64,000 nt of DNA from Qipengyuania sp. (GTDB lineage Bacteria; Pseudomonadota; Alphaproteobacteria; Sphingomonadales; Sphingomonadaceae), in NCBI GenBank assembly GCA_019745075.1, contig JAIETR010000024.1, positions 33,739-97,738 of the forward strand. Direction: 5' to 3'. The position numbers and the translations under genes were made by a program. The notes beneath the pieces are model-generated. The model saw nothing but the letters and a program-made list of their open reading frames with translations. It made no database searches and had not been told where the DNA came from. Positions 1 through 64,000 of this stretch are shown one piece after another. Numbering within the stretch: the first letter of the stretch is position 1; the number at the start of each line of letters is the position of its first letter.

Positions 1-1134
1 GGGCAAATCCTGCATACCGGCCACTGGCCGCACGAAGGCGTTGATCTTGCCGGCAAGCGCGTCGGTATCGTCGGGACGGGGTCGTCCGGGGTCCAGGCGG
101 TCCCGATGATCGCCCGGCAGGCGGCGGAACTGACCGTGTTCCAGCGCACGGCAACCTACACCGTCCCGGCGCGCAATGCGCCGCTCGATCCTGCGGAAGT
201 GCATCGCGTAAAGTCGGACTATGCCGATTTCCGGCGGCGCAACCGCAAGATGGTCGGCGCGCGGGGTGCCGACCGGCTCAATCCCGATCCGAAATCGGTG
301 TTCGCAGCCTCGCCGGAGGAGCGCCGCGATGCGTTCCTCGCGCGGTGGGCGGAAGGCGGGATGGGGATTCAGGCCACCTATAGCGACCTGCGGTCCGATC
401 TCGAGGCGAACGCGATCGTCGCCGATTTCGTCCGTGATCAGATCCGCGCGACGGTGCAGGACCCGCAGACGGCCGAACTGCTTTGCCCCAAACAGATTCT
501 GGGCTGCAAGCGGATGTGCATCGACACCGGTTATTACGAGACATTCAACCTGCCCCACGTCCGCCTGGTCGACGTAAAGGCGAACCCGCTCGCGCACTTC
601 ACCGAAACGGGGCTGGTGGCAGGCGAGATCGAATATCCGCTCGACGTGGCGATCTTCGCAACCGGCTTCGATGCGATGACCGGCTCACTGCTGGCGATGG
701 ACATTCGCGGGCGGGATGGCGTGACGCTGCGCGATGCCTGGGCCGCCGGGCCGCGCACCTATCTGGGGGTGGGCACCCTCGGTTTTCCCAACATGTTCAT
801 CCTCGCGGGTCCGGGAAGCCCCTCGGTGCTCGCCAACGTTCCCATCGCCGCGGAGCAGCATGTTGACTGGATTGCCGGCATGATCGCCTATCTCGATGCG
901 CGCGGCGCAAAGGCGATCGAGCCGCAGCAGTGCGCGCAAGACGAATGGGTCGAGCATGTCAACGCAGTGGCGGCCGGCACGCTCTATACCAGTTGCGATT
1001 CCTGGTATCTAGGCGCGAACGTCCCCGGAAAATCTCGGGTGTTCATGCCCTTGCTTGGCTTTCCCGCCTACGAAGCCAGATGCGACGCGGTCGCGGCCGA
1101 GGGCTATTCGGGCTTCGACATCACACCGGCATAG
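1..1134 (+). CDS. Type I Baeyer-Villiger monooxygenase, C-terminal part (5' truncated by window edge)
   Basis: Frame 1 is open from base 1: GQILHTGHWPHEGVDLAGKRVGIVGTGSSGVQ..., with HTGHWP (BVMO fingerprint tail) and the second Rossmann GxGxxG. The track ATG at 106 is internal. Confidence 0.9.
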   Translation, partial: GQILHTGHWPHEGVDLAGKRVGIVGTGSSGVQAVPMIARQAAELTVFQRTATYTVPARNAPLDPAEVHRVKSDYADFRRRNRKMVGARGADRLNPDPKSVFAASPEERRDAFLARWAEGGMGIQATYSDLRSDLEANAIVADFVRDQIRATVQDPQTAELLCPKQILGCKRMCIDTGYYETFNLPHVRLVDVKANPLAHFTETGLVAGEIEYPLDVAIFATGFDAMTGSLLAMDIRGRDGVTLRDAWAAGPRTYLGVGTLGFPNMFILAGPGSPSVLANVPIAAEQHVDWIAGMIAYLDARGAKAIEPQQCAQDEWVEHVNAVAAGTLYTSCDSWYLGANVPGKSRVFMPLLGFPAYEARCDAVAAEGYSGFDITPA

Positions 1135-1144
1135 GGATGCCAGC

Positions 1145-2074
1145 TCAATCGCCGATGATGCGACCGGCCCAACGGCCGCTCCGCACCAGATCGCTCGCCA
1201 CCTGCGCGAAGGCATCGCCGACGAAGCGCGCCGCCGGCATCGCAGGGCGGTCGGCCGGATAGGCGATCAATACGCGTCGGCTGGGTGCAGGCTCGATGAG
1301 CGGCGCCGCGGTCAGCGCGCCGCTCAGCACCTGCGCATGGATCGGCGCGAGCGGCAGGATCGTCATGCCGAAACCGCCGCGAACCAGGTCGATCATCGCA
1401 GTCAGCGAATCGACTTCGAGCGAAGAGGTAAGCGTGATGCCCGCGCGGCTCGCATAGGCGTCGAGGATATTGCGCAGGCCATGCGCGGGGCTGGGCAGCA
1501 CGAGCTGCTCGCCGGCCAGAGACTGGAACGCCACGGGCGTTTCCATCGCAAGCCGCTGCTTGCTGCTGCCGACGAGGAGGAGCGCTTCATCGAGGATGGC
1601 GCGCGTCCGCACCAATCCGCTCTCCTGGGTATCATAGGCCACGCAGCAGTCGAGCTCGCCACGCTTGAGCCATTCGACGAGATGCCCGGAAAAGCCCGAG
1701 GTGAAGCTGAGCGATAGCTGGGGATGCGCGTCGCGGATCGCGCGGACGAGGGGGAGTGTCGCGACTTCGGCCACCGTCGGCGTGACGCCCACGCGCACAC
1801 GCCCGAGATACGACGTGCTGCCCTCGACCGCGAGCCGCCGGATCTTGTCGAGGGAGGCCAGTATCTCGCCGGCCGGATCGAGCAACCGCTGGCCCAGTTC
1901 GGTCAGGACCATTCCCCGCCCGTGGCGCGTGAAAAGCGGCGCGTTGAGCTCGGCTTCCATCAGCCGGATCTGCCGGCTGAGCGCGGGCTGGGCGATGCCG
2001 AGCCGCGCCGCCGCCTTGCTGACGCTCCCGAGCTCGGCGACGTGGATCAGCGTCTTTAGCTGCGAGATATCCAT
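1145..2074 (-). CDS. LysR-family transcriptional regulator
   Basis: MDISQLKTLIHVAELGSVSKAAARLGIAQPALSRQIRLMEAEL: N-terminal LysR HTH. Start placed at MDISQ rather than the ORF start at 2095. Confidence 0.93.
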   Translation of the reverse strand: MDISQLKTLIHVAELGSVSKAAARLGIAQPALSRQIRLMEAELNAPLFTRHGRGMVLTELGQRLLDPAGEILASLDKIRRLAVEGSTSYLGRVRVGVTPTVAEVATLPLVRAIRDAHPQLSLSFTSGFSGHLVEWLKRGELDCCVAYDTQESGLVRTRAILDEALLLVGSSKQRLAMETPVAFQSLAGEQLVLPSPAHGLRNILDAYASRAGITLTSSLEVDSLTAMIDLVRGGFGMTILPLAPIHAQVLSGALTAAPLIEPAPSRRVLIAYPADRPAMPAARFVGDAFAQVASDLVRSGRWAGRIIGD

Positions 2075-2093
2075 TCGACGGACATAGCGAGCC

Positions 2094-2108
2094 ATACAAT
2101 TCGTGTAT
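2094..2108. promoter_or_regulatory. LysR-box-like inverted repeat ATACA-N5-TGTAT
   Basis: ATACAATTCGTGTAT: perfect 5-bp arms, T-N11-A form, in the divergent LysR/acyl-CoA dehydrogenase intergenic region. Confidence 0.55.
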
Positions 2109-2214
2109 AGCTCATTGGCTGAAACTATATTCGTCCGTGCGGGGCTGAAGACGTAGTCAAATCTCGATAGTCAGCCCGCGGCAGATGCGCCGTACGAGAA
2201 TTAGGGGACGCCCA

Positions 2215-3387
2215 ATGGCGCTCGACAGCCTGCAAGCCACGAGTTTTCCGGAAATCCGCGATGCGGTCGCCAAGTTGTGCGAGTCCTTTCCGGACGAATA
2301 TTGGCGCCGGCTCGATCGTGAGATGGCCTATCCCGCGGAGTTCGTGAAGGCGCTGGGAGATGCGGGATTCCTCGCCGCGCTGATCCCGGAAGAATATGGC
2401 GGATCGGGCCTCCCCCTCCCGGCTGCCGCGGCGATCCTCGAGGAAGTCCAGCGCGCGGGCTGCAACGGATCGGCGTGCCATGCCCAGATGTACATCATGG
2501 GGGCGCTGCTGAGACACGGCAGCGAGGAGCAGAAGCAGGCCTATCTGCCGCGGATCGCGAGCGGCGAGCTTCGCCTTCAGGCCTTCGCGGTGACCGAGCC
2601 GAGCAGTGGTACCGATACGGGGGCGCTGAAGACGACCGCAGTGCGCGATGGCGACCGCTATATCGTCAATGGCCAGAAGATCTGGACCTCGCGCGCCGAA
2701 TATTCCGATCTGATGCTGCTGCTCGCCCGCACCACGCCGCGCGACCAGGTAGCGCGCGGGATCGACGGCCTGTCGATCTTCATCGTCGACATGAATGCGG
2801 CGCGCGAAGCGGGCGGGATGACGATCCGGCCGATCCGCACGATGATGAACCACTCCACGACTGAAGTCTTTTTCGAGAATGTCGAGGTGCCAGCCGAAAA
2901 TCTGATCGGCGAGGAAGGCAAGGGATTCCGCTACATCCTGTCGGGCATGAACGCAGAGCGGATCCTGATCGGGGCCGAATGCATCGGCGACGCGAAATGG
3001 TTCATCGAGCGATCGCGTCTTTACGCCAATGAGCGCCACCTTTTTGGGCGCCCGATCGGGCAGAACCAAGGCGTGCAGTTCCCGATCGCCAAGGCCTATG
3101 CCCAGATGCGCGCCGCCGAGCTGATGGTGACGCATGCGGCGGAATTGTTCGAATCCGGCGAGCAATGCGGCGAGCAGGCCAATATGGCCAAGATGCTTGC
3201 AGCCGATGCTTCCTGGGCTGCGGCCGAGGCGGCTGTCCAGACCCATGGCGGGTTCGGGTTCGCCGAGGAATATGACGTGGAGCGCAAGTTCCGCGAGACC
3301 CGGCTTTACCAGGTTGCGCCGATCTCGACGAACATGATCCTCAGTTATCTCTCCGAACATGTTCTCGGCATGCCGAGGTCCTACTGA
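2215..3387 (+). CDS. Acyl-CoA dehydrogenase
   Basis: FAVTEPSSGTDTGALKTTAVRDGDRYIVNGQKIWTS and QTHGGFGFAEEYDVERKFRETRLYQVAPIS motifs. Start at MALDSL. Confidence 0.92.
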   Translation: MALDSLQATSFPEIRDAVAKLCESFPDEYWRRLDREMAYPAEFVKALGDAGFLAALIPEEYGGSGLPLPAAAAILEEVQRAGCNGSACHAQMYIMGALLRHGSEEQKQAYLPRIASGELRLQAFAVTEPSSGTDTGALKTTAVRDGDRYIVNGQKIWTSRAEYSDLMLLLARTTPRDQVARGIDGLSIFIVDMNAAREAGGMTIRPIRTMMNHSTTEVFFENVEVPAENLIGEEGKGFRYILSGMNAERILIGAECIGDAKWFIERSRLYANERHLFGRPIGQNQGVQFPIAKAYAQMRAAELMVTHAAELFESGEQCGEQANMAKMLAADASWAAAEAAVQTHGGFGFAEEYDVERKFRETRLYQVAPISTNMILSYLSEHVLGMPRSY

Positions 3388-4487
3388 TGGCCGGACGGCT
3401 GCCGCTTGAAGGCATCACCGTCGTCGCGGTGGAGCAGGCGGTCGCAGCGCCGTTCTGCACCTCGCGGCTTGCCGATGCAGGCGCGCGCGTCATCAAGATC
3501 GAGCGGCCCGAGGGCGATTTCGCGCGCGGCTATGATGCAGTCGCGGCGGGGCAGAGCAGCTATTTCGTCTGGCTCAACCGCGGCAAGGAATCGGTAGTCC
3601 TCGACCTTGCGGGGGAGGAGGGGCGCACGGCCTTCGCGGCGCTGGTCGCCGAAGCCGACATCCTCGTCCAGAACCTCAAGCCCGGCGCACTCGCGCGGCT
3701 GGGTTTCGGGCCGGAAGCGCTGCGCGAGCGCCATCCGCGCCTGATCGTCTGCTCGATCAGCGGCTATGGCGACACGGGCCCAATGGCGGAGCGTAAGGCC
3801 TATGACATGCTGATCCAGGCCGAGTCTGGCCTCGCATCGGTCACCGGCGGCCCTGAAGCTCCCGCACGCGTGGGAACCTCGATCGTCGACATCGCCACTG
3901 GCGCGACCGCGCATGCCGCGATCCTCGAGGCGCTGATCGGACGCGCGACGAGCGGGGAAGGGGCCGATATCCGGGTCTCGATGTTCGACGTGATGGCGGA
4001 TTGGCTCACCGTTCCCCTGCTGCATCATGAGGGCGGCAAGTCCCCCAAGCGCCTCGGCCTCGCCCACCCCTCGATCGCGCCCTATGGCGTCTTCGAAACC
4101 CGCGACGGCAAGCCGATGCTCCTGTCAATCCAGAGCGACCGCGAATGGGCGGTCCTCGCCTCGCGCTTCCTCGGCGACGCGGCGCTTGCCAGCGATCCGC
4201 GCTTCGCCACCAACGTGCAGCGCGTGACGAACCGCGAAGCGACGGATCGGCTCGTGGCCGATGCCTTCGCGCGGCTGACCGAAGACCAGGCGCGTGATCA
4301 ACTCGCTGCCGCGGACGTCGCCTTCGCCAGCGTCAACGACATGGCCGCGCTTGCGGCGCACCCGCATCTGCGCCGGATCACGGTCGATACACCAGCGGGG
4401 CAGGTTTCCTATCCGGCGCCCGCGCCGATCGTGAACGGTGAGGACCGCTGCTACGGTCCGGTCCCTGCTCTGGGAGGCGCCCGGTGA
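3387..4487 (+). CDS. CaiB/BaiF (class III) CoA-transferase
   Basis: MAGRLPLEGITVVAVEQAVAAPFCTSRLADAGARVIKIERPEGDFARGYD...; starts within the TGATG overlap with the preceding stop. Confidence 0.92.
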   Translation: MAGRLPLEGITVVAVEQAVAAPFCTSRLADAGARVIKIERPEGDFARGYDAVAAGQSSYFVWLNRGKESVVLDLAGEEGRTAFAALVAEADILVQNLKPGALARLGFGPEALRERHPRLIVCSISGYGDTGPMAERKAYDMLIQAESGLASVTGGPEAPARVGTSIVDIATGATAHAAILEALIGRATSGEGADIRVSMFDVMADWLTVPLLHHEGGKSPKRLGLAHPSIAPYGVFETRDGKPMLLSIQSDREWAVLASRFLGDAALASDPRFATNVQRVTNREATDRLVADAFARLTEDQARDQLAAADVAFASVNDMAALAAHPHLRRITVDTPAGQVSYPAPAPIVNGEDRCYGPVPALGGAR

Positions 4488-5341
4488 ACGGCGAGTTGGA
4501 TCTCGACCATCTGCGGCAATGGATCGGCCGCGAGGAAGTCTCTGAGGACGTCATCACCCCGGCGCTGGCCGCACGGTTCCACGCGACGCTCGATCTGCCC
4601 GGCGCACCAGCGTCGCAAGGCGAAGCGGCACCCGCGTTGATCCATTTCTGCCTGTGCCAGCCCGCCGCCCCGATGACCGAACTCGGCAGCGACGGGCATC
4701 CTGCCAAGGGCGGGTTCCTGCCGCCGGTTCCGCTGCCGCGCCGGATGTGGGCGAGCAGCGCGATCGACTTCCACGCCGGGCTGCGCGTCGGGGATGTCGT
4801 CGCCAAGCGCTCGCGTGTCGCCGAGGTGACCGCCAAATCGGGGCGCAGCGGCAATCTGTGTTTCGTCACGGTGGAGCACGAGATCAGGGCGCGCGATGGG
4901 TTGGCCATCAGCGAGCGCCAGACGATCGTCTATCGGGAGGCAGCGGGCCCAGGCGCAAGCGCCGCGCCCGTGCCCGAAGCAGCGCCGCAGGGTGTCACGG
5001 TCGAGACAATCGGCCCCTCCGCGCCATTGCTGTTTCGCTATTCCGCGCTGACCTTCAACGGGCATCGGATCCATTACGATCTACCCTATGCGACGGGCGA
5101 GGAACATTATCCTGGGCTGGTGGTCCATGGACCATTGCAGGCGACGTTGCTGGTCCATCTCGCCGCGCGGTGCAATGGCGGCCGCGCGCCCGATCATTTC
5201 TCGTTCCGAGGGGTTCAGCCGGCGATCGGCGGAGAAGCGCTGTCGCTCAACGCGGGGCCGCTGATCGACAACAGCATGGAACTCTGGTCCGCCCGGCCCG
5301 GCGGTCCGCTGGCGATGCAGGCGACGGCACAATGGCGTTGA
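4484..5341 (+). CDS. MaoC-like/FAS1-type hydroxyacyl-thioester dehydratase (mesaconyl-/itaconyl-CoA hydratase-like)
   Basis: Double hot-dog protein with ...LLFRYSALTFNGHRIHYDLPYATGEEHYPGLVVHGPLQATLL; ATGA overlap with the CoA-transferase. Confidence 0.8.
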   Translation: MNGELDLDHLRQWIGREEVSEDVITPALAARFHATLDLPGAPASQGEAAPALIHFCLCQPAAPMTELGSDGHPAKGGFLPPVPLPRRMWASSAIDFHAGLRVGDVVAKRSRVAEVTAKSGRSGNLCFVTVEHEIRARDGLAISERQTIVYREAAGPGASAAPVPEAAPQGVTVETIGPSAPLLFRYSALTFNGHRIHYDLPYATGEEHYPGLVVHGPLQATLLVHLAARCNGGRAPDHFSFRGVQPAIGGEALSLNAGPLIDNSMELWSARPGGPLAMQATAQWR

Positions 5342-6123
5342 GCGCCCTGCGCTTCGTCGCCCCCTTGTTCGTCCCGGCGAACAGGCCGGAGCGGTTCGCC
5401 AAGGCCGCGGCGAGCGGTGCCGACGCGATCATCCTCGATCTGGAGGACGCGGTCGCCCCGGTGGATAAAGACGCGGCGCGCGCCGCGCTTTCGGCAGGCT
5501 TCACCGATCTGCCGGTCATCGTCCGGATCAACGCCGCCAGGACCGCGTGGCACGCGGCCGACCTCGCGGCTGCGGAGCAATTGCCCTTCGCCGCCATCAT
5601 GTTGCCCAAGGCGGCCAGTCTCGACGACATCATGCGGGTGGCCGCGATCCGCCCCGTGGTCGCGCTGATCGAGACCGCGGCCGGCATTGCCGAGGCGCGG
5701 ACGATCGCTCGATCCGGGCATGTGGCGCGCCTGGCCTTCGGCTCGGTCGATTACGCCGCCGATCTGGGTTGCGACCATGTGCCCGAGGCGCTTGCGGCAG
5801 CGCGCGCGGAGATCGTGCTGGCGTCGCGCCTGGGTGAATTGCTGGCGCCACTGGATGGTGTGACCACCGATCTGTCCGATCCCGCAATAGCCGAAACCGA
5901 TGCACGCGGCGCGCGCGCGCTCGGATTCGGAGGCAAGCTCGCGATCCATCCGCGCCAGATCGAGCCGATCAAGGCGGGCTTCCAGCCCCGGCCGAGCGAG
6001 ATAGAATGGGCGCGGCAAGTGTTGGACAGTGGGGATGGCGCGGTTCGGATTGGCCAGTCGATGATCGACGAGCCGGTGCGGGCTCGTGCACGCGCCCTGC
6101 TGGCGCGCGTGTCCCAGCCATAG
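5332..6123 (+). CDS. HpcH/HpaI-superfamily CoA-ester lyase (CitE-like)
   Basis: LRFVAPLFVPANRPERFAKAAASGADAIILDLEDAVAPVDKDAAR... and GFGGKLAIHPRQIEPIKAGF are CitE-like motifs. ATG at 5332. Confidence 0.88.
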   Translation: MALSALRFVAPLFVPANRPERFAKAAASGADAIILDLEDAVAPVDKDAARAALSAGFTDLPVIVRINAARTAWHAADLAAAEQLPFAAIMLPKAASLDDIMRVAAIRPVVALIETAAGIAEARTIARSGHVARLAFGSVDYAADLGCDHVPEALAAARAEIVLASRLGELLAPLDGVTTDLSDPAIAETDARGARALGFGGKLAIHPRQIEPIKAGFQPRPSEIEWARQVLDSGDGAVRIGQSMIDEPVRARARALLARVSQP

Positions 6124-6237
6124 GCGATCGCAATGATGCACAACGCAAGTCCGCGCTAACGCGCTGCGCACCGCTGGCCTAGGCGGATCCTGCCGCGCGG
6201 TTTGATACGCGTCCAGGCGATGGGATGGAGGAAGGAT

Positions 6238-7170
6238 ATGGAGCTCGTAGGCCTGGTGGGAATGTCCCACTCGCCTTCCTGGGATCTTTCTCCGGTCGAG
6301 GGGCCGGCCAAGCCGTATGTCGATGCCGTATTTCGCGCGCGCGACCAAGTCGCCCGCCTCATGCCCGACGTGCTGGTCGTGTTCGGTCCGGATCACGTCC
6401 GCAACTTCTTCTTCGACCTGATGCCCGCCTTCTGCATCGGCGTCGAAAACGTGACGGGGTTCGGCGATTACAGCTCGCCTAAGGGGCCGTTCGCGTCTCG
6501 CCCCGACCTCGCCGGTTTCATTGCCGAGCAGGTGCTGGCTGCCGGATTCGACCCGGCATTGTCCCACAATATGGGGATCGACCATGGGATCAGTCAGCCG
6601 GTCGCGGCGCTGGTGCCAGACCTGCGCACGCCCGTCATTCCGATCATGATCAGCTCGGGCGGGGCTCCGTTGCCGACGCTCGCCCGTTGCCATGCCTTTG
6701 GCCGCGCGGTCGGGGATGCCATTCGCGCCTTTCCTGGAAAGGGGCGTGCGCTGGTGATCGGATCGGGGGGGCTTTCGCACTCGCCGCCGTCGATCTCGCC
6801 GGCCGATCCCGGGCTGAGCGCCGAAACCCGCGACTATCTCATCAACGGTCGACCCAGGGTGCAGGAATTCAACCGCCAGCGCGAGGAATCGTCGCGCAAG
6901 CGGCGCGGCGCGGGCGGGACCGGACCGATCAACGAGGAATGGGATCGCTGGCTGCTGGAGTGCATGCGCACCGGCGATCTCGCCCCCGTGCTCGCGATGG
7001 ATAACGCCACGCTGCTCGAGCAGGGCGGCACCGGCGGGCAGGAAATTCGCGCCTGGCTGGCCGCGCTCGGCGCCTGGGGGAAGCCGGCCGAGACGACCGA
7101 TTATGCCCCGGTGCCCACGTGGATCACCGGCATGGGCTGCGCCACTGCATTCGACGAGGAACCCGTATGA
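6238..7170 (+). CDS. mhpB: Class III (LigB-type) extradiol dioxygenase, MhpB-like
   Basis: GMSHSP..., VVFGPDHVRNFFFDLMPAFCIGVENVTGFGDYSS, GIDHGISQP, GSGGLSHSPP match the MhpB family. RBS-like GGAAGG before ATG 6238. Confidence 0.85.
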   Translation: MELVGLVGMSHSPSWDLSPVEGPAKPYVDAVFRARDQVARLMPDVLVVFGPDHVRNFFFDLMPAFCIGVENVTGFGDYSSPKGPFASRPDLAGFIAEQVLAAGFDPALSHNMGIDHGISQPVAALVPDLRTPVIPIMISSGGAPLPTLARCHAFGRAVGDAIRAFPGKGRALVIGSGGLSHSPPSISPADPGLSAETRDYLINGRPRVQEFNRQREESSRKRRGAGGTGPINEEWDRWLLECMRTGDLAPVLAMDNATLLEQGGTGGQEIRAWLAALGAWGKPAETTDYAPVPTWITGMGCATAFDEEPV

Positions 7171-8051
7171 CCGAAGAATATCGCCACCGGAGCATCTGGG
7201 GCCATCTGATGAAGCTGGCGTTCTCGCAGAACTATGTGGACGCAGGCGGCATTCGTACCCGCTATGTCGAGGCGGGTCCCAAGGGCGCGCCTGTGCTGAT
7301 CATGATCCACGGGACCGGCAGCAGCTGGGAATGCTTCTGCGCCACGCTGGAAAGCCATGCCCGGCACTTCCGCTGTCTCGCCATCGACATGGCCGGCAGC
7401 GGCTTCAGCGATCGGCCCGACGAGCCGTATGAAATCCCGTTCTACATGAACCACGTGCTTGCATTCATGGACGCGCTGGGGATTGAGAAGGCGTCGTTCA
7501 TTGGCGTGTCGCTCGGGGCGTGGGTGACGAGCCGGCTCGTGGTGGATCATCCCGAGCGCGTCGAGAAGCTGACGTTGCTCGCCTCTTCGGGGCTCATCAT
7601 CAACAACGCGACCATGTCGCGGACCAAGACCGTCCGGAACGCGGCGGTCGATGATCCGAGCTGGGAGAACATCAAGCCGGTGTTCAATTCGATCCTGTAC
7701 AAGGAAGAGGACCGGATTCCCGATCTGATCCAGCTTCGCCAGGCGATCTACCGCGAGCCCAACATGAAGATGGCGATGGGCAACATCCTGGTGCTTCAGA
7801 ACGAGGAGGTTCGCCGCCGCAACCTCGTGACCGAGGAGGAGTGGCGCGGCGTCACGGTGCCGATCTTCATCATCCTCGCTCCTGACGACAACCCCGACTA
7901 CACGACCACCGGCGAGCGCATCGCCGAACTGGCCGCCGACGTGCGCACGCTGACGATCGAGAAGGTGAAGCATTGGGCGCATTACGAAGCGCCCGAGACC
8001 TTCAACCCCGCCAACCTCGCATTCCTGCTCGGCGAAACCAGGCCGGGCTGA
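7167..8051 (+). CDS. Alpha/beta hydrolase (MhpC-like meta-cleavage-product hydrolase candidate)
   Basis: VLIMIHGTGSSWECF, FIGVSLGAWVTS nucleophile elbow, C-terminal VKHWAHYEAPETFN; ATGA overlap with the dioxygenase. Confidence 0.82.
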   Translation: MTEEYRHRSIWGHLMKLAFSQNYVDAGGIRTRYVEAGPKGAPVLIMIHGTGSSWECFCATLESHARHFRCLAIDMAGSGFSDRPDEPYEIPFYMNHVLAFMDALGIEKASFIGVSLGAWVTSRLVVDHPERVEKLTLLASSGLIINNATMSRTKTVRNAAVDDPSWENIKPVFNSILYKEEDRIPDLIQLRQAIYREPNMKMAMGNILVLQNEEVRRRNLVTEEEWRGVTVPIFIILAPDDNPDYTTTGERIAELAADVRTLTIEKVKHWAHYEAPETFNPANLAFLLGETRPG

Positions 8052-8120
8052 GCGCCGGAATCCGTTTTTCATCTTTCGGTCCGGCCGTTCCGCCGGCCAG
8101 CGATACGCCAGGAAACGCCA

Positions 8121-9581
8121 ATGTCGAACAACGTCGAAAACATCGTGAGCGGCGCCTTTATCGAGAATGAGCTGGTGCCCGTCGCGAGCGACGTCCGCGT
8201 GCCGGTTGTCGATCCGACGACGGGTGCCGTGTTCACCGAGCTTCACGAGGCAGGCAAGGAAGAAGTCGATGCGGCGGTTGCCGCGGGACGGCGTGCGCTC
8301 GAGCAGGGTGAGTGGGGCAGGCTCGCCGGGTTCGAACGCGGCCGGTTGCTCGCCAAGCTGTCGCACGCGATCCTCGACAATGCCGACGAACTCGTCACGC
8401 TGGAATCGCGCGACACAGGCAAACCTCTGGGTCAGGCCCGGGCCGACATCGTCGCAACTGCGCGCTATTTCGAATTCTACGCGGGCGCCGCGGACAAGAT
8501 GCACGGCGAAACGATCCCGTATTTCCGTGAGTTCTTCGTGGCGACCGAGCGCGAGCCGCACGGCGTGGTCGCCCACATCATCCCCTGGAATTATCCGGCG
8601 CAGATGTTTGGCCGCAACGTTGCGCCGTCGCTTGCGGTGGGCAATGCGGCGGTGGTGAAGCCGGCCGAGGACGCCTGCCTTTCGGTTCTCCGCATGGCCC
8701 AGCTCACGGCCGAAGTCGGGTTTCCGGCGGGGGCGCTGGCGGTGCTGCCGGGACGGGGTTCGGTAACGGGCGCGGCGCTCAGCGCGCATGACGATATCGA
8801 CTATATCGCATTTACGGGCAGCCCCGGCGTTGGCGAGATGATCCAGGTCGCCGCGGCGCGACGCGCAATTGGCTGCACGCTCGAACTGGGCGGCAAGTCG
8901 CCGCATGTGGTGTTCGGCGATGCCGATCTGTCGCTGGCGGTGCCGGCCATCGTCAACGGGATCGTCAACAACGCCGGCCAGACCTGCTCTGCAGGTTCGC
9001 GCGTGCTCGTCGAGCGCGCGCATTTCGATCGGATCGTTGGGGCCATCGCCGACGCTTTCAGCAAGCTCCGCGCCGGTACTCCGGAGATGAACCTAGATCT
9101 CGGCCCGGTAATCAACCAGCGCCAGCGCGACCGCATCGAGCGCTATTGCGATCAGGCCAAGGCGGACGGCATTCCGCTGCTCGCCGAGGGACGCATCGAG
9201 GCCGGCACGCCGTCCGACGGCTTCTTCGTCGCGCCGCGACTCTACGGGCCGGTCGATCCTTCTAACATCCTGGCGCGCGAGGAAGTGTTCGGCCCGGTGC
9301 TTTGCGTGATTGCGTTCGAGGACGAAGCGGATGCGCTGCGCCTGGCCAACGACAGCGAATTCGGCTTGCTCGCTGGAATCTGGACGCGCGACGGCGGGCG
9401 AGGGTTTCGCCTCGCTCGAAAGATCCGCGCCGGGCAGGTGTATATCAACGGCTTTGCGGCGGGCGGTGGAATCGAATTGCCTTTCGGCGGCGTCAAGCGC
9501 TCGGGGCATGGCCGCGAAAAGGGGCTGGCCGCGATGGAGGAGCTGTCCACCGTCAAGACGATCATCCACCGCCATGGCTGA
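8121..9581 (+). CDS. Aldehyde dehydrogenase family protein
   Basis: HIIPWNYPAQM, FTGSPGVGEMI, LELGGKSPHVVF, NNAGQTCSAGSRV motifs. Confidence 0.95.
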   Translation: MSNNVENIVSGAFIENELVPVASDVRVPVVDPTTGAVFTELHEAGKEEVDAAVAAGRRALEQGEWGRLAGFERGRLLAKLSHAILDNADELVTLESRDTGKPLGQARADIVATARYFEFYAGAADKMHGETIPYFREFFVATEREPHGVVAHIIPWNYPAQMFGRNVAPSLAVGNAAVVKPAEDACLSVLRMAQLTAEVGFPAGALAVLPGRGSVTGAALSAHDDIDYIAFTGSPGVGEMIQVAAARRAIGCTLELGGKSPHVVFGDADLSLAVPAIVNGIVNNAGQTCSAGSRVLVERAHFDRIVGAIADAFSKLRAGTPEMNLDLGPVINQRQRDRIERYCDQAKADGIPLLAEGRIEAGTPSDGFFVAPRLYGPVDPSNILAREEVFGPVLCVIAFEDEADALRLANDSEFGLLAGIWTRDGGRGFRLARKIRAGQVYINGFAAGGGIELPFGGVKRSGHGREKGLAAMEELSTVKTIIHRHG

Positions 9582-9605
9582 GGCGGAGCGGAATCGCGCG
9601 TTCAA

Positions 9606-11210
9606 GTGACGGAGTCAGACAAACAATTCGACATAGTCATTGTCGGGGCGGGGCCGTGCGGCGTCACGCTGGCCAATCATCTCGGCCTGTACGGCGTGCG
9701 CACGCTGATCGTCGATCGTTCCACCGCGATTCTCGACTATCCGCGCGCTGTCGGGATGGACGACGAGGCGCTGCGCTCGTTCCAGGCGGTCGGGCTAGCC
9801 GAGCCGCTGCTCGCCGACATGATCCGCAACGTGCCGGCGCGCTACCACACGGCAGGCGGCTGGTGCTTCGCGCATGTCCATCCGCAGGAGCAGCCGTTCG
9901 GTTGGAGCCGGCGTAACCTGTTCATCCAGCCGATCGCGGAACGCACACTGCGGCGCGGGCTCGACCGCTATGAAACTGTCCGCCTTGATCTGGGGGTGTC
10001 GCTGCTAACCCTGGTCGAAGAGGGTGATGGGGTGCTGGCGACCTTGGCACGCGCCGATGGAACGACCTATGCTGTTAGTTGCGCGTATCTCGTCGGGGCC
10101 GATGGCGGACGGAGCACCGTGCGCGGGCTGATCGATGTGAGACTCGAGGGGAAGACCGACGCGGCGCGCTGGCTGGTGGTCGACATGCAGAATGACGATC
10201 TCGATTCGCCTTATTCGAGCGTATTCGCCCACCGCCATCATCCGCGGATGTCGATCGCGCTCCCTTATGGGCACCGGCGCTTCGAGTTCCGGTTGCCGGA
10301 TGCGGAAAGCGACGAAGCTGCGGTCGCACCGGAGCGGCTCGCGGAGCGGCTGCGGCTCTTCTATGGAGCGGCCCCCCGGCGGGCGAATGTGGTGCGCGCG
10401 CGCGTATATCGCCACCACTCACGGATCGCCGAGCGCTTCCAGGTCGGCAGGGTTTTCCTGGCGGGTGATGCCGCGCACCTCCAGCCACCGTTTTTCGGAC
10501 AGGGGATGAATTCGGGCCTGCGCGACGCGACGAATCTGGGATGGAAGCTGGCCGCGGTATTGCGCGGTCTCGCCGGCCCACGCCTGCTCGAAAGCTATGA
10601 GGCGGAGCGGCACGATCATGCGCGCAAGATGGTCAATATCGCTACGATGTTCGGCAGGCTCTACTCGCCGGGCTCGCGAGCGCTGGAAGTCGCGAGGGAT
10701 CTCTTCTTCCGCATCGTCCAGCGCATGCCGCGCCTTCGCGACTATGTGCTCCAGATGAAGTTCAAGCCGATTCCGCGCTACACCGAGGGGCTGGTGCTTC
10801 CCGCGACCGACCCCACGAAGGAAGGCATTGTCGGCCGGATGTTCATGCAACCGCTCGTCGAAACCGCGGACCACCGGTCGGTAAAACTGGACGACGCGTT
10901 GGGTCCCTGGTTCACGGTGATCGGCATCGGCGCCGATCCGAGCGCGGCGATGTCGGCGGATTCGCGGAAATTCTGGGCGGATATTGGCGCCAATCTGGTG
11001 CTGGTGCGGCCCTCGCGGTCAGAGGCGGCCGCGGTAAGCGACGGTGTAATCGTGATCGAAGACCTGATGGGCGCGTTCAGGGACTGGCGCCGGGCGCGGC
11101 CCGCGATCCGCTTCATCGTGCTTCGGCCCGACCGGTATGTTGCCGCAGTCGCCGGGGATAACGAGCTGGATAGCGTCAGCGAGCAGTTGCGGTCTTTGCT
11201 GAGGACCTGA
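9606..11210 (+). CDS. mhpA: FAD-dependent aromatic hydroxylase, MhpA-like
   Basis: DIVIVGAGPCGVTLANHLGLYGVRTLIVDRS...DYPRAVGMDDEALR..., VFLAGDAAHLQPPFFGQGMNSGLRDATNLGWKL. GTG start. Confidence 0.87.
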   Translation: MTESDKQFDIVIVGAGPCGVTLANHLGLYGVRTLIVDRSTAILDYPRAVGMDDEALRSFQAVGLAEPLLADMIRNVPARYHTAGGWCFAHVHPQEQPFGWSRRNLFIQPIAERTLRRGLDRYETVRLDLGVSLLTLVEEGDGVLATLARADGTTYAVSCAYLVGADGGRSTVRGLIDVRLEGKTDAARWLVVDMQNDDLDSPYSSVFAHRHHPRMSIALPYGHRRFEFRLPDAESDEAAVAPERLAERLRLFYGAAPRRANVVRARVYRHHSRIAERFQVGRVFLAGDAAHLQPPFFGQGMNSGLRDATNLGWKLAAVLRGLAGPRLLESYEAERHDHARKMVNIATMFGRLYSPGSRALEVARDLFFRIVQRMPRLRDYVLQMKFKPIPRYTEGLVLPATDPTKEGIVGRMFMQPLVETADHRSVKLDDALGPWFTVIGIGADPSAAMSADSRKFWADIGANLVLVRPSRSEAAAVSDGVIVIEDLMGAFRDWRRARPAIRFIVLRPDRYVAAVAGDNELDSVSEQLRSLLRT

Positions 11211-11225
11211 AGCGCGAAGCCTGAA

Positions 11226-12158
11226 CTACTCGACCAGCCAGCCACCGGCGGACAACAACTCGTCCAGGCATTTTCGGATCACGCTCTCCACCGCGGGCAG
11301 CGCTTCGGGCGGCCGTATACCGGCGCGCACCAGCGAAAGGGGGAGGGTGAGGTTCATTCCACTGACCCGCGCCGCGGAAAGCTGTCCCGCACGCAGTTCA
11401 TCGCGCACGCCTATATAGGGCAGCAGCGAATATCCCTCGCCGCCCAACAGCAAGGTCTTGAGAACGCGCAGCGAATCGATCTCGCTGCGCACCGACAGAT
11501 GGATCGCCTCGCCATGCGGTTGCTGGTTGATGCGCCGCTTCAGCCCCTTGCCCATCGGCGGCAGCAGCAGATCGAGATGCCGTAGGCTCTCGGCGTCGAT
11601 CGGCTCGAGCGCAATGCCACGCTCGTCGACCGATCCGAACGCGTCGGCGGGGCCGATGAGCAGGAGCACTTCGTCCGCCACGTGCTCGGCGTGGAGATAG
11701 GAAAGCTCGTCGGAATAATAGGTCAGGGCAGCGTTGAGCGATCCGTCTTCGAGCAGAGTCACCAGATCGCTGGCGAAGCCCAGGCGCAGTCGCAGCTTAA
11801 CGCCTGGCAAGTCGCAATGCATGGTACGAAAGATCTCGGGGCCAATCAGTTCGCCGATCGAAACCGGCAGGCCGATAGAAACCTCGCCGATCGGGCCGCG
11901 CACGGAGCGACGGACTTCCTCGCGCGCTTGGCGCGTCGAGAGAAGGATCGACTCGGCATGCGCTTTGAAGGCTTGGCCGGCGGAGGTCATCGAAACGCCG
12001 CGCGAGGTTCGATCGAACAGCTTTGCGCCCAACTCGTCTTCCAGGCGCAGCAATTGCTGGCTGAGCGATGGCTGGGCGATGCCCAGTTCATCCGCCGCTT
12101 TGGTGATCGAATGGAAATCGCCGATCTTCAGGAAGGCGCGCAATTGTCCCTCATCCAT
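11226..12158 (-). CDS. LysR-family transcriptional regulator
   Basis: MDEGQLRAFLKIGDFHSITKAADELGIAQPSLSQQLLRLEDELGAKLF. Confidence 0.93.
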   Translation of the reverse strand: MDEGQLRAFLKIGDFHSITKAADELGIAQPSLSQQLLRLEDELGAKLFDRTSRGVSMTSAGQAFKAHAESILLSTRQAREEVRRSVRGPIGEVSIGLPVSIGELIGPEIFRTMHCDLPGVKLRLRLGFASDLVTLLEDGSLNAALTYYSDELSYLHAEHVADEVLLLIGPADAFGSVDERGIALEPIDAESLRHLDLLLPPMGKGLKRRINQQPHGEAIHLSVRSEIDSLRVLKTLLLGGEGYSLLPYIGVRDELRAGQLSAARVSGMNLTLPLSLVRAGIRPPEALPAVESVIRKCLDELLSAGGWLVE

Positions 12159-12217
12159 GAATCGCTCTCCTGAGGTTTGAGATCCGTCTTTTCATGCACA
12201 CAGGTTTCGCGTGCCGA

Positions 12218-13003
12218 TCAAAGCAGCGACAGGTAACGCTGCAGCAGCTCGTGCCGGCCACCGATGCGCAGCCGGGCATAGAGGCGCTTGCGATACGTCG
12301 CGATCGTCTCTTCGCCGAGCCCGAGATCGATCGATATGCCATAGGCTGAAATGCCGTAGAGGATACGCGAACTGACCTGAAGTTCGCGTTCGGACAAACC
12401 CCAATCGCTCTCGCGCAGATTGCCCTCGATCACTGCCACCGATGCGAAATGCGCGATCGCCTTTCCGCGATCCCAATGGAGTGCGGCATGCTTGGCGCAG
12501 GCGGCGATGAGCAGGTCGGCATTGTCGGCAAGGCCGGTAAGCTCGCGTTCGTCGAACTGGCCCGCGTCGCGCGAACGCATCACCGAAAGCGCATAGAGAT
12601 CATCGACCGCGCGTCCGCACACCATCACGCGATCGACGATATCGAAATGCTCGAGAGCAGAGTGGAGCGTGGGATCGGCGACACGATCCAGATCGTCGTG
12701 GAGCATGACTGCGTTGCGCGATCCACGCGCCGCTTCGTCGGCTGCGTGCAGCTCCACGAACGAGCGGGCCGGCCAGCGCTTCTCGGACTTGTGGTGGCGC
12801 ATCGCGTGTTGCCCGCGGATGCTGGCGCCGCCCAGGAATTTGGGATGCCCATCGCGAACCCGATAGACGCAGTAATGCTCGGCGCCCGACGTCGAATTGA
12901 GGAAGCGAAGTGTTTCCGTTTCGAAGGCATCGGTGCCGAGCGCATTCACGACTGCGGCAAGCGTCTGGGGTCGCGGTGCCTGTTCAACGGTTATTGCGTG
13001 CAT
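12218..13003 (-). CDS. LuxR-family HTH transcriptional regulator
   Basis: C-terminal LSERELQVSSRILYGISAYGISIDLGLGEETIATYRKRLYARLRIGGRHELLQRYL. Start at MHAITV preceded by GGAGAGG. Confidence 0.85.
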   Translation of the reverse strand: MHAITVEQAPRPQTLAAVVNALGTDAFETETLRFLNSTSGAEHYCVYRVRDGHPKFLGGASIRGQHAMRHHKSEKRWPARSFVELHAADEAARGSRNAVMLHDDLDRVADPTLHSALEHFDIVDRVMVCGRAVDDLYALSVMRSRDAGQFDERELTGLADNADLLIAACAKHAALHWDRGKAIAHFASVAVIEGNLRESDWGLSERELQVSSRILYGISAYGISIDLGLGEETIATYRKRLYARLRIGGRHELLQRYLSLL

Positions 13004-13247
13004 CGCTATCCTCTCCTGCCGCCTCACGAGCTGAGGCTCGACGGTCAGTATTTTCGGAAGCCAGCCTTGTCGCCGGGTCTGGTCATCGCGGTAGCCTCTT
13101 GCCAATCCGCTTACGCCCTACCCATTCGATGTCGACCGGCGACCGACATCTGATCCTTGGGAAGATAATGACGCGACAATGCGCCGCGCGCTCGCCTCTT
13201 GGCGAGCTGCCTGCCATTGCGATTTCCTATGGCCAGAAAACGGGGCC

Positions 13248-13280
13248 AAGCGGTTAGGCAGGAGTGCTGCCTAACCGCTT
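13248..13280. terminator. Perfect 14-bp stem hairpin, terminator-like
   Basis: AAGCGGTTAGGCAG-GAGTG-CTGCCTAACCGCTT downstream of the thiolase gene (13297-14442, -); no long T-tract. Confidence 0.5.
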
Positions 13281-13296
13281 AAATTGACGAGGTTTC

Positions 13297-14442
13297 TCAG
13301 TCTGCCCCAAGAATCATCGTTCCGCTCGAGCAGAACCAGCCACCTGTGCCGCTGACGCAGGCGAGCTTCGCGTCCTCCACCTGCCGGTCGCCACAGCCAC
13401 CCCGTAGCTGCCGGGCCGCCTCGACGAGGAGGAAGAGACCGCGCATGCCCGGATGGCAAGCGGAGAGGCCCCCGCCATCGGTGTTGGTCGGCAGCGCGCC
13501 GCCGACGCGCAGGCGCCCGTTCTCGACGAAGGCGCCGCCCTCACCCTTGGCGCAGAAGCCTAGATCCTCGAGGGTGATCAGCGCCATATAGGTGAAGGCG
13601 TCGTAGATTTGCGCCACGTCGATCTCGTCCGGGCGAATGCCGGCGCGGGCGAAGGCGGTTGGCCCCGTCATCGCGGCGGGTGAGGTCGTGAAATCATCCC
13701 ACTGGCTCATCGAGACATGCGAGCCCGCTTCGGCGCTGCCGAGTACCCAGACCGGCTTGACTGCAAGGTCGGGCACCCGGTCTTCGGCGACCATGATGAC
13801 TGCCGCGCCGCCATCGGAACGGATGCAGCATTGCAGCTTGGTGAAGGGGGCGGCGATCATCGGTCCATCCAGCACGTCGGCGATATCGATCGGGTCGCGA
13901 TAGGTGGCGAAGGGCGTGAGGCCGGCATTGTAGCGGGCCGAGACCGCAATCTCCGCCATCTGCTCGAGCGTGGTTCCGTATTCATGCATGTGCCGTCGGG
14001 CGGCCATGGCGTATTTCGAGATGAGTGTGTGCCCGAACGGCGCCTCGAACTGGCTTGGCCCGCGCGTGCCCCATGCGAGGCTGGCGGTGCGCAGCTTGCG
14101 CTTCAGGTCAGTGCGCGCGGTGGAGCCGTAAGCGAGCAGGATGACGTCGGCGCGCCCCTCGGCGATCGCGTCCGCGGCGTGTGCCGCCATCACTTCCCAG
14201 GTCGCGCCGCCGACCCCGGTCGAGTCCATCCAGCGCGGCTTGATCCCCATATATTCGGCGACCTCGAGCGGCTGGAGTGCGCCTAGCCCGGCCGACGCAA
14301 AGCCATCGATATCCGAAGGTTTTAGCCCAGCCTCGACCAACGCCGCACGCGAGGCCTGGGCGTGCAGCGCAAAGGGTGTTGCCTCGGGCGACCCCGGCAA
14401 TCCCGACAACCCAACACCTGCAATCGCCACTCGCCTGCCCAT
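13297..14442 (-). CDS. Thiolase-fold protein (SCP-x/Ltp2-like)
   Basis: MGRRVAIAGVGLSGLPGS..., IDVAQIYDAFTYMALITLEDLGFCAKGEGGAFV, TDGGGLSACHPGMRG. Confidence 0.85.
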   Translation of the reverse strand: MGRRVAIAGVGLSGLPGSPEATPFALHAQASRAALVEAGLKPSDIDGFASAGLGALQPLEVAEYMGIKPRWMDSTGVGGATWEVMAAHAADAIAEGRADVILLAYGSTARTDLKRKLRTASLAWGTRGPSQFEAPFGHTLISKYAMAARRHMHEYGTTLEQMAEIAVSARYNAGLTPFATYRDPIDIADVLDGPMIAAPFTKLQCCIRSDGGAAVIMVAEDRVPDLAVKPVWVLGSAEAGSHVSMSQWDDFTTSPAAMTGPTAFARAGIRPDEIDVAQIYDAFTYMALITLEDLGFCAKGEGGAFVENGRLRVGGALPTNTDGGGLSACHPGMRGLFLLVEAARQLRGGCGDRQVEDAKLACVSGTGGWFCSSGTMILGAD

Positions 14443-14557
14443 GCACGATTCCTTCTTTACGACTGCCCTTCCGATAGTGCGTTTTGTGCGGGCTGACTGT
14501 CACCGTAACGGGGACTGGTCCGGCACTCGGCGCGCCGGGTAACCCCGATTACGGTAC

Positions 14558-15403
14558 ATGGCAGCCGAAATCTGTCTATTGAAGGGGAGTTGCAAATTGG
14601 CCGAGGCCGCAACTGATATGGTGCTGAGCGATGTCGCGGATGGCGTCATGCGGATTACGCTCAATCGCCCAGACCGAGCCAATGCGATCCCTCCGGAATC
14701 GCGCGAGAGACTGGTCGAGCTTTTCGCCGAGGCGGATGGCGATGTCGCGGTTCGCGCCGTGCTGCTCCAATCGACGGGCAAGCATTTCTGCTCGGGCGCG
14801 GATGTCAGCCGGATGTCGGGCGCGCTGGCGACGCCGCGGCCGACCGGCACGACAATGCGCACCATGCTCGGCGGCGCGCAGAAGCTGATCGCGGCGATCC
14901 TGGATTGCGGCAAGCCCGTGGTCGCCGCGGTGCAGGGTCCCGCGGCGGGGATGGGCGCGCATCTCGCGCTCGCGTGCGATCTGGTCGTCGCGGCGGATGA
15001 AGCCTGGTTCTCGCAGCCGTTCGTGCTGCGCGGCCTCGCGCTCGACGCGGCCGGCGCCTATCTGTTGCCGCGCAGGGTCGGGCTGCAAAAGGCCAAGGAA
15101 CTTGCTTTTCTCGGCGATCGGCTGACCGCGCAGGACGCGCTGGGTCTTGGCCTGGTCAACCGGGTCTGTGCCGCCGCCGATCTGGAGGCCGAGGCGAATG
15201 CGCTGGCCCGCCGGCTTGCCGAGGGCGCGACCACCGCGATCGGTCTTTCCAAGCGGCTGCTCAATGCGTCGCTCGACAGCGACCGCGCGAGCGCTTTCCT
15301 TGCCGAGGCGATGGCCCAGGAAATCAACGGGAAGACCGAAGACGTTCGGGAAGGCGTGGCGGCGTTCGTCGAGAAGCGTCCCGTCAATTTCAGGGGGTAT
15401 TGA
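14558..15403 (+). CDS. Enoyl-CoA hydratase/isomerase family protein
   Basis: VMRITLNRPDRANAIPPESRERL, HFCSGADVSRM, GPAAGMGAHLALACDLVVAAD. Start uncertain (possible TTG start downstream). Confidence 0.88.
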   Translation: MAAEICLLKGSCKLAEAATDMVLSDVADGVMRITLNRPDRANAIPPESRERLVELFAEADGDVAVRAVLLQSTGKHFCSGADVSRMSGALATPRPTGTTMRTMLGGAQKLIAAILDCGKPVVAAVQGPAAGMGAHLALACDLVVAADEAWFSQPFVLRGLALDAAGAYLLPRRVGLQKAKELAFLGDRLTAQDALGLGLVNRVCAAADLEAEANALARRLAEGATTAIGLSKRLLNASLDSDRASAFLAEAMAQEINGKTEDVREGVAAFVEKRPVNFRGY

Positions 15404-15822
15404 TGGCTAGCATTGCGCCGCGCTTCGATCTGCCGACGATCGAAGCCGAAACCCGGCCGTTCTGGGATGCATTGCGGGAAGGCGTGCTGATGCTGGGCCG
15501 CTGCGATTCCTGTTCGCGCATCCATTATTATCCGCGCCCGATGTGCCCGCATTGTTGGAGCGAGGCGGTAACGCTCGTGCCGGCGGGGGGACGCGGCATG
15601 CTCTATACCTGGTCGACCGTGTTCGTGAACGACCTGCCCCCGTTCAACGCCAAGCTGCCTTACATCGCGGCGCAGGTCGATCTGGACGAGGGCGTGCGGA
15701 TCACCACGATCATTACCGGCGCCGAGCCCAAGGATCTGAGCATCGGCATGCCGGTCGAGATCGGGTTCGAGGCAATTTCAGAAGATGTGACGATACCGGT
15801 ATTCAGTCCGGCAGGGAGTTAG
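15403..15822 (+). CDS. Zn-ribbon/OB-fold DUF35 protein
   Basis: LMLGRCDSCSRIHYYPRPMCPHCWSEA zinc ribbon followed by OB fold; TGATG overlap with the enoyl-CoA hydratase. Confidence 0.85.
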   Translation: MASIAPRFDLPTIEAETRPFWDALREGVLMLGRCDSCSRIHYYPRPMCPHCWSEAVTLVPAGGRGMLYTWSTVFVNDLPPFNAKLPYIAAQVDLDEGVRITTIITGAEPKDLSIGMPVEIGFEAISEDVTIPVFSPAGS

Positions 15823-15828
15823 AAGCAG

Positions 15829-16749
15829 ATGGCAGGAATTCTGGACGGCAAGGTCGCGCTGGTCACCGGCGCGGGCCACGGCATCGGGCGCGGGCATGCG
15901 CTCGAGCTAGCGCGGCAGGGCGCGAAGGTCGTGATCAACGATCTGGGCGGCAATGCGAAAGGCGAAGGCGAGGGTCGCGACGCCGATGTGGTGGTCGACA
16001 TCATCAAGTCGCGCGGCGGCGAAGCGGTCGCGGACTATGGCAATGTCGGCGACGAGGCTGCGGCCGAGGCGATGGTCAAGCGCGGCATCGACGAATGGGG
16101 CCGTCTCGACATCGTCGTCAACAATGCCGGGATCGTTCGTGACAAGGCGATCTGGAACATGTCGGCGGACGATTTCGATCTGGTGATGAACGTCCATCTG
16201 CGCGGAACCTGGCTGACCTGCCGGGCGGCGGCACAGCATTGGCGCGCCGTCGCCAAGGCAGGCAGCGGCCGCTATCCGGGCCGGATCATCAACACCACGT
16301 CGGGCGCGGGCCTTCTCGGCAATTTCGGCCAGACGAATTATGCCGCCGCCAAGGCGGGCATCGCTGGCCTGACGCTCACGCTTGCAGTCGAGCTCGCCGC
16401 GATCGGCGTCACCGCCAACCTCATCTCGCCGGGTGGGCTGACGCGCATTTCCTCGACGCTGGGCATGGGGGCACCCAAGGAGCCCGACGATTTCGGCCCG
16501 GACGAGTTCGACCCGCTCGATCCGTCGCTCGGCTCGCCCGCAGTCGCCTGGCTCGCCAGCGACGAGGCGCAGATGGTGAGCGGCCAGTGCATCCGCGCGG
16601 TTCGCGACAGGCTCTCCGTGTTGAAGGGATGGCATGAAGCCGCGGGCATCACGAGCGGGGGCAAGCGTTGGAAGACCGAGGAGATCGGCAAGATCCTCGC
16701 GACCGACCTGTTCGGGACGCGCGCGCCCGGCCTCCGGATGGGAGGCTGA
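15829..16749 (+). CDS. Short-chain dehydrogenase/reductase
   Basis: KVALVTGAGHGIGRGHALELARQGAKVVINDLGG, NNAG, YAAAKAG. Confidence 0.92.
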   Translation: MAGILDGKVALVTGAGHGIGRGHALELARQGAKVVINDLGGNAKGEGEGRDADVVVDIIKSRGGEAVADYGNVGDEAAAEAMVKRGIDEWGRLDIVVNNAGIVRDKAIWNMSADDFDLVMNVHLRGTWLTCRAAAQHWRAVAKAGSGRYPGRIINTTSGAGLLGNFGQTNYAAAKAGIAGLTLTLAVELAAIGVTANLISPGGLTRISSTLGMGAPKEPDDFGPDEFDPLDPSLGSPAVAWLASDEAQMVSGQCIRAVRDRLSVLKGWHEAAGITSGGKRWKTEEIGKILATDLFGTRAPGLRMGG

Positions 16750-16754
16750 GCCCG

Positions 16755-17207
16755 ATGACGACCTTATTGAGCCGCGAGACGTTGCCCGGGCTGGTCGGCA
16801 AGACGCTCGGGCCGGGCGACTGGGTTGAAGTGACCCAGGAGCGCATCAACGAGTTTGCAAACGCCAGCGGCGATCACCAGTGGATACATGTCGACGTCGA
16901 GCGCGCCAAGACCGGCCCGTTCGGCACCACGATCGCGCACGGGCTGCTGACGCTCTCGATGATCGCGGCGCTGAACCAGGGCATGTTCAAGTTCGACGGG
17001 TTCAAGATGGGCCTGAACTACGGATATGAAAAGGTGCGCTTCCCGAGCACCGTGCCCGTGGGATCGCGGCTTCGCGTCACCGCCAAGATCCTGAGCTTCG
17101 AGCCCGTAGGGCAGATGTTTCAGACGATCGTCGAATACACCGTCGAGCGCGAAGGGGCGGAGAAGCCGGCCTGCGTCGCGCAGATGGTCTTCCGCCACGT
17201 CCCTTAA
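16755..17207 (+). CDS. MaoC-family dehydratase
   Basis: FANASGDHQWIHVDVERAKTGPFGTTIAHGLLTLSM hydratase-2 motif. Confidence 0.92.
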   Translation: MTTLLSRETLPGLVGKTLGPGDWVEVTQERINEFANASGDHQWIHVDVERAKTGPFGTTIAHGLLTLSMIAALNQGMFKFDGFKMGLNYGYEKVRFPSTVPVGSRLRVTAKILSFEPVGQMFQTIVEYTVEREGAEKPACVAQMVFRHVP

Positions 17208-17229
17208 GACTTTTCCGCAAGACACGCCG

Positions 17230-17260
17230 AGGCCGCCGATCGCCCAGCGATTGGCGGCCT
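17230..17260. terminator. Hairpin between convergent genes
   Basis: AGGCCGCCGATCG...CGATTGGCGGCCT, 13-bp arms with one mismatch. Confidence 0.5.
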
Positions 17261-17268
17261 AGCTACGT

Positions 17269-18525
17269 TCAGGCTGGTTCGGAAACGGCCCGCCAGTCCT
17301 CGCCCGCAGCGACCACGCGATCGACGGGACGCGCGTCGTCGGCCGTCCATTCCCCATGATTGGGGGCCAGAGGCGGCAGGCCTTCCCGCTGGTTGCGTAG
17401 CGCCCGCAACAGCAACATTCGCGCCTGGACGATTGCCACGTCGCTCGACGACGGATGCTCGCGCGTGCGATCGACGATGGGGCCCATGCTCACCTGGACG
17501 ACGATGTCCTCCTCGAGCAGATTATCGGTGAAGCCCGTGAAATGGCCCGCCGCCATGGCGGCCCGGTCCTGTCCCCAATTGTCTTCGCGTGATCCTTTGA
17601 AGGGCGCGAAGTTCCGCGGGTCCAGCCGGTCATTGCCGATCAGCGCCTGAACGCGCGGAGACTCGTTGTCGAGCACGAGCGACTCCGAGAAATAGCCGAA
17701 GAACAGCAAATGGTGCGTGTCATCCACCGGCACGCCGATGAAGATCGATCCTTCGTTGCGCCCCGTACCGGGCACGAGGTTGACGAAAGGCGCGACGAAC
17801 TGCGTGGTTCGAACATAGGTGGAATCGTCTTCCATCGGCCTTACGGCGGAAGCGCTGAGCCCGAACGGCGTTCGCGCGATCTCGTATCGCGGCGCCACCG
17901 CCTTGAGTGCCAGTCCGATCGTGGCGCCGCCGGAGACGCTGGCCGCAAGCCGCGGCACCCAGCTCTGGTGCAGCGTGCCGACATGCGCGGAATCGAGCGA
18001 ACCCTCGACGCCCTGCAGCCAGTTGCAATCGACCTTGGTCACCGTCATCCAGACATGGTCGCCCGGCAGGCTAAAGAAGGGCAGGTTGGGCAGTTCCGCG
18101 GCCGGAGCCTCGCCGAGCCAGACCCAGACGAGCCCGCTCTGTTCGCGCACGGGATATTGGCGCGTGCGGATCCCCTTCAGGAATGCCGCAGCATCGCCCT
18201 GGTGCGTTGGGGCCTCGACAACGCGGCCGGAAACATCGACTGCCCAGCCATGAAAGATGCATCGCAGCACGCAGCCCTCGTTTCGCGCGAGCGCCATGGA
18301 GACGCCACGGTGCGGGCATGCCTCGTCGATGAAGCCGATGCGCCCATCCGGCGCGCGGAACGCGACATAGTCCACCCCAAGGAGCCGGACGCGTAGGGGC
18401 GCCTCGCCCGCGACCAGCTGGGAGGAGATGGCGAAGGGAAACCACGCCCAGCTTCGCAGCAACTCGCCCATCGGCGCATCGCCCTCGACCCGCGTGAGGG
18501 CATCGTTTTGCTCTCGACTCAGCAT
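17269..18525 (-). CDS. Rieske non-heme iron oxygenase, phthalate 4,5-dioxygenase-like
   Basis: CPHRGVSMALARNEGCVLRCIFHGW Rieske motif; NWLQGVEGSLDSAHVGTLH mononuclear iron ligands. Confidence 0.9.
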   Translation of the reverse strand: MLSREQNDALTRVEGDAPMGELLRSWAWFPFAISSQLVAGEAPLRVRLLGVDYVAFRAPDGRIGFIDEACPHRGVSMALARNEGCVLRCIFHGWAVDVSGRVVEAPTHQGDAAAFLKGIRTRQYPVREQSGLVWVWLGEAPAAELPNLPFFSLPGDHVWMTVTKVDCNWLQGVEGSLDSAHVGTLHQSWVPRLAASVSGGATIGLALKAVAPRYEIARTPFGLSASAVRPMEDDSTYVRTTQFVAPFVNLVPGTGRNEGSIFIGVPVDDTHHLLFFGYFSESLVLDNESPRVQALIGNDRLDPRNFAPFKGSREDNWGQDRAAMAAGHFTGFTDNLLEEDIVVQVSMGPIVDRTREHPSSSDVAIVQARMLLLRALRNQREGLPPLAPNHGEWTADDARPVDRVVAAGEDWRAVSEPA

Positions 18526-18636
18526 TTCATCGTCTCCCAGGCCATCGTCCGTTCCGACTTTCCCGCGATCTTACGCCCCCCCTTTGGCCTGTCTGTCCCC
18601 CGCAGGGGGGATTTGCTCCCATGGGCCGTCAATATA

Positions 18637-18649
18637 GTCCCGGTGGGAC
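18637..18649. promoter_or_regulatory. Inverted repeat GTCCC-N3-GGGAC, candidate operator
   Basis: GTCCCGGTGGGAC lies in the divergent region between the Rieske oxygenase and the TonB receptor. Confidence 0.3.
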
Positions 18650-18786
18650 AAGGTATGCGTGAAATTGTGCGGAGTTTCTTCCCGGCCGTTCCAAGCGACC
18701 AGCTTGGCGACAGGGCTCCGCTCACCGTCACGCCAAGCCCGTGGATCGCGACACGCCTTCCACCATCATCGGGAGAGGACGGAGAC

Positions 18787-21189
18787 ATGATGACGATTTC
18801 CAGGACGCGCGCGGTTGCATTGGGTGCTTCCGTAGCACTTGGCGCAATCGCTTGGCCGTCGCTGGCGGCGGCGCAGTCCGCCCCCGTCGCCATCACCGCT
18901 GGCGAGCCTGTACAAGCCGGCGATAAGGCAGCAGAAACCCACGCCGAGCAGGATGCCGAGATCGTGGTTACCGCGCGCCGCAAGGAGGAAAGCCTTCAGG
19001 CCGTCCCGGTCTCGGTCGTTGCGCTTTCGACGGAGACTCTGCGAACGCAGAACGTGCAGTCGCTTGTCGATCTCCCGCGCCTTGCCCCGGGGCTGACCGT
19101 CACCCCGACCTCGCTGGGGACCACGCGTCCGGCCTACCAGATTCGCGGCCAGCGCGCGAACGCGACCCGCATCACCGCCGATCCCGCAATCGCCGTCTAT
19201 TTCGCCGAAGTGGCCACGGCGCGCTCGGCCGGTTCGGCGCAAGCGGTATTCGATCTGCAATCGGTCCAGGTTCTGAAGGGCCCTCAGGGAACCCTGTTCG
19301 GCCGCAACACCACCGGCGGCGCGATCCTGCTGACGCCCAACGCGCCATCGAGAGACTTTGAGGGCTACGGCCAGGTTTCGGCAGGCAATTTCGGCATGCG
19401 CGATGTCGAAGGCATGATCAACATCCCGATCAGCGACTTCGCCCAGCTCCGCGTCGCGGGCAAATACCACAAGATGGACGGCTATTTCAGCAACGTCCTC
19501 CGGCCTGGCGAGCGTAGCTGGGACGAAGACAACAAGTCGCTGCGCGCAACGCTGCGGATTACGCCGGGTGGGGGCGTGACTTCCGATTTCATCGGCACCT
19601 ATTTCCATAGCGACGTCGTGGGCTTCCAGCCGAAGCTGATCGGCTTCAACCCCGGCACCTTCCCCGTCGCCGCGCTCGCGCCCGCCGTGCAGGCCGAGCT
19701 CAACGCCAGCAATGCGCTGGGCTTCTATGAGTATCGAGAGCTGTTCAAGGCACGCAACAAGGACAAGGTGCTCTCGATCCAGAACAATACCACGATCGAG
19801 CTCGGCTCCGACCTTGGCATACTCGGTTCAACGCGCCTGAAAAACATCATCGCCTATCGCGAAATCGAGAATAATTTCAGCACGTTTGCCGACGGTTCCG
19901 GCCTGGGCATCTTCAATACCTTCGGCAGCTATAAGGGCTATCAGTTCAGCGAGGAATTCCAGCTCCAGGGCGAGAACGGCAATGTCGACTACGTCCTCGG
20001 CGCCTTTTATTCGACCGAGAAGGGCGACGATTTCACCAACGCCCAGACCTTCAACGCGCTTCCGCTGAACTTTACCGACCTGACCGGCAAGAACGACAGC
20101 ATCTCGGGGTTCGCACATGCGAACATCAAGCTGCCGGGGATCGTCGAGGGCCTTAGCCTGTCGTTCGGCGGGCGCATCACCAAGGATACGCGGACGATCG
20201 ATTCGCACGTCCGCCAGCAGCGCGCGCTGTCGGCAACCGTCACCCAGCCTTTCGTGTGCCTCGCGAGCGGCGTGCCCGTGGTGATCGCGAACCTGACGGA
20301 TCGTTCGCTATGCTCGTTCAAGACCAATGCGACGTTCACCCAGCCGACCTGGGACGTCAGCCTGAACTATCAGTTCACCCCTGATAACCTCGTATATGTC
20401 GCGCATCGCCGCGGCTATCGTGCGGGCTCCGCGCGATCCGCCACTTCGCCGGACGTCCGGCCAGAACTGGTCAACGACTTTGAAATCGGCTCGAAGAACC
20501 AGTTCCGTTTCGGAGATACGTCGGTCCGCTTCAACCTCGCCGGCTATTACGGCTCGTACAAGGATCTCCAGCGCAACATCACGCTGGTGCTGAACGGCGT
20601 CACCGCCGCCCAAGATCGCAACGCCGCCGAAGCGCATGTCTATGGACTCGAGACGGACCTGAACATCAACATCAACCGGATCGTCACGCTGTCCGCGTCC
20701 TATGCGCTCACCAAGTCGCGCTACGACAATTACAGCAACGTGTTCAACACGCCCGGCGGGCCGGTCACGGTCGACAATTCGAGCGCGCGTTTCTCCTACG
20801 CGCCGGAAAACATGTTCACCGGAACGGCCAAGTTCAACGTGCCGATGGCGCCGGAAAACGGCGAGGCATCGGTCTCGATGACCTATAGCTACCAGAGCAG
20901 CTTCCAAACCACGGATTCCAATTCGGCGAATTGCGGTCCCGGAAATATCGAGCGCTGGTGCCTCAACCAGGTCGGCGTGACCGACGGCTATGGCCTGCTC
21001 AGCGCACGTGCCGACTGGCGCCGGCCGTTCGGTGCGCCGTTCGATGTCGGGGCGTTCGTCACCAATCTCACCAACGAGAAATATTATGCCGGCAAGTTCG
21101 CGCTCGTGAACGTGATCGGCCTGCTGAGCGCCTGGCCCGGCCAGCCCCGGATGGGCGGCATCGAGCTGCGGATGTCCTTCGGCAACTAG
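18787..21189 (+). CDS. TonB-dependent receptor
   Basis: EIVVTARRKEESLQAVPVSVVALS plug domain, VLKGPQGTLFGRNTTGGAILL, C-terminal ELRMSFGN. Start at MMTISRTRA (signal peptide). Confidence 0.93.
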   Translation: MMTISRTRAVALGASVALGAIAWPSLAAAQSAPVAITAGEPVQAGDKAAETHAEQDAEIVVTARRKEESLQAVPVSVVALSTETLRTQNVQSLVDLPRLAPGLTVTPTSLGTTRPAYQIRGQRANATRITADPAIAVYFAEVATARSAGSAQAVFDLQSVQVLKGPQGTLFGRNTTGGAILLTPNAPSRDFEGYGQVSAGNFGMRDVEGMINIPISDFAQLRVAGKYHKMDGYFSNVLRPGERSWDEDNKSLRATLRITPGGGVTSDFIGTYFHSDVVGFQPKLIGFNPGTFPVAALAPAVQAELNASNALGFYEYRELFKARNKDKVLSIQNNTTIELGSDLGILGSTRLKNIIAYREIENNFSTFADGSGLGIFNTFGSYKGYQFSEEFQLQGENGNVDYVLGAFYSTEKGDDFTNAQTFNALPLNFTDLTGKNDSISGFAHANIKLPGIVEGLSLSFGGRITKDTRTIDSHVRQQRALSATVTQPFVCLASGVPVVIANLTDRSLCSFKTNATFTQPTWDVSLNYQFTPDNLVYVAHRRGYRAGSARSATSPDVRPELVNDFEIGSKNQFRFGDTSVRFNLAGYYGSYKDLQRNITLVLNGVTAAQDRNAAEAHVYGLETDLNININRIVTLSASYALTKSRYDNYSNVFNTPGGPVTVDNSSARFSYAPENMFTGTAKFNVPMAPENGEASVSMTYSYQSSFQTTDSNSANCGPGNIERWCLNQVGVTDGYGLLSARADWRRPFGAPFDVGAFVTNLTNEKYYAGKFALVNVIGLLSAWPGQPRMGGIELRMSFGN

Positions 21190-21211
21190 GTTTGCACACA
21201 GGCAAAAAGGG

Positions 21212-21241
21212 AAAGGGGCGTTCGACTGAACGCCCCTTTTT
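21212..21241. terminator. Bidirectional intrinsic terminator
   Basis: AAAGGGGCGTTC-GACT-GAACGCCCCTTT followed by TT, between convergent genes, with A-tract on the other flank. Confidence 0.85.
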
Positions 21242-22063
21242 CTATTCCGCCAGCTTGCTGGGTCGCGAAGCCTCGGTCGGCACGTCGAAGAGCCAGGCCG
21301 CCATCCAGCCGCCATCCACAGGCAGGGTCTGCCCGGTCACATAGCTGGCGAGATCCGAGGCAAGGAAGAGCACGCCCTTGCCGATCTCGTCGGTCGTGCC
21401 GCGGCGCTGCAGCGGGATGCGGCGGCGAAAGGGGCTGGAGGGATCGTCTTCCGACGCCTGCTTGGGGAGCCGCTGCGTGACGATCGTGCCCGGCGCGACG
21501 GCGTTCACCCGGATGTCGGGTCCCCATTCGACCGCCATCGACCGCACGAGATTCATGAGCCCTGCCTTTGCCGCGCCATAAGGCGCGTGAAAGGGCGCCG
21601 AGGTGAGGCCGCTGACCGAGTTGATGGCAATGATCGTACCCTTGCGCCCCGACGCCAGCATCCGCCGTGCGGCTGACCGTGCGCTGTAGAGAACCGACTT
21701 GAGATTTAGGTCAAGCTCACGCGACCAATCCTCGTCGGTGACGTCGAGCAGGGGCTTCCAGCTCGATGCGCCGACGATCGTCACCATGATATCAATGGGT
21801 CCCAGCGCGGCTTCAGCCTGCTCGGTGGCGCGCTCGACCTCGCCTTCGTTGGTAATGTCGGCGGCCAGCCCGATCGCGTCGAACCCCTCGGCGACAAGGC
21901 GCGCGGCCGCTTCCTCGGCGCGGGACTCGTTCATGTCGACGATCGCCAGCCGGCAGCCGGCGCGGCCGAGGTACAGCGCGGAGCTCTCGCCCATGCCCTG
22001 GCCTCCGCCCCAGATGATCGCCGTCTTGCCGCCGAGGCCAAACATGTCGGGGGTTCCAATCAT
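21242..22063 (-). CDS. Short-chain dehydrogenase/reductase
   Basis: KTAIIWGGGQGMGESSALYLGRAGCRLAIVDMNE, YGAAKAGLMNLVRSMAVEWG. Confidence 0.9.
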   Translation of the reverse strand: MIGTPDMFGLGGKTAIIWGGGQGMGESSALYLGRAGCRLAIVDMNESRAEEAAARLVAEGFDAIGLAADITNEGEVERATEQAEAALGPIDIMVTIVGASSWKPLLDVTDEDWSRELDLNLKSVLYSARSAARRMLASGRKGTIIAINSVSGLTSAPFHAPYGAAKAGLMNLVRSMAVEWGPDIRVNAVAPGTIVTQRLPKQASEDDPSSPFRRRIPLQRRGTTDEIGKGVLFLASDLASYVTGQTLPVDGGWMAAWLFDVPTEASRPSKLAE

Positions 22064-22109
22064 TTCATTTTATCCTTCTTGCCGCCGCCCTTTGATGGGA
22101 ACGGCGGGG

Positions 22110-22997
22110 TTATCGCCGCGCGAACTGGCGCTTCAGAAACTGGATGCTCGCCGCGAGACCCGCCGCCGCGCCAGGCCAGTCGGGCCCGAAAGTGGGGGCG
22201 ACATGCTGCATATCGGGGACCACGCGGCACTCGACGTCGACACCGGCGGAAGCCAGGCGCGCCGCGAAAGCGAGGCTATCGTCCAACAGCACCTCGGCTC
22301 CCCCGGCCAGGACAAAGGTGTCCGGCATGGCTTCAAGCGGAGCGAGGAGCGGGGTGGCGAGGGGATCGTCTGCCGAGTGCCCCTGGAGGTACATCTGGCG
22401 GGCTTCCATCGCCATCGCCCGCGAAAACAGCCGATCGGTTGACGCCGCGCGGTCATAGCCCTCGGACACGATGCGAAGGTCGAGCCAGGGCGAAACGAGG
22501 AAAAGGGCATCGGCGGCGGCACCGAGCAGGCACAGGCCGACGGCCAGATTGCCCCCCGCCGAATCTCCCCCGATGACGAGCGGACCCTCGATTTTCACCG
22601 ATGCGAGCGCGTCCTGCAAAGCTACCAAGGCCGCGGGGAAGGGATTTTCAGGCGCAAGCGGATAGGCGGGCATGATGACTTCGCAGCCCAGCCGTGCGGC
22701 GAGCGTCGCGGCAAAGGGCTGGCTCCGCATCGGAGATCCCAGCCGGAAGCCGCCGCCATGCATGTGGAAGAGCACACCCCGCGGATTCGGCGGGGAACAG
22801 GAAATCCCGGAGAGTGGGCCCAGTCTGACTTCGCGCGTGACGATGCTGGCTTCCACCGGATAACCGCCCGGCAGCGACGTAGTGCGCCGTTCGAGCAAAG
22901 CCTCCGGTGCGGCGCACCCGGGCCGCGGCAGTGGCAGCGCAGGGGAAGGCGCGGCCGATGTGCGGCGAGGCTCCTGATCGTTCATTTCTCGCGACAT
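22110..22997 (-). CDS. Alpha/beta hydrolase, HSL-type esterase
   Basis: FHMHGGGFRLGS oxyanion motif and VIGGDSAGGNLAVGL nucleophile motif. Confidence 0.88.
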   Translation of the reverse strand: MSREMNDQEPRRTSAAPSPALPLPRPGCAAPEALLERRTTSLPGGYPVEASIVTREVRLGPLSGISCSPPNPRGVLFHMHGGGFRLGSPMRSQPFAATLAARLGCEVIMPAYPLAPENPFPAALVALQDALASVKIEGPLVIGGDSAGGNLAVGLCLLGAAADALFLVSPWLDLRIVSEGYDRAASTDRLFSRAMAMEARQMYLQGHSADDPLATPLLAPLEAMPDTFVLAGGAEVLLDDSLAFAARLASAGVDVECRVVPDMQHVAPTFGPDWPGAAAGLAASIQFLKRQFARR

Positions 22998-23110
22998 CCC
23001 TGCCTCCGCGGCATTAGAGATTCCGAAGGCCAGAATAGGCGGTTCGATTGCCTGCGCTCAACGCCCGTCGAAGGGGACAAGCGTGGGGTTTGCGGGTAGG
23101 GGAGAAGGCG

Positions 23111-23920
23111 ATGAATCACGATCCCCAAGACGGCAATGTCCGGCATACCAGCAGCGACATCCGGCACCCCGGCGAACGGCGGAACATCTCCAAATCGGCG
23201 GTTCGCGCGCTCGACGTGCTTGAGCATTTCGCGGCGGTCCGCCGGCCGCTGCGCGCGACCGACATCGCGAACGCGCTCGATCTGCACCCGTCCAGCGCCG
23301 ATCAATTGCTCAAGTCGATGGTCGATGCGGCCTATCTGCTCATCGATGCCGAAGGAAAGGTCTATCGCCCTTCGCCGCGCCTGATGCCGTTCGCCAATTG
23401 GCTCGCCGAGAATTATTTCGGTGAGGATGCGCTGAGCAAGCTGGTCGCGTCGGTGGCGGCGCGCACCGGCCAGATCGTGACGCTCGCCGCGCCGCAGGGC
23501 GGGTGGCTGCAATTGGTGGATGTCGCCACCCCGCCAGCGCTGACCGGGCTGGTGCGCAAGGGCAGCCGGATCTCCATCACCAGTTCGACCCTGGGCGCCG
23601 CCTTTCTCGCCGCGCATGATGACCGCGAGATCGAGCGATGGATCGAGCGCACGCCCGAAGCCCGGCACATCGACGCCGCCTTGCGCGCCGAGATCAGGGC
23701 GTCGGTCGATGCCGCGCGCGCCAGCGGGTACGCCTGCGGTCTCGGCGACAGCCTGTTTTCGATCGCGATAGCGCTGCCCCGACCGGCGGCGGGCATCCAG
23801 CTCGTGCTCGGCCTTGCGGGCCAACCGGAGCATGTGGAGCCGCGAACCGCGGAGCTCGGCGCGCAACTGCGCCGCTATGCCGATAGCCTGACGGGCGAGA
23901 CGGATTCCGTTACCGCCTGA
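23111..23920 (+). CDS. IclR-family transcriptional regulator
   Basis: SKSAVRALDVLEHFAAVRRPLRATDIANALDLHPSSADQLLKSMVDAAYL HTH plus IclR effector domain. Confidence 0.85.
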   Translation: MNHDPQDGNVRHTSSDIRHPGERRNISKSAVRALDVLEHFAAVRRPLRATDIANALDLHPSSADQLLKSMVDAAYLLIDAEGKVYRPSPRLMPFANWLAENYFGEDALSKLVASVAARTGQIVTLAAPQGGWLQLVDVATPPALTGLVRKGSRISITSSTLGAAFLAAHDDREIERWIERTPEARHIDAALRAEIRASVDAARASGYACGLGDSLFSIAIALPRPAAGIQLVLGLAGQPEHVEPRTAELGAQLRRYADSLTGETDSVTA

Positions 23921-25833
23921 ATAGTCACGCGTCCGGTCAATGCCATGTCCGAGAGGTCGGGCTTCGCCAGCATTTCGTGCCAGTCCTGGTAATGCCATGG
24001 CATGTTGACCTGAAGGCGCCCGTCCTTGACGTAATAGTTCCTGTCGGTGGACTGGGTGTCGGTCAGCCAGATCAGCCCGGTGGCCGCCTCGTCCATGCGC
24101 TCATTATAGCCCTCGAACGCGGCGTGGGTCACTTCCACCGCGGCATGGCCGCGCTCGATCGTATCGACGATCAGTTGCGCGACATATTTGGTCCACATCT
24201 CGATCTGCGTCGGGATCGTGCCCCCGCCGCCGCTGACGCTCTGCGAATTGGGGCCGTAGAGCACGAAGAAATTGGGGAAACCGTCGATCATCATGCCGAG
24301 ATAGGCGCGGGCGCCGTCCTTGCTCCACCGCTCCTGGAGATGCACGCCGCCCCGCCCGACATAGTCGGACGGCCAGACATATTTCTCGACGCTGAAGCCG
24401 GTCGCGGAGACGATCATGTCCACCTGCCGCTCCACGCCGTCGGCAGTGACGATGCCGGTACGCGTCAGGCGGGCGATCGGCGCAGTGACCAGCTCGACAT
24501 CCTGCTTGAGCAGCGAGCGATACCAGCCATTGTCGACGATCAGCCGCCGCGAGAAAGGCGCGTGCTGCGGGACAAGCTGATCGACCAGATCGGCCCGGCC
24601 CTCGACCTGCTGGACGATATACTGCGTCATCGCCTCGCGCAGCGCGTCGTTCGGCTGGTTGATCAGGCCGCCCGAGGCCTGCCATTCGGGATCGGGGACG
24701 AGAAACTGGTAGAGATTGAGCACTGGCAGGGTGCCGGTATAGCGCGTCCAGTTCCAGTAATAGGGCATGTTCCGGCGCAGCCAGCTGTCGCCGGGGCTCA
24801 TTGGCTCGCCATAGCGTTCGCGGGGCGAGATCCATTGCGGCGTGCGCTGGAACACAAAGGTCTGCTTCGCGTCGTCCGAGATCCGGCCGAGAAGCTGCAC
24901 CCCGGTCGAGCCGTTCCCCACCACCGCCACCGACTTGCCGGCGGCGCTGTGCCGCTCGTCCCATTCGGTGCTGTGGACGATCTCGCCTTCGAACTGGTCC
25001 GCGCCCTCGACCGAAAGCTCGCGCGGGGTCGAGAACAAGCCGGATGCGCTGATGACGTGGTTCGCGGCCACCGAAACCTGCGCCCCGCTTCCATCCACGA
25101 TGTCGAGCCGCCACAGCGAGGCGACTTCATCGAAGCGCCCGCCCTTGATCTCATGGTTGAATCGGATTTTCTCGAAGATCCCGAACTTGCAGGCGATATG
25201 CTCGAGATAGGCGCGCACCTCGGCCTGGCGCGCGAAATGCTCGGTCCAGGGATAAAGCTTCTCGAAGCTGAACTCGTACATCGCGCTGGGGGTGTCGACG
25301 CGGGCATCGGGATAGGTGTTGATGCTCCACGTCCCGCCGATCTCCGAGCGGCGCTCGTAGATGACATAAGGAATCCCGAGGCGCTCGAGCTGGACCGCCA
25401 TGCCGAGGCCGCTGAAGCCGGCGCCCACGATCACGACCTGGAAATCGTCGGAAAGGCTTACCGGCCCGTCGCTCCAATTGGCGCAGCGCGGATAGGCATC
25501 GAAAGCCGGGACGGGCTTGCGGATATCGAAATCCTTGTCGCTGATCGGTTCGCCGCCGGCGACCAGCTCCATCATATCGCGGAGATATTCGTCGCTGGGC
25601 ACGGTGCGCAGATGGCTCTCGGGCGCGTCGCTCAGGAACGCGACGGCCCTGTCGATCAGGGCTTCGCGATGCTCCTCGGCGACGACATAGGTGGTGCCGG
25701 CGCCGGCGCGCACATCGATGCGGGTGACCGGGATCGCTGCATATTCCGGGTCGCCCGTGGCTTGCAGGAGCGCGAGGCGCAATGCGTTGAGATCGGCCTC
25801 TTCGACGGCCTTCCGAATGAAATCGCGATTCAT
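23875..25833 (-). CDS. Type I Baeyer-Villiger monooxygenase with ~130-aa N-terminal extension (4-hydroxyacetophenone monooxygenase-like)
   Basis: VVIVGAGFSGLGMAVQLERLGIPYVIYERRSEIGGTWSINTYPDARVDTPS; second GNGSTG; N-terminal extension as in HAPMO-type enzymes. Confidence 0.88.
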   Translation of the reverse strand: MNRDFIRKAVEEADLNALRLALLQATGDPEYAAIPVTRIDVRAGAGTTYVVAEEHREALIDRAVAFLSDAPESHLRTVPSDEYLRDMMELVAGGEPISDKDFDIRKPVPAFDAYPRCANWSDGPVSLSDDFQVVIVGAGFSGLGMAVQLERLGIPYVIYERRSEIGGTWSINTYPDARVDTPSAMYEFSFEKLYPWTEHFARQAEVRAYLEHIACKFGIFEKIRFNHEIKGGRFDEVASLWRLDIVDGSGAQVSVAANHVISASGLFSTPRELSVEGADQFEGEIVHSTEWDERHSAAGKSVAVVGNGSTGVQLLGRISDDAKQTFVFQRTPQWISPRERYGEPMSPGDSWLRRNMPYYWNWTRYTGTLPVLNLYQFLVPDPEWQASGGLINQPNDALREAMTQYIVQQVEGRADLVDQLVPQHAPFSRRLIVDNGWYRSLLKQDVELVTAPIARLTRTGIVTADGVERQVDMIVSATGFSVEKYVWPSDYVGRGGVHLQERWSKDGARAYLGMMIDGFPNFFVLYGPNSQSVSGGGGTIPTQIEMWTKYVAQLIVDTIERGHAAVEVTHAAFEGYNERMDEAATGLIWLTDTQSTDRNYYVKDGRLQVNMPWHYQDWHEMLAKPDLSDMALTGRVTIQAVTESVSPVRLSA

Positions 25834-25870
25834 TTGTGAACGTCCCAAGTTGATGCGGCGTAATTCCGAT

Positions 25871-25886
25871 GTGCCGGGTGCGGCAC
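25871..25886. promoter_or_regulatory. Inverted repeat GTGCCG-N4-CGGCAC upstream of the BVMO
   Basis: Perfect 6-bp arms, ~40 bp upstream of the BVMO start. Confidence 0.3.
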
Positions 25887-26026
25887 AAAGGAAATTTCGG
25901 TCATCAGCTTGCCATCGTCAACGCAATGTGCGGCAAGTGCGCGAAATACACGGTGGCGAATTGTTTTACATATAGACGGATAAAATGCAGGATATTGGCA
26001 GGAATTGAGCGCCTCTATTTCCTATG

Positions 26027-26815
26027 TCAGTCCGATTTCGAGAATCGCGCACGAAGCGCCGCGAAGACGCGGGCCTGCTCTTCGCGACCGAACAGGCTGC
26101 TGTTCGCGAGCCGCTCGACGTTGCGCGCCTGGGTGCGGTCCAGATCGGCCGCGAGCTCGATCGCGAGCTTGGCGGCGGCCAGCGCCTCGGGCGGCTGGGC
26201 GGCCAGCGAAAGGCAGAATTCCCCGACCTGGCGGTCGAACTCGGCCGCCGGATAGACTTCGTGCACCAGGCCAACGGTGCGCGCCTGCTCCGCGCCGATC
26301 GGTCGATTGGCCATGATCATGTAGCGGGCCCAATGGCCGCCGATCATCCGCACCAGGCGGCTGGTGCCGCCCGACCCCGGGATCATCCCCATGTTGAGCT
26401 CGGGAAGCGCATAATGCGCGGTGTCGCTCGCGAGGCGGAAGTCGCACGACAGCGACATTTCCAGCGCGGCGCCGAGGCAAGGACCCTGATGCGCCACGAC
26501 GATCGGCTTCTCGATCGCTTCGAATTCGTCATAGAGCCGATGCCAGGCGCTTTCGCGGTAGCGGCGGCGAAACCCCGAAGGGCCTTCGTCCGCCGGTCCG
26601 GCGCCGAGCGCGGTCACATCCATGCCCGACGAGAAATAGCGGCCCGTGGCACGGATCAGCAGCACGCGCAGATCCCCATCGTTCGCGAAAGTCTCGAACG
26701 CATCCCGCAATGCCGCCAGCATCGGCCGGGTAAACGCGTTGTACTTGTCCGGGCGATCGAAGGCGAAGGTCAGGATCGCGCCGTTGCGATCCAATGTTGT
26801 GTGCGTGTCGGCCAT
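26027..26815 (-). CDS. Enoyl-CoA hydratase/isomerase family protein
   Basis: GAILTFAFDRPDKYNAFTRPM, YFSSGMDVTALG, GPCLGAALEMSLSCDFRLASDTA. Start MADTHTT. Confidence 0.92.
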   Translation of the reverse strand: MADTHTTLDRNGAILTFAFDRPDKYNAFTRPMLAALRDAFETFANDGDLRVLLIRATGRYFSSGMDVTALGAGPADEGPSGFRRRYRESAWHRLYDEFEAIEKPIVVAHQGPCLGAALEMSLSCDFRLASDTAHYALPELNMGMIPGSGGTSRLVRMIGGHWARYMIMANRPIGAEQARTVGLVHEVYPAAEFDRQVGEFCLSLAAQPPEALAAAKLAIELAADLDRTQARNVERLANSSLFGREEQARVFAALRARFSKSD

Positions 26816-26817
26816 CC

Positions 26818-28998
26818 TCAGCTCCTCGTTCGCGGCAGGCCCAGGCCCGCTTCGGCCACAATGCTGCGCTGCACTTCGCTGGTACCCGCATAGATCGTGC
26901 TTGGCACTGAGCGCCGGTAATCCTGCTCGATCCGGCCGGTCGGCGTGAACGCCTGCAGCAGCGTATCGGGCGCGGCGAGCGCCATCAGCTCGGTGCCGCA
27001 CTTTATCCAGCTCTCGCTGCCGAACAGCTTAGCGGACGGGCCGTAATGCTTCTGCGGCTTGCCCACGCCAACTCCCCAGGCGGTCCGGCGGCTCAGCACG
27101 TCGACGACTTCGAGGCGCACTGCCGAACGCGCCAGCCCTGCGCGGATGGCCGGATCCTCGATCGCAGGCCCGCCATGGCGTTGCGCGCCGCGCGCCCATT
27201 CCAATGCGCCTTCGAGCATGTTCTTGATCGCTCCGACATAATGGTCGCCCGAGCCCTGCTCCATCGTCAGCGCGGCGGCCAGTACCTTCACCCCGCCATT
27301 GACCTCGCCCAGCCGGTAAGCGTCGGACACGCGCACGCCTTCGTAAAAGGTCGTGTTGGTCCGCTCGTTGCCGATCGTCTTGATCTCGTCGCAGCGATAG
27401 CCCGGCGCGTCGAGCGGCAGCGCGAACAGCGTGATTCCGCCATGCTTGTCCTCGCCGGTGCGGGTCAGCATCAGCGCGTACTGCGCGAGATGGCCTTGCG
27501 ACGTGAACATCTTCTGCCCGTCGATGATCCAGTCGTCGCCGTCGCGCACTGCCTTGGTGCGGGCGGCGAAGATGTCCGAACCGCAGGACGGCTCCGAATA
27601 GCCCAGCGACGCATAGGCTTCGGCGGAGGCGAGCTTGGGCAGGATTTCCGCCTTCGCTGCTTCCGAACCGAAATGGAGGACCATCTTGCCCAGCATGTCG
27701 GATACCGAAATGACTACATGGCCCCAGTCATATTCGGTGAATACCTTCTTGATCGCCGAGACCGAGAAGCGGTCGCAGGCGCTGCCGCCATGTTCCACCG
27801 GCCAGTCGGGATAGAGCAGGTTGATCGCGGCGAGCTTGCGGTACAGCTCGCGATCGAAGAAATCGTCAGAGACGAATTGCTGCTCGCGCCGCTCGAACGT
27901 GGCATGCTCCTTGAATATCGCGCGAACCGTCGCCGCGATCTCGAGAGACCCCTGCGGATATTCGAAGCTGATCGCGGTGGCGCCAGCGTCCGGCAGCGCA
28001 GACGTGGCTTCGGACCAGAGGCGATCGGCGATCACGGGCAAATCGTCGTCCGGGTTGCCGGCGAGCAGCGACCATTGGGTGACGCGACGGAAATAGATCT
28101 GCGCGTCATATTCCATCGTCATGCCATAGCCGCCGAAGACGCGCATCGCCTTGATCACGGCGGGGCGGCAGGCTTCGGCCGCCCACCAGGCGCACATCCG
28201 CACCATGGCGCCGGCTTCGGCGTTGCCGTTGCTCAGCGCCTCGACGGTCCGCCACACGAGGAGCGTGGCACCTTCGACTTCGCAATGCGCTTCGGCGAGC
28301 GGGTGGGCGAGGCCCTGATAGCCGCCGATCGGCTTTCCGAAAGCGTGGCGTTCCTTGGCATAGTCGGCGGCGAGAAGGATCGCCTTGCGCGCGGCAGCGG
28401 CCGTCGCGGCAGCGTTGAGCAGCTTCCATTCGTCGATCGCGGCGCCATAGGCGGCGACCGCTTCCGGCCCCGACGCCAGCAATTCGCCGACATCCGGCCC
28501 GAGTACGATCCGGCGTGCCGCGCTGGAACCGATATTGGCTTCGGGCGCGCCGAACGGCCCGGCAGCGACGCGCACGTCCTCGCCGCTCAGGAACAGGATG
28601 CTGTCAGCGGCTCCCGCCGCCGCGATCAGCTGCGCGCTGCTGTCAGCGGGGCGCAGCGCGAGCGTGGCGATCTTGCCTTCCGCGATGCCTGCCACATCGC
28701 CGCCGAGACGCGCCAGCAGGCGGGCGGTGACGATGACATCGAGCGCCGGGATCACGGGAACGAATTCGCCGAAGACTTCGGCGATGACCACGGCGTCCAT
28801 CAGGCCGGCCCCGGCGCCACCATCATCCTCGGGGACCCGGAGCAGCGGCAATCCCATCTCGACGAACGCCAGCCAGGTAGCGGCGTCGTGGCCCTGGGCT
28901 TCGGCTTCGCGAATGCGTGCCGGGGGCGAGGCCTTGGTGAACGCGCGTGAGAGCGCGTCCTTCATCATCTCCTGGTCTTCGGACAGTTCGAGATTCAT
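26818..28998 (-). CDS. Fused didomain acyl-CoA dehydrogenase (726 aa)
   Basis: Two consecutive ACAD domains: first MNLELSEDQEMMKDALSRAF...VFGGYGMTMEYDAQIYFRR, second YSEPSCGSDIFAARTKAVRDGDDWIIDGQKMFTS...STIYAGTSEVQRSIVAE. Confidence 0.92.
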   Translation of the reverse strand: MNLELSEDQEMMKDALSRAFTKASPPARIREAEAQGHDAATWLAFVEMGLPLLRVPEDDGGAGAGLMDAVVIAEVFGEFVPVIPALDVIVTARLLARLGGDVAGIAEGKIATLALRPADSSAQLIAAAGAADSILFLSGEDVRVAAGPFGAPEANIGSSAARRIVLGPDVGELLASGPEAVAAYGAAIDEWKLLNAAATAAAARKAILLAADYAKERHAFGKPIGGYQGLAHPLAEAHCEVEGATLLVWRTVEALSNGNAEAGAMVRMCAWWAAEACRPAVIKAMRVFGGYGMTMEYDAQIYFRRVTQWSLLAGNPDDDLPVIADRLWSEATSALPDAGATAISFEYPQGSLEIAATVRAIFKEHATFERREQQFVSDDFFDRELYRKLAAINLLYPDWPVEHGGSACDRFSVSAIKKVFTEYDWGHVVISVSDMLGKMVLHFGSEAAKAEILPKLASAEAYASLGYSEPSCGSDIFAARTKAVRDGDDWIIDGQKMFTSQGHLAQYALMLTRTGEDKHGGITLFALPLDAPGYRCDEIKTIGNERTNTTFYEGVRVSDAYRLGEVNGGVKVLAAALTMEQGSGDHYVGAIKNMLEGALEWARGAQRHGGPAIEDPAIRAGLARSAVRLEVVDVLSRRTAWGVGVGKPQKHYGPSAKLFGSESWIKCGTELMALAAPDTLLQAFTPTGRIEQDYRRSVPSTIYAGTSEVQRSIVAEAGLGLPRTRS

Positions 28999-30650
28999 GC
29001 GGGGTCCCTTTCCTGTGCGGCGAGCGATTTGACGCGCTCGCGCAGCTCGGTTTTCAAGATCTTGCCCGCGGGCGTGCGCGGGAAATCGTCGACGATCACC
29101 AGACGCTCGGGCGTCTTCTGGCGCGCGATGCCGGCAGCGGCGAAGTGCGCTGCGATATCGTCGGTGGAAAGTGCGGCATCGGGCTTAAGCCGGACGAAAA
29201 CGCCGACCTTCTCGCCCATCCGCGCATCGGGCCAGGCGACGACCGCGGCCTCGGCCACCGCCGGGTGAAGCGTCAGCACGTCTTCGACTTCCTTCGACGA
29301 GATATTCTCGCCGCCGCGAATGATGATGTCCTTCTTGCGATCGACGATGCGCAGATAGCCGTCGGCGTCGAGTTGACCCATGTCGCCGGTGTGGAACCAG
29401 CCATCCTCGGCAAACCCGGCGGCATTATGCGATGGGTCGATATAGCCCTTGAAGAGCTCCGGCCCCATGCTGACGATCTCCCCGGGGAGATCCTCGCCGA
29501 CCGTCGCGCCTTCGTCGTCGACGAGCCGTATCTGCACACCGGCCAGGAGGCGGCCATCGGTGGTGGCGCGCTTCTGGAAGGGATCGGCGGGAGTCGCGCC
29601 CGAAATCGTCGGATGCTCGGTCGAGCCATAGGTGCGCGTGCCGGGCCATCGGTGCTGTTCGCAGCGCTCCATCAAGGTCGATGGCACGCTGGCGGCGCCT
29701 ACGGAGAGTTGCACCATGCCCGTGGGGAAGAGTTCGGCCGCCCGGTCGAGCAGGAACGAAACCATGAAGGGCACGCCGCCCGCCCGATCAGGGCGATGGC
29801 GCTTGATCAGCTCGACGGCGAGATCCTCGTCCCAGGCATCCATCATCAGGCATGCGTCCGCGGCCAAGAAGGGCCGCAATGCCGCGATCACGCCGGCGCT
29901 GTGCCCGGCCGGCAGCGGCAGCAATTTGGGACGCCCCTCGGGCGAAGGGACGGTCGGAAAGAGCGGGACTTCCGCGCCGAAGCTGTTGTGCGTGTGGACC
30001 ACGCCTTTGGGCGCCGAGGTCGTGCCTGAGGTGAACATGATCAGCCACGGATCGTCGGACGTCGCGGACAGGGCAGGGAGCTGAAGCGCGCCCCGGTCGA
30101 GATCGCGCCAGCGTGTGACTTGGCCCGGCATGGACTCGTCTCCGACGACGATCACCAGCTCGAGCGTGGGCACGTCGCCGAGCGCGCCGATGCGCGCGCC
30201 GTAATCGATCTTTTTCCAGCGATCGGGAACCACCACCGCCTTGGCGCCGACCGTGTTCATGATGAAAGCCATTTCGGCGGGTCCGTAGATGTGGACCATC
30301 GGCACGAAGATCAGCCCGAGGTGCAGCGCGGCGAGCAGCGTCAGCGTGCCTTCGCGCCAATTGGGCATCTGCGACACCAGCACGTCGCCTTCGCGGAGCC
30401 CGAGACGGTGGAATGCGGCGGCGATTTCATAGCTCTCGCGGAGCAGCTCGGCGGCGGTCGCCTGCGAAGGGCGTTCGCGCGATCCGAAGACGATGGGCAC
30501 GTCGGGGTGCGCGGCGACGCGCTCGGCGATCCGCTCGCCGGTAAGCTGGGCGCTGTGAAGGCCGGCCTGGCGCCAGGCCTCCAGATAGGGCGCGCGTTTG
30601 CGCCAGTGCGGTGCGCTGTCGAGAGCGGCCAGGGCTTGCTTGAAATTCAT
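28995..30650 (-). CDS. AMP-dependent acyl-CoA synthetase/ligase
   Basis: WLIMFTSGTTSAPKGVVHTHNS, GWFHTGDMGQLDADGYLRIVDRKKDIIIRGGENISSKEVEDVL. Confidence 0.93.
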   Translation of the reverse strand: MNFKQALAALDSAPHWRKRAPYLEAWRQAGLHSAQLTGERIAERVAAHPDVPIVFGSRERPSQATAAELLRESYEIAAAFHRLGLREGDVLVSQMPNWREGTLTLLAALHLGLIFVPMVHIYGPAEMAFIMNTVGAKAVVVPDRWKKIDYGARIGALGDVPTLELVIVVGDESMPGQVTRWRDLDRGALQLPALSATSDDPWLIMFTSGTTSAPKGVVHTHNSFGAEVPLFPTVPSPEGRPKLLPLPAGHSAGVIAALRPFLAADACLMMDAWDEDLAVELIKRHRPDRAGGVPFMVSFLLDRAAELFPTGMVQLSVGAASVPSTLMERCEQHRWPGTRTYGSTEHPTISGATPADPFQKRATTDGRLLAGVQIRLVDDEGATVGEDLPGEIVSMGPELFKGYIDPSHNAAGFAEDGWFHTGDMGQLDADGYLRIVDRKKDIIIRGGENISSKEVEDVLTLHPAVAEAAVVAWPDARMGEKVGVFVRLKPDAALSTDDIAAHFAAAGIARQKTPERLVIVDDFPRTPAGKILKTELRERVKSLAAQERDPA

Positions 30651-30728
30651 CTTCATCCTCTCCTGCAATGTGCAGGTCGTCTTAGGACCGGGCTTGTCGC
30701 ATGCCGGCTCTTGGTTGCAGTGGTGAAC

Positions 30729-32072
30729 TCAGCTCACGAGATCGGCCTTCAAGCTCTTGCGGGCAGCGAGGAAGCAGAAGGCTGCCGGTATCGCGATCAA
30801 CACCGAAAGCGTGAGCGCCCATTGGATGCCGCCCGCTTCGCCCAGCCCCTGATTGGCCAGCACGTCGCTCAGCAGGCCGACTGCGAGGGGACCGAACCCC
30901 AATCCCACCAGGCTGATCACGAACAGCAATACGGCAGTGGCCGTGGCGCGCATCGAGGGCTGAACCAGCCCCTGCACGATGGCATAAGCCGGGCCGTAAT
31001 ACATCGCGTTCAGCGTGCCGGGCACCAGCAGCAGCGCGAACGCCAGCGCCAGCGAATCGACCATGAAGGCGGCGACGTAGAACGGCGTGCCGATAAGCAC
31101 TGCGATCGCCGGGATCGTCATATGGGCGCGAATGTCGCGGCGGGCGAAGTGATCGGCGAACTTGCCGCCCAGGATCGAGCCGACCACGCCCGACAGGCCG
31201 AGGACCAGCCCCAGCACGACGCCGAGGAAGCCGACCGGCTTGAGTCCGAAGCTGCTCGCCATTGCGTCGAGCTCGACGGCGTGGTTCCGGAAGAAGAAGG
31301 AACCGAGAAAGGCGTGCACGCTATACTGGATGAAGGCCTTCATCGTCACCGCGGCGACGACGAACCGATAGGTGCGCTTGGCCATCAGGACCTTCAGCGT
31401 CGATGCGAAGGTTTCCTTGCTTTCGCCTGGCGCCGGCGCAGGCCGTGGGGGCAACTTGGTGCGCGGCTCGAACAGGGTGAAGGCGACGAAGAGCGCGACG
31501 AGCAGCCCCGGCGCGCCGGCGACGAAGAATGCGGCCCGCCAACCCCAATGGCTCGCGACAAGGCCACCGATCACCATGCCGAGCAAGGCGCCGGCGGGCG
31601 CGCCCGCCATGTAGATGGCAACCGCCGACGATCGCCGCTCGCGCGGGACGTAATCGGCGATCAGCGACAGGGCAGGCGGGGTGCAACCTGCCTCGCCGGT
31701 GCCCACGCCGACCCGCGCCAGCGCGAGATGCGTGAAGCTCTTCGCAACGCCGCAAAGGACGGTGAAAAGGCTCCAGACGGTGATCGCCGTCGCGATGATA
31801 TAGGGCCGGTGGCCGCGTTCGGAGAGGCGCGCCACGGGGATGCCCACCAGCGTGTAGAATAATGCGAATGCCAGCCCGCTGACCGCGCCGACTTGCCAGT
31901 CCGCCAGTCCCAGGTCGCGCTTGATCGGCTCGGCGAGGATCGACAGCACCTGACGGTCGAGGAAGCTCAGCATGTACACGACCATAAGCAGGCCGATGGC
32001 GTATCTCGAATAAGCCGGGCTCGGCAGCGTCGGATCGGACGGCACGGAATTGTCGTCGACGCGATCGGACAT
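30729..32072 (-). CDS. MFS transporter
   Basis: AIGLLMVVYMLSFLDRQVLSILAEPIKRDLGLADWQVGAVSGLAFALFYTLVGIPVARLSERGHR. Confidence 0.92.
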   Translation of the reverse strand: MSDRVDDNSVPSDPTLPSPAYSRYAIGLLMVVYMLSFLDRQVLSILAEPIKRDLGLADWQVGAVSGLAFALFYTLVGIPVARLSERGHRPYIIATAITVWSLFTVLCGVAKSFTHLALARVGVGTGEAGCTPPALSLIADYVPRERRSSAVAIYMAGAPAGALLGMVIGGLVASHWGWRAAFFVAGAPGLLVALFVAFTLFEPRTKLPPRPAPAPGESKETFASTLKVLMAKRTYRFVVAAVTMKAFIQYSVHAFLGSFFFRNHAVELDAMASSFGLKPVGFLGVVLGLVLGLSGVVGSILGGKFADHFARRDIRAHMTIPAIAVLIGTPFYVAAFMVDSLALAFALLLVPGTLNAMYYGPAYAIVQGLVQPSMRATATAVLLFVISLVGLGFGPLAVGLLSDVLANQGLGEAGGIQWALTLSVLIAIPAAFCFLAARKSLKADLVS

Positions 32073-32189
32073 TATCCGCGTTCCTTTGAGCTTACCTGAG
32101 CAGACGCTATCTCGCCCGGCGGTCCACGGCGCAACAGTCCCTTCGCAGGGTCTTTGAAATCGTGGCGCCTGCCGACAGGGTCTGAACCC

Positions 32190-33083
32190 ATGAAAATCCT
32201 TGTGATCGGCGCGACCGGCTATGTCGGGTCGCATATCGCACAGCGGATGGCGCGCGCCGGACACGAGGTGTCGGGAATCGCGCGTTCCGCCAGCGGCGCG
32301 GCGCGCGTCACGGGGCTGGGTGCACATCCGGTTATCGGCGACCTGACGGACCTTGCTACGCTCGATCAGGCAATCAGCGACTCCGAGGCAGTGGTTTATG
32401 CGGCGCAGCTGCTTCTCGAGCCCGAGCACGACACGCTCGCCGCGCTGGTCGAGCGGCTGGCGGGCAGCGGCAAGAGCCTGGTCTTCACTTCGGGCACCGG
32501 CGTGGTCAGCCAGAAGACCGACGGGGACTGGTCCGAAGCCAGCTTCGCCGAGGACGATGATTTCGTGCCGTCGAAATGGCTTGCCCGGCGGGTCGAGACA
32601 GAGACCCTCGTGCGCAGCGCCGTGGATCGCGGCGTGCGCGCCATGGTCGTGCGGCCGCCGATGATCTGGGGCAATGGCGGTTGCGGCCTTATCGAGGCGT
32701 TCTACGCTTCGGCTGCGCGAACCGGCGAGGTTTGCTATCTGGGCCGCGGGCTGAACCTCTATTCGAACGTCCATGTCGAGGACCTCGCGGAAGTCTATGC
32801 GCTGGCCATCGAGCGCGGCACGCCCGGCGCGCTCTACCATTGCGTCGCCGGGGAGGTGGCACACCGCACGCTGGCCGAGCGGGTTGCGCAGCGGCTGGGC
32901 TGCCCCGCGCGCAGCGTCGGTTTCGAAGAAGCCGCCGAGATTTGGGGCAAGTTCCTCGCGCTCATCATCATGAGCACGTGCAGCCGCACCCGCTCGCCGC
33001 GCGCGCGCAGCGAACTGGGCTGGACGCCGCGCCATCTCGACATGCTGTCCGACGTGGCACATCCCGCTTACCGCGCCGCCTGA
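32190..33083 (+). CDS. NAD-dependent epimerase/dehydratase (extended SDR)
   Basis: MKILVIGATGYVGSHIAQRMARAGHEVSGIARS. Confidence 0.88.
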   Translation: MKILVIGATGYVGSHIAQRMARAGHEVSGIARSASGAARVTGLGAHPVIGDLTDLATLDQAISDSEAVVYAAQLLLEPEHDTLAALVERLAGSGKSLVFTSGTGVVSQKTDGDWSEASFAEDDDFVPSKWLARRVETETLVRSAVDRGVRAMVVRPPMIWGNGGCGLIEAFYASAARTGEVCYLGRGLNLYSNVHVEDLAEVYALAIERGTPGALYHCVAGEVAHRTLAERVAQRLGCPARSVGFEEAAEIWGKFLALIIMSTCSRTRSPRARSELGWTPRHLDMLSDVAHPAYRAA

Positions 33084-33117
33084 CGGCCGCGGGGGCGATT
33101 TTAAACCGGAGATCGAA

Positions 33118-34062
33118 ATGCGCGCCGCAGTCGTGGATGCCCTGAATACCGTGCCCTATCTGACCGAAGTGCCGGAGCCGTCCGAAGTGCCGGGCGCGTT
33201 GCCGATCCGCGTCGAATGGGCCGGTCTCCAGCCTACCGACGTCTTGCGCGTCCGCGGGACCTATAAGAGCCCGGTATTTCCCTACATCGTCGGCGGCGAA
33301 GGCATCGGCCGCCTTTCCGACGGCACGCGCGTCTATTTTGGCCACTCCGTTCCGCAACAGGGCGCGATGTCCGAGATCACGATGGTGCCCGAAGCCGAAA
33401 TCTGGCCGATCCCCGAAGATGCGGATGCGCAGCAGGTCATCGCGCTCGCTTTGGCCGGAATCGGCGCAATCGTCCCGCTCGAGGAAGCGCGGATCCAGCG
33501 CGGCGAACGCGTCCTCATCCTGGGCGTGACGGGGCCGGTGGGCCAGATCGGCGCGCTGGTCGCGCGCCAGCTCGGCGCGGGAACGATCATCGGGGCGGCG
33601 CGCTCGCTCGACGCGCTGCAGCGGCTAAAGGATCGCGGCATCGTGGATGCGATCGTGCAGCTGGGGCAGGGCGATGACGATGGTGCCTTGGCCGCGGAAA
33701 AGGGCGAGCGCGGCTATGATGTGGTGCTCGATCCGCTGTTCGGCGCGCCGGCCGAAGCGGCGATGCGATCGGTCGCCGAGGGCGGGCGGTTGATGAGCAT
33801 TGGTACGCGGGCCGGGCGCACGATGACTCTCACGCTCACCGAGCTGCGGCGGCGGCACCATCATGGCGTCGATACCGGCGAACTCATCCGATCCGCCGCG
33901 GAGCGTCAGGCCGCGTTCGAGCGCTTGCTTGCCTATGCCAGGGCCGGCGACTGGTCGATCGACACCGTCACGTACGCGTTGGAGGACGTCAAGGAGGCAT
34001 GGGCTGCGCAGAACGGCAGCCCGCACGCGAAGATAGTCATCAAGGTCGCCCATGACGCTTGA
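33118..34062 (+). CDS. MDR-family zinc-type alcohol dehydrogenase/quinone oxidoreductase
   Basis: GERVLILGVTGPVGQIGALVARQLGAGTIIGAARS nucleotide-binding motif; MDR N-terminus. Confidence 0.82.
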   Translation: MRAAVVDALNTVPYLTEVPEPSEVPGALPIRVEWAGLQPTDVLRVRGTYKSPVFPYIVGGEGIGRLSDGTRVYFGHSVPQQGAMSEITMVPEAEIWPIPEDADAQQVIALALAGIGAIVPLEEARIQRGERVLILGVTGPVGQIGALVARQLGAGTIIGAARSLDALQRLKDRGIVDAIVQLGQGDDDGALAAEKGERGYDVVLDPLFGAPAEAAMRSVAEGGRLMSIGTRAGRTMTLTLTELRRRHHHGVDTGELIRSAAERQAAFERLLAYARAGDWSIDTVTYALEDVKEAWAAQNGSPHAKIVIKVAHDA

Positions 34063-35164
34063 CCGCGAACAGCGCCTGACCGCTTGGCTCCGCACCCAGC
34101 CTGGGTTCGGCGAGCGCTGCGAGATCACCTCGTTGCAGCCACTTGCGGGTGGCCAGTCGAGCGAGCTCCTGAGCCTCGCCTGCCGCCGCGCGCCCGAGCT
34201 TCCCGAGGAACGATTCGTCGTCCGCTTCGAACAGCGCGGGAACCAGCTTTTCCTGACGCCCGACATCGTGCGCGAATATCGGATGATCGATGGGGTCGCG
34301 CGGAACAGCGCGGTGCCGGTTGCGCCAATGATGGGCGTCGAGGAAACCGGGGAGGTGCTCGGCGCGCCGTTTCTCGTGATGCGCCATATCCAGGGCCGCG
34401 CGCCGCTTGGCCGCCCCTCGATGCACGTTCAGGGCCTGCTGACCGAGCTCGACGCCCCGCAGCGGACCACGCTGGCCTTTAACGGTCTCGAAGCGGTCGC
34501 CGGGATCCACGCGATCGACTGGCGGCGCTCACACCCTTTCCTGGCCGCGCCGACGGAGGATGGGCGCGGCATCGACCGGCATCTGCGGCAGCTTTCCGTC
34601 TGGTATCGCTGGGCAACCGCCGGACGGGCCTATCCCATCACGGACCAGGCGCTCGACTATCTGCAACGTCATCGCGCGAGCCTGCATGACGAAGAAGACC
34701 GACTGCTCTGGGGAGACGCGCGTCCGGGCAATATCCTGTTCGAGCCAGACCAGTCGATCGCGGCGGTGCTCGACTGGGAGGGCGCCCTTGTCGGGCCCCG
34801 AAGCCTCGACATCGGCTATTGGATCATGATGGACCGCTTCCATGCCGAGATGATCGGGATCGAACGATTGCCGGGCTGGCCGAGCGAGGCCGAGGTCGTT
34901 CGCCACTATTCTGATGTCGCACAGGCGGAGGTGCATGATCTGGATTATTTCATCCTCCTCGGTGCGTTCTTCATCGCCACCACGCTGATCCGGGCGACGG
35001 ATATCGGGATCGAGGCTGGCCGCCTTCCGGCAGATACGCAGATGGCGCACGCGAATACCGCTACGCAGATCGTTGCCGAGGGGCTCGGCGTGCCGGTGCC
35101 GCCACTATCTCCGGAATTCAGCGCCCATCGCGGGCTGGCATCGGTGCAGGGCGCACGCGGCTAG
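34052..35164 (+). CDS. Phosphotransferase (APH-like, ACAD10 N-terminal type)
   Basis: LLWGDARPGNILFEPDQSIAAVLDWEGALVGPRSLDIGYWI kinase-like catalytic loop. Confidence 0.85.
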   Translation: MTLDREQRLTAWLRTQPGFGERCEITSLQPLAGGQSSELLSLACRRAPELPEERFVVRFEQRGNQLFLTPDIVREYRMIDGVARNSAVPVAPMMGVEETGEVLGAPFLVMRHIQGRAPLGRPSMHVQGLLTELDAPQRTTLAFNGLEAVAGIHAIDWRRSHPFLAAPTEDGRGIDRHLRQLSVWYRWATAGRAYPITDQALDYLQRHRASLHDEEDRLLWGDARPGNILFEPDQSIAAVLDWEGALVGPRSLDIGYWIMMDRFHAEMIGIERLPGWPSEAEVVRHYSDVAQAEVHDLDYFILLGAFFIATTLIRATDIGIEAGRLPADTQMAHANTATQIVAEGLGVPVPPLSPEFSAHRGLASVQGARG

Positions 35165-35538
35165 GGATATTGGGCGACCTCGACGAGATTGCCGTCCGGG
35201 TCGCGAAAATAGACCGACATCATCGGCCCCATGGCGCCGGTCCGCGCGATCGGGCCCTTTTCGATTTGGACGCCGCAGCGCTCGAGATGCGCGGCGAATT
35301 CGTCGATCGGCGCGGATGTGACCAAGCAAAAATCCGCGGCGCCGGGCGTCGGATGGCGTGCTTTCGGATCGAACGTCCGGTCCGCCTGATGGACGTTGAT
35401 TTTCTGCTGACCGAACGCCAGCGAGGTCGGCTTGCCCTCGGGTGAGTGCCGCGTGAAGCCCAACACCCGACAGTAGAATTCACAGGTGGCGTCGATCGAC
35501 GCCACGGTCAGAACGAAATGATCTATGCGATCAATCAT
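35161..35538 (-). CDS. VOC/glyoxalase-family protein
   Basis: MIDRIDHFVLTVASIDATCEFYCRVLGF ... VYFRDPDGNLVEVAQYP. Confidence 0.88.
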   Translation of the reverse strand: MIDRIDHFVLTVASIDATCEFYCRVLGFTRHSPEGKPTSLAFGQQKINVHQADRTFDPKARHPTPGAADFCLVTSAPIDEFAAHLERCGVQIEKGPIARTGAMGPMMSVYFRDPDGNLVEVAQYP

Positions 35539-35933
35539 TCCGCCGATCGAACCAGGCGAAACGCGGCGATCATGCGGTCCTCGACCGGCAGCAATTCGAC
35601 TAGGACCCGCGCGCCTATGGCCGGAGATTCCTCGCCGAACAGCGGCGCGAACAGCCGCGGTCCTTCGTCCAGTTCGACGATGCCTCCGCAGACCGGCAGC
35701 CGGTCGGCAAAAGCCGGATGATGCGCGGTGTGGAGCTTGGTGAAGCTGTAGATCACACCCCCACCGCTCGCCGGTTCGCCGGTGAAATCGCCGCCACCGC
35801 AAACGTCGCATGCCAGGACCGACAGATGGGCCGTATCGCAGGTGCCGCAGCGAAGCACTTCCAGCCTGCCCTGATCGAGCGCCGCGAAAAAGTACGCGGA
35901 CGCCAGGTCCGGCTCCGGCATCGGGATCGTCAT
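35535..35933 (-). CDS. Zn-ribbon/OB-fold DUF35 protein
   Basis: LEVLRCGTCDTAHLSVLACDVCGGGDFTGEPASGGGVIYSFTKLHTAHHPAF; ATGA overlaps on both sides. Confidence 0.85.
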   Translation of the reverse strand: MTIPMPEPDLASAYFFAALDQGRLEVLRCGTCDTAHLSVLACDVCGGGDFTGEPASGGGVIYSFTKLHTAHHPAFADRLPVCGGIVELDEGPRLFAPLFGEESPAIGARVLVELLPVEDRMIAAFRLVRSAE

Positions 35934-37111
35934 GTCCACTGCTCCGAAGCGCCGAGGATTATGCCGGCATGATAGTCCAACCGGCCACCGTCGTTGGTGA
36001 CCAGGATCGTGCCCGCGCGTTCGCATTGGCGTTCGCCGGCAGCGCCGCGCGCCTGAAGGACAGCCTCTACGACCGGAGTCATGCCCTGGAGATAATAGCC
36101 GGAGAGGTGGCCCCCTCCGGTATTGATCGGCATCCCGCCGCCTCCGGGGCCTGCAGCGCCCTCTGCGTACGCGGCTCGAGCCTCGCCGGGGCCGTAGAAG
36201 CCGTAAGCCTCGAGAGAGACTAGCGGCATGATGCTGAACGCATCATAGAATTGGCAGATGTCGATTTCCGCAGGGGACAGGCCTGTCGCTTCGAACAGCG
36301 TGCGCGCGGCGATGGCCCCGCCATGCGTGAGGGAACGGTCGAAACCATGGCGGTCGGGCGTGCCAGGATGTCCCTCGGCGCTGGCCAGGATGTGCACCGC
36401 GGGCTGCGCGCCGTCCGCCGCGCGGTCGCGCCGGCTGACGATCACCGCGACCGCGCCGTTGACGGGGGCCGCGCAGTCGAAGAGACGCAGGGGCTCGGCG
36501 ATGTAGCGCGCTGCGAAATAGTCTTCTCGGGTTAGAGGCTTGCGAAACGTCGCCTCGGGATTGAGCGCAGCCCAGGCCCGCGTCGTGATCGCCACATCGG
36601 ATAGCACCTGCTCGTCCAGGCCGTGCAGCGCGAAGTAACGCTGGGCGCTGAGGGCATAGACCGATGCGCCCCCAAACAGGCCGGCGCTGTACCGCAGCCC
36701 CTCCATGCCGACGCCAGTCTTGAGCCGCCCGAAGGCCGCGCCCATTCGCGTGCCGGGTGTCACGGGGGTATCCGCAAACACGCATGCGACCACATCCGCC
36801 ATGCCGGCAGACACGGTCAGCGCTGCGGTCTGGATCGCGGCAAGCGCGCTGGCGCCCTCGCATAGCGCGATGCGGTTGAGCTTGAGGTCGCGCAGGCCGA
36901 GCGCACGTTGAAGGTCGAGCCCAAGCACCGCGTCGCTCGCGCCGCTCGTGCGGCATATCACCAGCCCGTCGATGGCGGCGGTCGTCAGTCCGGCATCCGC
37001 CGCCGCGGCGATCACGGCCTGGCGCGCCAATTCCGCCGCGGTTCGGCTATCCTCCCGGTTCAGGCCAGCGCGGCCCAAACCGATGATCGATGCGTTGGGC
37101 CCGCCGCGCAC
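35930..37111 (-). CDS. Thiolase-fold protein, Ltp2-like retro-aldolase candidate
   Basis: MRGGPNASIIGLGRAGLNREDSRTAAELARQAVIAAAADAGL, IDICQFYDAFSIMPLVSLEAYGFYGPGEA, NTGGGHLSGYYLQGM. Confidence 0.82.
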   Translation of the reverse strand: MRGGPNASIIGLGRAGLNREDSRTAAELARQAVIAAAADAGLTTAAIDGLVICRTSGASDAVLGLDLQRALGLRDLKLNRIALCEGASALAAIQTAALTVSAGMADVVACVFADTPVTPGTRMGAAFGRLKTGVGMEGLRYSAGLFGGASVYALSAQRYFALHGLDEQVLSDVAITTRAWAALNPEATFRKPLTREDYFAARYIAEPLRLFDCAAPVNGAVAVIVSRRDRAADGAQPAVHILASAEGHPGTPDRHGFDRSLTHGGAIAARTLFEATGLSPAEIDICQFYDAFSIMPLVSLEAYGFYGPGEARAAYAEGAAGPGGGGMPINTGGGHLSGYYLQGMTPVVEAVLQARGAAGERQCERAGTILVTNDGGRLDYHAGIILGASEQWT

Positions 37112-37113
37112 GG

Positions 37114-37608
37114 TCAGACGAGAAACGCCAGATTGTCGATCGCTTCAGCGCAATTGACCAGAACGACCGTCTTGCGCTTGATCCGGAAGCCATCCTCGGC
37201 CGGCACAAGCACATGCGTCGTGCGTCCAGCCCAGGTGGTCAGATTGGCGCGTCGCGATTCGATCAGGATGAAGTTCGACTGCACTTCGACATCGGCTCCG
37301 TTCTCGCTGATCTCGATATTGGAGATCAGGCGGCGCAGACCGGACTGGGGCGCCTGCGAATGGCGGACCCCGGTGTTCAACTGCCGGATGCGGCTCGCGA
37401 GCCGCGCGCGGTTGTCGTAGATGTACGAGACCTCGCGGGCGGGGTCTGCGTCCTGGCGTCGGGGGACCCAATAGAGAGTGTCTTCACTGGCCCAAAGTGC
37501 TTCCCACTCGTCATAGCGGTGCTCGTCCTGCAGCCGTGCCTCGAGATAGAGGAACTGTTCGACGGCGGCGGCGCTTAGCGTGGTTCGTTCGAGAGTCGCG
37601 GTCGTCAC
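37114..37608 (-). CDS. Aromatic-ring-hydroxylating dioxygenase beta subunit
   Basis: VEQFLYLEARLQDEHRYDEWEALWASEDTLYWVPRRQDADPAREVSYIYDNRARLASRIRQLNTGVRHSQAPQSGLRRLISN. Confidence 0.92.
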   Translation of the reverse strand: MTTATLERTTLSAAAVEQFLYLEARLQDEHRYDEWEALWASEDTLYWVPRRQDADPAREVSYIYDNRARLASRIRQLNTGVRHSQAPQSGLRRLISNIEISENGADVEVQSNFILIESRRANLTTWAGRTTHVLVPAEDGFRIKRKTVVLVNCAEAIDNLAFLV

Positions 37609-38900
37609 TGGCTGACCTCCTGCGATGCGGCCATCACTTCACGATAATGGCTCCAGAAACCGCGCTGGCTGGTCTCGTCCATCAGTCCGGCGAGCTTAAC
37701 GCCGTTGGCGAGCACTTCTTCCTTGCCCATGCCACGCGACAGGAGGATCCATTCGGGCTCGAGGTTGGCTACGCCCATCTGCGTCAGTTCCCCGATCTCG
37801 GCATCGTCGGCGATCAGCATTCCGGCAGGTCCCATCGCGCCTTCGCAGCGGCGCAGCGTTCGTGCATTGAGATCGTCGGCGCCCTCGAGGAAGACCGGGA
37901 TGGTGTATTGGATCGAATGCTGCGGGCTCACCGGTTCGATCACCATGATGTTCATCTCGGCGAGCGAAAGGTTGGGAAAGAGCATCGAATGTGGCGGTCC
38001 TTCGATCAGCCTGCGACGCGCATCCTCGGGACCATAAGCGTCGTTCATCGCCTTGACGTAGACCGGCAACCGCTCGGGATCGATGCCGCCGGTCCAGCGA
38101 AACAGCCGATCCCCCGCGGCGCGATAGTCGCTCGCATGGTCGATGTCCGAGTGGCCCATGCCGAAATCGCGCACGCGGGTCGGCGAGGTCGGCTTGCGGT
38201 CGCGCACGGTAGCGAAGGTGCGGTTCGCGGCGATCAGGGAACCATGCACCATCGGCGCGTGGTAGCCATCGACCTGGTTCTCGACGATCATCTTCCAGTT
38301 GGAGCGCATCTTGTGCTTCATCCAGCCGGCGGAGAGCTGGATGCGGCCGGTGGGCGAAAGCCCGAGCAGGGCGTCGATCAGCTCGGTCGCATGGCCGAGA
38401 TGCTCGCGCAGCGTCAGTTCGTTGGGGATCAGGTTGACGAAGATGAACCCGCCATAGGTATCCATCCGTGCGACCGGCGTGAGGCCGGCATCCGCCTTGG
38501 AGAAGTCTGCCGGATAGGCGGCTTCGTCAGGCAGTCCGATCAGGCGGCCGTCGAGCGCGAAGGTCCACGCGTGGTAGGGGCAGGTGATCCGCGAGCGATG
38601 CCCTGAAGAGGTCTGGCACAAGGTTGCGCCCCGATGCGGGCAGCGATTGTAGAAGACGTGGACCTCGCCGTCCTTGCTGCGAATCGCGATGAGCGATTGC
38701 GTGCCTACGCGGCGGACGACGAAGTCGCCTGCGTTCGGGATTTCGCTGTCGTGCGCGACGAAGCTCCAGCCCCGATGGAAGATCTGCTCCATCTCGTCGG
38801 CGAAGATCTGCGGGCTGGTGTAGAGCGAGCCGTGGAGCCTGCCGTCCTGAACCAGGTGACGGTAGTCGATCATCGGCTGGATCTCGAGTGCGGTTGCCAT
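37605..38900 (-). CDS. Aromatic-ring-hydroxylating dioxygenase alpha subunit (Rieske)
   Basis: CPHRGATLCQTSSGHRSRITCPYHAWTF Rieske motif; MIVENQVDGYHAPMVHGSL iron-site region; ATGA overlap with the beta subunit. Confidence 0.93.
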   Translation of the reverse strand: MATALEIQPMIDYRHLVQDGRLHGSLYTSPQIFADEMEQIFHRGWSFVAHDSEIPNAGDFVVRRVGTQSLIAIRSKDGEVHVFYNRCPHRGATLCQTSSGHRSRITCPYHAWTFALDGRLIGLPDEAAYPADFSKADAGLTPVARMDTYGGFIFVNLIPNELTLREHLGHATELIDALLGLSPTGRIQLSAGWMKHKMRSNWKMIVENQVDGYHAPMVHGSLIAANRTFATVRDRKPTSPTRVRDFGMGHSDIDHASDYRAAGDRLFRWTGGIDPERLPVYVKAMNDAYGPEDARRRLIEGPPHSMLFPNLSLAEMNIMVIEPVSPQHSIQYTIPVFLEGADDLNARTLRRCEGAMGPAGMLIADDAEIGELTQMGVANLEPEWILLSRGMGKEEVLANGVKLAGLMDETSQRGFWSHYREVMAASQEVSQ

Positions 38901-40468
38901 CACGCCGTCTCCTTCTCGATCGCCCAGGGCAATTTGCCTGGTTCGGCGAACATCGCCTGGATTGCCCGCTTGTCGACCTTGTCGGTGTTTCCACGCGGGA
39001 GCGAGGGCAGGATCGCGATATGCTTCGGCACCTCGAACTTGGACACGTTCTCGCGGCAATGCTTGTCGAGCGCTTCCGGCGTGACGCCGGCGTCGCCCCG
39101 CACGGTCACGGCTGCCACGACCGCCTCGCCCCATTGCGGATGGGGCATACCGAACACCGCGACCTCGGCGACGCCCTTATACTCGGCCAGCGCGTTTTCG
39201 ATCGCCGTCGGATAAACGTTGAAGCCGCCGCTCACGATCATGTTGTGCTGGCGATCGCCTAGGAACACGTAGCCGCGCTCGTCCATCCGCCCGAAGTCGC
39301 CGGTCTTCAGCCATTTGCCGAAGACCGTATTCGCGTTGAGCTCGGGCAGGTTCAAATAGCCCTGCATGACCGTGTCGCCGCCGATCCACACCAGGCCCAG
39401 TTCGCCGCGGGGGACTTCCTTGCCCTCCTCGTCGCGGATCTGGATGTCGGCGTGCGGCATTGCCTTGCCGACCGAGCGAAGCAGCGCGAAATCGCCGTTG
39501 AGCGCCTGCTGGTGTCCGGGATTGTCGAGCAGGGCAACCGCGCCGGTGGATTCCGAAACGCCGTAACGGTTGAGAAACTCGCAGCCGAGCGTCGCATAGG
39601 CGTCGCGGATCAGCGCGGGCGTCGCCGGCATCGTGCCGTAGCAGATCTGGCGCAGCGACGAGATATCCCAATGGCCGGTCTTCACGTCATCGACGATGCG
39701 GCGCAGCATGGTCGGGACCACGGTCACGGTTGTAACGCGGTGCTCCTCGATCAGGTCGAGGAAGCGCTCGGCCTGGAAGTTTTCCAGCACCGTAGTCATG
39801 CCGGTTATGATGTTCATGCACATCGTGTTGATGTTGATGCCGGCCGGATTGGTCACGTAAACGCGCACGTCCTGCTTGGTGTAGCCGTTGACCATGTTGT
39901 TGAACACGAGCGACGTCAGCAGGTTGCGGTTGCTCAGCAGCACGCCCTTCGGATTTCCCGTCGTTCCGGACGTGTATCCGATTGCGCCCACGCCTTCCTC
40001 GTCGAGCGGGGGCAGGTCCGGATTGGCATCGGTGCTGGCGACCAGCTTCTCATAGTCGAGCGGCAGATCGTGCGGCCCGCCGAACCCGATGATGATGCGT
40101 CCCTCGGCCGCAAGCTCTTCATAATGCTCGGCAAGGTTGGCCGCGCACTTGGCTTCGACGAAGATCGCGCGCGCATCGCAGTCGCGGATGACGTGCATCA
40201 TTTCGCGCGTCGAATAGCGCCAGTTCAGGCCCGCCCGAACCGCGCCGGTCTTCATGCACGCGAACCAATGCTCGGCGATTTCAATCCGGTTGTGCGAAAG
40301 GATCGCCGTCCGCGTTCCCTTGGTGATGCCGAGATCCTGGAACACCCGCGCGAGCCGGCTGGAGCGCTCGTGCATCTCCGCCCAATTGCTGCGGCGATCG
40401 GCATCGATATAGGCGGTATCATCGGGAAACTTTTCGGCGCACCGTCGCACGAAGTCGCGGAGGAACAT
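38900..40468 (-). CDS. AMP-dependent acyl-CoA synthetase/ligase
   Basis: GAIGYTSGTTGNPKGVLLSNRN, GKWLKTGDFGRMDERGYVFLGDRQHNMIVSGGFNVYPTAIENAL. Confidence 0.93.
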   Translation of the reverse strand: MFLRDFVRRCAEKFPDDTAYIDADRRSNWAEMHERSSRLARVFQDLGITKGTRTAILSHNRIEIAEHWFACMKTGAVRAGLNWRYSTREMMHVIRDCDARAIFVEAKCAANLAEHYEELAAEGRIIIGFGGPHDLPLDYEKLVASTDANPDLPPLDEEGVGAIGYTSGTTGNPKGVLLSNRNLLTSLVFNNMVNGYTKQDVRVYVTNPAGININTMCMNIITGMTTVLENFQAERFLDLIEEHRVTTVTVVPTMLRRIVDDVKTGHWDISSLRQICYGTMPATPALIRDAYATLGCEFLNRYGVSESTGAVALLDNPGHQQALNGDFALLRSVGKAMPHADIQIRDEEGKEVPRGELGLVWIGGDTVMQGYLNLPELNANTVFGKWLKTGDFGRMDERGYVFLGDRQHNMIVSGGFNVYPTAIENALAEYKGVAEVAVFGMPHPQWGEAVVAAVTVRGDAGVTPEALDKHCRENVSKFEVPKHIAILPSLPRGNTDKVDKRAIQAMFAEPGKLPWAIEKETA

Positions 40469-40709
40469 TACTGGCCCTTTCTTGCGGTATTTGAACCAAG
40501 GATTTCCGCTGGCCTAAGCGTATCGGCCCTCAAGGTGTTAGCTCGCAGATGCTTTGCAAGGCATTGGATTTTTCAATGGGCTTTCGGATCGACGCTCAAA
40601 TATATCGCCAGCTTAATGCCTAGGTGCATAGCGGCGATGGGTTTTCGCTATCGCTCGGTATCGCAAAATCCGCTGGCGGCGCACGGGCATTGCAGGGGAT
40701 CTCCGTTCC

Positions 40710-41495
40710 ATGAACAACCGTTTCAAGCAGGCCCTCATCGAGAAGCGCGCGCAAATCGGCCTGTGGCAAGGCCTGGCGAGCCCCTATACGGCGGAGATCT
40801 GCGCCGGGGCCGGCTTTGACTGGCTGCTGTTCGACGGAGAGCATAGCCCCACGGACCTGCCCATGCTGTTGTCGCAACTGCAGGCGATCGGGGAAACTTC
40901 GGCCGAAGCCGTCGCCCGTCCGCCGGTGGGCGAACCCTGGTTGATCAAGCAATATCTGGACCTGGGCTTCCGCACGCTGCTCATTCCGATGGTGAACAGC
41001 GCAGCGCAGGCGGCCGAGCTGGTCGAGGCGTGCCGATATGCGCCCGCGGGAATCCGGGGCGTCGCGATGAGCCGGGCATCGCGCTGGGGCCGCGATCGCG
41101 ATTACCTGTCAAGCGCAGATAGCGAAATCTGTCTCCTCGTACAGGTAGAGACCCGTGCAGGTATCGATGCTGTGGAAGAAATCAGCGCGGTCGATGGGGT
41201 GGACGGGATCTTTATCGGTCCCGCCGATCTGTCTGCGTCGCTTGGTTATCGCGGCCAGCCCTCGCATCCCGAAGTGGTAGCGCGGATCGAGTTGGCAATC
41301 GGGCGCATTCGCGCCGCCGGAAAGGCTCCCGGCATATTGAGCGCCGATGTCGCCGCGGCGCGCCGCTATCTGGAGCTGGGCTGCCTGTTCGTCGCAGTCG
41401 GCACCGACATGGGCCTGCTGGCGCGCGCCACCGATGCGCTGGCCGCCGAGTTCGGCCGGGGTCCGAGTGCACCGCTCCCGGCCGGGACCTATTGA
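40710..41495 (+). CDS. hpaI: HpcH/HpaI-family aldolase
   Basis: ALIEKRAQIGLWQGLASPYTAEICAGAGFDWLLFDGEHSPTD, GIFIGPADLSASLGYRGQPSHPEV. Confidence 0.88.
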   Translation: MNNRFKQALIEKRAQIGLWQGLASPYTAEICAGAGFDWLLFDGEHSPTDLPMLLSQLQAIGETSAEAVARPPVGEPWLIKQYLDLGFRTLLIPMVNSAAQAAELVEACRYAPAGIRGVAMSRASRWGRDRDYLSSADSEICLLVQVETRAGIDAVEEISAVDGVDGIFIGPADLSASLGYRGQPSHPEVVARIELAIGRIRAAGKAPGILSADVAAARRYLELGCLFVAVGTDMGLLARATDALAAEFGRGPSAPLPAGTY

Positions 41496-41548
41496 GGCGC
41501 TGACGTCCAAGCTTCTCCGGGCGCGTGCTCAGCGGCGAACGGCATCCA

Positions 41549-42910
41549 TTATTGCGCTCTCCATAACCGATCGACCTGCAGCGCATCCCGGAAGCGCGGA
41601 AGCGCGGCGGCTAGCGCGAGCAAGGCGACCGTAGCGGCGCAGCCGAGGACGATCGCCAGCGCCTTGCCGATCGCCATTCCCGAAGCATCGATAGAGGTGG
41701 ACAATATCGCCACCAGTGTCGGGCCGATGCCGAAACCGATCAGCGTGATGAGCATCGTGAACAGCGCCGATACGCGGCCGCGCAATTCGTTCGGCGTGAT
41801 CAGCTGGAGCGCCGCGGCCGCCACGCCGAGGAACGTCATCGCGAAGAAGTAATGCGGGATCATCCCGACCGCGAAAACTCCGACATTGCCCCACAGCAAT
41901 CCGATGATCGCGGCTGGAACCGCGAAGGGCAGGGTGAACAGGAAGATCCGCAGATTGATGGTCGTGTCGCCCTTGGCGGCCTGGCGATCCACCCACCATC
42001 CAGTGGCGATCTGTCCAGGCAGTCCGGCAAAGATCAGCAGCGCGGCGATGGTAATTCCGATGTGCACGGGCGCGACGAGCAGCGTGCGCCCCAGCACGGT
42101 CGGCGACCAGGCGAATGTCGAATTGACGATCATGCTCATTGCGCCAAAAGCGATGCACAGCAGGGCGAGCAAGGCCGCATTGGCCTTCAGGAAACGAACC
42201 AGATGCGCGGTGCTGCCGGCCTCAGGAGCCGAGGTGCGGCCGAGGCGCGTGGGCTCAGGGAAGAGGAAGGCGAGGAGGGCAAGGAACGGGCCGGGCAGGC
42301 CGGTCACGAAGAAAACCAGCCTCCAGCTATGCAGTTCGCCGATGATCGGCAGCCAGACGCTCGCATGGGTCGTGCTCCACGCGACAACGAAGCCGCCCGC
42401 GAGGATGGCGATCGCACCCCCGACCAGGCCCCCCATGATGAACACGGACATGGCCAGCGAAAGGCGGTGGCGCGGAAAGGAATCCGAGATCATCGAATAA
42501 GCGGCCGGCCCGAGCGCGGCTTCACCGACGCCCACCAGCATGCGCGCGATGAAGAGTTCGGAGAAGTTCGATGCAAGCCCGCATGCCGCAGAGGCGAGAC
42601 CCCAGAGCGCGACGCTCACCCCGATCAGCGCCCGGCGCGAAGTGCGGTCGGCGATCCAGCCCATCGCGAGGCCGATCGTGGTGTAGAAGAGGGCAAAGGA
42701 AAAGCCGAGCAGGAGGCTCGCCTGCACATCGCTGATGCCGAGGTCGCGGCGGATCGGATCGACCAGCATGGTCATGATCTGCCGATCGACCATCGCAAAT
42801 ACCGAATAGATGAAAAGGACCCCGATCGTGAGCCACGCCACCGCCGGCGAGGGTCGGGCGGACGGCTTGGCGGAAGCCGTCACTCCGAGGCTGGGTAACG
42901 CGACAGACAT
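41549..42910 (-). CDS. MFS transporter
   Basis: YSVFAMVDRQIMTMLVDPIRRDLGISDVQASLLLGFSFALFYTTIGLAMGWIADRTSRR. Confidence 0.92.
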   Translation of the reverse strand: MSVALPSLGVTASAKPSARPSPAVAWLTIGVLFIYSVFAMVDRQIMTMLVDPIRRDLGISDVQASLLLGFSFALFYTTIGLAMGWIADRTSRRALIGVSVALWGLASAACGLASNFSELFIARMLVGVGEAALGPAAYSMISDSFPRHRLSLAMSVFIMGGLVGGAIAILAGGFVVAWSTTHASVWLPIIGELHSWRLVFFVTGLPGPFLALLAFLFPEPTRLGRTSAPEAGSTAHLVRFLKANAALLALLCIAFGAMSMIVNSTFAWSPTVLGRTLLVAPVHIGITIAALLIFAGLPGQIATGWWVDRQAAKGDTTINLRIFLFTLPFAVPAAIIGLLWGNVGVFAVGMIPHYFFAMTFLGVAAAALQLITPNELRGRVSALFTMLITLIGFGIGPTLVAILSTSIDASGMAIGKALAIVLGCAATVALLALAAALPRFRDALQVDRLWRAQ

Positions 42911-42914
42911 GGTT

Positions 42915-44267
42915 TCAGGCTCCGCCGCGCGGGATTTCAGGGTCGCCTTGCCGCGCTAGGACAGCTCGGACCGGGGCCAGGGCGTATCGCAGGCAAATCC
43001 AGGCGAGCGGGATCGTCAGGCAGGTGGTGGTTGCCAGCGACATCCCCAGCTTGGCCTCGTCCTGGAAAACATAGTCAGTCAGAAAGGCGGTGAAGGTCGG
43101 GCCCGCGCCCAGCCCGAGGAATGTAAAGAAGCCGAGGAAGAGCCCGGTCACCTGCCCGCGTAGCGTCGGGGGAACGAACAGCTGCAGCGTGGCGCCCATG
43201 AAGACGACGAACTGCAGCGCCACGACCTGCATGATCCCATAGGCGATGAGGAACCACCAGGGGTCGGTCAGGAAGAACGCGACAGCCCCCACCGGAATGG
43301 CGGCGGCGAGCAGCCAGGTGAAGAAGCGCAAATGCGCGTCGCGCATGCCGCGGCCATAGAGCCAGTCGACGATCATCCCCTTCACGATCATCGAGCCCGC
43401 CCCGAACAGGCTGATCACGCTGAGCGCAGGCCCGTATTGCGCAGGGTGCCATCCGAACTGCCGGCTCATATAGGTCGGCGCCCAGGAGGTGAGGCTATAC
43501 ATGGTGATGGAGATCGAGGCGAAGCCGATCGCCATCGGCACCAGCGCGCGCGCCTCGCTCCGCAGGAACGGGATCAGCGGCGGACGATCCGCCGAGGCGT
43601 TTGTGGATGCACCGCGCAGCGGTTCGCGGAAGGTAAAGACCAGCAGAGCGAGGAGCACGCCGGGCAGGCCGGTCAGCGCAAGCGCGATCTGCCATGGCTC
43701 CATGTTACCCACGACCGGCCAATGGGTGTGCTGGATCGTGGCGGCGAAGGCGATGCTCAAGCCGCCGATCGCGAATGCGAGCGCGGCGCCGAGCTTGGCG
43801 CCCATCTGATAGATGGCCATCGCCGTAGTCAGTCGCCGCCGCGGAAAGCGATCGGCCAACATCGAATAGGCGGCAGGCGTGAGCGCCGCCTCACCCGCAC
43901 CGACGCCGACGCGAAACAGGAACAGTCCGGCGAAACTGCCGGCCAGACCGCTCAGGCCGGCAGACAACGACCATAGCGTCACACCGCCAAAGATCACCTT
44001 TCTGCGGGACGTGCGATCGGCGGCAAGCCCGAAAACATAGCCGAAGATACAGTAAGCGACGCCGAAGGCCGGCCCGATGATCAGCCCGATCTGCACGTCG
44101 GAAAGCCCGAGCGTCGCCTTGATCGGATCGACCAGCATCGAGATGACGATCCGGTCGACGAAGGAGAGCGTGTAGAGCAGCAGCAGCACCGCCAGCATCC
44201 ACCATGCCTCGATCTGCACGCGTTCCGGGCTGGCATCGATAGTGCGGGGCGACGTGGCTTCAACCAC
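42915..44267 (-). CDS. MFS transporter
   Basis: YTLSFVDRIVISMLVDPIKATLGLSDVQIGLIIGPAFGVAYCIFGYVFGLAADRTSRRKV. Confidence 0.92.
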   Translation of the reverse strand: MVEATSPRTIDASPERVQIEAWWMLAVLLLLYTLSFVDRIVISMLVDPIKATLGLSDVQIGLIIGPAFGVAYCIFGYVFGLAADRTSRRKVIFGGVTLWSLSAGLSGLAGSFAGLFLFRVGVGAGEAALTPAAYSMLADRFPRRRLTTAMAIYQMGAKLGAALAFAIGGLSIAFAATIQHTHWPVVGNMEPWQIALALTGLPGVLLALLVFTFREPLRGASTNASADRPPLIPFLRSEARALVPMAIGFASISITMYSLTSWAPTYMSRQFGWHPAQYGPALSVISLFGAGSMIVKGMIVDWLYGRGMRDAHLRFFTWLLAAAIPVGAVAFFLTDPWWFLIAYGIMQVVALQFVVFMGATLQLFVPPTLRGQVTGLFLGFFTFLGLGAGPTFTAFLTDYVFQDEAKLGMSLATTTCLTIPLAWICLRYALAPVRAVLARQGDPEIPRGGA

Positions 44268-45795
44268 GGGTCGACTCGAGCGCTGCGGCGCGCGCCTTGA
44301 GCGCCTGCTTGTCGACCTTCATCATGGGTGTGAGCGGCAGGGCGTCGACCAGCACCATCTGGTCCGGCGCCTTGTAGTCGGCTAGCTCGGACTTGACCGT
44401 GGCTCTGACGATCTCAAGCGAAGGCGGGTTCGCAGGATCTGCCGGAACGACGAACGCAACTCCGACCTCGCCGATTGCCGGTGCTGGCGTGCCGATGACC
44501 GCGACCGCCGACACATCGGGCATTTCGCTGATCACGCGCTCAACCTCGATCGGATAGACGTTGTAGCCGCCGCGAATGTACATCTCGTTGGCGCGGCCGG
44601 CGAGTATCACATTGCCGTGCTCGTCCAGTCGGCCAAAGTCTCCGGTGAGCATCCAGCCGTCGCCGATCAGCGTCTCGGCGGTCCGCTCGGGATCCTTCCA
44701 ATAGCCGATGGTGATCGCCTTCGAGCGAACGGCGATCCTGCCGACAGCGCCGTGCGGCACCTCGTTGCGATCGTCGTCTAGGAATTTCAGTTCCACGCCG
44801 ACCTGCGCGCGGCCGACTGTGCGATACTGGATCTCGGCGCTGTCGCCGATCCGCGTGCCGGTCATCGATGGGCATTCGGTCATCGAATAGCGCACGATCA
44901 GCGGCACCCCGATGGCGCGCGAGACCTGTTCGACCAGTTCGGGCTGCGCCGGTGCCGTGGCGGTTATACCGACCTTCACGTGCGAGAGGTCGGCAGCGGC
45001 CAGGCCGGGATGCGCGAGCAGCTTGGTCCATTGCGTTGGCACCGCCCCGGCGATGTTGATCCGCTCCTCGACCAGAAGCCTGAGCATCGCATCGGCGCTC
45101 CACGGCGTCGGCGCCACGATCAGCGTCATGCCGAAGGCAACCTGTTCCCATCCCTTCGACATGAAGCCGGCATGGGCAAACGGAACCGAGCTGAGTTTCC
45201 GCGCTAGGGGTGCGGCAACCGGGCCCGCGGTCCTGACGGCGTTGCGGAGATTGTCGTGCGTGAAGCACGCTCCCTTGGGCATCCCAGTGGTGCCGCTGGT
45301 CCAGATGATGACCGCGATGTCGTCGGGCCGGCCGGCGCGGGGTGTCGCCTTCTTGGGCGAATTGCGAAACGATGCCAGCTCGGAGCGGCGGACAACATAC
45401 GGGCCCGCAGTCGGCTCGAGCCCATTGTCTTCGACGATGATGAGCGCGGCTTCGGATCGTTCGACCACGCCTTCGAATTCGCGGCGGCCCAGCCGTACAT
45501 TGACTCCGCTCGCAATGGCACCGAGCAATTGCGCACCGGCGAAGCAGACGGCAAAGTCGATGCCGTTCTCGATTGCGATCAGGACGATATCGCCCGCCTC
45601 CACGCCGCGATCGGAGAACGCCTGCGCAACGCGCAACGACTGATCGACCCACTCGCCATAGCTGATGCGGTCATCGCCATCGACAAAGGCTTCCTGTGCC
45701 GGAAACGCCTGCTCGGCGGCCAGGAGCAGATCGGTGAACGTTGGCAGGCTCACGTCGAGGAGGGGCGGAGCGTCGGCACGGTTCTGGTCTTGCAT
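44260..45795 (-). CDS. AMP-dependent acyl-CoA synthetase/ligase
   Basis: AVIIWTSGTTGMPKGACFTHDN, GWMLTGDFGRLDEHGNVILAGRANEMYIRGGYNVYPIEVERVI. Start MQDQNRAD. Confidence 0.92.
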   Translation of the reverse strand: MQDQNRADAPPLLDVSLPTFTDLLLAAEQAFPAQEAFVDGDDRISYGEWVDQSLRVAQAFSDRGVEAGDIVLIAIENGIDFAVCFAGAQLLGAIASGVNVRLGRREFEGVVERSEAALIIVEDNGLEPTAGPYVVRRSELASFRNSPKKATPRAGRPDDIAVIIWTSGTTGMPKGACFTHDNLRNAVRTAGPVAAPLARKLSSVPFAHAGFMSKGWEQVAFGMTLIVAPTPWSADAMLRLLVEERINIAGAVPTQWTKLLAHPGLAAADLSHVKVGITATAPAQPELVEQVSRAIGVPLIVRYSMTECPSMTGTRIGDSAEIQYRTVGRAQVGVELKFLDDDRNEVPHGAVGRIAVRSKAITIGYWKDPERTAETLIGDGWMLTGDFGRLDEHGNVILAGRANEMYIRGGYNVYPIEVERVISEMPDVSAVAVIGTPAPAIGEVGVAFVVPADPANPPSLEIVRATVKSELADYKAPDQMVLVDALPLTPMMKVDKQALKARAAALESTRG

Positions 45796-45842
45796 CGGAT
45801 AACTTTCGCACGCTCGAGTGGCCACTGCGGCGCGCCGCGCCG

Positions 45843-46613
45843 TCATGTTTTCGGTACGGTGTTCGGATCCGTCGCGAATAGGCCAGTCCCCCCGGCCCGC
45901 CAGCTTTGTTTCATGCGTTCTTCGATTTCGAGCGCCTCGCCTAGCGAAGCCCCGTCGCCCTCGTACATGGCGCCAATCTGCCCTTCCACCGAAGCGCGCG
46001 GATTGCCAGCGATCACCCTCGCGATTTCCAAGGCGCGTTCGGTGACGTCGCCCTCGACGACCTCGTTGACGAGTCCCCATTCACAGGCGCGGGCGGCATC
46101 GATGAACTCGCCCGTCGACATGATCTGGTTGGCGCGGCGGCGCCCTATCGCGCGCGGGAGCAGCGCGCTCATGCCCCAGCCGGCGATCAGCCCGACCTTC
46201 GCATGCGTATCGGCAAAGCGCGCGTTCGGCGATGCCACGATGAAGCTGCAGGAGAGGGCGACTTCCAATGCTCCGGTGGCGCATGGACCATCGACCGCGG
46301 CGATTACCGGCTTTCCGAAAGCCCGCAGCGCCTCTCCCGGATGCGGACGGATCGGTTGCGCGCCGGCGCGCAGTTCCTTGATATCGGCGCCAGCGGAGAA
46401 GCACGCACCCGCACCGGTCAGAACGACGATGCGGACATCGTCGTCCGTCCCGGCTTGATCCAGGCAAGCAACCAAAGCCTGCTTCATCGCGTTCGACAGC
46501 GCGTTTCGTGCTGTCGGCCGATTGAAGATGATCAGCCTGATCGCTTCGAAATCGGTGACGACGAGCTCGTCCGACCGGTCGGCTACAAGTTGGTCGGCGA
46601 GCATCGTCATCAT
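45843..46613 (-). CDS. Enoyl-CoA hydratase/isomerase family protein
   Basis: IRLIIFNRPTARNALSNAMKQAL, CFSAGADIKELR, GPCATGALEVALSCSFIVASPNA. Confidence 0.9.
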   Translation of the reverse strand: MMTMLADQLVADRSDELVVTDFEAIRLIIFNRPTARNALSNAMKQALVACLDQAGTDDDVRIVVLTGAGACFSAGADIKELRAGAQPIRPHPGEALRAFGKPVIAAVDGPCATGALEVALSCSFIVASPNARFADTHAKVGLIAGWGMSALLPRAIGRRRANQIMSTGEFIDAARACEWGLVNEVVEGDVTERALEIARVIAGNPRASVEGQIGAMYEGDGASLGEALEIEERMKQSWRAGGTGLFATDPNTVPKT

Positions 46614-46632
46614 CCCTGTCTCGCTGTCGGCC

Positions 46633-48792
46633 TCAGAACTGGAAGGAAGCCGAGGCGCCAAAGGTCCGCGGACGCTCGAACCCGGCCTTGTCGGCCGTCG
46701 CGGTTGACGTCATCTGCGAATATACCACCTCGTTGGCAAGGTTTCGCACGAATACGCTCACGCGCAGGTTGCCCATACCAGCAGGCGAGAACGAGATATC
46801 GCCGTTGATCATGGTGTATGCGGGCTGGGTCAGGCGGTTCTCGAAGTCCCAGTAATATTTGGCCGAGTGGAAGACATTGCCCGCTACCCCGAAGGTACCG
46901 AAGCTGGTGTCGTGCGACCAGTCGAAATTGACCCCCACGGTCGCACGCGGTGCGCGGATCATGTCTTTGCCCGAGGCATCGTAGGGCGCGATCGAGGCAT
47001 TGCCGCCAATGCCCAACGGCCGGAAGATCTGGGCCGTGGGGAAGCTGTCATATTTGGCACGAAGATAGGTGCCGTATGCCCGGATATTGAAATTCCGGCT
47101 GGCGCGGATCGTGGCTTCGATTTCGGCACCATCGACCTTCGCCGAAGCCGCGTTGAACAGAAGCACCAGGGTGGTGGCCGGATCGCGTGCCGATTGCTGG
47201 ATGTCGGTATAGTCGTAGTGGAACAGCGCGCCGTTGATGCGGAGCCAGCGCAGTGGATCGGTCTTGAAACCGATTTCGAACGAGTCGATCGTTTCCGGAC
47301 GAGTCGGCGCCGCAGCTGCGACGTTCGTCGCAAAGCCGTTATAGACGCCGCTCTTGAAGCCGCGGCTATAGCTTGCATAAATGTTGGCGCTGTCGCTGAA
47401 CTTGTACTGCGTCGAAAGGCGATAGGTCAGCTTGTCGTTGCTGGATTCGCGGAAGGGAACGGTGATCGCGGCGGCGGTGTGCGCCTCGTAGTTGCGCTTC
47501 TCCGTGGTGTAGCGAAGACCGGCGATAAGCGAGACCGGGCCAAACCGCAGCGTACCTTCGCCGAAGCCGGCATAGGAAACGACTTCCTGCCGCGTGAAGG
47601 TGCGGCCGGTCAGCGCGCCATTGGCGTAGCTCTCGAGCCCGTCGAACGCGCCCTTGCCCGAGAATTGGAACGCCCCGAGGATCCACGAGAACGCGCCCTC
47701 GCCGGTGGAAAGCGCGCGAATCTCATTCTCGATATAATAGGAGCTTTGCGGTGCGATCACCGATCCGATCGGCTTGCTGGTCGCGTCGCTATCGGTGATC
47801 GAGACCGCCTTGCTGTCGATATAGGCCGATGTGGTCTCGATATCGAACGCGCCCAGGTTCAGGCGCATCTGCAGTGATGCGGAGTAGGTCGTTGACAGCG
47901 AGTTCGTGGGCACGTCGATTGCAGTTTCCCACGGCCTTGTCGCGATGGTCGGCGTAGGCGCGCGGACGCCCGTCGAGTTGCCGCGGAAGGGCTGCTCGCT
48001 GACCGACGAGGAATCCGCGTAGCGCGTATAGTTTCCGGTCAACGTCGCACGGAAATTGGACGTCGGCTCGATCAGGATCTTGGCGCGCACCACTTCCGAG
48101 GAACGGTCGCCGCGATAGCCGCCATTGACCAGATCCTTGATATAGCCAGTATCGGCGGCGATGCCGCCGGTGAGGTCGACGCTGATGCCGGGCGCGATGC
48201 CGGTTGATATATAGCCTTGCAGCGATTTCTCGCCATAGCTGCCGAGCCGGCCGACGATGCGGCCCGAGAGTTCCTCAGTGGGATCGGGAGTGATGATGTT
48301 GATCAGGCCCCCGGTGGAATTGCGGCCGAACAGCGTCCCCTGCGGTCCGCGCAACACTTCGATCCGCTCGACATTGACGATGTCGAAGCCGAGCGAGGAC
48401 ATTACCGGCTGATACACGCCGTCAATGTAGAGGGAGACGTTCGATTCATCGCCGATATTGGCGTTTCGGGTGCCGATGCCGCGGATATAGGGCTGGAAGC
48501 TCGAATTCACGCGGCTGAAGACCACGGATGGCATCGATTGGGTTAACTGGCGCGTGTCCGTCACACCCGAACGCGCGAGACTATCGCCGCTCACCGCAGT
48601 GATTGCGATCGGCACGTCCTGCAGGCGCTCTTCGCGGCGCTGCGCAGTGACGATAATGTCCTCGATGCCGCTCTGACCGTCCGATTGCGCTTCGGTTTGC
48701 GCGGGGGGCGCGGCATCCTGTGCCCACGCCGTGCCCGGCGCGATCAGCGCCACTGCGATTGCAATCCTGCTGGTTAAAATGCGATTCGACAC
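46633..48792 (-). CDS. TonB-dependent receptor
   Basis: EDIIVTAQRREERLQDVPIAITAVSGDSLARSGVTDTRQL, VLRGPQGTLFGRNSTGGLINI, C-terminal GASASFQF; signal peptide. Confidence 0.93.
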   Translation of the reverse strand: MSNRILTSRIAIAVALIAPGTAWAQDAAPPAQTEAQSDGQSGIEDIIVTAQRREERLQDVPIAITAVSGDSLARSGVTDTRQLTQSMPSVVFSRVNSSFQPYIRGIGTRNANIGDESNVSLYIDGVYQPVMSSLGFDIVNVERIEVLRGPQGTLFGRNSTGGLINIITPDPTEELSGRIVGRLGSYGEKSLQGYISTGIAPGISVDLTGGIAADTGYIKDLVNGGYRGDRSSEVVRAKILIEPTSNFRATLTGNYTRYADSSSVSEQPFRGNSTGVRAPTPTIATRPWETAIDVPTNSLSTTYSASLQMRLNLGAFDIETTSAYIDSKAVSITDSDATSKPIGSVIAPQSSYYIENEIRALSTGEGAFSWILGAFQFSGKGAFDGLESYANGALTGRTFTRQEVVSYAGFGEGTLRFGPVSLIAGLRYTTEKRNYEAHTAAAITVPFRESSNDKLTYRLSTQYKFSDSANIYASYSRGFKSGVYNGFATNVAAAAPTRPETIDSFEIGFKTDPLRWLRINGALFHYDYTDIQQSARDPATTLVLLFNAASAKVDGAEIEATIRASRNFNIRAYGTYLRAKYDSFPTAQIFRPLGIGGNASIAPYDASGKDMIRAPRATVGVNFDWSHDTSFGTFGVAGNVFHSAKYYWDFENRLTQPAYTMINGDISFSPAGMGNLRVSVFVRNLANEVVYSQMTSTATADKAGFERPRTFGASASFQF

Positions 48793-49131
48793 TTGAATCC
48801 TCCCCGATTTTAGCTACGCCAGGCGCGCCTGTTTTGGTGCCCTTCGGAATCCGGCATCCATTGGGACGGAGAGGAAGGGCACGACGCCTAAATCCGCTCG
48901 TGAGCCCCGACGAGCAACATGGCTCTCGCGCTAACCGTCAGCGGCTTTGTCTATGGCCGGAGGATCAACTCGCTGCCGGCTCCGACCGCGTCACACCCCA
49001 CGGGGACAGACATTCATTGCCGAATGGCTATGGCCGAGCCGGCCGGCGCTGGGCGAATGGCAAGGCTGGGGATACTGCGTTGGCGCGCTTAGCCCGCATA
49101 GACGCGTGCGAAACTCATGAAAGCAGGTTTG

Positions 49132-49452
49132 ATGGCGAAGTTGACGGTGGTTACGCGAGACGGCACTTCGCATGAAGTGGAGGCCGACGCCGCGTCCGGC
49201 TATTCGCTCATGGAAATCATTCGGGAGCACGGCTTTGACGAGTTGGAAGCCACCTGCGGCGGCTGCTGCTCGTGCGCCACTTGCCATGTCCTCGTCCATC
49301 CCGGCTGGATGTCGCGCCTGCCGGCCATCTCGGAGAACGAGATCGACCTTCTCGACGGAGCAGCCGAACGCGAAGAGACGTCACGATTGTCGTGCCAAGT
49401 GCCCTTCACGCCCGAGCTGGACGGAATCACGGTCACAATCGCTCCTGAGTGA
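49132..49452 (+). CDS. 2Fe-2S ferredoxin (adrenodoxin/terpredoxin type)
   Basis: TCGGCCSCATCHVLV cluster motif with a distal Cys in LSCQVPFTPELDGITVTI. Confidence 0.92.
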   Translation: MAKLTVVTRDGTSHEVEADAASGYSLMEIIREHGFDELEATCGGCCSCATCHVLVHPGWMSRLPAISENEIDLLDGAAEREETSRLSCQVPFTPELDGITVTIAPE

Positions 49453-49469
49453 GAGCGCTGACCGTTCCG

Positions 49470-50825
49470 TCAAGCGACGATAGCCCTTTCTGCCTCTTCC
49501 ACGGCGGCGCGGACATATTTACGACCCCAGAGAATCGCGATCACCGCAAGCGGCGCGAAAATCGCCAAGGTGATGGCGATGCCATGGCCGATCCGCCTGG
49601 TATCATGCAGGATGTGCTCGGAGATGACGGCGGGCAACAATGCGCCGAAGGTGGTGCCCAGCAGCGCCACGACCATCAGGAAGAACAGGCCCGACAACCG
49701 CCCGCGCATTTGCGGAGGTGAGATCATCTGAACCTGTGCGGCCGCGATTCCGAGGAAATTGACCGTCAGACCCTTGGCAAGCGCGATCGCGGCCAGAAAC
49801 AATGCTATACTGCTCGACATCAGGCCGAAGAACACGATGGGCGATGTGATGATCAATACCCACAGATAGTAAGCCAGGTGCGCGTCCTTGCGGCCCTTGG
49901 CGTACCAGCGGTCGATGATCCAGCCCGCCGCCAGGAGCCCGGCTATGGCGGGGAGGCTTTGAGTAAGCCCCAGCGCTACGCCATATTCGGCCGGATTCAT
50001 CTTGAAATGGCGCGACATATAAGCGGGCGCCCATTTGATAATGCCGCCGACGACGATGTTCATGCCGCCAAACACGACGCTGAGCGTGAGGACCACTTGC
50101 CATTTCGATCGAATGAAGCCGAACAGCTCTGCCCAGCTGACTTTTCCGTGACCGTGCGAGACGTGCCGCGGCGGCTCTGCGAACGGGAGGATCAGCAGTG
50201 CGAGAAACAGCCCAGGGACCCCGGTGATCAGGAAGGCGAATTGCCAGGGAGCCATATTGCCGATCAGCGGAACGCGGATGTAATCGAGGTGGAGCAGCGA
50301 ATTGACGATCCAGCCACCGATCATGAGCGCCAGGCCGGTGCCGATGAGGTTCCCCATCGAGTAGATCGACAGCACCGTCGCCAGCCTCCGCCGCGGTACC
50401 GTGTCCGCGATGATCGAATGAGCGCTGGGATGCAGCGGCGATTCAAAGAGGCCGACGGCTGCGCGCGCCAGGAACAGCCAGACGAAGCCGGTGGCAAATC
50501 CGCAGGCGGCTTCCGCCATACCCCACAGAATAACCGCCAGGAAAAGGATCCATTTGCGTGGATAGCGATCTACCAGATAACCCATTGGCAGGCCGCCGAG
50601 ACCATAGGCTAGGGCATAGGCGACCCCCATGAGCAGCCCGATCTGCGTGTCGCTGAGCCCGAGCGAATCCTTGATCGGATCGACAAGCATCGCAATCACC
50701 GTGCGATCGACCACGGCGAAAATGCAGAAAATGAGGAGAACGGCGATCAACGCGGCGGTGCGGAACGTCGAGACCTTCCCGGCGGGAGCGCTCGCGCCTC
50801 CCACTTCAATCGCTGCCACGGTCAT
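49470..50825 (-). CDS. MFS transporter
   Basis: FCIFAVVDRTVIAMLVDPIKDSLGLSDTQIGLLMGVAYALAYGLGGLPMGYLVDRYPRK. Start uncertain within ORF 49470-50906. Confidence 0.92.
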   Translation of the reverse strand: MTVAAIEVGGASAPAGKVSTFRTAALIAVLLIFCIFAVVDRTVIAMLVDPIKDSLGLSDTQIGLLMGVAYALAYGLGGLPMGYLVDRYPRKWILFLAVILWGMAEAACGFATGFVWLFLARAAVGLFESPLHPSAHSIIADTVPRRRLATVLSIYSMGNLIGTGLALMIGGWIVNSLLHLDYIRVPLIGNMAPWQFAFLITGVPGLFLALLILPFAEPPRHVSHGHGKVSWAELFGFIRSKWQVVLTLSVVFGGMNIVVGGIIKWAPAYMSRHFKMNPAEYGVALGLTQSLPAIAGLLAAGWIIDRWYAKGRKDAHLAYYLWVLIITSPIVFFGLMSSSIALFLAAIALAKGLTVNFLGIAAAQVQMISPPQMRGRLSGLFFLMVVALLGTTFGALLPAVISEHILHDTRRIGHGIAITLAIFAPLAVIAILWGRKYVRAAVEEAERAIVA

Positions 50826-50948
50826 CCTACGCATCCTTATGTTATGGAGGGCATGCTGCAGCCCGATGACGCCAGCAGGCAAGTCGCTTGCAGCACTCTC
50901 GGCCATAGGATTTGCCGATGATCATCCGCCTCGTGGTCGGGCGGGCCA

Positions 50949-52070
50949 TCAGCGAATCTTGCTCCATTGGGCAGTGAGGTCCGCGACCTCCGCCAATTGC
51001 CGGGGGAGGCGGTAGAGATAGTGCGACGCACCGACAATGCGATGATTCTCGACCCGATCGCCGCCCGCGGCGGACCAGCGCGCCACGTCGCTCGGGAAGA
51101 TGCCTGCGTCCGCGGTATATTCGAGTTGCAGGACGGGAATGCTCGTCTTCGCCAGATTATCCGGCCCGTCCGCGTTCGAGAGGTGCGACCATTGGCTGAG
51201 CCAGGAAGTCAGCGTGGTGAAGCGCGCAAGGTTGTTCGCCGAGAGATTGGCCTGTTGCGGGGTGTCGCCGCGGTTGCCGCCGGACGCACGGTCGTTGGGG
51301 TCGAGCCCCCGGTCGACGAAGCGCGGATCGGCATAGGTGCGGTGCACGACGAAGGCCTCGTCGCGGGTGCCACCGGGCCGTTCACGCAATGTGCGCAGGC
51401 GCTCGACCGCCCAGGAAGTGATGCGTTCGCTGCGCGCGCGTTGGGCGGCGCGAACGCGCGCGACGAAATCGCCGGAAAACGGCGCCGGATTTGCTGGCGC
51501 GTAGATATCCAGCGCCGGATCGCCGGCGTCGGGATTGCGCTCGTCGATCACTGCCGCGTCGATATAGGTCGTCATCAGGGTCGAGCGGCCGGGGTGCCCG
51601 GCAAGCAGGATCAGGCCGTCCGCGGGCGGCATCTCGTCCGCGACGAGATGTACCGGATCTCCGGCAGGCGTGTGCGTGAGGGTGATCCGCTCGGCCTGCG
51701 CCTGGTAAAAGGCAGTCAGCGACGCGCCGCCGGAATTGCCGAGCAGCACGAGACGCTCGAAACCATGCTCGCGAAGATAGCGGACGCCGGCGCCGAGATC
51801 CTGGATCGCATTCTCCATGATCAGCACCTGGTCGCCGCCCGCGTAGCGCGTGTTGAGCGCGAGCACCGCCAGCCCGCGCGCGTTGAGCGGCTCGATGAGA
51901 TAGTGGCTCATCATGCTGCTGGACGGATGGATCAGGATGGCCGCGACGCGCGCGCCGGCAGGTGCCGCGAGCATGCCGTAGATGCGCGGCGCGTTGAGCT
52001 GGAGTCCCGATTGGGTCTCGAACGTCGCCCCGATCCGGATCGGCAATGCGACGTGGCGACGTTCGATCAT
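50949..52070 (-). CDS. Alpha/beta hydrolase (paralog of 55043-56227)
   Basis: LVLLGNSGGASLTAFYQAQAERITLTHTPAGDPVHL; LALNTRYAGGDQVLIMENAIQDLGAGVRYLREHGF. Confidence 0.82.
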   Translation of the reverse strand: MIERRHVALPIRIGATFETQSGLQLNAPRIYGMLAAPAGARVAAILIHPSSSMMSHYLIEPLNARGLAVLALNTRYAGGDQVLIMENAIQDLGAGVRYLREHGFERLVLLGNSGGASLTAFYQAQAERITLTHTPAGDPVHLVADEMPPADGLILLAGHPGRSTLMTTYIDAAVIDERNPDAGDPALDIYAPANPAPFSGDFVARVRAAQRARSERITSWAVERLRTLRERPGGTRDEAFVVHRTYADPRFVDRGLDPNDRASGGNRGDTPQQANLSANNLARFTTLTSWLSQWSHLSNADGPDNLAKTSIPVLQLEYTADAGIFPSDVARWSAAGGDRVENHRIVGASHYLYRLPRQLAEVADLTAQWSKIR

Positions 52071-52092
52071 GCGAGTCCGACCAGGGCCGCCG

Positions 52093-53325
52093 TCACACCG
52101 CCTCCTCGTCGGCTGCGTAGCCGGGCTGCGACGTCACCCCGCGCTCGACCAGGGTCGCAATCTCCTGCTCGCTCAGCCCGGCCTCCCGCAGGATCTCCAC
52201 GCTATGCTCGCCCAGACCGGGCGGCTGGCGGCGGATCGTAGGCTGCGATTCACTCCAGGTGGAGGGTATCCGGACCTGGCGGACCTTGCCTTCGGTCGGA
52301 TGATCGACAACGGGCAAATAGCCGACCGCCATCAGGTGCTCGTCCTCCATCAGCGTGTCGAGATCGTGCAGCGGCGTGACCGGAATGTCGGCCGCGAGGA
52401 GCGCCTCCAGCCACTCCGCGCTTGTCCGCTCCTGCATCGCTTCCGAGACATAGGCATAGAGGTCATGCGCATGATCGGTCCTGGTGCCGATATTGGCGAA
52501 GCGCGGATCGCTGCGAAACACCTCGCCCTGGCCGATCAGCTCCATGAAAGTGCGCCAGTGCTTGTCGGTATAGATGATCGAGCAGATGCGCCCGTCTTTG
52601 GTCTTGTAGGGACGCCGCTCCTTGGTGAGCGTGCGCTTGTAGCCCGCGGGGCCCAGCGGCGGCTCGAACGTCTTGCCGCCCATGTGATCGCCCAGCACCC
52701 ATTGCGCCATCGTTTCGAACATCGGCACTTCGATCTGCTGGCCGCGGCCCGACTTCTCGCGATGGATCACCGCGGCAAGCAGGGCGACCGCGCTCGATAC
52801 GCCGACCGCGCGATCGTTCATCGCCATCGGCACATAATGCGGTTCTTCCGAACCCGCCTGGACCAGCATCGACGGCAGCGCGGTGACGCCCTGGATCAGG
52901 TCCTCATAGGTGGGGCGACCGTCATAGGGACCGCCGGCGCCATAGCCGACCAGATTGACCAGGATCAGCCGCGGATTGCGTTCGCGGAGCGCATCCCAGC
53001 CGAGCCCCAGCCGGTCGAGCGCGCGCGTGCGGACGTTCGTCACGATCGCGTCTACTCCCTCCGCGAGCTTCAGCAGCGCTTCCTTGCCTGCCGGGTCCTT
53101 CAAATCGAGCACGATGCTGCGCTTGTTGCGGTTGGCGTGGAGGAACACCCAGCCCATATTCTCGCCGCGCATCGGCGTGACGTGCCGGGTCGTGTCGCCC
53201 TGGTGCGGCTCGACCTTGATGACGTCGGCGCCGAGGTCGCCCAGGATCTGGGTCGCAAACGGCCCCATAACGACCGAGCTCATGTCGATGATGCGAAGGC
53301 CGTCGAGCGGCGGTGGCGAAGTCAT
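52093..53325 (-). CDS. CaiB/BaiF (class III) CoA-transferase
   Basis: LDGLRIIDMSSVVMGPFATQILGDLGADVIKVEPHQGDTTRHVTPMRGENMGWVFLHANRNKRSIVLDLKDPAGKEAL. Confidence 0.94.
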   Translation of the reverse strand: MTSPPPLDGLRIIDMSSVVMGPFATQILGDLGADVIKVEPHQGDTTRHVTPMRGENMGWVFLHANRNKRSIVLDLKDPAGKEALLKLAEGVDAIVTNVRTRALDRLGLGWDALRERNPRLILVNLVGYGAGGPYDGRPTYEDLIQGVTALPSMLVQAGSEEPHYVPMAMNDRAVGVSSAVALLAAVIHREKSGRGQQIEVPMFETMAQWVLGDHMGGKTFEPPLGPAGYKRTLTKERRPYKTKDGRICSIIYTDKHWRTFMELIGQGEVFRSDPRFANIGTRTDHAHDLYAYVSEAMQERTSAEWLEALLAADIPVTPLHDLDTLMEDEHLMAVGYLPVVDHPTEGKVRQVRIPSTWSESQPTIRRQPPGLGEHSVEILREAGLSEQEIATLVERGVTSQPGYAADEEAV

Positions 53326-53335
53326 TCCAGTCTCC

Positions 53336-54496
53336 TCAAGCTCTGATGGGCACCAGCACGTTGCCCTCCATCAGGCGGCGCGCCGTTCGATAGGCGACCG
53401 CGTTGTTCGTTCGAAAACCCCCGTCGGCGGCAATCACGTCGGCCGCTACCGGCACCACGCCCGAAGCGGTTCCGATCCGGAGATCGCCCTGACCGCGCGC
53501 GCTGTTTGCTAGGACATCATGTACGATTGTGCCGGGGATGCGGGCAGCAACCGCGACACACAATGCCCCGGTGAGGGGGACCGCGCGATGCGCCTGGCCC
53601 ATCGAGATCATGCGCACGCAAAGATCGAGCGAGCCGGTATCCAGCGACGCGCCGTCGAGCGTGCGCATGGTGCGGGCCGGCGCGACCAATGCTATTTTGG
53701 GGCTGGATTGCGAGGCGTGGCTGACAGCGTCGCGCGTCGCGCCGAAGCCCATGCGAACCCCTGCCGCCGCGCGGATCGCTTCGAGAAGCGCCCGGCTGGC
53801 GAGATCGGCATCCAGCTCTTCCGGTAGCTCGGCCCCCGTCAGCCCCAGGTCGGCGGCGGCGACGAACACGCAAGGATTGGCGGCATCGACGAGCGAGGCC
53901 CGGATCGCGCCAATGCCGGGGATGTCGAGGTTATCCGATGGCTGCCCGCTGGGCAGCAATCGTCCGGTGCGGCTGCCGTCGGGATCGATGAATTCGAGCC
54001 TGATCGGCGCGCCGCCGAAGCTGAGGCCGGGGACCACCAGCGCGCCATCGACCTGTCCCTTGCCGTCGCGGACGGGGACGTGCGCGCGGATGACCTTGCC
54101 GGTGTTCACGGCGTGAATACGCACGGTCGCCATTTCGCCTTCGGCGGCGATCAGCCCTTCATCGACCGCGAATTGGCCTACCGCGGAGGCCAGGTTGCCG
54201 CAGGTCCCGCCATAATCGACGAGCGGGGCGCCGACCGAGACCTGGGCGAAGGTATAGTCGAGATCGGCGTCCTCGCGGGTCGGCGGGCCGATGATCACCG
54301 CTTTGGAAAGCGATGACAGGCCGCCGCCCATGCCGTCGAGCTGGCGTCCGTAGTTGTCTGGACTGCCGAGCGCGCGCAGGAAGATCGCGTCCCGCGCCGA
54401 CCGATCTTGCGGCAAATCGCAGGCGTGGAAGAACAACCCCTTGCTGGTGCCGCCGCGCATGAACACGGCGGGTATCGAGAGCATGCCCGCGGTCAT
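53336..54496 (-). CDS. PrpF-family protein (aconitate isomerase / 4-oxalomesaconate tautomerase-like)
   Basis: IPAVFMRGGTSKGLFFHACDLP, GMGGGLSSLSKAVIIGPP, DYGGTCGNLASAVGQFAVDEGL. Confidence 0.9.
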   Translation of the reverse strand: MTAGMLSIPAVFMRGGTSKGLFFHACDLPQDRSARDAIFLRALGSPDNYGRQLDGMGGGLSSLSKAVIIGPPTREDADLDYTFAQVSVGAPLVDYGGTCGNLASAVGQFAVDEGLIAAEGEMATVRIHAVNTGKVIRAHVPVRDGKGQVDGALVVPGLSFGGAPIRLEFIDPDGSRTGRLLPSGQPSDNLDIPGIGAIRASLVDAANPCVFVAAADLGLTGAELPEELDADLASRALLEAIRAAAGVRMGFGATRDAVSHASQSSPKIALVAPARTMRTLDGASLDTGSLDLCVRMISMGQAHRAVPLTGALCVAVAARIPGTIVHDVLANSARGQGDLRIGTASGVVPVAADVIAADGGFRTNNAVAYRTARRLMEGNVLVPIRA

Positions 54497-54503
54497 TCCA
54501 CTC

Positions 54504-55046
54504 TCAAAGCGATGCCTCGCCCGCAAGCTTCGCCCGGCGTTCCGCGAACTTGGCGTCACGAAGCGCCAGGCCGGCATGCGCATCGGCCGCCAGCTGCGCC
54601 ATCTTCTCGGCGCCCGCCGTCTGATAGGCCAGTTCAAGGCGGATGCCGTTGGGATCGAAGAAATAGATCGAGTCGAAGATCTTGTGGTCGACGATGCCGA
54701 GCACTTCGATGCCATGCGCTTCCAGCCGCGCCTTTGCGACGGAGAGATCCTCGCGGGATGCGACGTTCATCGCCAGGTGATTGACCCAGGCCGGCGTCTT
54801 CGGGTCGGGCGTGTATCCGGTGTCGTCGAGCAGGTCGAAAAAGGCAAGGCAGCCGCCGTCCTGCATCCGGAAGAATATGTGGAAATAGGGATGATACTCG
54901 CCCGTCGAAGGAACATGGTCGTGATAGACGGTGTGCACCAGCGGCATGCCGAGAATGTCTTCGTAGAAATGCCGCGTCTCCTCGGCATTCCGGCATCGAT
55001 AGGCGAAATGGTGCAGCGACTGGACGGGGTTGGGGGTCGTCCTCAC
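54504..55046 (-). CDS. VOC-family protein (type I extradiol dioxygenase/glyoxalase fold)
   Basis: LHHFAYRCRNAEETRHFYEDILGMPLVHTVYHD ... WVNHLAMNV ... FFDPNGIRLELAYQ with a His/His/Glu metal-site pattern. Confidence 0.85.
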   Translation of the reverse strand: MRTTPNPVQSLHHFAYRCRNAEETRHFYEDILGMPLVHTVYHDHVPSTGEYHPYFHIFFRMQDGGCLAFFDLLDDTGYTPDPKTPAWVNHLAMNVASREDLSVAKARLEAHGIEVLGIVDHKIFDSIYFFDPNGIRLELAYQTAGAEKMAQLAADAHAGLALRDAKFAERRAKLAGEASL

Positions 55047-56227
55047 GACTGGCTTGCCCCTTCCGCGCCGTCAGCCAGCCCCCACCGCTCCATCCACGAT
55101 CGGATCGCCTTCACCGCCATCGGGAACCCCTCGGGCTGGTTGTAGAAATAGTGCGTCATGCCCTTGAGCGGGAAGAAGTCGACGAGATGGGCAGGCGCGG
55201 CATCGCGGATCGCGCGGCCATGGACCATCATCGTGCCCTGGTCTGCCGTCATCGGCATCATGCCGATCGGCACCGATACATGCGGGAGGTTCTTCAGGCT
55301 GTCGCCGTTCGAATGAGTCGGGCTCCAGGTGCTGAGCCAGCTACGCAGCGTCGACATTCGCCCCATCGGGCCGGGCGCTTCGTTCGCGGCGCGCGCATCG
55401 CCCCAGATCGTGCCTACGGCGCGATCATCGGGGTCGATGGTCAGATCGAGGAAGCGAGGGTCGGCAACGGTGCGGTGCGTGATGAACGCGCGGTCGCGGA
55501 TTCCTAATCCGGTGAGGCGCTTGAGTTCGGCGACAACGAAATCCTCGATGCGCTGGACGCGTGCCTTCTGCCTCAGCCGATATTCCGCGAGCCAATCGCG
55601 ATCATAAGGCGGTTCGCGCCCCGGAGCGTAGAGATCGAATTCCGGGTCCCGCCGATCGGGATCGCGCTCGTCGATCACCGACGGATCGATGAATTCCTGA
55701 TAGAGCCGGCTGCGCGATGGGCTCGCCGCGATGAGCAGCAGCGCGTCGGCGGGCGCCAGCCGCGTCTTGGTAAGGTCGGGCGGATCGCCTGCGGGCGTGG
55801 CGGTGATCGTAGGGTTCTCGGCCTGGCGCTGGTAGAGGGAGACTAGCGGTCCGCCGCCTGAAAAGCCGCACAGGATCACTTTCTGCCAGCCGTGATGCTC
55901 GCGCACCCAACGGATCGCCGCATCGATATCGAGCAGGCAGTTCTCCAGGATGACGACGGCATCGTTGCCCGCATAGCGCGTGTTCAGGCCGAGGATGGGG
56001 ATGCCCGACGTCGCAATGGGCTGCAACAAATGGTGCCCGTGAAAATTCGACATCGGATGGACCATGATGATCCCCGTCGTCGCGCGTGACCCGGCGATCC
56101 GGACGAGATTGCCGTACACGCGCGGATAGAGGCGCGCGATCCCCGAATGGAGTTCGAGACCGGATTGCATCGTGCCCGCCTCGATCGGGATCGCCTGAAG
56201 CAATTCTTCGAGCACGCTCTCTCCCAA
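55043..56227 (-). CDS. Alpha/beta hydrolase (paralog of 50949-52070)
   Basis: VILCGFSGGGPLVSLYQRQAENPTITATPAGDPPDL; LGLNTRYAGNDAVVILENCLLDIDAAIRWVREHHGW; apparent TTG start; ATGA overlap with the VOC gene. Confidence 0.82.
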   Translation of the reverse strand: MGESVLEELLQAIPIEAGTMQSGLELHSGIARLYPRVYGNLVRIAGSRATTGIIMVHPMSNFHGHHLLQPIATSGIPILGLNTRYAGNDAVVILENCLLDIDAAIRWVREHHGWQKVILCGFSGGGPLVSLYQRQAENPTITATPAGDPPDLTKTRLAPADALLLIAASPSRSRLYQEFIDPSVIDERDPDRRDPEFDLYAPGREPPYDRDWLAEYRLRQKARVQRIEDFVVAELKRLTGLGIRDRAFITHRTVADPRFLDLTIDPDDRAVGTIWGDARAANEAPGPMGRMSTLRSWLSTWSPTHSNGDSLKNLPHVSVPIGMMPMTADQGTMMVHGRAIRDAAPAHLVDFFPLKGMTHYFYNQPEGFPMAVKAIRSWMERWGLADGAEGASQS

Positions 56228-56321
56228 GATTATGTATTGTTAAATCGATTACACCTATGGGAGATTGCGCGGCGATCGCAGTAGTGTCAAGCTCGCCTCC
56301 GGATCCGAACAGGAGTGACTG

Positions 56322-57182
56322 ATGGCGGAGCGTTACGATCACATTCTCTATGAGGTGCAAAATGAAGTCGCGCATATCGTCCTCAACCGCCCGGAGAAGC
56401 TGAACGCGCTTGGCATGGGGCCGGGGTCGAGCCGGGACGAGATCGCGCGCGCGCTGACCATTGCCAGCGACGACGAATCTATTGGTTCCGTGCTGATCCG
56501 TGCGGCCGGGCGTGCCTTTTGCGCGGGGGGCGATCTCAGCCGGATCGGCGGCAAGATCGTGTCTGACACCGCACGCGACAATCAGATCTTCAACGAGAAC
56601 GTAATCGGCTTCAACGAGGCGGTGCGCCGGGTGCGCAAGCCGGTGATCGCGGCCGTCCACGGCCTGTGCCTGGGGACGGCGATGGGCTTCGTTGCGCAAT
56701 GCGATTTCGTGATCGCCGCGGACACCGCGCGGTTCGGATTGATCGAGGGGCGCATCGGCCATCCCGGCGCATCCGACCTCGTTCCCGTGATCGGAGCGGC
56801 CTGGACGAAATATCTGATCTTCACCGGCGAGATGATCGACGCCTGGCGCGCCGAGCGCATCGGCTTGGTGCTTGGGGTCGAACCGGAGGCGTTGCTGATC
56901 GAGCGCGCGGTCGATCTTGCCGAGCGCTTGGCGCGGATGCCGCGCGAGGCGCTTCACCTCAACAAGGCATGCATCGAAGGCGTGCTCGAAAGCAGCGGCC
57001 GCGCCGCGGGAAGGGTCGCCGGACGCGCGCACGATGCGATCACCAAGACGATGAGTTCGGTCGCGAAAGCTCCCGATGGGCGGTATTTCGAGGATATCCT
57101 CCGCGCCGAAGGCATGGAGGGGCTGAAGGCGGCACGCGCCGGGCAATATTCCACGCCGTGGCTGCCGGCATCCGGGAAGTAA
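56322..57182 (+). CDS. Enoyl-CoA hydratase/isomerase family protein
   Basis: VAHIVLNRPEKLNALGMGPGSSRDEI, AFCAGGDLSRIG, GLCLGTAMGFVAQCDFVIAADTA. Confidence 0.92.
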   Translation: MAERYDHILYEVQNEVAHIVLNRPEKLNALGMGPGSSRDEIARALTIASDDESIGSVLIRAAGRAFCAGGDLSRIGGKIVSDTARDNQIFNENVIGFNEAVRRVRKPVIAAVHGLCLGTAMGFVAQCDFVIAADTARFGLIEGRIGHPGASDLVPVIGAAWTKYLIFTGEMIDAWRAERIGLVLGVEPEALLIERAVDLAERLARMPREALHLNKACIEGVLESSGRAAGRVAGRAHDAITKTMSSVAKAPDGRYFEDILRAEGMEGLKAARAGQYSTPWLPASGK

Positions 57183-57204
57183 GTACGGGTCAGGTAAGTA
57201 CGAG

Positions 57205-58107
57205 TCAGGAAGGAAGCGTCGAGCGCTCGATCGACGCGTCCAGTTCCTCATACTCGCCATAGGCAAGCGTTTCGTAGAGTTCCGCTCGCGTCTGCATGGC
57301 GTTCAGCTGCGCGGCGGCGCTACCGTCCTGCGCAAGCGTGGCGTAAAGCGACTCCTGCGCGCGCGCGGCGATCCGCAGGGCGCTGACCGGCCAGATCACC
57401 ATCCGGAACCCCATTTCGGCGAACTCGCCAGCGGTGAAGAAGGGCGTCTTGCCGAACTCGGTCATGTTGGCCAGCAACGGCGCCCGTACACGGGCCGCAA
57501 AGGTGCTGAACATCTCGGCGTCGTGCAGCGCCTCGGGGAAGATCGCATCCGCCCCTGAGGCGCGGTAGAGATTGGCGCGGTCGATCGCCGCCTCCAGACC
57601 CTCCTGCGCGACGGCGTCGGTGCGCGCGACGATCACCATGTCGCGGCGGGCGCGGGTGGCCGCGGCGATCTTCGCGGCCATCTCGTGCGCATCGACGAGC
57701 TTCTTGTCGCTCAGATGGCCGCACTTTTTCGGGAGTATCTGGTCCTCGATCTGCACGGCTCCGGCGCCCGCTTCCTCGAACCGGCGGACCATGTGCATGG
57801 CATTGAGCGCCCCGCCGAAGCCGGTGTCGCCATCGACCAGCATCGGCAGATCGGCTGCGTGGAAGCATTGCCGGATGTGGAAGCACAGATCATCGATCGT
57901 CGTGATGCCGAGATCCGGAAGCCCCATCGCGGCCGACACCGCCGCGCCTGAGAGATACAGGGCTTCAAAACCAGCACGCCGGGCCTGGATCGCCGAGAGC
58001 CCGTTATAGACGCCGGGCATGCGAAGGATGCCGGGCTGTTCCAGCAGCACGCGGAAGCGCTGGCCCGCCGATATTTTTGAACGGTCGGCGGCAACCAGCG
58101 ACACCAT
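57205..58107 (-). CDS. Isocitrate lyase/PEP mutase superfamily protein
   Basis: LPMLVDGDTGFGGALNAMHMVRRFEEAGAGAVQIEDQILPKKCGHLSDKKLVDAHEMAAKI. Confidence 0.92.
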   Translation of the reverse strand: MVSLVAADRSKISAGQRFRVLLEQPGILRMPGVYNGLSAIQARRAGFEALYLSGAAVSAAMGLPDLGITTIDDLCFHIRQCFHAADLPMLVDGDTGFGGALNAMHMVRRFEEAGAGAVQIEDQILPKKCGHLSDKKLVDAHEMAAKIAAATRARRDMVIVARTDAVAQEGLEAAIDRANLYRASGADAIFPEALHDAEMFSTFAARVRAPLLANMTEFGKTPFFTAGEFAEMGFRMVIWPVSALRIAARAQESLYATLAQDGSAAAQLNAMQTRAELYETLAYGEYEELDASIERSTLPS

Positions 58108-58108
58108 A

Positions 58109-59095
58109 TCAGCGCGTCACGTCGATCACGATCCGTCCGCGCGTCTGGCCGGCCAGGATTTGGGGCGCGAGTTCGGGGAGTCGGCTCATCGGCTCGACGG
58201 ACGTGATTTTGGCAAGCAGGGCAGGGTCGAGATCCCGCGCGAGCCGCTGCCACGCGCGCTCGCGCTTGGCGAGGGGCGCCATCACCGAATCGACGCCAAG
58301 CAGCGCCACGCCGCGCAGAATGTGCGGAAGGACCGTGGCGGGAAGGTCCACGCCGCCGGCCAGGCCACAAGCCGCGACCGCGCCGCCATAGGCTGTCTGC
58401 GAAAGGACCGTCGCCAGCGTAGTGCTGCCGACTGAATCGACCGCGCCCGCCCAGCGTTCCTTCGCCAGCGGCGGCCCTTTCTCCTGCAATTCCTGACGCG
58501 CCACAAAAGCGCTCGCGCCGAGGGAGGAGAGATATGCATGCGTCTCGGCGCGCCCGGTGGAGGCCGTCACGCGGTAACCGGCTTTGGACAGCAGCGCGAT
58601 GGCGACCGATCCGACGCCGCCGGCGGCACCGGTGACCAGCACTTCGCGTTCGCCCTTGCCGACGCCCCAATCCTCCAGCGCATCTACGCAGAGCGCGGCC
58701 GTGTAGCCGGCGGTGCCGATCGCCGCTGCCTGCTCCAGCGCAAGCGCCTCCGGCAGGCGGACCAGCCATTCCGGTTTCACGCGCTGGTAACGCGTGTATC
58801 CGCCCTGCTCGGTTTCTGACATGCCCCAGCCGTTCACGACGACCCTGTCGCCCGGGGACCATTGCTGCGATCGGGATTCGACCACAGTGCCCGCAATGTC
58901 GATCCCGGCGATCATGGGCAGGCGCCGGGCGATCTTTTTGCCCAGCACGGCGAGACCGTCCTTGTAGTTCAGGCTCGAAAAGCTGACTTCGACCAGAACA
59001 TCGTGGTCGGGAAGATCCACCAGCGTCAGGTCGTGCTCGCTCGCCACCTGCTTGCCATCAACGTCCTCGATCATCACGGCGCGGAATTTGGGCAT
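58109..59095 (-). CDS. acuI: Acrylyl-CoA reductase AcuI/YhdH-type oxidoreductase
   Basis: FSSLNYKDGLAVLGKKIARRLPMIAGIDIAGTVVES, VLVTGAAGGVGSVAIALLSKAGYRVTASTGR. Start MPKFRAVMI. Confidence 0.88.
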   Translation of the reverse strand: MPKFRAVMIEDVDGKQVASEHDLTLVDLPDHDVLVEVSFSSLNYKDGLAVLGKKIARRLPMIAGIDIAGTVVESRSQQWSPGDRVVVNGWGMSETEQGGYTRYQRVKPEWLVRLPEALALEQAAAIGTAGYTAALCVDALEDWGVGKGEREVLVTGAAGGVGSVAIALLSKAGYRVTASTGRAETHAYLSSLGASAFVARQELQEKGPPLAKERWAGAVDSVGSTTLATVLSQTAYGGAVAACGLAGGVDLPATVLPHILRGVALLGVDSVMAPLAKRERAWQRLARDLDPALLAKITSVEPMSRLPELAPQILAGQTRGRIVIDVTR

Positions 59096-59128
59096 CAGGT
59101 CCTCGATATCAGCTTCGATCGGGGTCAA

Positions 59129-59165
59129 TTACGGATAGCACATTCGAATAGCAATATACGTAATT
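59129..59165. promoter_or_regulatory. Symmetric operator-like element upstream of acuI
   Basis: ATTACG-N8-ATTCGAAT-N9-CGTAAT: 6-bp outer arms around a near-central 8-bp palindrome. Confidence 0.4.
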
Positions 59166-60037
59166 CAATGAGCGGGGGGCGTTGTGGCCATCATCGATGT
59201 GAAGCCGAGTTCCGCTGAGAGATCCGCAGCAAATTTTCGCAGCGAGACTGCCACTGCACTGTCGGGAGAGGCATCGAGTTCACCAGCGGGGCCAAGGGTC
59301 GACAGTGCTGCTACCAGCACGCCGCGATGGTCGAATATCGGTGCAGAAAGCGCATTGACGGTGGGATTCAGTCCGCCTTCCGTCGTCCCGAGCCCAGCCT
59401 TGACGACATCGTCAAACACCTTGTCGATTTCGAGTTCGGAGGATGCGCGCCGCGACTCCTTGCCAGCCAGCCCACCGACATCGCGGTCGATAAGCTCTTG
59501 CGTGAGCGCCCGTGGCAGCCAGGCACCAAAAACGAGCCCGGTGGCGGAGTTCAATATTGGCATGACCTCGCCGACGCGCGTGCCGATCGTGATCGGGCGA
59601 CGTGCCTCTTCGACGGCAATGATCGACGGCCCCTCATGGGCCCAAACCGCAAGCGCAACCGAAAATCCCAGCTCGGCGCAAATCAGCGGCAGGCGCGAGC
59701 CCCCGAGGCGGACGACATCGATCGATTGAATCGCGCGCAGGCCCATCAAGCGCGCCATGGGCCCCAATTTGTACCGGCCGGTCGCTCCATCGCGCTCCAC
59801 AAGCTGCGATCGGATAAGGCTGACCATGTAGCGGTGGGCCTTCGCCGGCGGCATCCCGGCACTGGCGGCAAGCGTCTTAAGCATCGGCGGCGGGCTGTCG
59901 AAGGCATGCTCCATCAGCGCAGCCATCAGCCGCATGCCGATCTCGAGAGACTGGATACCGAGCTTTCCGTCCCGCGTGCTTGCGGACTGCAACTCCAACT
60001 CGGGAGCATCGGGAACGAGTTTTGAACTTCGGGGCAA
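59165..60037 (-). CDS. IclR-family transcriptional regulator
   Basis: IQSLEIGMRLMAALMEHAFDSPPPMLKTLAASAGMPPAKAHRYMVSLIRSQLVERDGATGRYKLG. Confidence 0.93.
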   Translation of the reverse strand: MPRSSKLVPDAPELELQSASTRDGKLGIQSLEIGMRLMAALMEHAFDSPPPMLKTLAASAGMPPAKAHRYMVSLIRSQLVERDGATGRYKLGPMARLMGLRAIQSIDVVRLGGSRLPLICAELGFSVALAVWAHEGPSIIAVEEARRPITIGTRVGEVMPILNSATGLVFGAWLPRALTQELIDRDVGGLAGKESRRASSELEIDKVFDDVVKAGLGTTEGGLNPTVNALSAPIFDHRGVLVAALSTLGPAGELDASPDSAVAVSLRKFAADLSAELGFTSMMATTPPAH

Positions 60038-60141
60038 ACGGGCTGACCTCCCTGTGGAGACGGGATGCTAGGGCAAGGCTCCGGTCAAAGCCAAGCCTGC
60101 CTGGGAAGGCGACTTGAAACCCGCGATTCCCCGTCGTCCCA

Positions 60142-60741
60142 TTAGTCGTGCGCTCCGGGGCGAGACAATCGTCGTTCCTTGATCCAGGCAACGGCACTGT
60201 CGCTGCTGCCCTCCTTGGCGCTTCGCTCCTTCAGCTCCTGCCATTTCGCGACGTCCTCGGCAGCCTGTGCGCCATGCAGCTTCCATTCGGGAACGACGTC
60301 CGCCGTCAGTTCGAGGCGGAGGCCGTTTGGGTCGCGAAAGTAGATGCTGTAGATGATCCCGTGCTTCACGGGGCCGATATAATCGATGCCCTCCGCGGTC
60401 AGATGCCGGGCCCAGCCATCAACAGCTTCGACCGATCCAGCATCCAGCGCGAGGTGATTGAATATATCGTAAGCGGGATGCGAGGGAGCCGGGGCAGGCG
60501 GCAGATCGAGGGATTCGAAAAACGCGATCGTCGATCCGTCGGCCATCTCGAAGAACAGATGGATATAAGGGAAGGGGTCGCCGGTCGACGGAATGGCATC
60601 ATCGATCACGGAGCTGACGAGCTTCATGCGCAGGACACGGGTGTAGAAGTCCACCGTCGCGCTTACGTCGTGCGTGACATAGGCCGTATGGTGCAGCATC
60701 CGCGGCGGCCCGGCGCTCAGGGTATCCTGCTGGTTCCGCAT
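60142..60741 (-). CDS. VOC-family protein (paralog of 54504-55046)
   Basis: MLHHTAYVTHDVSATVDFYTRVLRMKLVSSVIDDAIPSTGDPFPYIHLFFEMADGSTIAFFESL ... YFRDPNGLRLELTADV; GGAGGG upstream of ATG. Confidence 0.87.
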   Translation of the reverse strand: MRNQQDTLSAGPPRMLHHTAYVTHDVSATVDFYTRVLRMKLVSSVIDDAIPSTGDPFPYIHLFFEMADGSTIAFFESLDLPPAPAPSHPAYDIFNHLALDAGSVEAVDGWARHLTAEGIDYIGPVKHGIIYSIYFRDPNGLRLELTADVVPEWKLHGAQAAEDVAKWQELKERSAKEGSSDSAVAWIKERRLSRPGAHD

Positions 60742-60937
60742 CTTGCCCTCCGTCATCGCGCCCGAAATTGACATCCGCTTAGGCCAGACCCCAGCCGGCG
60801 ATAATTAAACATTATCACTCTGAGTATCATTATAGAGAATATCAGTGCGACGCCAGCGATTAGTTCGATGTCCGCAGGCCGCATGGAACCGCGCTTGGGA
60901 TCGATTGGCGAGGCCGCGCGGTAGGCAGGATGGGTGA

Positions 60938-61119
60938 TCGGCGACGATCACCAGCGTCTTCGCGCTGCATTTCGGCAATATCGGCGGCGCCGGTGTGCGA
61001 TGGGCTTATTTTCTGCTCGGGCTGGCCGAGCGCTGATCTTCTACACCGGCAACCTGTTGTGGGTCGAATCGCGCCGCAAGCGCGAGCGCGAGGCTGGAAC
61101 CGTCGAACAGACCCGCGCG
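60938..61119 (+). pseudogene. Frameshifted, truncated fragment resembling a PepSY-associated TM helix (iron-regulated membrane) protein
   Basis: SATITSVFALHFGNIGGAGVRWAYFLLGLAER* in one frame continues, after a frame change at ~61030, as ALIFYTGNLLWVESRRKREREAGTVEQTRA. Confidence 0.7.
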
Positions 61120-61481
61120 TTCTCCGCAACCGTCGCCGGGGCAAAGCCGCTAGCGCTGGACGCATCGTTGCCAGCCCTCCTTCCGAACGCAGCAGCGAGC
61201 ACGCTCCAAACCGATCGTCTTACTCGTCGCGCATCATCGACGGTGCTCGCGGCGACAGGCCTCTCCGCTTACGGGGGTATGGGGCACCACTTCCGAATTC
61301 GGCAGGGTATCCGCGCATTGCTCGCAAGCCGTCATACCTGCGCCTTTAGAAACGACGGTAACGCTCGAATCCATTCGCCCGCTCCAGCCACCATCGGCGA
61401 TTCATTCCATTCGACGCGGAATTTCGGCGCTTGGGCGAATGATCGCTTGCCCTGCCGGCACATGCCGGTAGCGCTCCAGTG

Positions 61482-63659
61482 ATGTTGTATCATCATCTCC
61501 CGCGCCATGCCCTGCTAGTGTCGTCTTCGCTCTTCTTCGCCCTTTACCCCGCGGCACAGGCGCGGACCCAGGATGGCGCGCCCCCACCCGACAGCGCGTC
61601 CCCGCCCGTCGCCGACGAAGCGCTCGGGGACGATCTGCACGATCGCCGCCGCGATTATTCGGGGCAGATCGTGGTCAGCGCGCAAGGCCTGAAGCAGCTC
61701 GACGTGCTCGCGGGCACCTCGGTGCTCACGGGCGATGAATTGCAGCGCAATCAGAGCGGCCAGATCGGTGAGGTGCTCGCCAAGCTGCCAGGGGTGACCG
61801 CTTCCGGTTTCTCGCCGGCGGCGTCGCGCCCGATCCTGCGCGGCTTTTCCGGCGAGCGCGTGCGCATGCTGATCGACGGGCTCGGCATCATCGACGCCTC
61901 CAACACCTCCGACGACCACGCGGTCGCCATCGACCCGCTCACCGTCGAACGGATCGAGGTGCTGCGGGGTCCGGCGGTGCTGCTCTACGGCAGCCAGGCG
62001 ATCGGGGGCGCGGTCAATGTCATCGACAAGCGCATCCCGCGACGTCTGCCCAGCGAAGCGGTGCATGCCGATGGACTGGCCAGCTTCGACAGCGTCAACA
62101 ACCAGCTCCAGCTCGGCGGCTCGGTCGATGCGCCGCTGGACGGCGGCTTCGTGATTCACGCCAACGGGAGCTGGCGCGACGCGGGCGATCTGTCGGTGCC
62201 GGGCTACGTGGTTTCACCCCCGCTGCGCGCCAGCCTGCTCGCCGATGCCGCCGCGCGGGCCAGCCAAGGCCGCGCCGGCGCGGCGGCCGAGCTGCGCGAG
62301 GCGGCCGACCGCCGGTTCGTGCTCCCCAACAGCGCTTTCACGAGCTGGACGGCGAGCACCGGGATCGCTTTCTTCGCCGGAGAGAGCACATTGGGCGCCT
62401 CGGTGAGCTGGTACGATTCGCGTTACGGCGTGCCCCAACGACCGGGCGCGGGTCGCGCGCCCCTGGAGGGGATGGCCGAGGAGGAACCCGCGCCGGTCAC
62501 GATCGACCTGTCTCAGTTTCGCGCCGATCTGCGTGGCGAGCTGGCGCTGGGGGAGGGCATGCTGGAGCGCCTCGTGACCCGCGTCGGCTACAGCGACTAC
62601 ACCCACACCGAGTTCGAAGGCGGCGTGGCCGGCACGGTGTTCGACGTCTCGGGTATCGAGGCGCGCGCCGAATTCGTGCAGCGGCCCATGGGCGGGCTGA
62701 CGGGTTCGTTCGGCGCGCAGTATTACTTCCGCGACTTCGCCGCGCTGGGCGAGGAAGCCTTTGTCGCCCCGAACCGCACCGACCAGCTTGGCATCTTCAC
62801 ATTGCAGGAGTTCGGCATCGGCCCGGTCGAAATCGAAGCCGGCGGGCGCTACGAACGGACCGGCGTGCGCTCCGCCGCGCTCGGGCTCGCGCGCGATTTC
62901 GGCGCGTTCTCGGGAGCGGTGGGGCTGAGCTACGATCTCGGCGGCAATTTGCGCGCCGGCATCAACGCCAGTCGCGTCCAGCGCGCGCCTTCGGGCGAGG
63001 AGCTGTTCGCGAACGGCCCGCATGTCGCCACCCAGGCCTTCGAAATCGGCGATCCGAACCTGCGGCTGGAGCGCGCCTGGGGCCTGGAAGGCTATCTGCG
63101 GGGGCGTCTCGGCCCCGCCGAGGTCGGCCTGGCGATCTACCGCAACCGGTTCCAGGACTACATCTATCTCGCGCAGACGGGGGCGGAAGTGGACGGGTTG
63201 CCGGTCTTCGCCTTCCGGCAGGGCGGCGCCAACCATTTCGGGCTGGAGGGCGAGCTCAGCCTCCCGCTCTACCGTCAGGACGGCTTCACCCTGCGCGCGG
63301 ACCTGCGCGGCGACTACATCCGCGCCGAGCTCTCAGACGGCGCCCCGCTGCCGCGCATCCCGCCGCTCGGCCTGCTCGGCGCGCTCGAGGCGCAGACCGA
63401 TGCCGTGGATGCGCGCGTGGAACTGCAGTGGTTCGCCGCGCAGAACCGCGTGGCGCCGGTCGAGACTCCCACCGAGGGTTTCGCCTTCGTCAACGCCTCG
63501 CTGGCGTGGAAGCCGGTGCGCGGCAACGACAGCATCACCCTGCTGGCGCAGGCGGACAACATCTTCGACGCCGAGGGGCGCCGCCACGCCAGCCTGACCA
63601 AGGATTTCGTCCCGCTGCCCGGACGCAATCTCAAGCTCGGGGCCCGGTTCAGCTTTTAG
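61482..63659 (+). CDS. TonB-dependent receptor, ZnuD-like
   Basis: QIVVSAQGLKQLDVLAGTSVLTGDELQRNQSGQIGEVLAKLPGVTASGFSPAASRPILRGFSGERVRMLIDGLGIIDASNTSDDHAVAIDPLTVERIEVLRGPAVLLYGSQAIGGAVNVIDKRIP; ends ...LGARFSF. Confidence 0.92.
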   Translation: MLYHHLPRHALLVSSSLFFALYPAAQARTQDGAPPPDSASPPVADEALGDDLHDRRRDYSGQIVVSAQGLKQLDVLAGTSVLTGDELQRNQSGQIGEVLAKLPGVTASGFSPAASRPILRGFSGERVRMLIDGLGIIDASNTSDDHAVAIDPLTVERIEVLRGPAVLLYGSQAIGGAVNVIDKRIPRRLPSEAVHADGLASFDSVNNQLQLGGSVDAPLDGGFVIHANGSWRDAGDLSVPGYVVSPPLRASLLADAAARASQGRAGAAAELREAADRRFVLPNSAFTSWTASTGIAFFAGESTLGASVSWYDSRYGVPQRPGAGRAPLEGMAEEEPAPVTIDLSQFRADLRGELALGEGMLERLVTRVGYSDYTHTEFEGGVAGTVFDVSGIEARAEFVQRPMGGLTGSFGAQYYFRDFAALGEEAFVAPNRTDQLGIFTLQEFGIGPVEIEAGGRYERTGVRSAALGLARDFGAFSGAVGLSYDLGGNLRAGINASRVQRAPSGEELFANGPHVATQAFEIGDPNLRLERAWGLEGYLRGRLGPAEVGLAIYRNRFQDYIYLAQTGAEVDGLPVFAFRQGGANHFGLEGELSLPLYRQDGFTLRADLRGDYIRAELSDGAPLPRIPPLGLLGALEAQTDAVDARVELQWFAAQNRVAPVETPTEGFAFVNASLAWKPVRGNDSITLLAQADNIFDAEGRRHASLTKDFVPLPGRNLKLGARFSF

Positions 63660-63926
63660 AGCCAGATGACATTAGGTTGCGCCACCGTGATTGCCCGGAG
63701 CGGCTTCGTGGCGAGGCGCGGCGCGCGGCGCGGGCTGGTTGCCCGTGCAAGCGTCGCAACGCTGCCACGGGGCCGCTCCGGGCAACCGCCTTGCGGCGGG
63801 TCGCTTTTGGCCCAGCGCAGCGTTGCTCGTCGGTCACTATGCGACAGCATGGCTCCCTCCTCGCGCCTTGCGCTGAGCCAAAATCGACTCCGTCACGGCG
63901 GTGCTACCTAATGTCATCTGGCTCTA
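63657..63926. mobile_element. MITE-like/structured repeat with 34-bp terminal inverted repeats and two internal hairpins
   Basis: TAGAGCCAGATGACATTAGGTTGCGCCACCGTGA (63657-63690) vs reverse complement of 63893-63926, 31/34 identical. Internal IRs: 63691-63712/63764-63785 (20/22) and 63801-63819/63869-63887 (17/19). Confidence 0.7.
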
Positions 63927-63936
63927 GACGAGCCCG

Positions 63937-64000
63937 TCAGGTGCGCGGATCGCCGTCGGTGCGATCCGCCACGGTGCGGCGGCGGCTGAAGAAGCCGCGG
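63937..64000 (-). CDS. C-terminal end of an unidentified protein (runs off window)
   Basis: Minus-strand frame ...RGFFSRRRTVADRTDGDPRT* with stop at 63937-63939. Only ~20 codons visible. Confidence 0.35.
   Translation of the reverse strand, partial: RGFFSRRRTVADRTDGDPRT

Follow-up and report, generated by a model that had tools for sequence, protein, structure and literature searches.

The window, a 64,000-nucleotide (nt) stretch of a Qipengyuania sp. contig, carries near its right-hand end a gene for a TonB-dependent receptor and, beginning within the stop codon of that gene, a 270-bp palindromic element with the following features.

61479-63659, + strand: TonB-dependent receptor open reading frame (ORF) of 726 amino acids; context lying outside the element, named from sequence reading
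63657-63926, no strand: whole element with both TA dinucleotides; other copies exist, with empty sites at some of them
63659-63924: element proper, GAGCC...GGCTC, without the flanking TAs
63657-63659, + strand: TAG stop of the receptor gene, made of the target TA and the first base of the element; the site, TTAG, conforms to YTAR
63657-63690, + strand: left terminal inverted repeat, TA followed by GAGCCAGATGACATTAGGTTG; IS630-like end, with 13/17 internal matches to the IS630-type end L306 (p = 0.0006)
63893-63926, − strand: right terminal inverted repeat, 31/34 complementary with the left repeat
63691-63785, + strand: hairpin 1, an inverted homologue of hairpin 2; its wobble pairs favour the + strand
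63691-63712 / 63764-63785: arms of hairpin 1, 20/22 complementary
about 63786-63796, no strand: small CCGC-CTT-GCGG hairpin between the two long hairpins, seen in the fold; this layout recurs in other elements
63795-63894, − strand: hairpin 2, about 100 nt, with a covarying stem and conserved internal-loop strands; its wobble pairs favour the − strand
within 63795-63894: ATGC-GCAT tip hairpin of hairpin 2
63820-63837, + strand: conserved loop strand GCGTTGCTCGTCGGTCAC of hairpin 2
63853-63868, + strand: conserved loop strand CTCCCTCCTCGCGCCT of hairpin 2

As the original prediction described, 34-bp inverted ends enclose two long hairpins, TA lies on either flank (63657-63658 and 63925-63926), and the insertion falls exactly at the receptor stop. 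A three-way junction was proposed there; the small third hairpin brings the fold closer to a four-way junction. The fold is strong on both strands (MFE of −195.4 kcal/mol with z = −13.6 for the + strand, and −191.4 kcal/mol with z = −14.2 for the − strand), and none of 200 shuffles reaches the MFE in either case. Comparison of the element with Rfam gave no match above the gathering score. Short, bounded by inverted repeats and without a conserved ORF, the element has the general form of a MITE.

Copies of the element and their distribution

Further copies, which the original prediction expected, are present in the same genome (3.02-Mb assembly in 82 contigs, 93.8% complete). Near-full elements lie on contigs C26, C33, C1 and C40, and internally deleted ones on C18 (163 bp, with hairpin 1 only) and C12 (138 bp), besides partial copies. 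Hairpin 2 was also captured in a covariance model; this model, R1, was made from the + strand of 14 copies, gives rough E-values and has 13 matches in this genome. The matches include a second subfamily (L228-L230), the ends of which, TA followed by GGGTCCAAACCCAATCACCG, are quite different. A separate repeat, CGTTCGTGTCGAGCG(A/T)AGTCGAGACA together with its inverse, adjoins the copies at C12:44111-44248 and C57:13593-13747 (L033 and L035), and looks like a distinct sphingomonad palindrome family.

By nucleotide search, 5 of 36 genomes of the same genus carry one copy each and the others none. R1-positive genomes number 25/151 in the family, 19/385 in the class and 41/399 across the phylum, and members of the group occur in named records of Sphingomonas, Novosphingobium, Sphingopyxis, Erythrobacter and Aureimonas. 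Matches on plasmids come from Azotobacter, Halomonas and Pseudomonas aeruginosa, and no gene is annotated beneath them. A plasmid search for the window element or its end found none, as did a phage search for a related core; one motif match on a viral contig was discarded, the motif having no element around it. A class of about 190 bp (L110, L131, L137 and L158), common in Sphingomonas and Aureimonas, lacks hairpin 1, has a small CGTCATCGCCC-TGC-GGGCGACCGC hairpin in its place and often bears IS630-like GAGCGGTTTCCGACCA ends.

The core was also seen in records of Bacillus sp. 2B10 (L097, L100 and L103) and in metagenome-assembled genomes (MAGs) labelled Verrucomicrobiia or Elusimicrobia. These distant records may stem from contamination or mis-binning and not from transfer; MAGs that carry the label of another phylum could likewise be mis-binned. 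This core was not found described in the open-access literature searched here, and the wide group to which it belongs is apparently undescribed.

Insertion at TA and on stop codons

The group is mobile, as its multiple copies at unrelated sites and the empty sites in relatives demonstrate. When the flanks of copies from the window's genome are joined, they align continuously in genomes of the same genus. At the empty site of the C18 copy, a TAG, TAA or TGA stands immediately after ...TTC in relatives; that of the C40 copy likewise is a stop codon, and that of the C9 copy was seen in a weaker alignment. The single copies in relatives have empty sites at about 80-95% identity, with a lone TA within CTAG at L044 and L043, and stop codons at L040 and L041. 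The elements of the group are therefore insertions with TA duplication, as in IS630-derived MITEs. The empty-site orthologues that had been predicted therefore exist, at other copies of the group; the contig of the window copy ends 74 bp beyond the element. At the L041 site, G002 (L370/L397; G002:C15 48270-48879) retains a mere 9-base end remnant, TAGGACACGCC, a deletion footprint just 5′ of the start codon of a gene that is cysI-like by eye, and the element is intact in G036.

The expectation that other copies too would be flanked by TA was borne out in part: among 111 elements, TA is found on both sides of 48, on one side of 41 and on neither side of 22, and 43 of the 48 with two-sided TA lie at YTAR sites. 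Copies C1 and C40 have CA and GA, respectively, on one side in place of TA. In one-sided elements generally, the base adjoining the non-TA side is usually A (AA 15, CA 10, GA 9; several TAA), an excess of which simple TA decay gives no obvious account.

Stop codons are a frequent landing place. In all, 105 genes read into elements; 45 of them end precisely at TA plus G and 6 more at a TAA one base out, the remaining offsets being scattered. Elements lie on stops in 43/111 cases; for non-coding YTAR sites in comparable DNA the figure is 66/377, which gives an odds ratio of 3.0 (p = 7e-6; genes were called from simple ORFs and third-position GC, without annotation). Given this YTAR background rate, stop placement derives mostly from TA targeting and tolerance, and a moderate excess remains. 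With G as the first base of the element, a stop codon that is hit at its TA is restored as TAG, which makes insertions at stops harmless and lets them be retained, a pattern seen in these counts. At the receptor gene, too, the initial G would have restored the stop and made the insertion tolerable.

A conserved core beneath variable ends

The interior of the element is conserved while its stems and ends vary, and the varying arms stay complementary. Within elements, arm complementarity is 90% for the ends, 93% for hairpin 1 and 86% for hairpin 2, whereas between elements the same arms are 44%, 49% and 65% identical, respectively. The loop strands are 87% identical in this comparison set, many loci of which had been fetched by an exact loop pattern; when loci chosen in that way are left out, the loops of hairpin 2 are 79% and its stems 69% identical. 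Across 30 pairs of hairpin 2 in 14 copies, we counted 57 double-change cells, against 15.6 in shuffled and 4-14 in slid controls. The window copy shares 34-45% of stem and 79-85% of loop positions with three loci of the same phylum that lie outside its class (L355, L357 and L361), and, for L355, 34% of the stem and 85% of the loop. The length of hairpin 2 varies between 97 and 103 nt.

Hairpin 1 is related to hairpin 2 in inverted orientation: R1 matches it on the opposite strand about 107 nt away, and in an Elusimicrobia-labelled MAG (L117) the two hairpins receive near-equal R1 scores. The core would thus consist of two inverted homologous hairpins of about 100 nt, the stems of which change but stay paired around constant loop strands.

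The mismatches within the stems differ between the two hairpins. Read in the + sense, with near-duplicates removed, those of hairpin 1 comprise 49 G.U and 8 A.C pairs, and those of hairpin 2 comprise 6 G.U and 40 A.C pairs, placing G.U on the − strand; the bias of hairpin 2 runs counter to the + strand on which R1 was built. Each hairpin is therefore wobble-tolerant on the strand that is transcribed inward from its own side, and a single wobble strand for the whole element proved wrong. The ends show a weak lean towards the minus side. This asymmetry suggests that each hairpin folds in transcripts from its own side, although strand-biased mutation or recognition of single-stranded DNA could also produce it. 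We infer that the pair acts as a two-way RNA barrier, with selection on the RNA of convergent transcripts.

Mobilization and possible role of the core

The ends were compared with a catalogue of TA-flanked ends from IS630-type (PF13358) and IS5-type (PF13340) loci, with p values obtained by fixing the first three bases and shuffling the rest. At p < 0.01, where about 0.5 would be expected, 8 of 54 element-end clusters match the end of an IS630 or IS5 transposon; at p < 0.05, 15 of 54 do. The original prediction looked for an IS630-family element with matching ends, and L306, in a related genome, is a transposon with similar ends; it is the one IS630-type locus to match the window-type end, its transposase frame looks short, and close variants of the window-type end match less well (p = 0.006-0.02). 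The second subfamily in the window's genome (L228-L230) instead matches an IS5-type end, L282 (14/17, p = 0.0002), whereas the best match of the window copy is IS630; the G068 and L045 copies also match IS5-type ends. The two transposase families that these ends recall are unrelated to each other. Since the same core occurs with IS5/IS427-like ends, it appears to have changed its end coat at least once.

The window's genome, at 93.8% completeness, yielded no transposon with matching ends, and the core was absent from the 74 autonomous IS630-/IS5-type loci searched. Neither transposase is clearly associated with the element: the IS630 type is present in 8/31 element-positive and 11/40 element-negative genomes, and the PF13340 type in 15/31 and 14/40, respectively.

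Taken as a whole, the group most likely consists of non-autonomous elements that TA-targeting transposases mobilise in trans, and we consider it likely that the window element is one such MITE-like transposon, combining transposon-imitating ends with a conserved two-hairpin core. Its outer layer of 30-34 bp would imitate the ends of TA-targeting transposons, here IS630-like ones; a matching transposase, presumably of that type, would act in trans, cutting the ends and inserting the element at YTAR so that TA is left on both sides. The MITE reading of the original prediction is thereby upheld and extended by the covarying double hairpin, which is common to elements with unrelated ends, including IS5-type ones.

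An ordinary MITE of one IS630 subfamily, with passive inner hairpins conserved through shared ancestry and palindrome correction in replication, is unlikely. IS630-like ends, TA duplication and empty sites would suffice for it, and palindrome arms can remain complementary through template switching, with no need for selection. Passive filler, however, would not hold about 80-85% loop identity in distant proteobacteria with stems at 34-45%, nor would the core then stay constant under IS5-like ends. ERIC, Correia/NEMIS and RUP, which we take to be examples of IS630/Tc1-mariner-type MITEs, are likewise short, geneless, intergenic and strongly structured, with inverted ends and a duplicated TA; unlike the present group, they combine a single end sequence with a body conserved in sequence, whereas here the ends vary and the core consists of loops and covarying stems. 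IS630/ISY100 elements insert at TA and duplicate it (PMC2170065), and effects on RNA processing are known for Correia and ERIC (PMC10969869).

Resemblances to IS5-type elements are also partial. IS427-group insertion sequences are about 850 bp long with 2-bp repeats (PMC3281130), as are, in length, the IS5-type loci examined here; the IS5-family IS427 group and its MITEs thus share with our group a 2-bp duplication and autonomous relatives of about 850 bp, and their ends, GGGTCCAAACCCAATC, are common to the second subfamily. The ends of the window copy, by contrast, are IS630-like. MITEPsy1 of Pseudomonas syringae has IS5-like ends and a CTAG/YTAA target, but is 100 bp long with a 4-bp duplication and no comparable core described (PMC3189936).

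It is quite improbable that the hairpins are REP- or REPIN-like sequences that a RAYT (Y1 tyrosine transposase) recognises in single-stranded form, the long ends being secondary. Inverted homologous hairpins do resemble REP dimers, and RAYT-like Y1 genes occur in 7/31 element-positive compared with 1/40 element-negative genomes, two of them in the window's genome. Like the present elements, GTAG-/CGTC-tagged REPs and REPINs form inverted hairpin pairs at gene ends; TAG stops are likewise supplied by GTAG REPs, and long palindromes that contain REP dimers have been reported (PMC3733652). Their hairpins, however, measure 20-40 nt rather than about 100 nt, and the window element has long transposon-like ends and no flanking RAYT. 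The GTAG tag is absent from the hairpin feet, which read GGCGG / CCGTC, with TAG at the element ends only; CGTC REPs have a 20-40 bp hairpin, an unpaired 5′ CGTC and a CCA tail, whereas here CCGTC is paired, on the 3′ side of 100-nt hairpins. A RAYT as mobiliser was rejected, as elements are absent around the RAYT genes and the sequences on either side of ten RAYT loci bear no similarity to the elements; no Y1 match is present in many of the genomes with several copies (G164, G172, G190, G068 and G196), and TA duplication with DDE-transposon-like ends points elsewhere. The two RAYT-like genes of the window's genome, L248 (C3) and L249 (C13), are flanked by short GGGACAGTCCC or GGGGACAG repeats, and no others were found among the genomes of the genus searched.

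That the element is an immobile fixture of gene ends, serving the host as a regulatory RNA or bidirectional terminator, is very improbable. Such a feature would fit the strong covariation, the strand-specific wobble and the 3′-end location, but the empty sites refute a purely resident feature, and patchy presence (25/151 family genomes), near-identical copies at unrelated sites and the lack, by eye, of a T-tract 3′ of the hairpins speak against it as well. A terminator or structured RNA, which the original prediction had offered as an alternative to mobility, may still describe the core; such a role can accompany mobility and does not replace it. A small minus-strand protein can scarcely be credited: the 64-amino-acid frame containing AKSDPPQGGCPERPRG noticed earlier exists, and many alphaproteobacterial copies have a Shine-Dalgarno-like AGGAGG 5 nt 5′ of an ATG, but the frame is not conserved across copies, being broken by the length variation of hairpin 2, different in L045 and altered in L350-type copies, in which the ATG is shifted and AAC GAC GAG TAA comes after it.

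For the trans-mobilized element that we favour, the wobble asymmetry and the stop-codon location indicate that the core probably serves as a barrier or 3′ protection: each hairpin would fold in RNA from the gene on its own side, and the folded core would form a two-way barrier or a protective 3′ structure for convergent transcripts. More tentatively, and with rather more doubt than confidence, the core could be a selfish or regulatory module in its own right, long established in proteobacteria. It would repeatedly trade its ends for those of whichever TA-targeting transposase, IS630- or IS5-type, is at hand, and selection would act on its folded RNA or single-stranded form more than on its ends.

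Classification of MITEs usually relies on the ends and treats what lies between them as debris; here the body is conserved and the ends are variable, in elements found in about 10% of the genomes sampled across the phylum. The element would explain why spurious hypothetical proteins recur in the annotation of sphingomonad genomes. The joining of TA to a terminal G, which gives TAG, also offers a simple route to harmless insertion on stop codons. If the core does switch transposase coats, it would parasitise several transposon families simultaneously and would need an explanation of its own.
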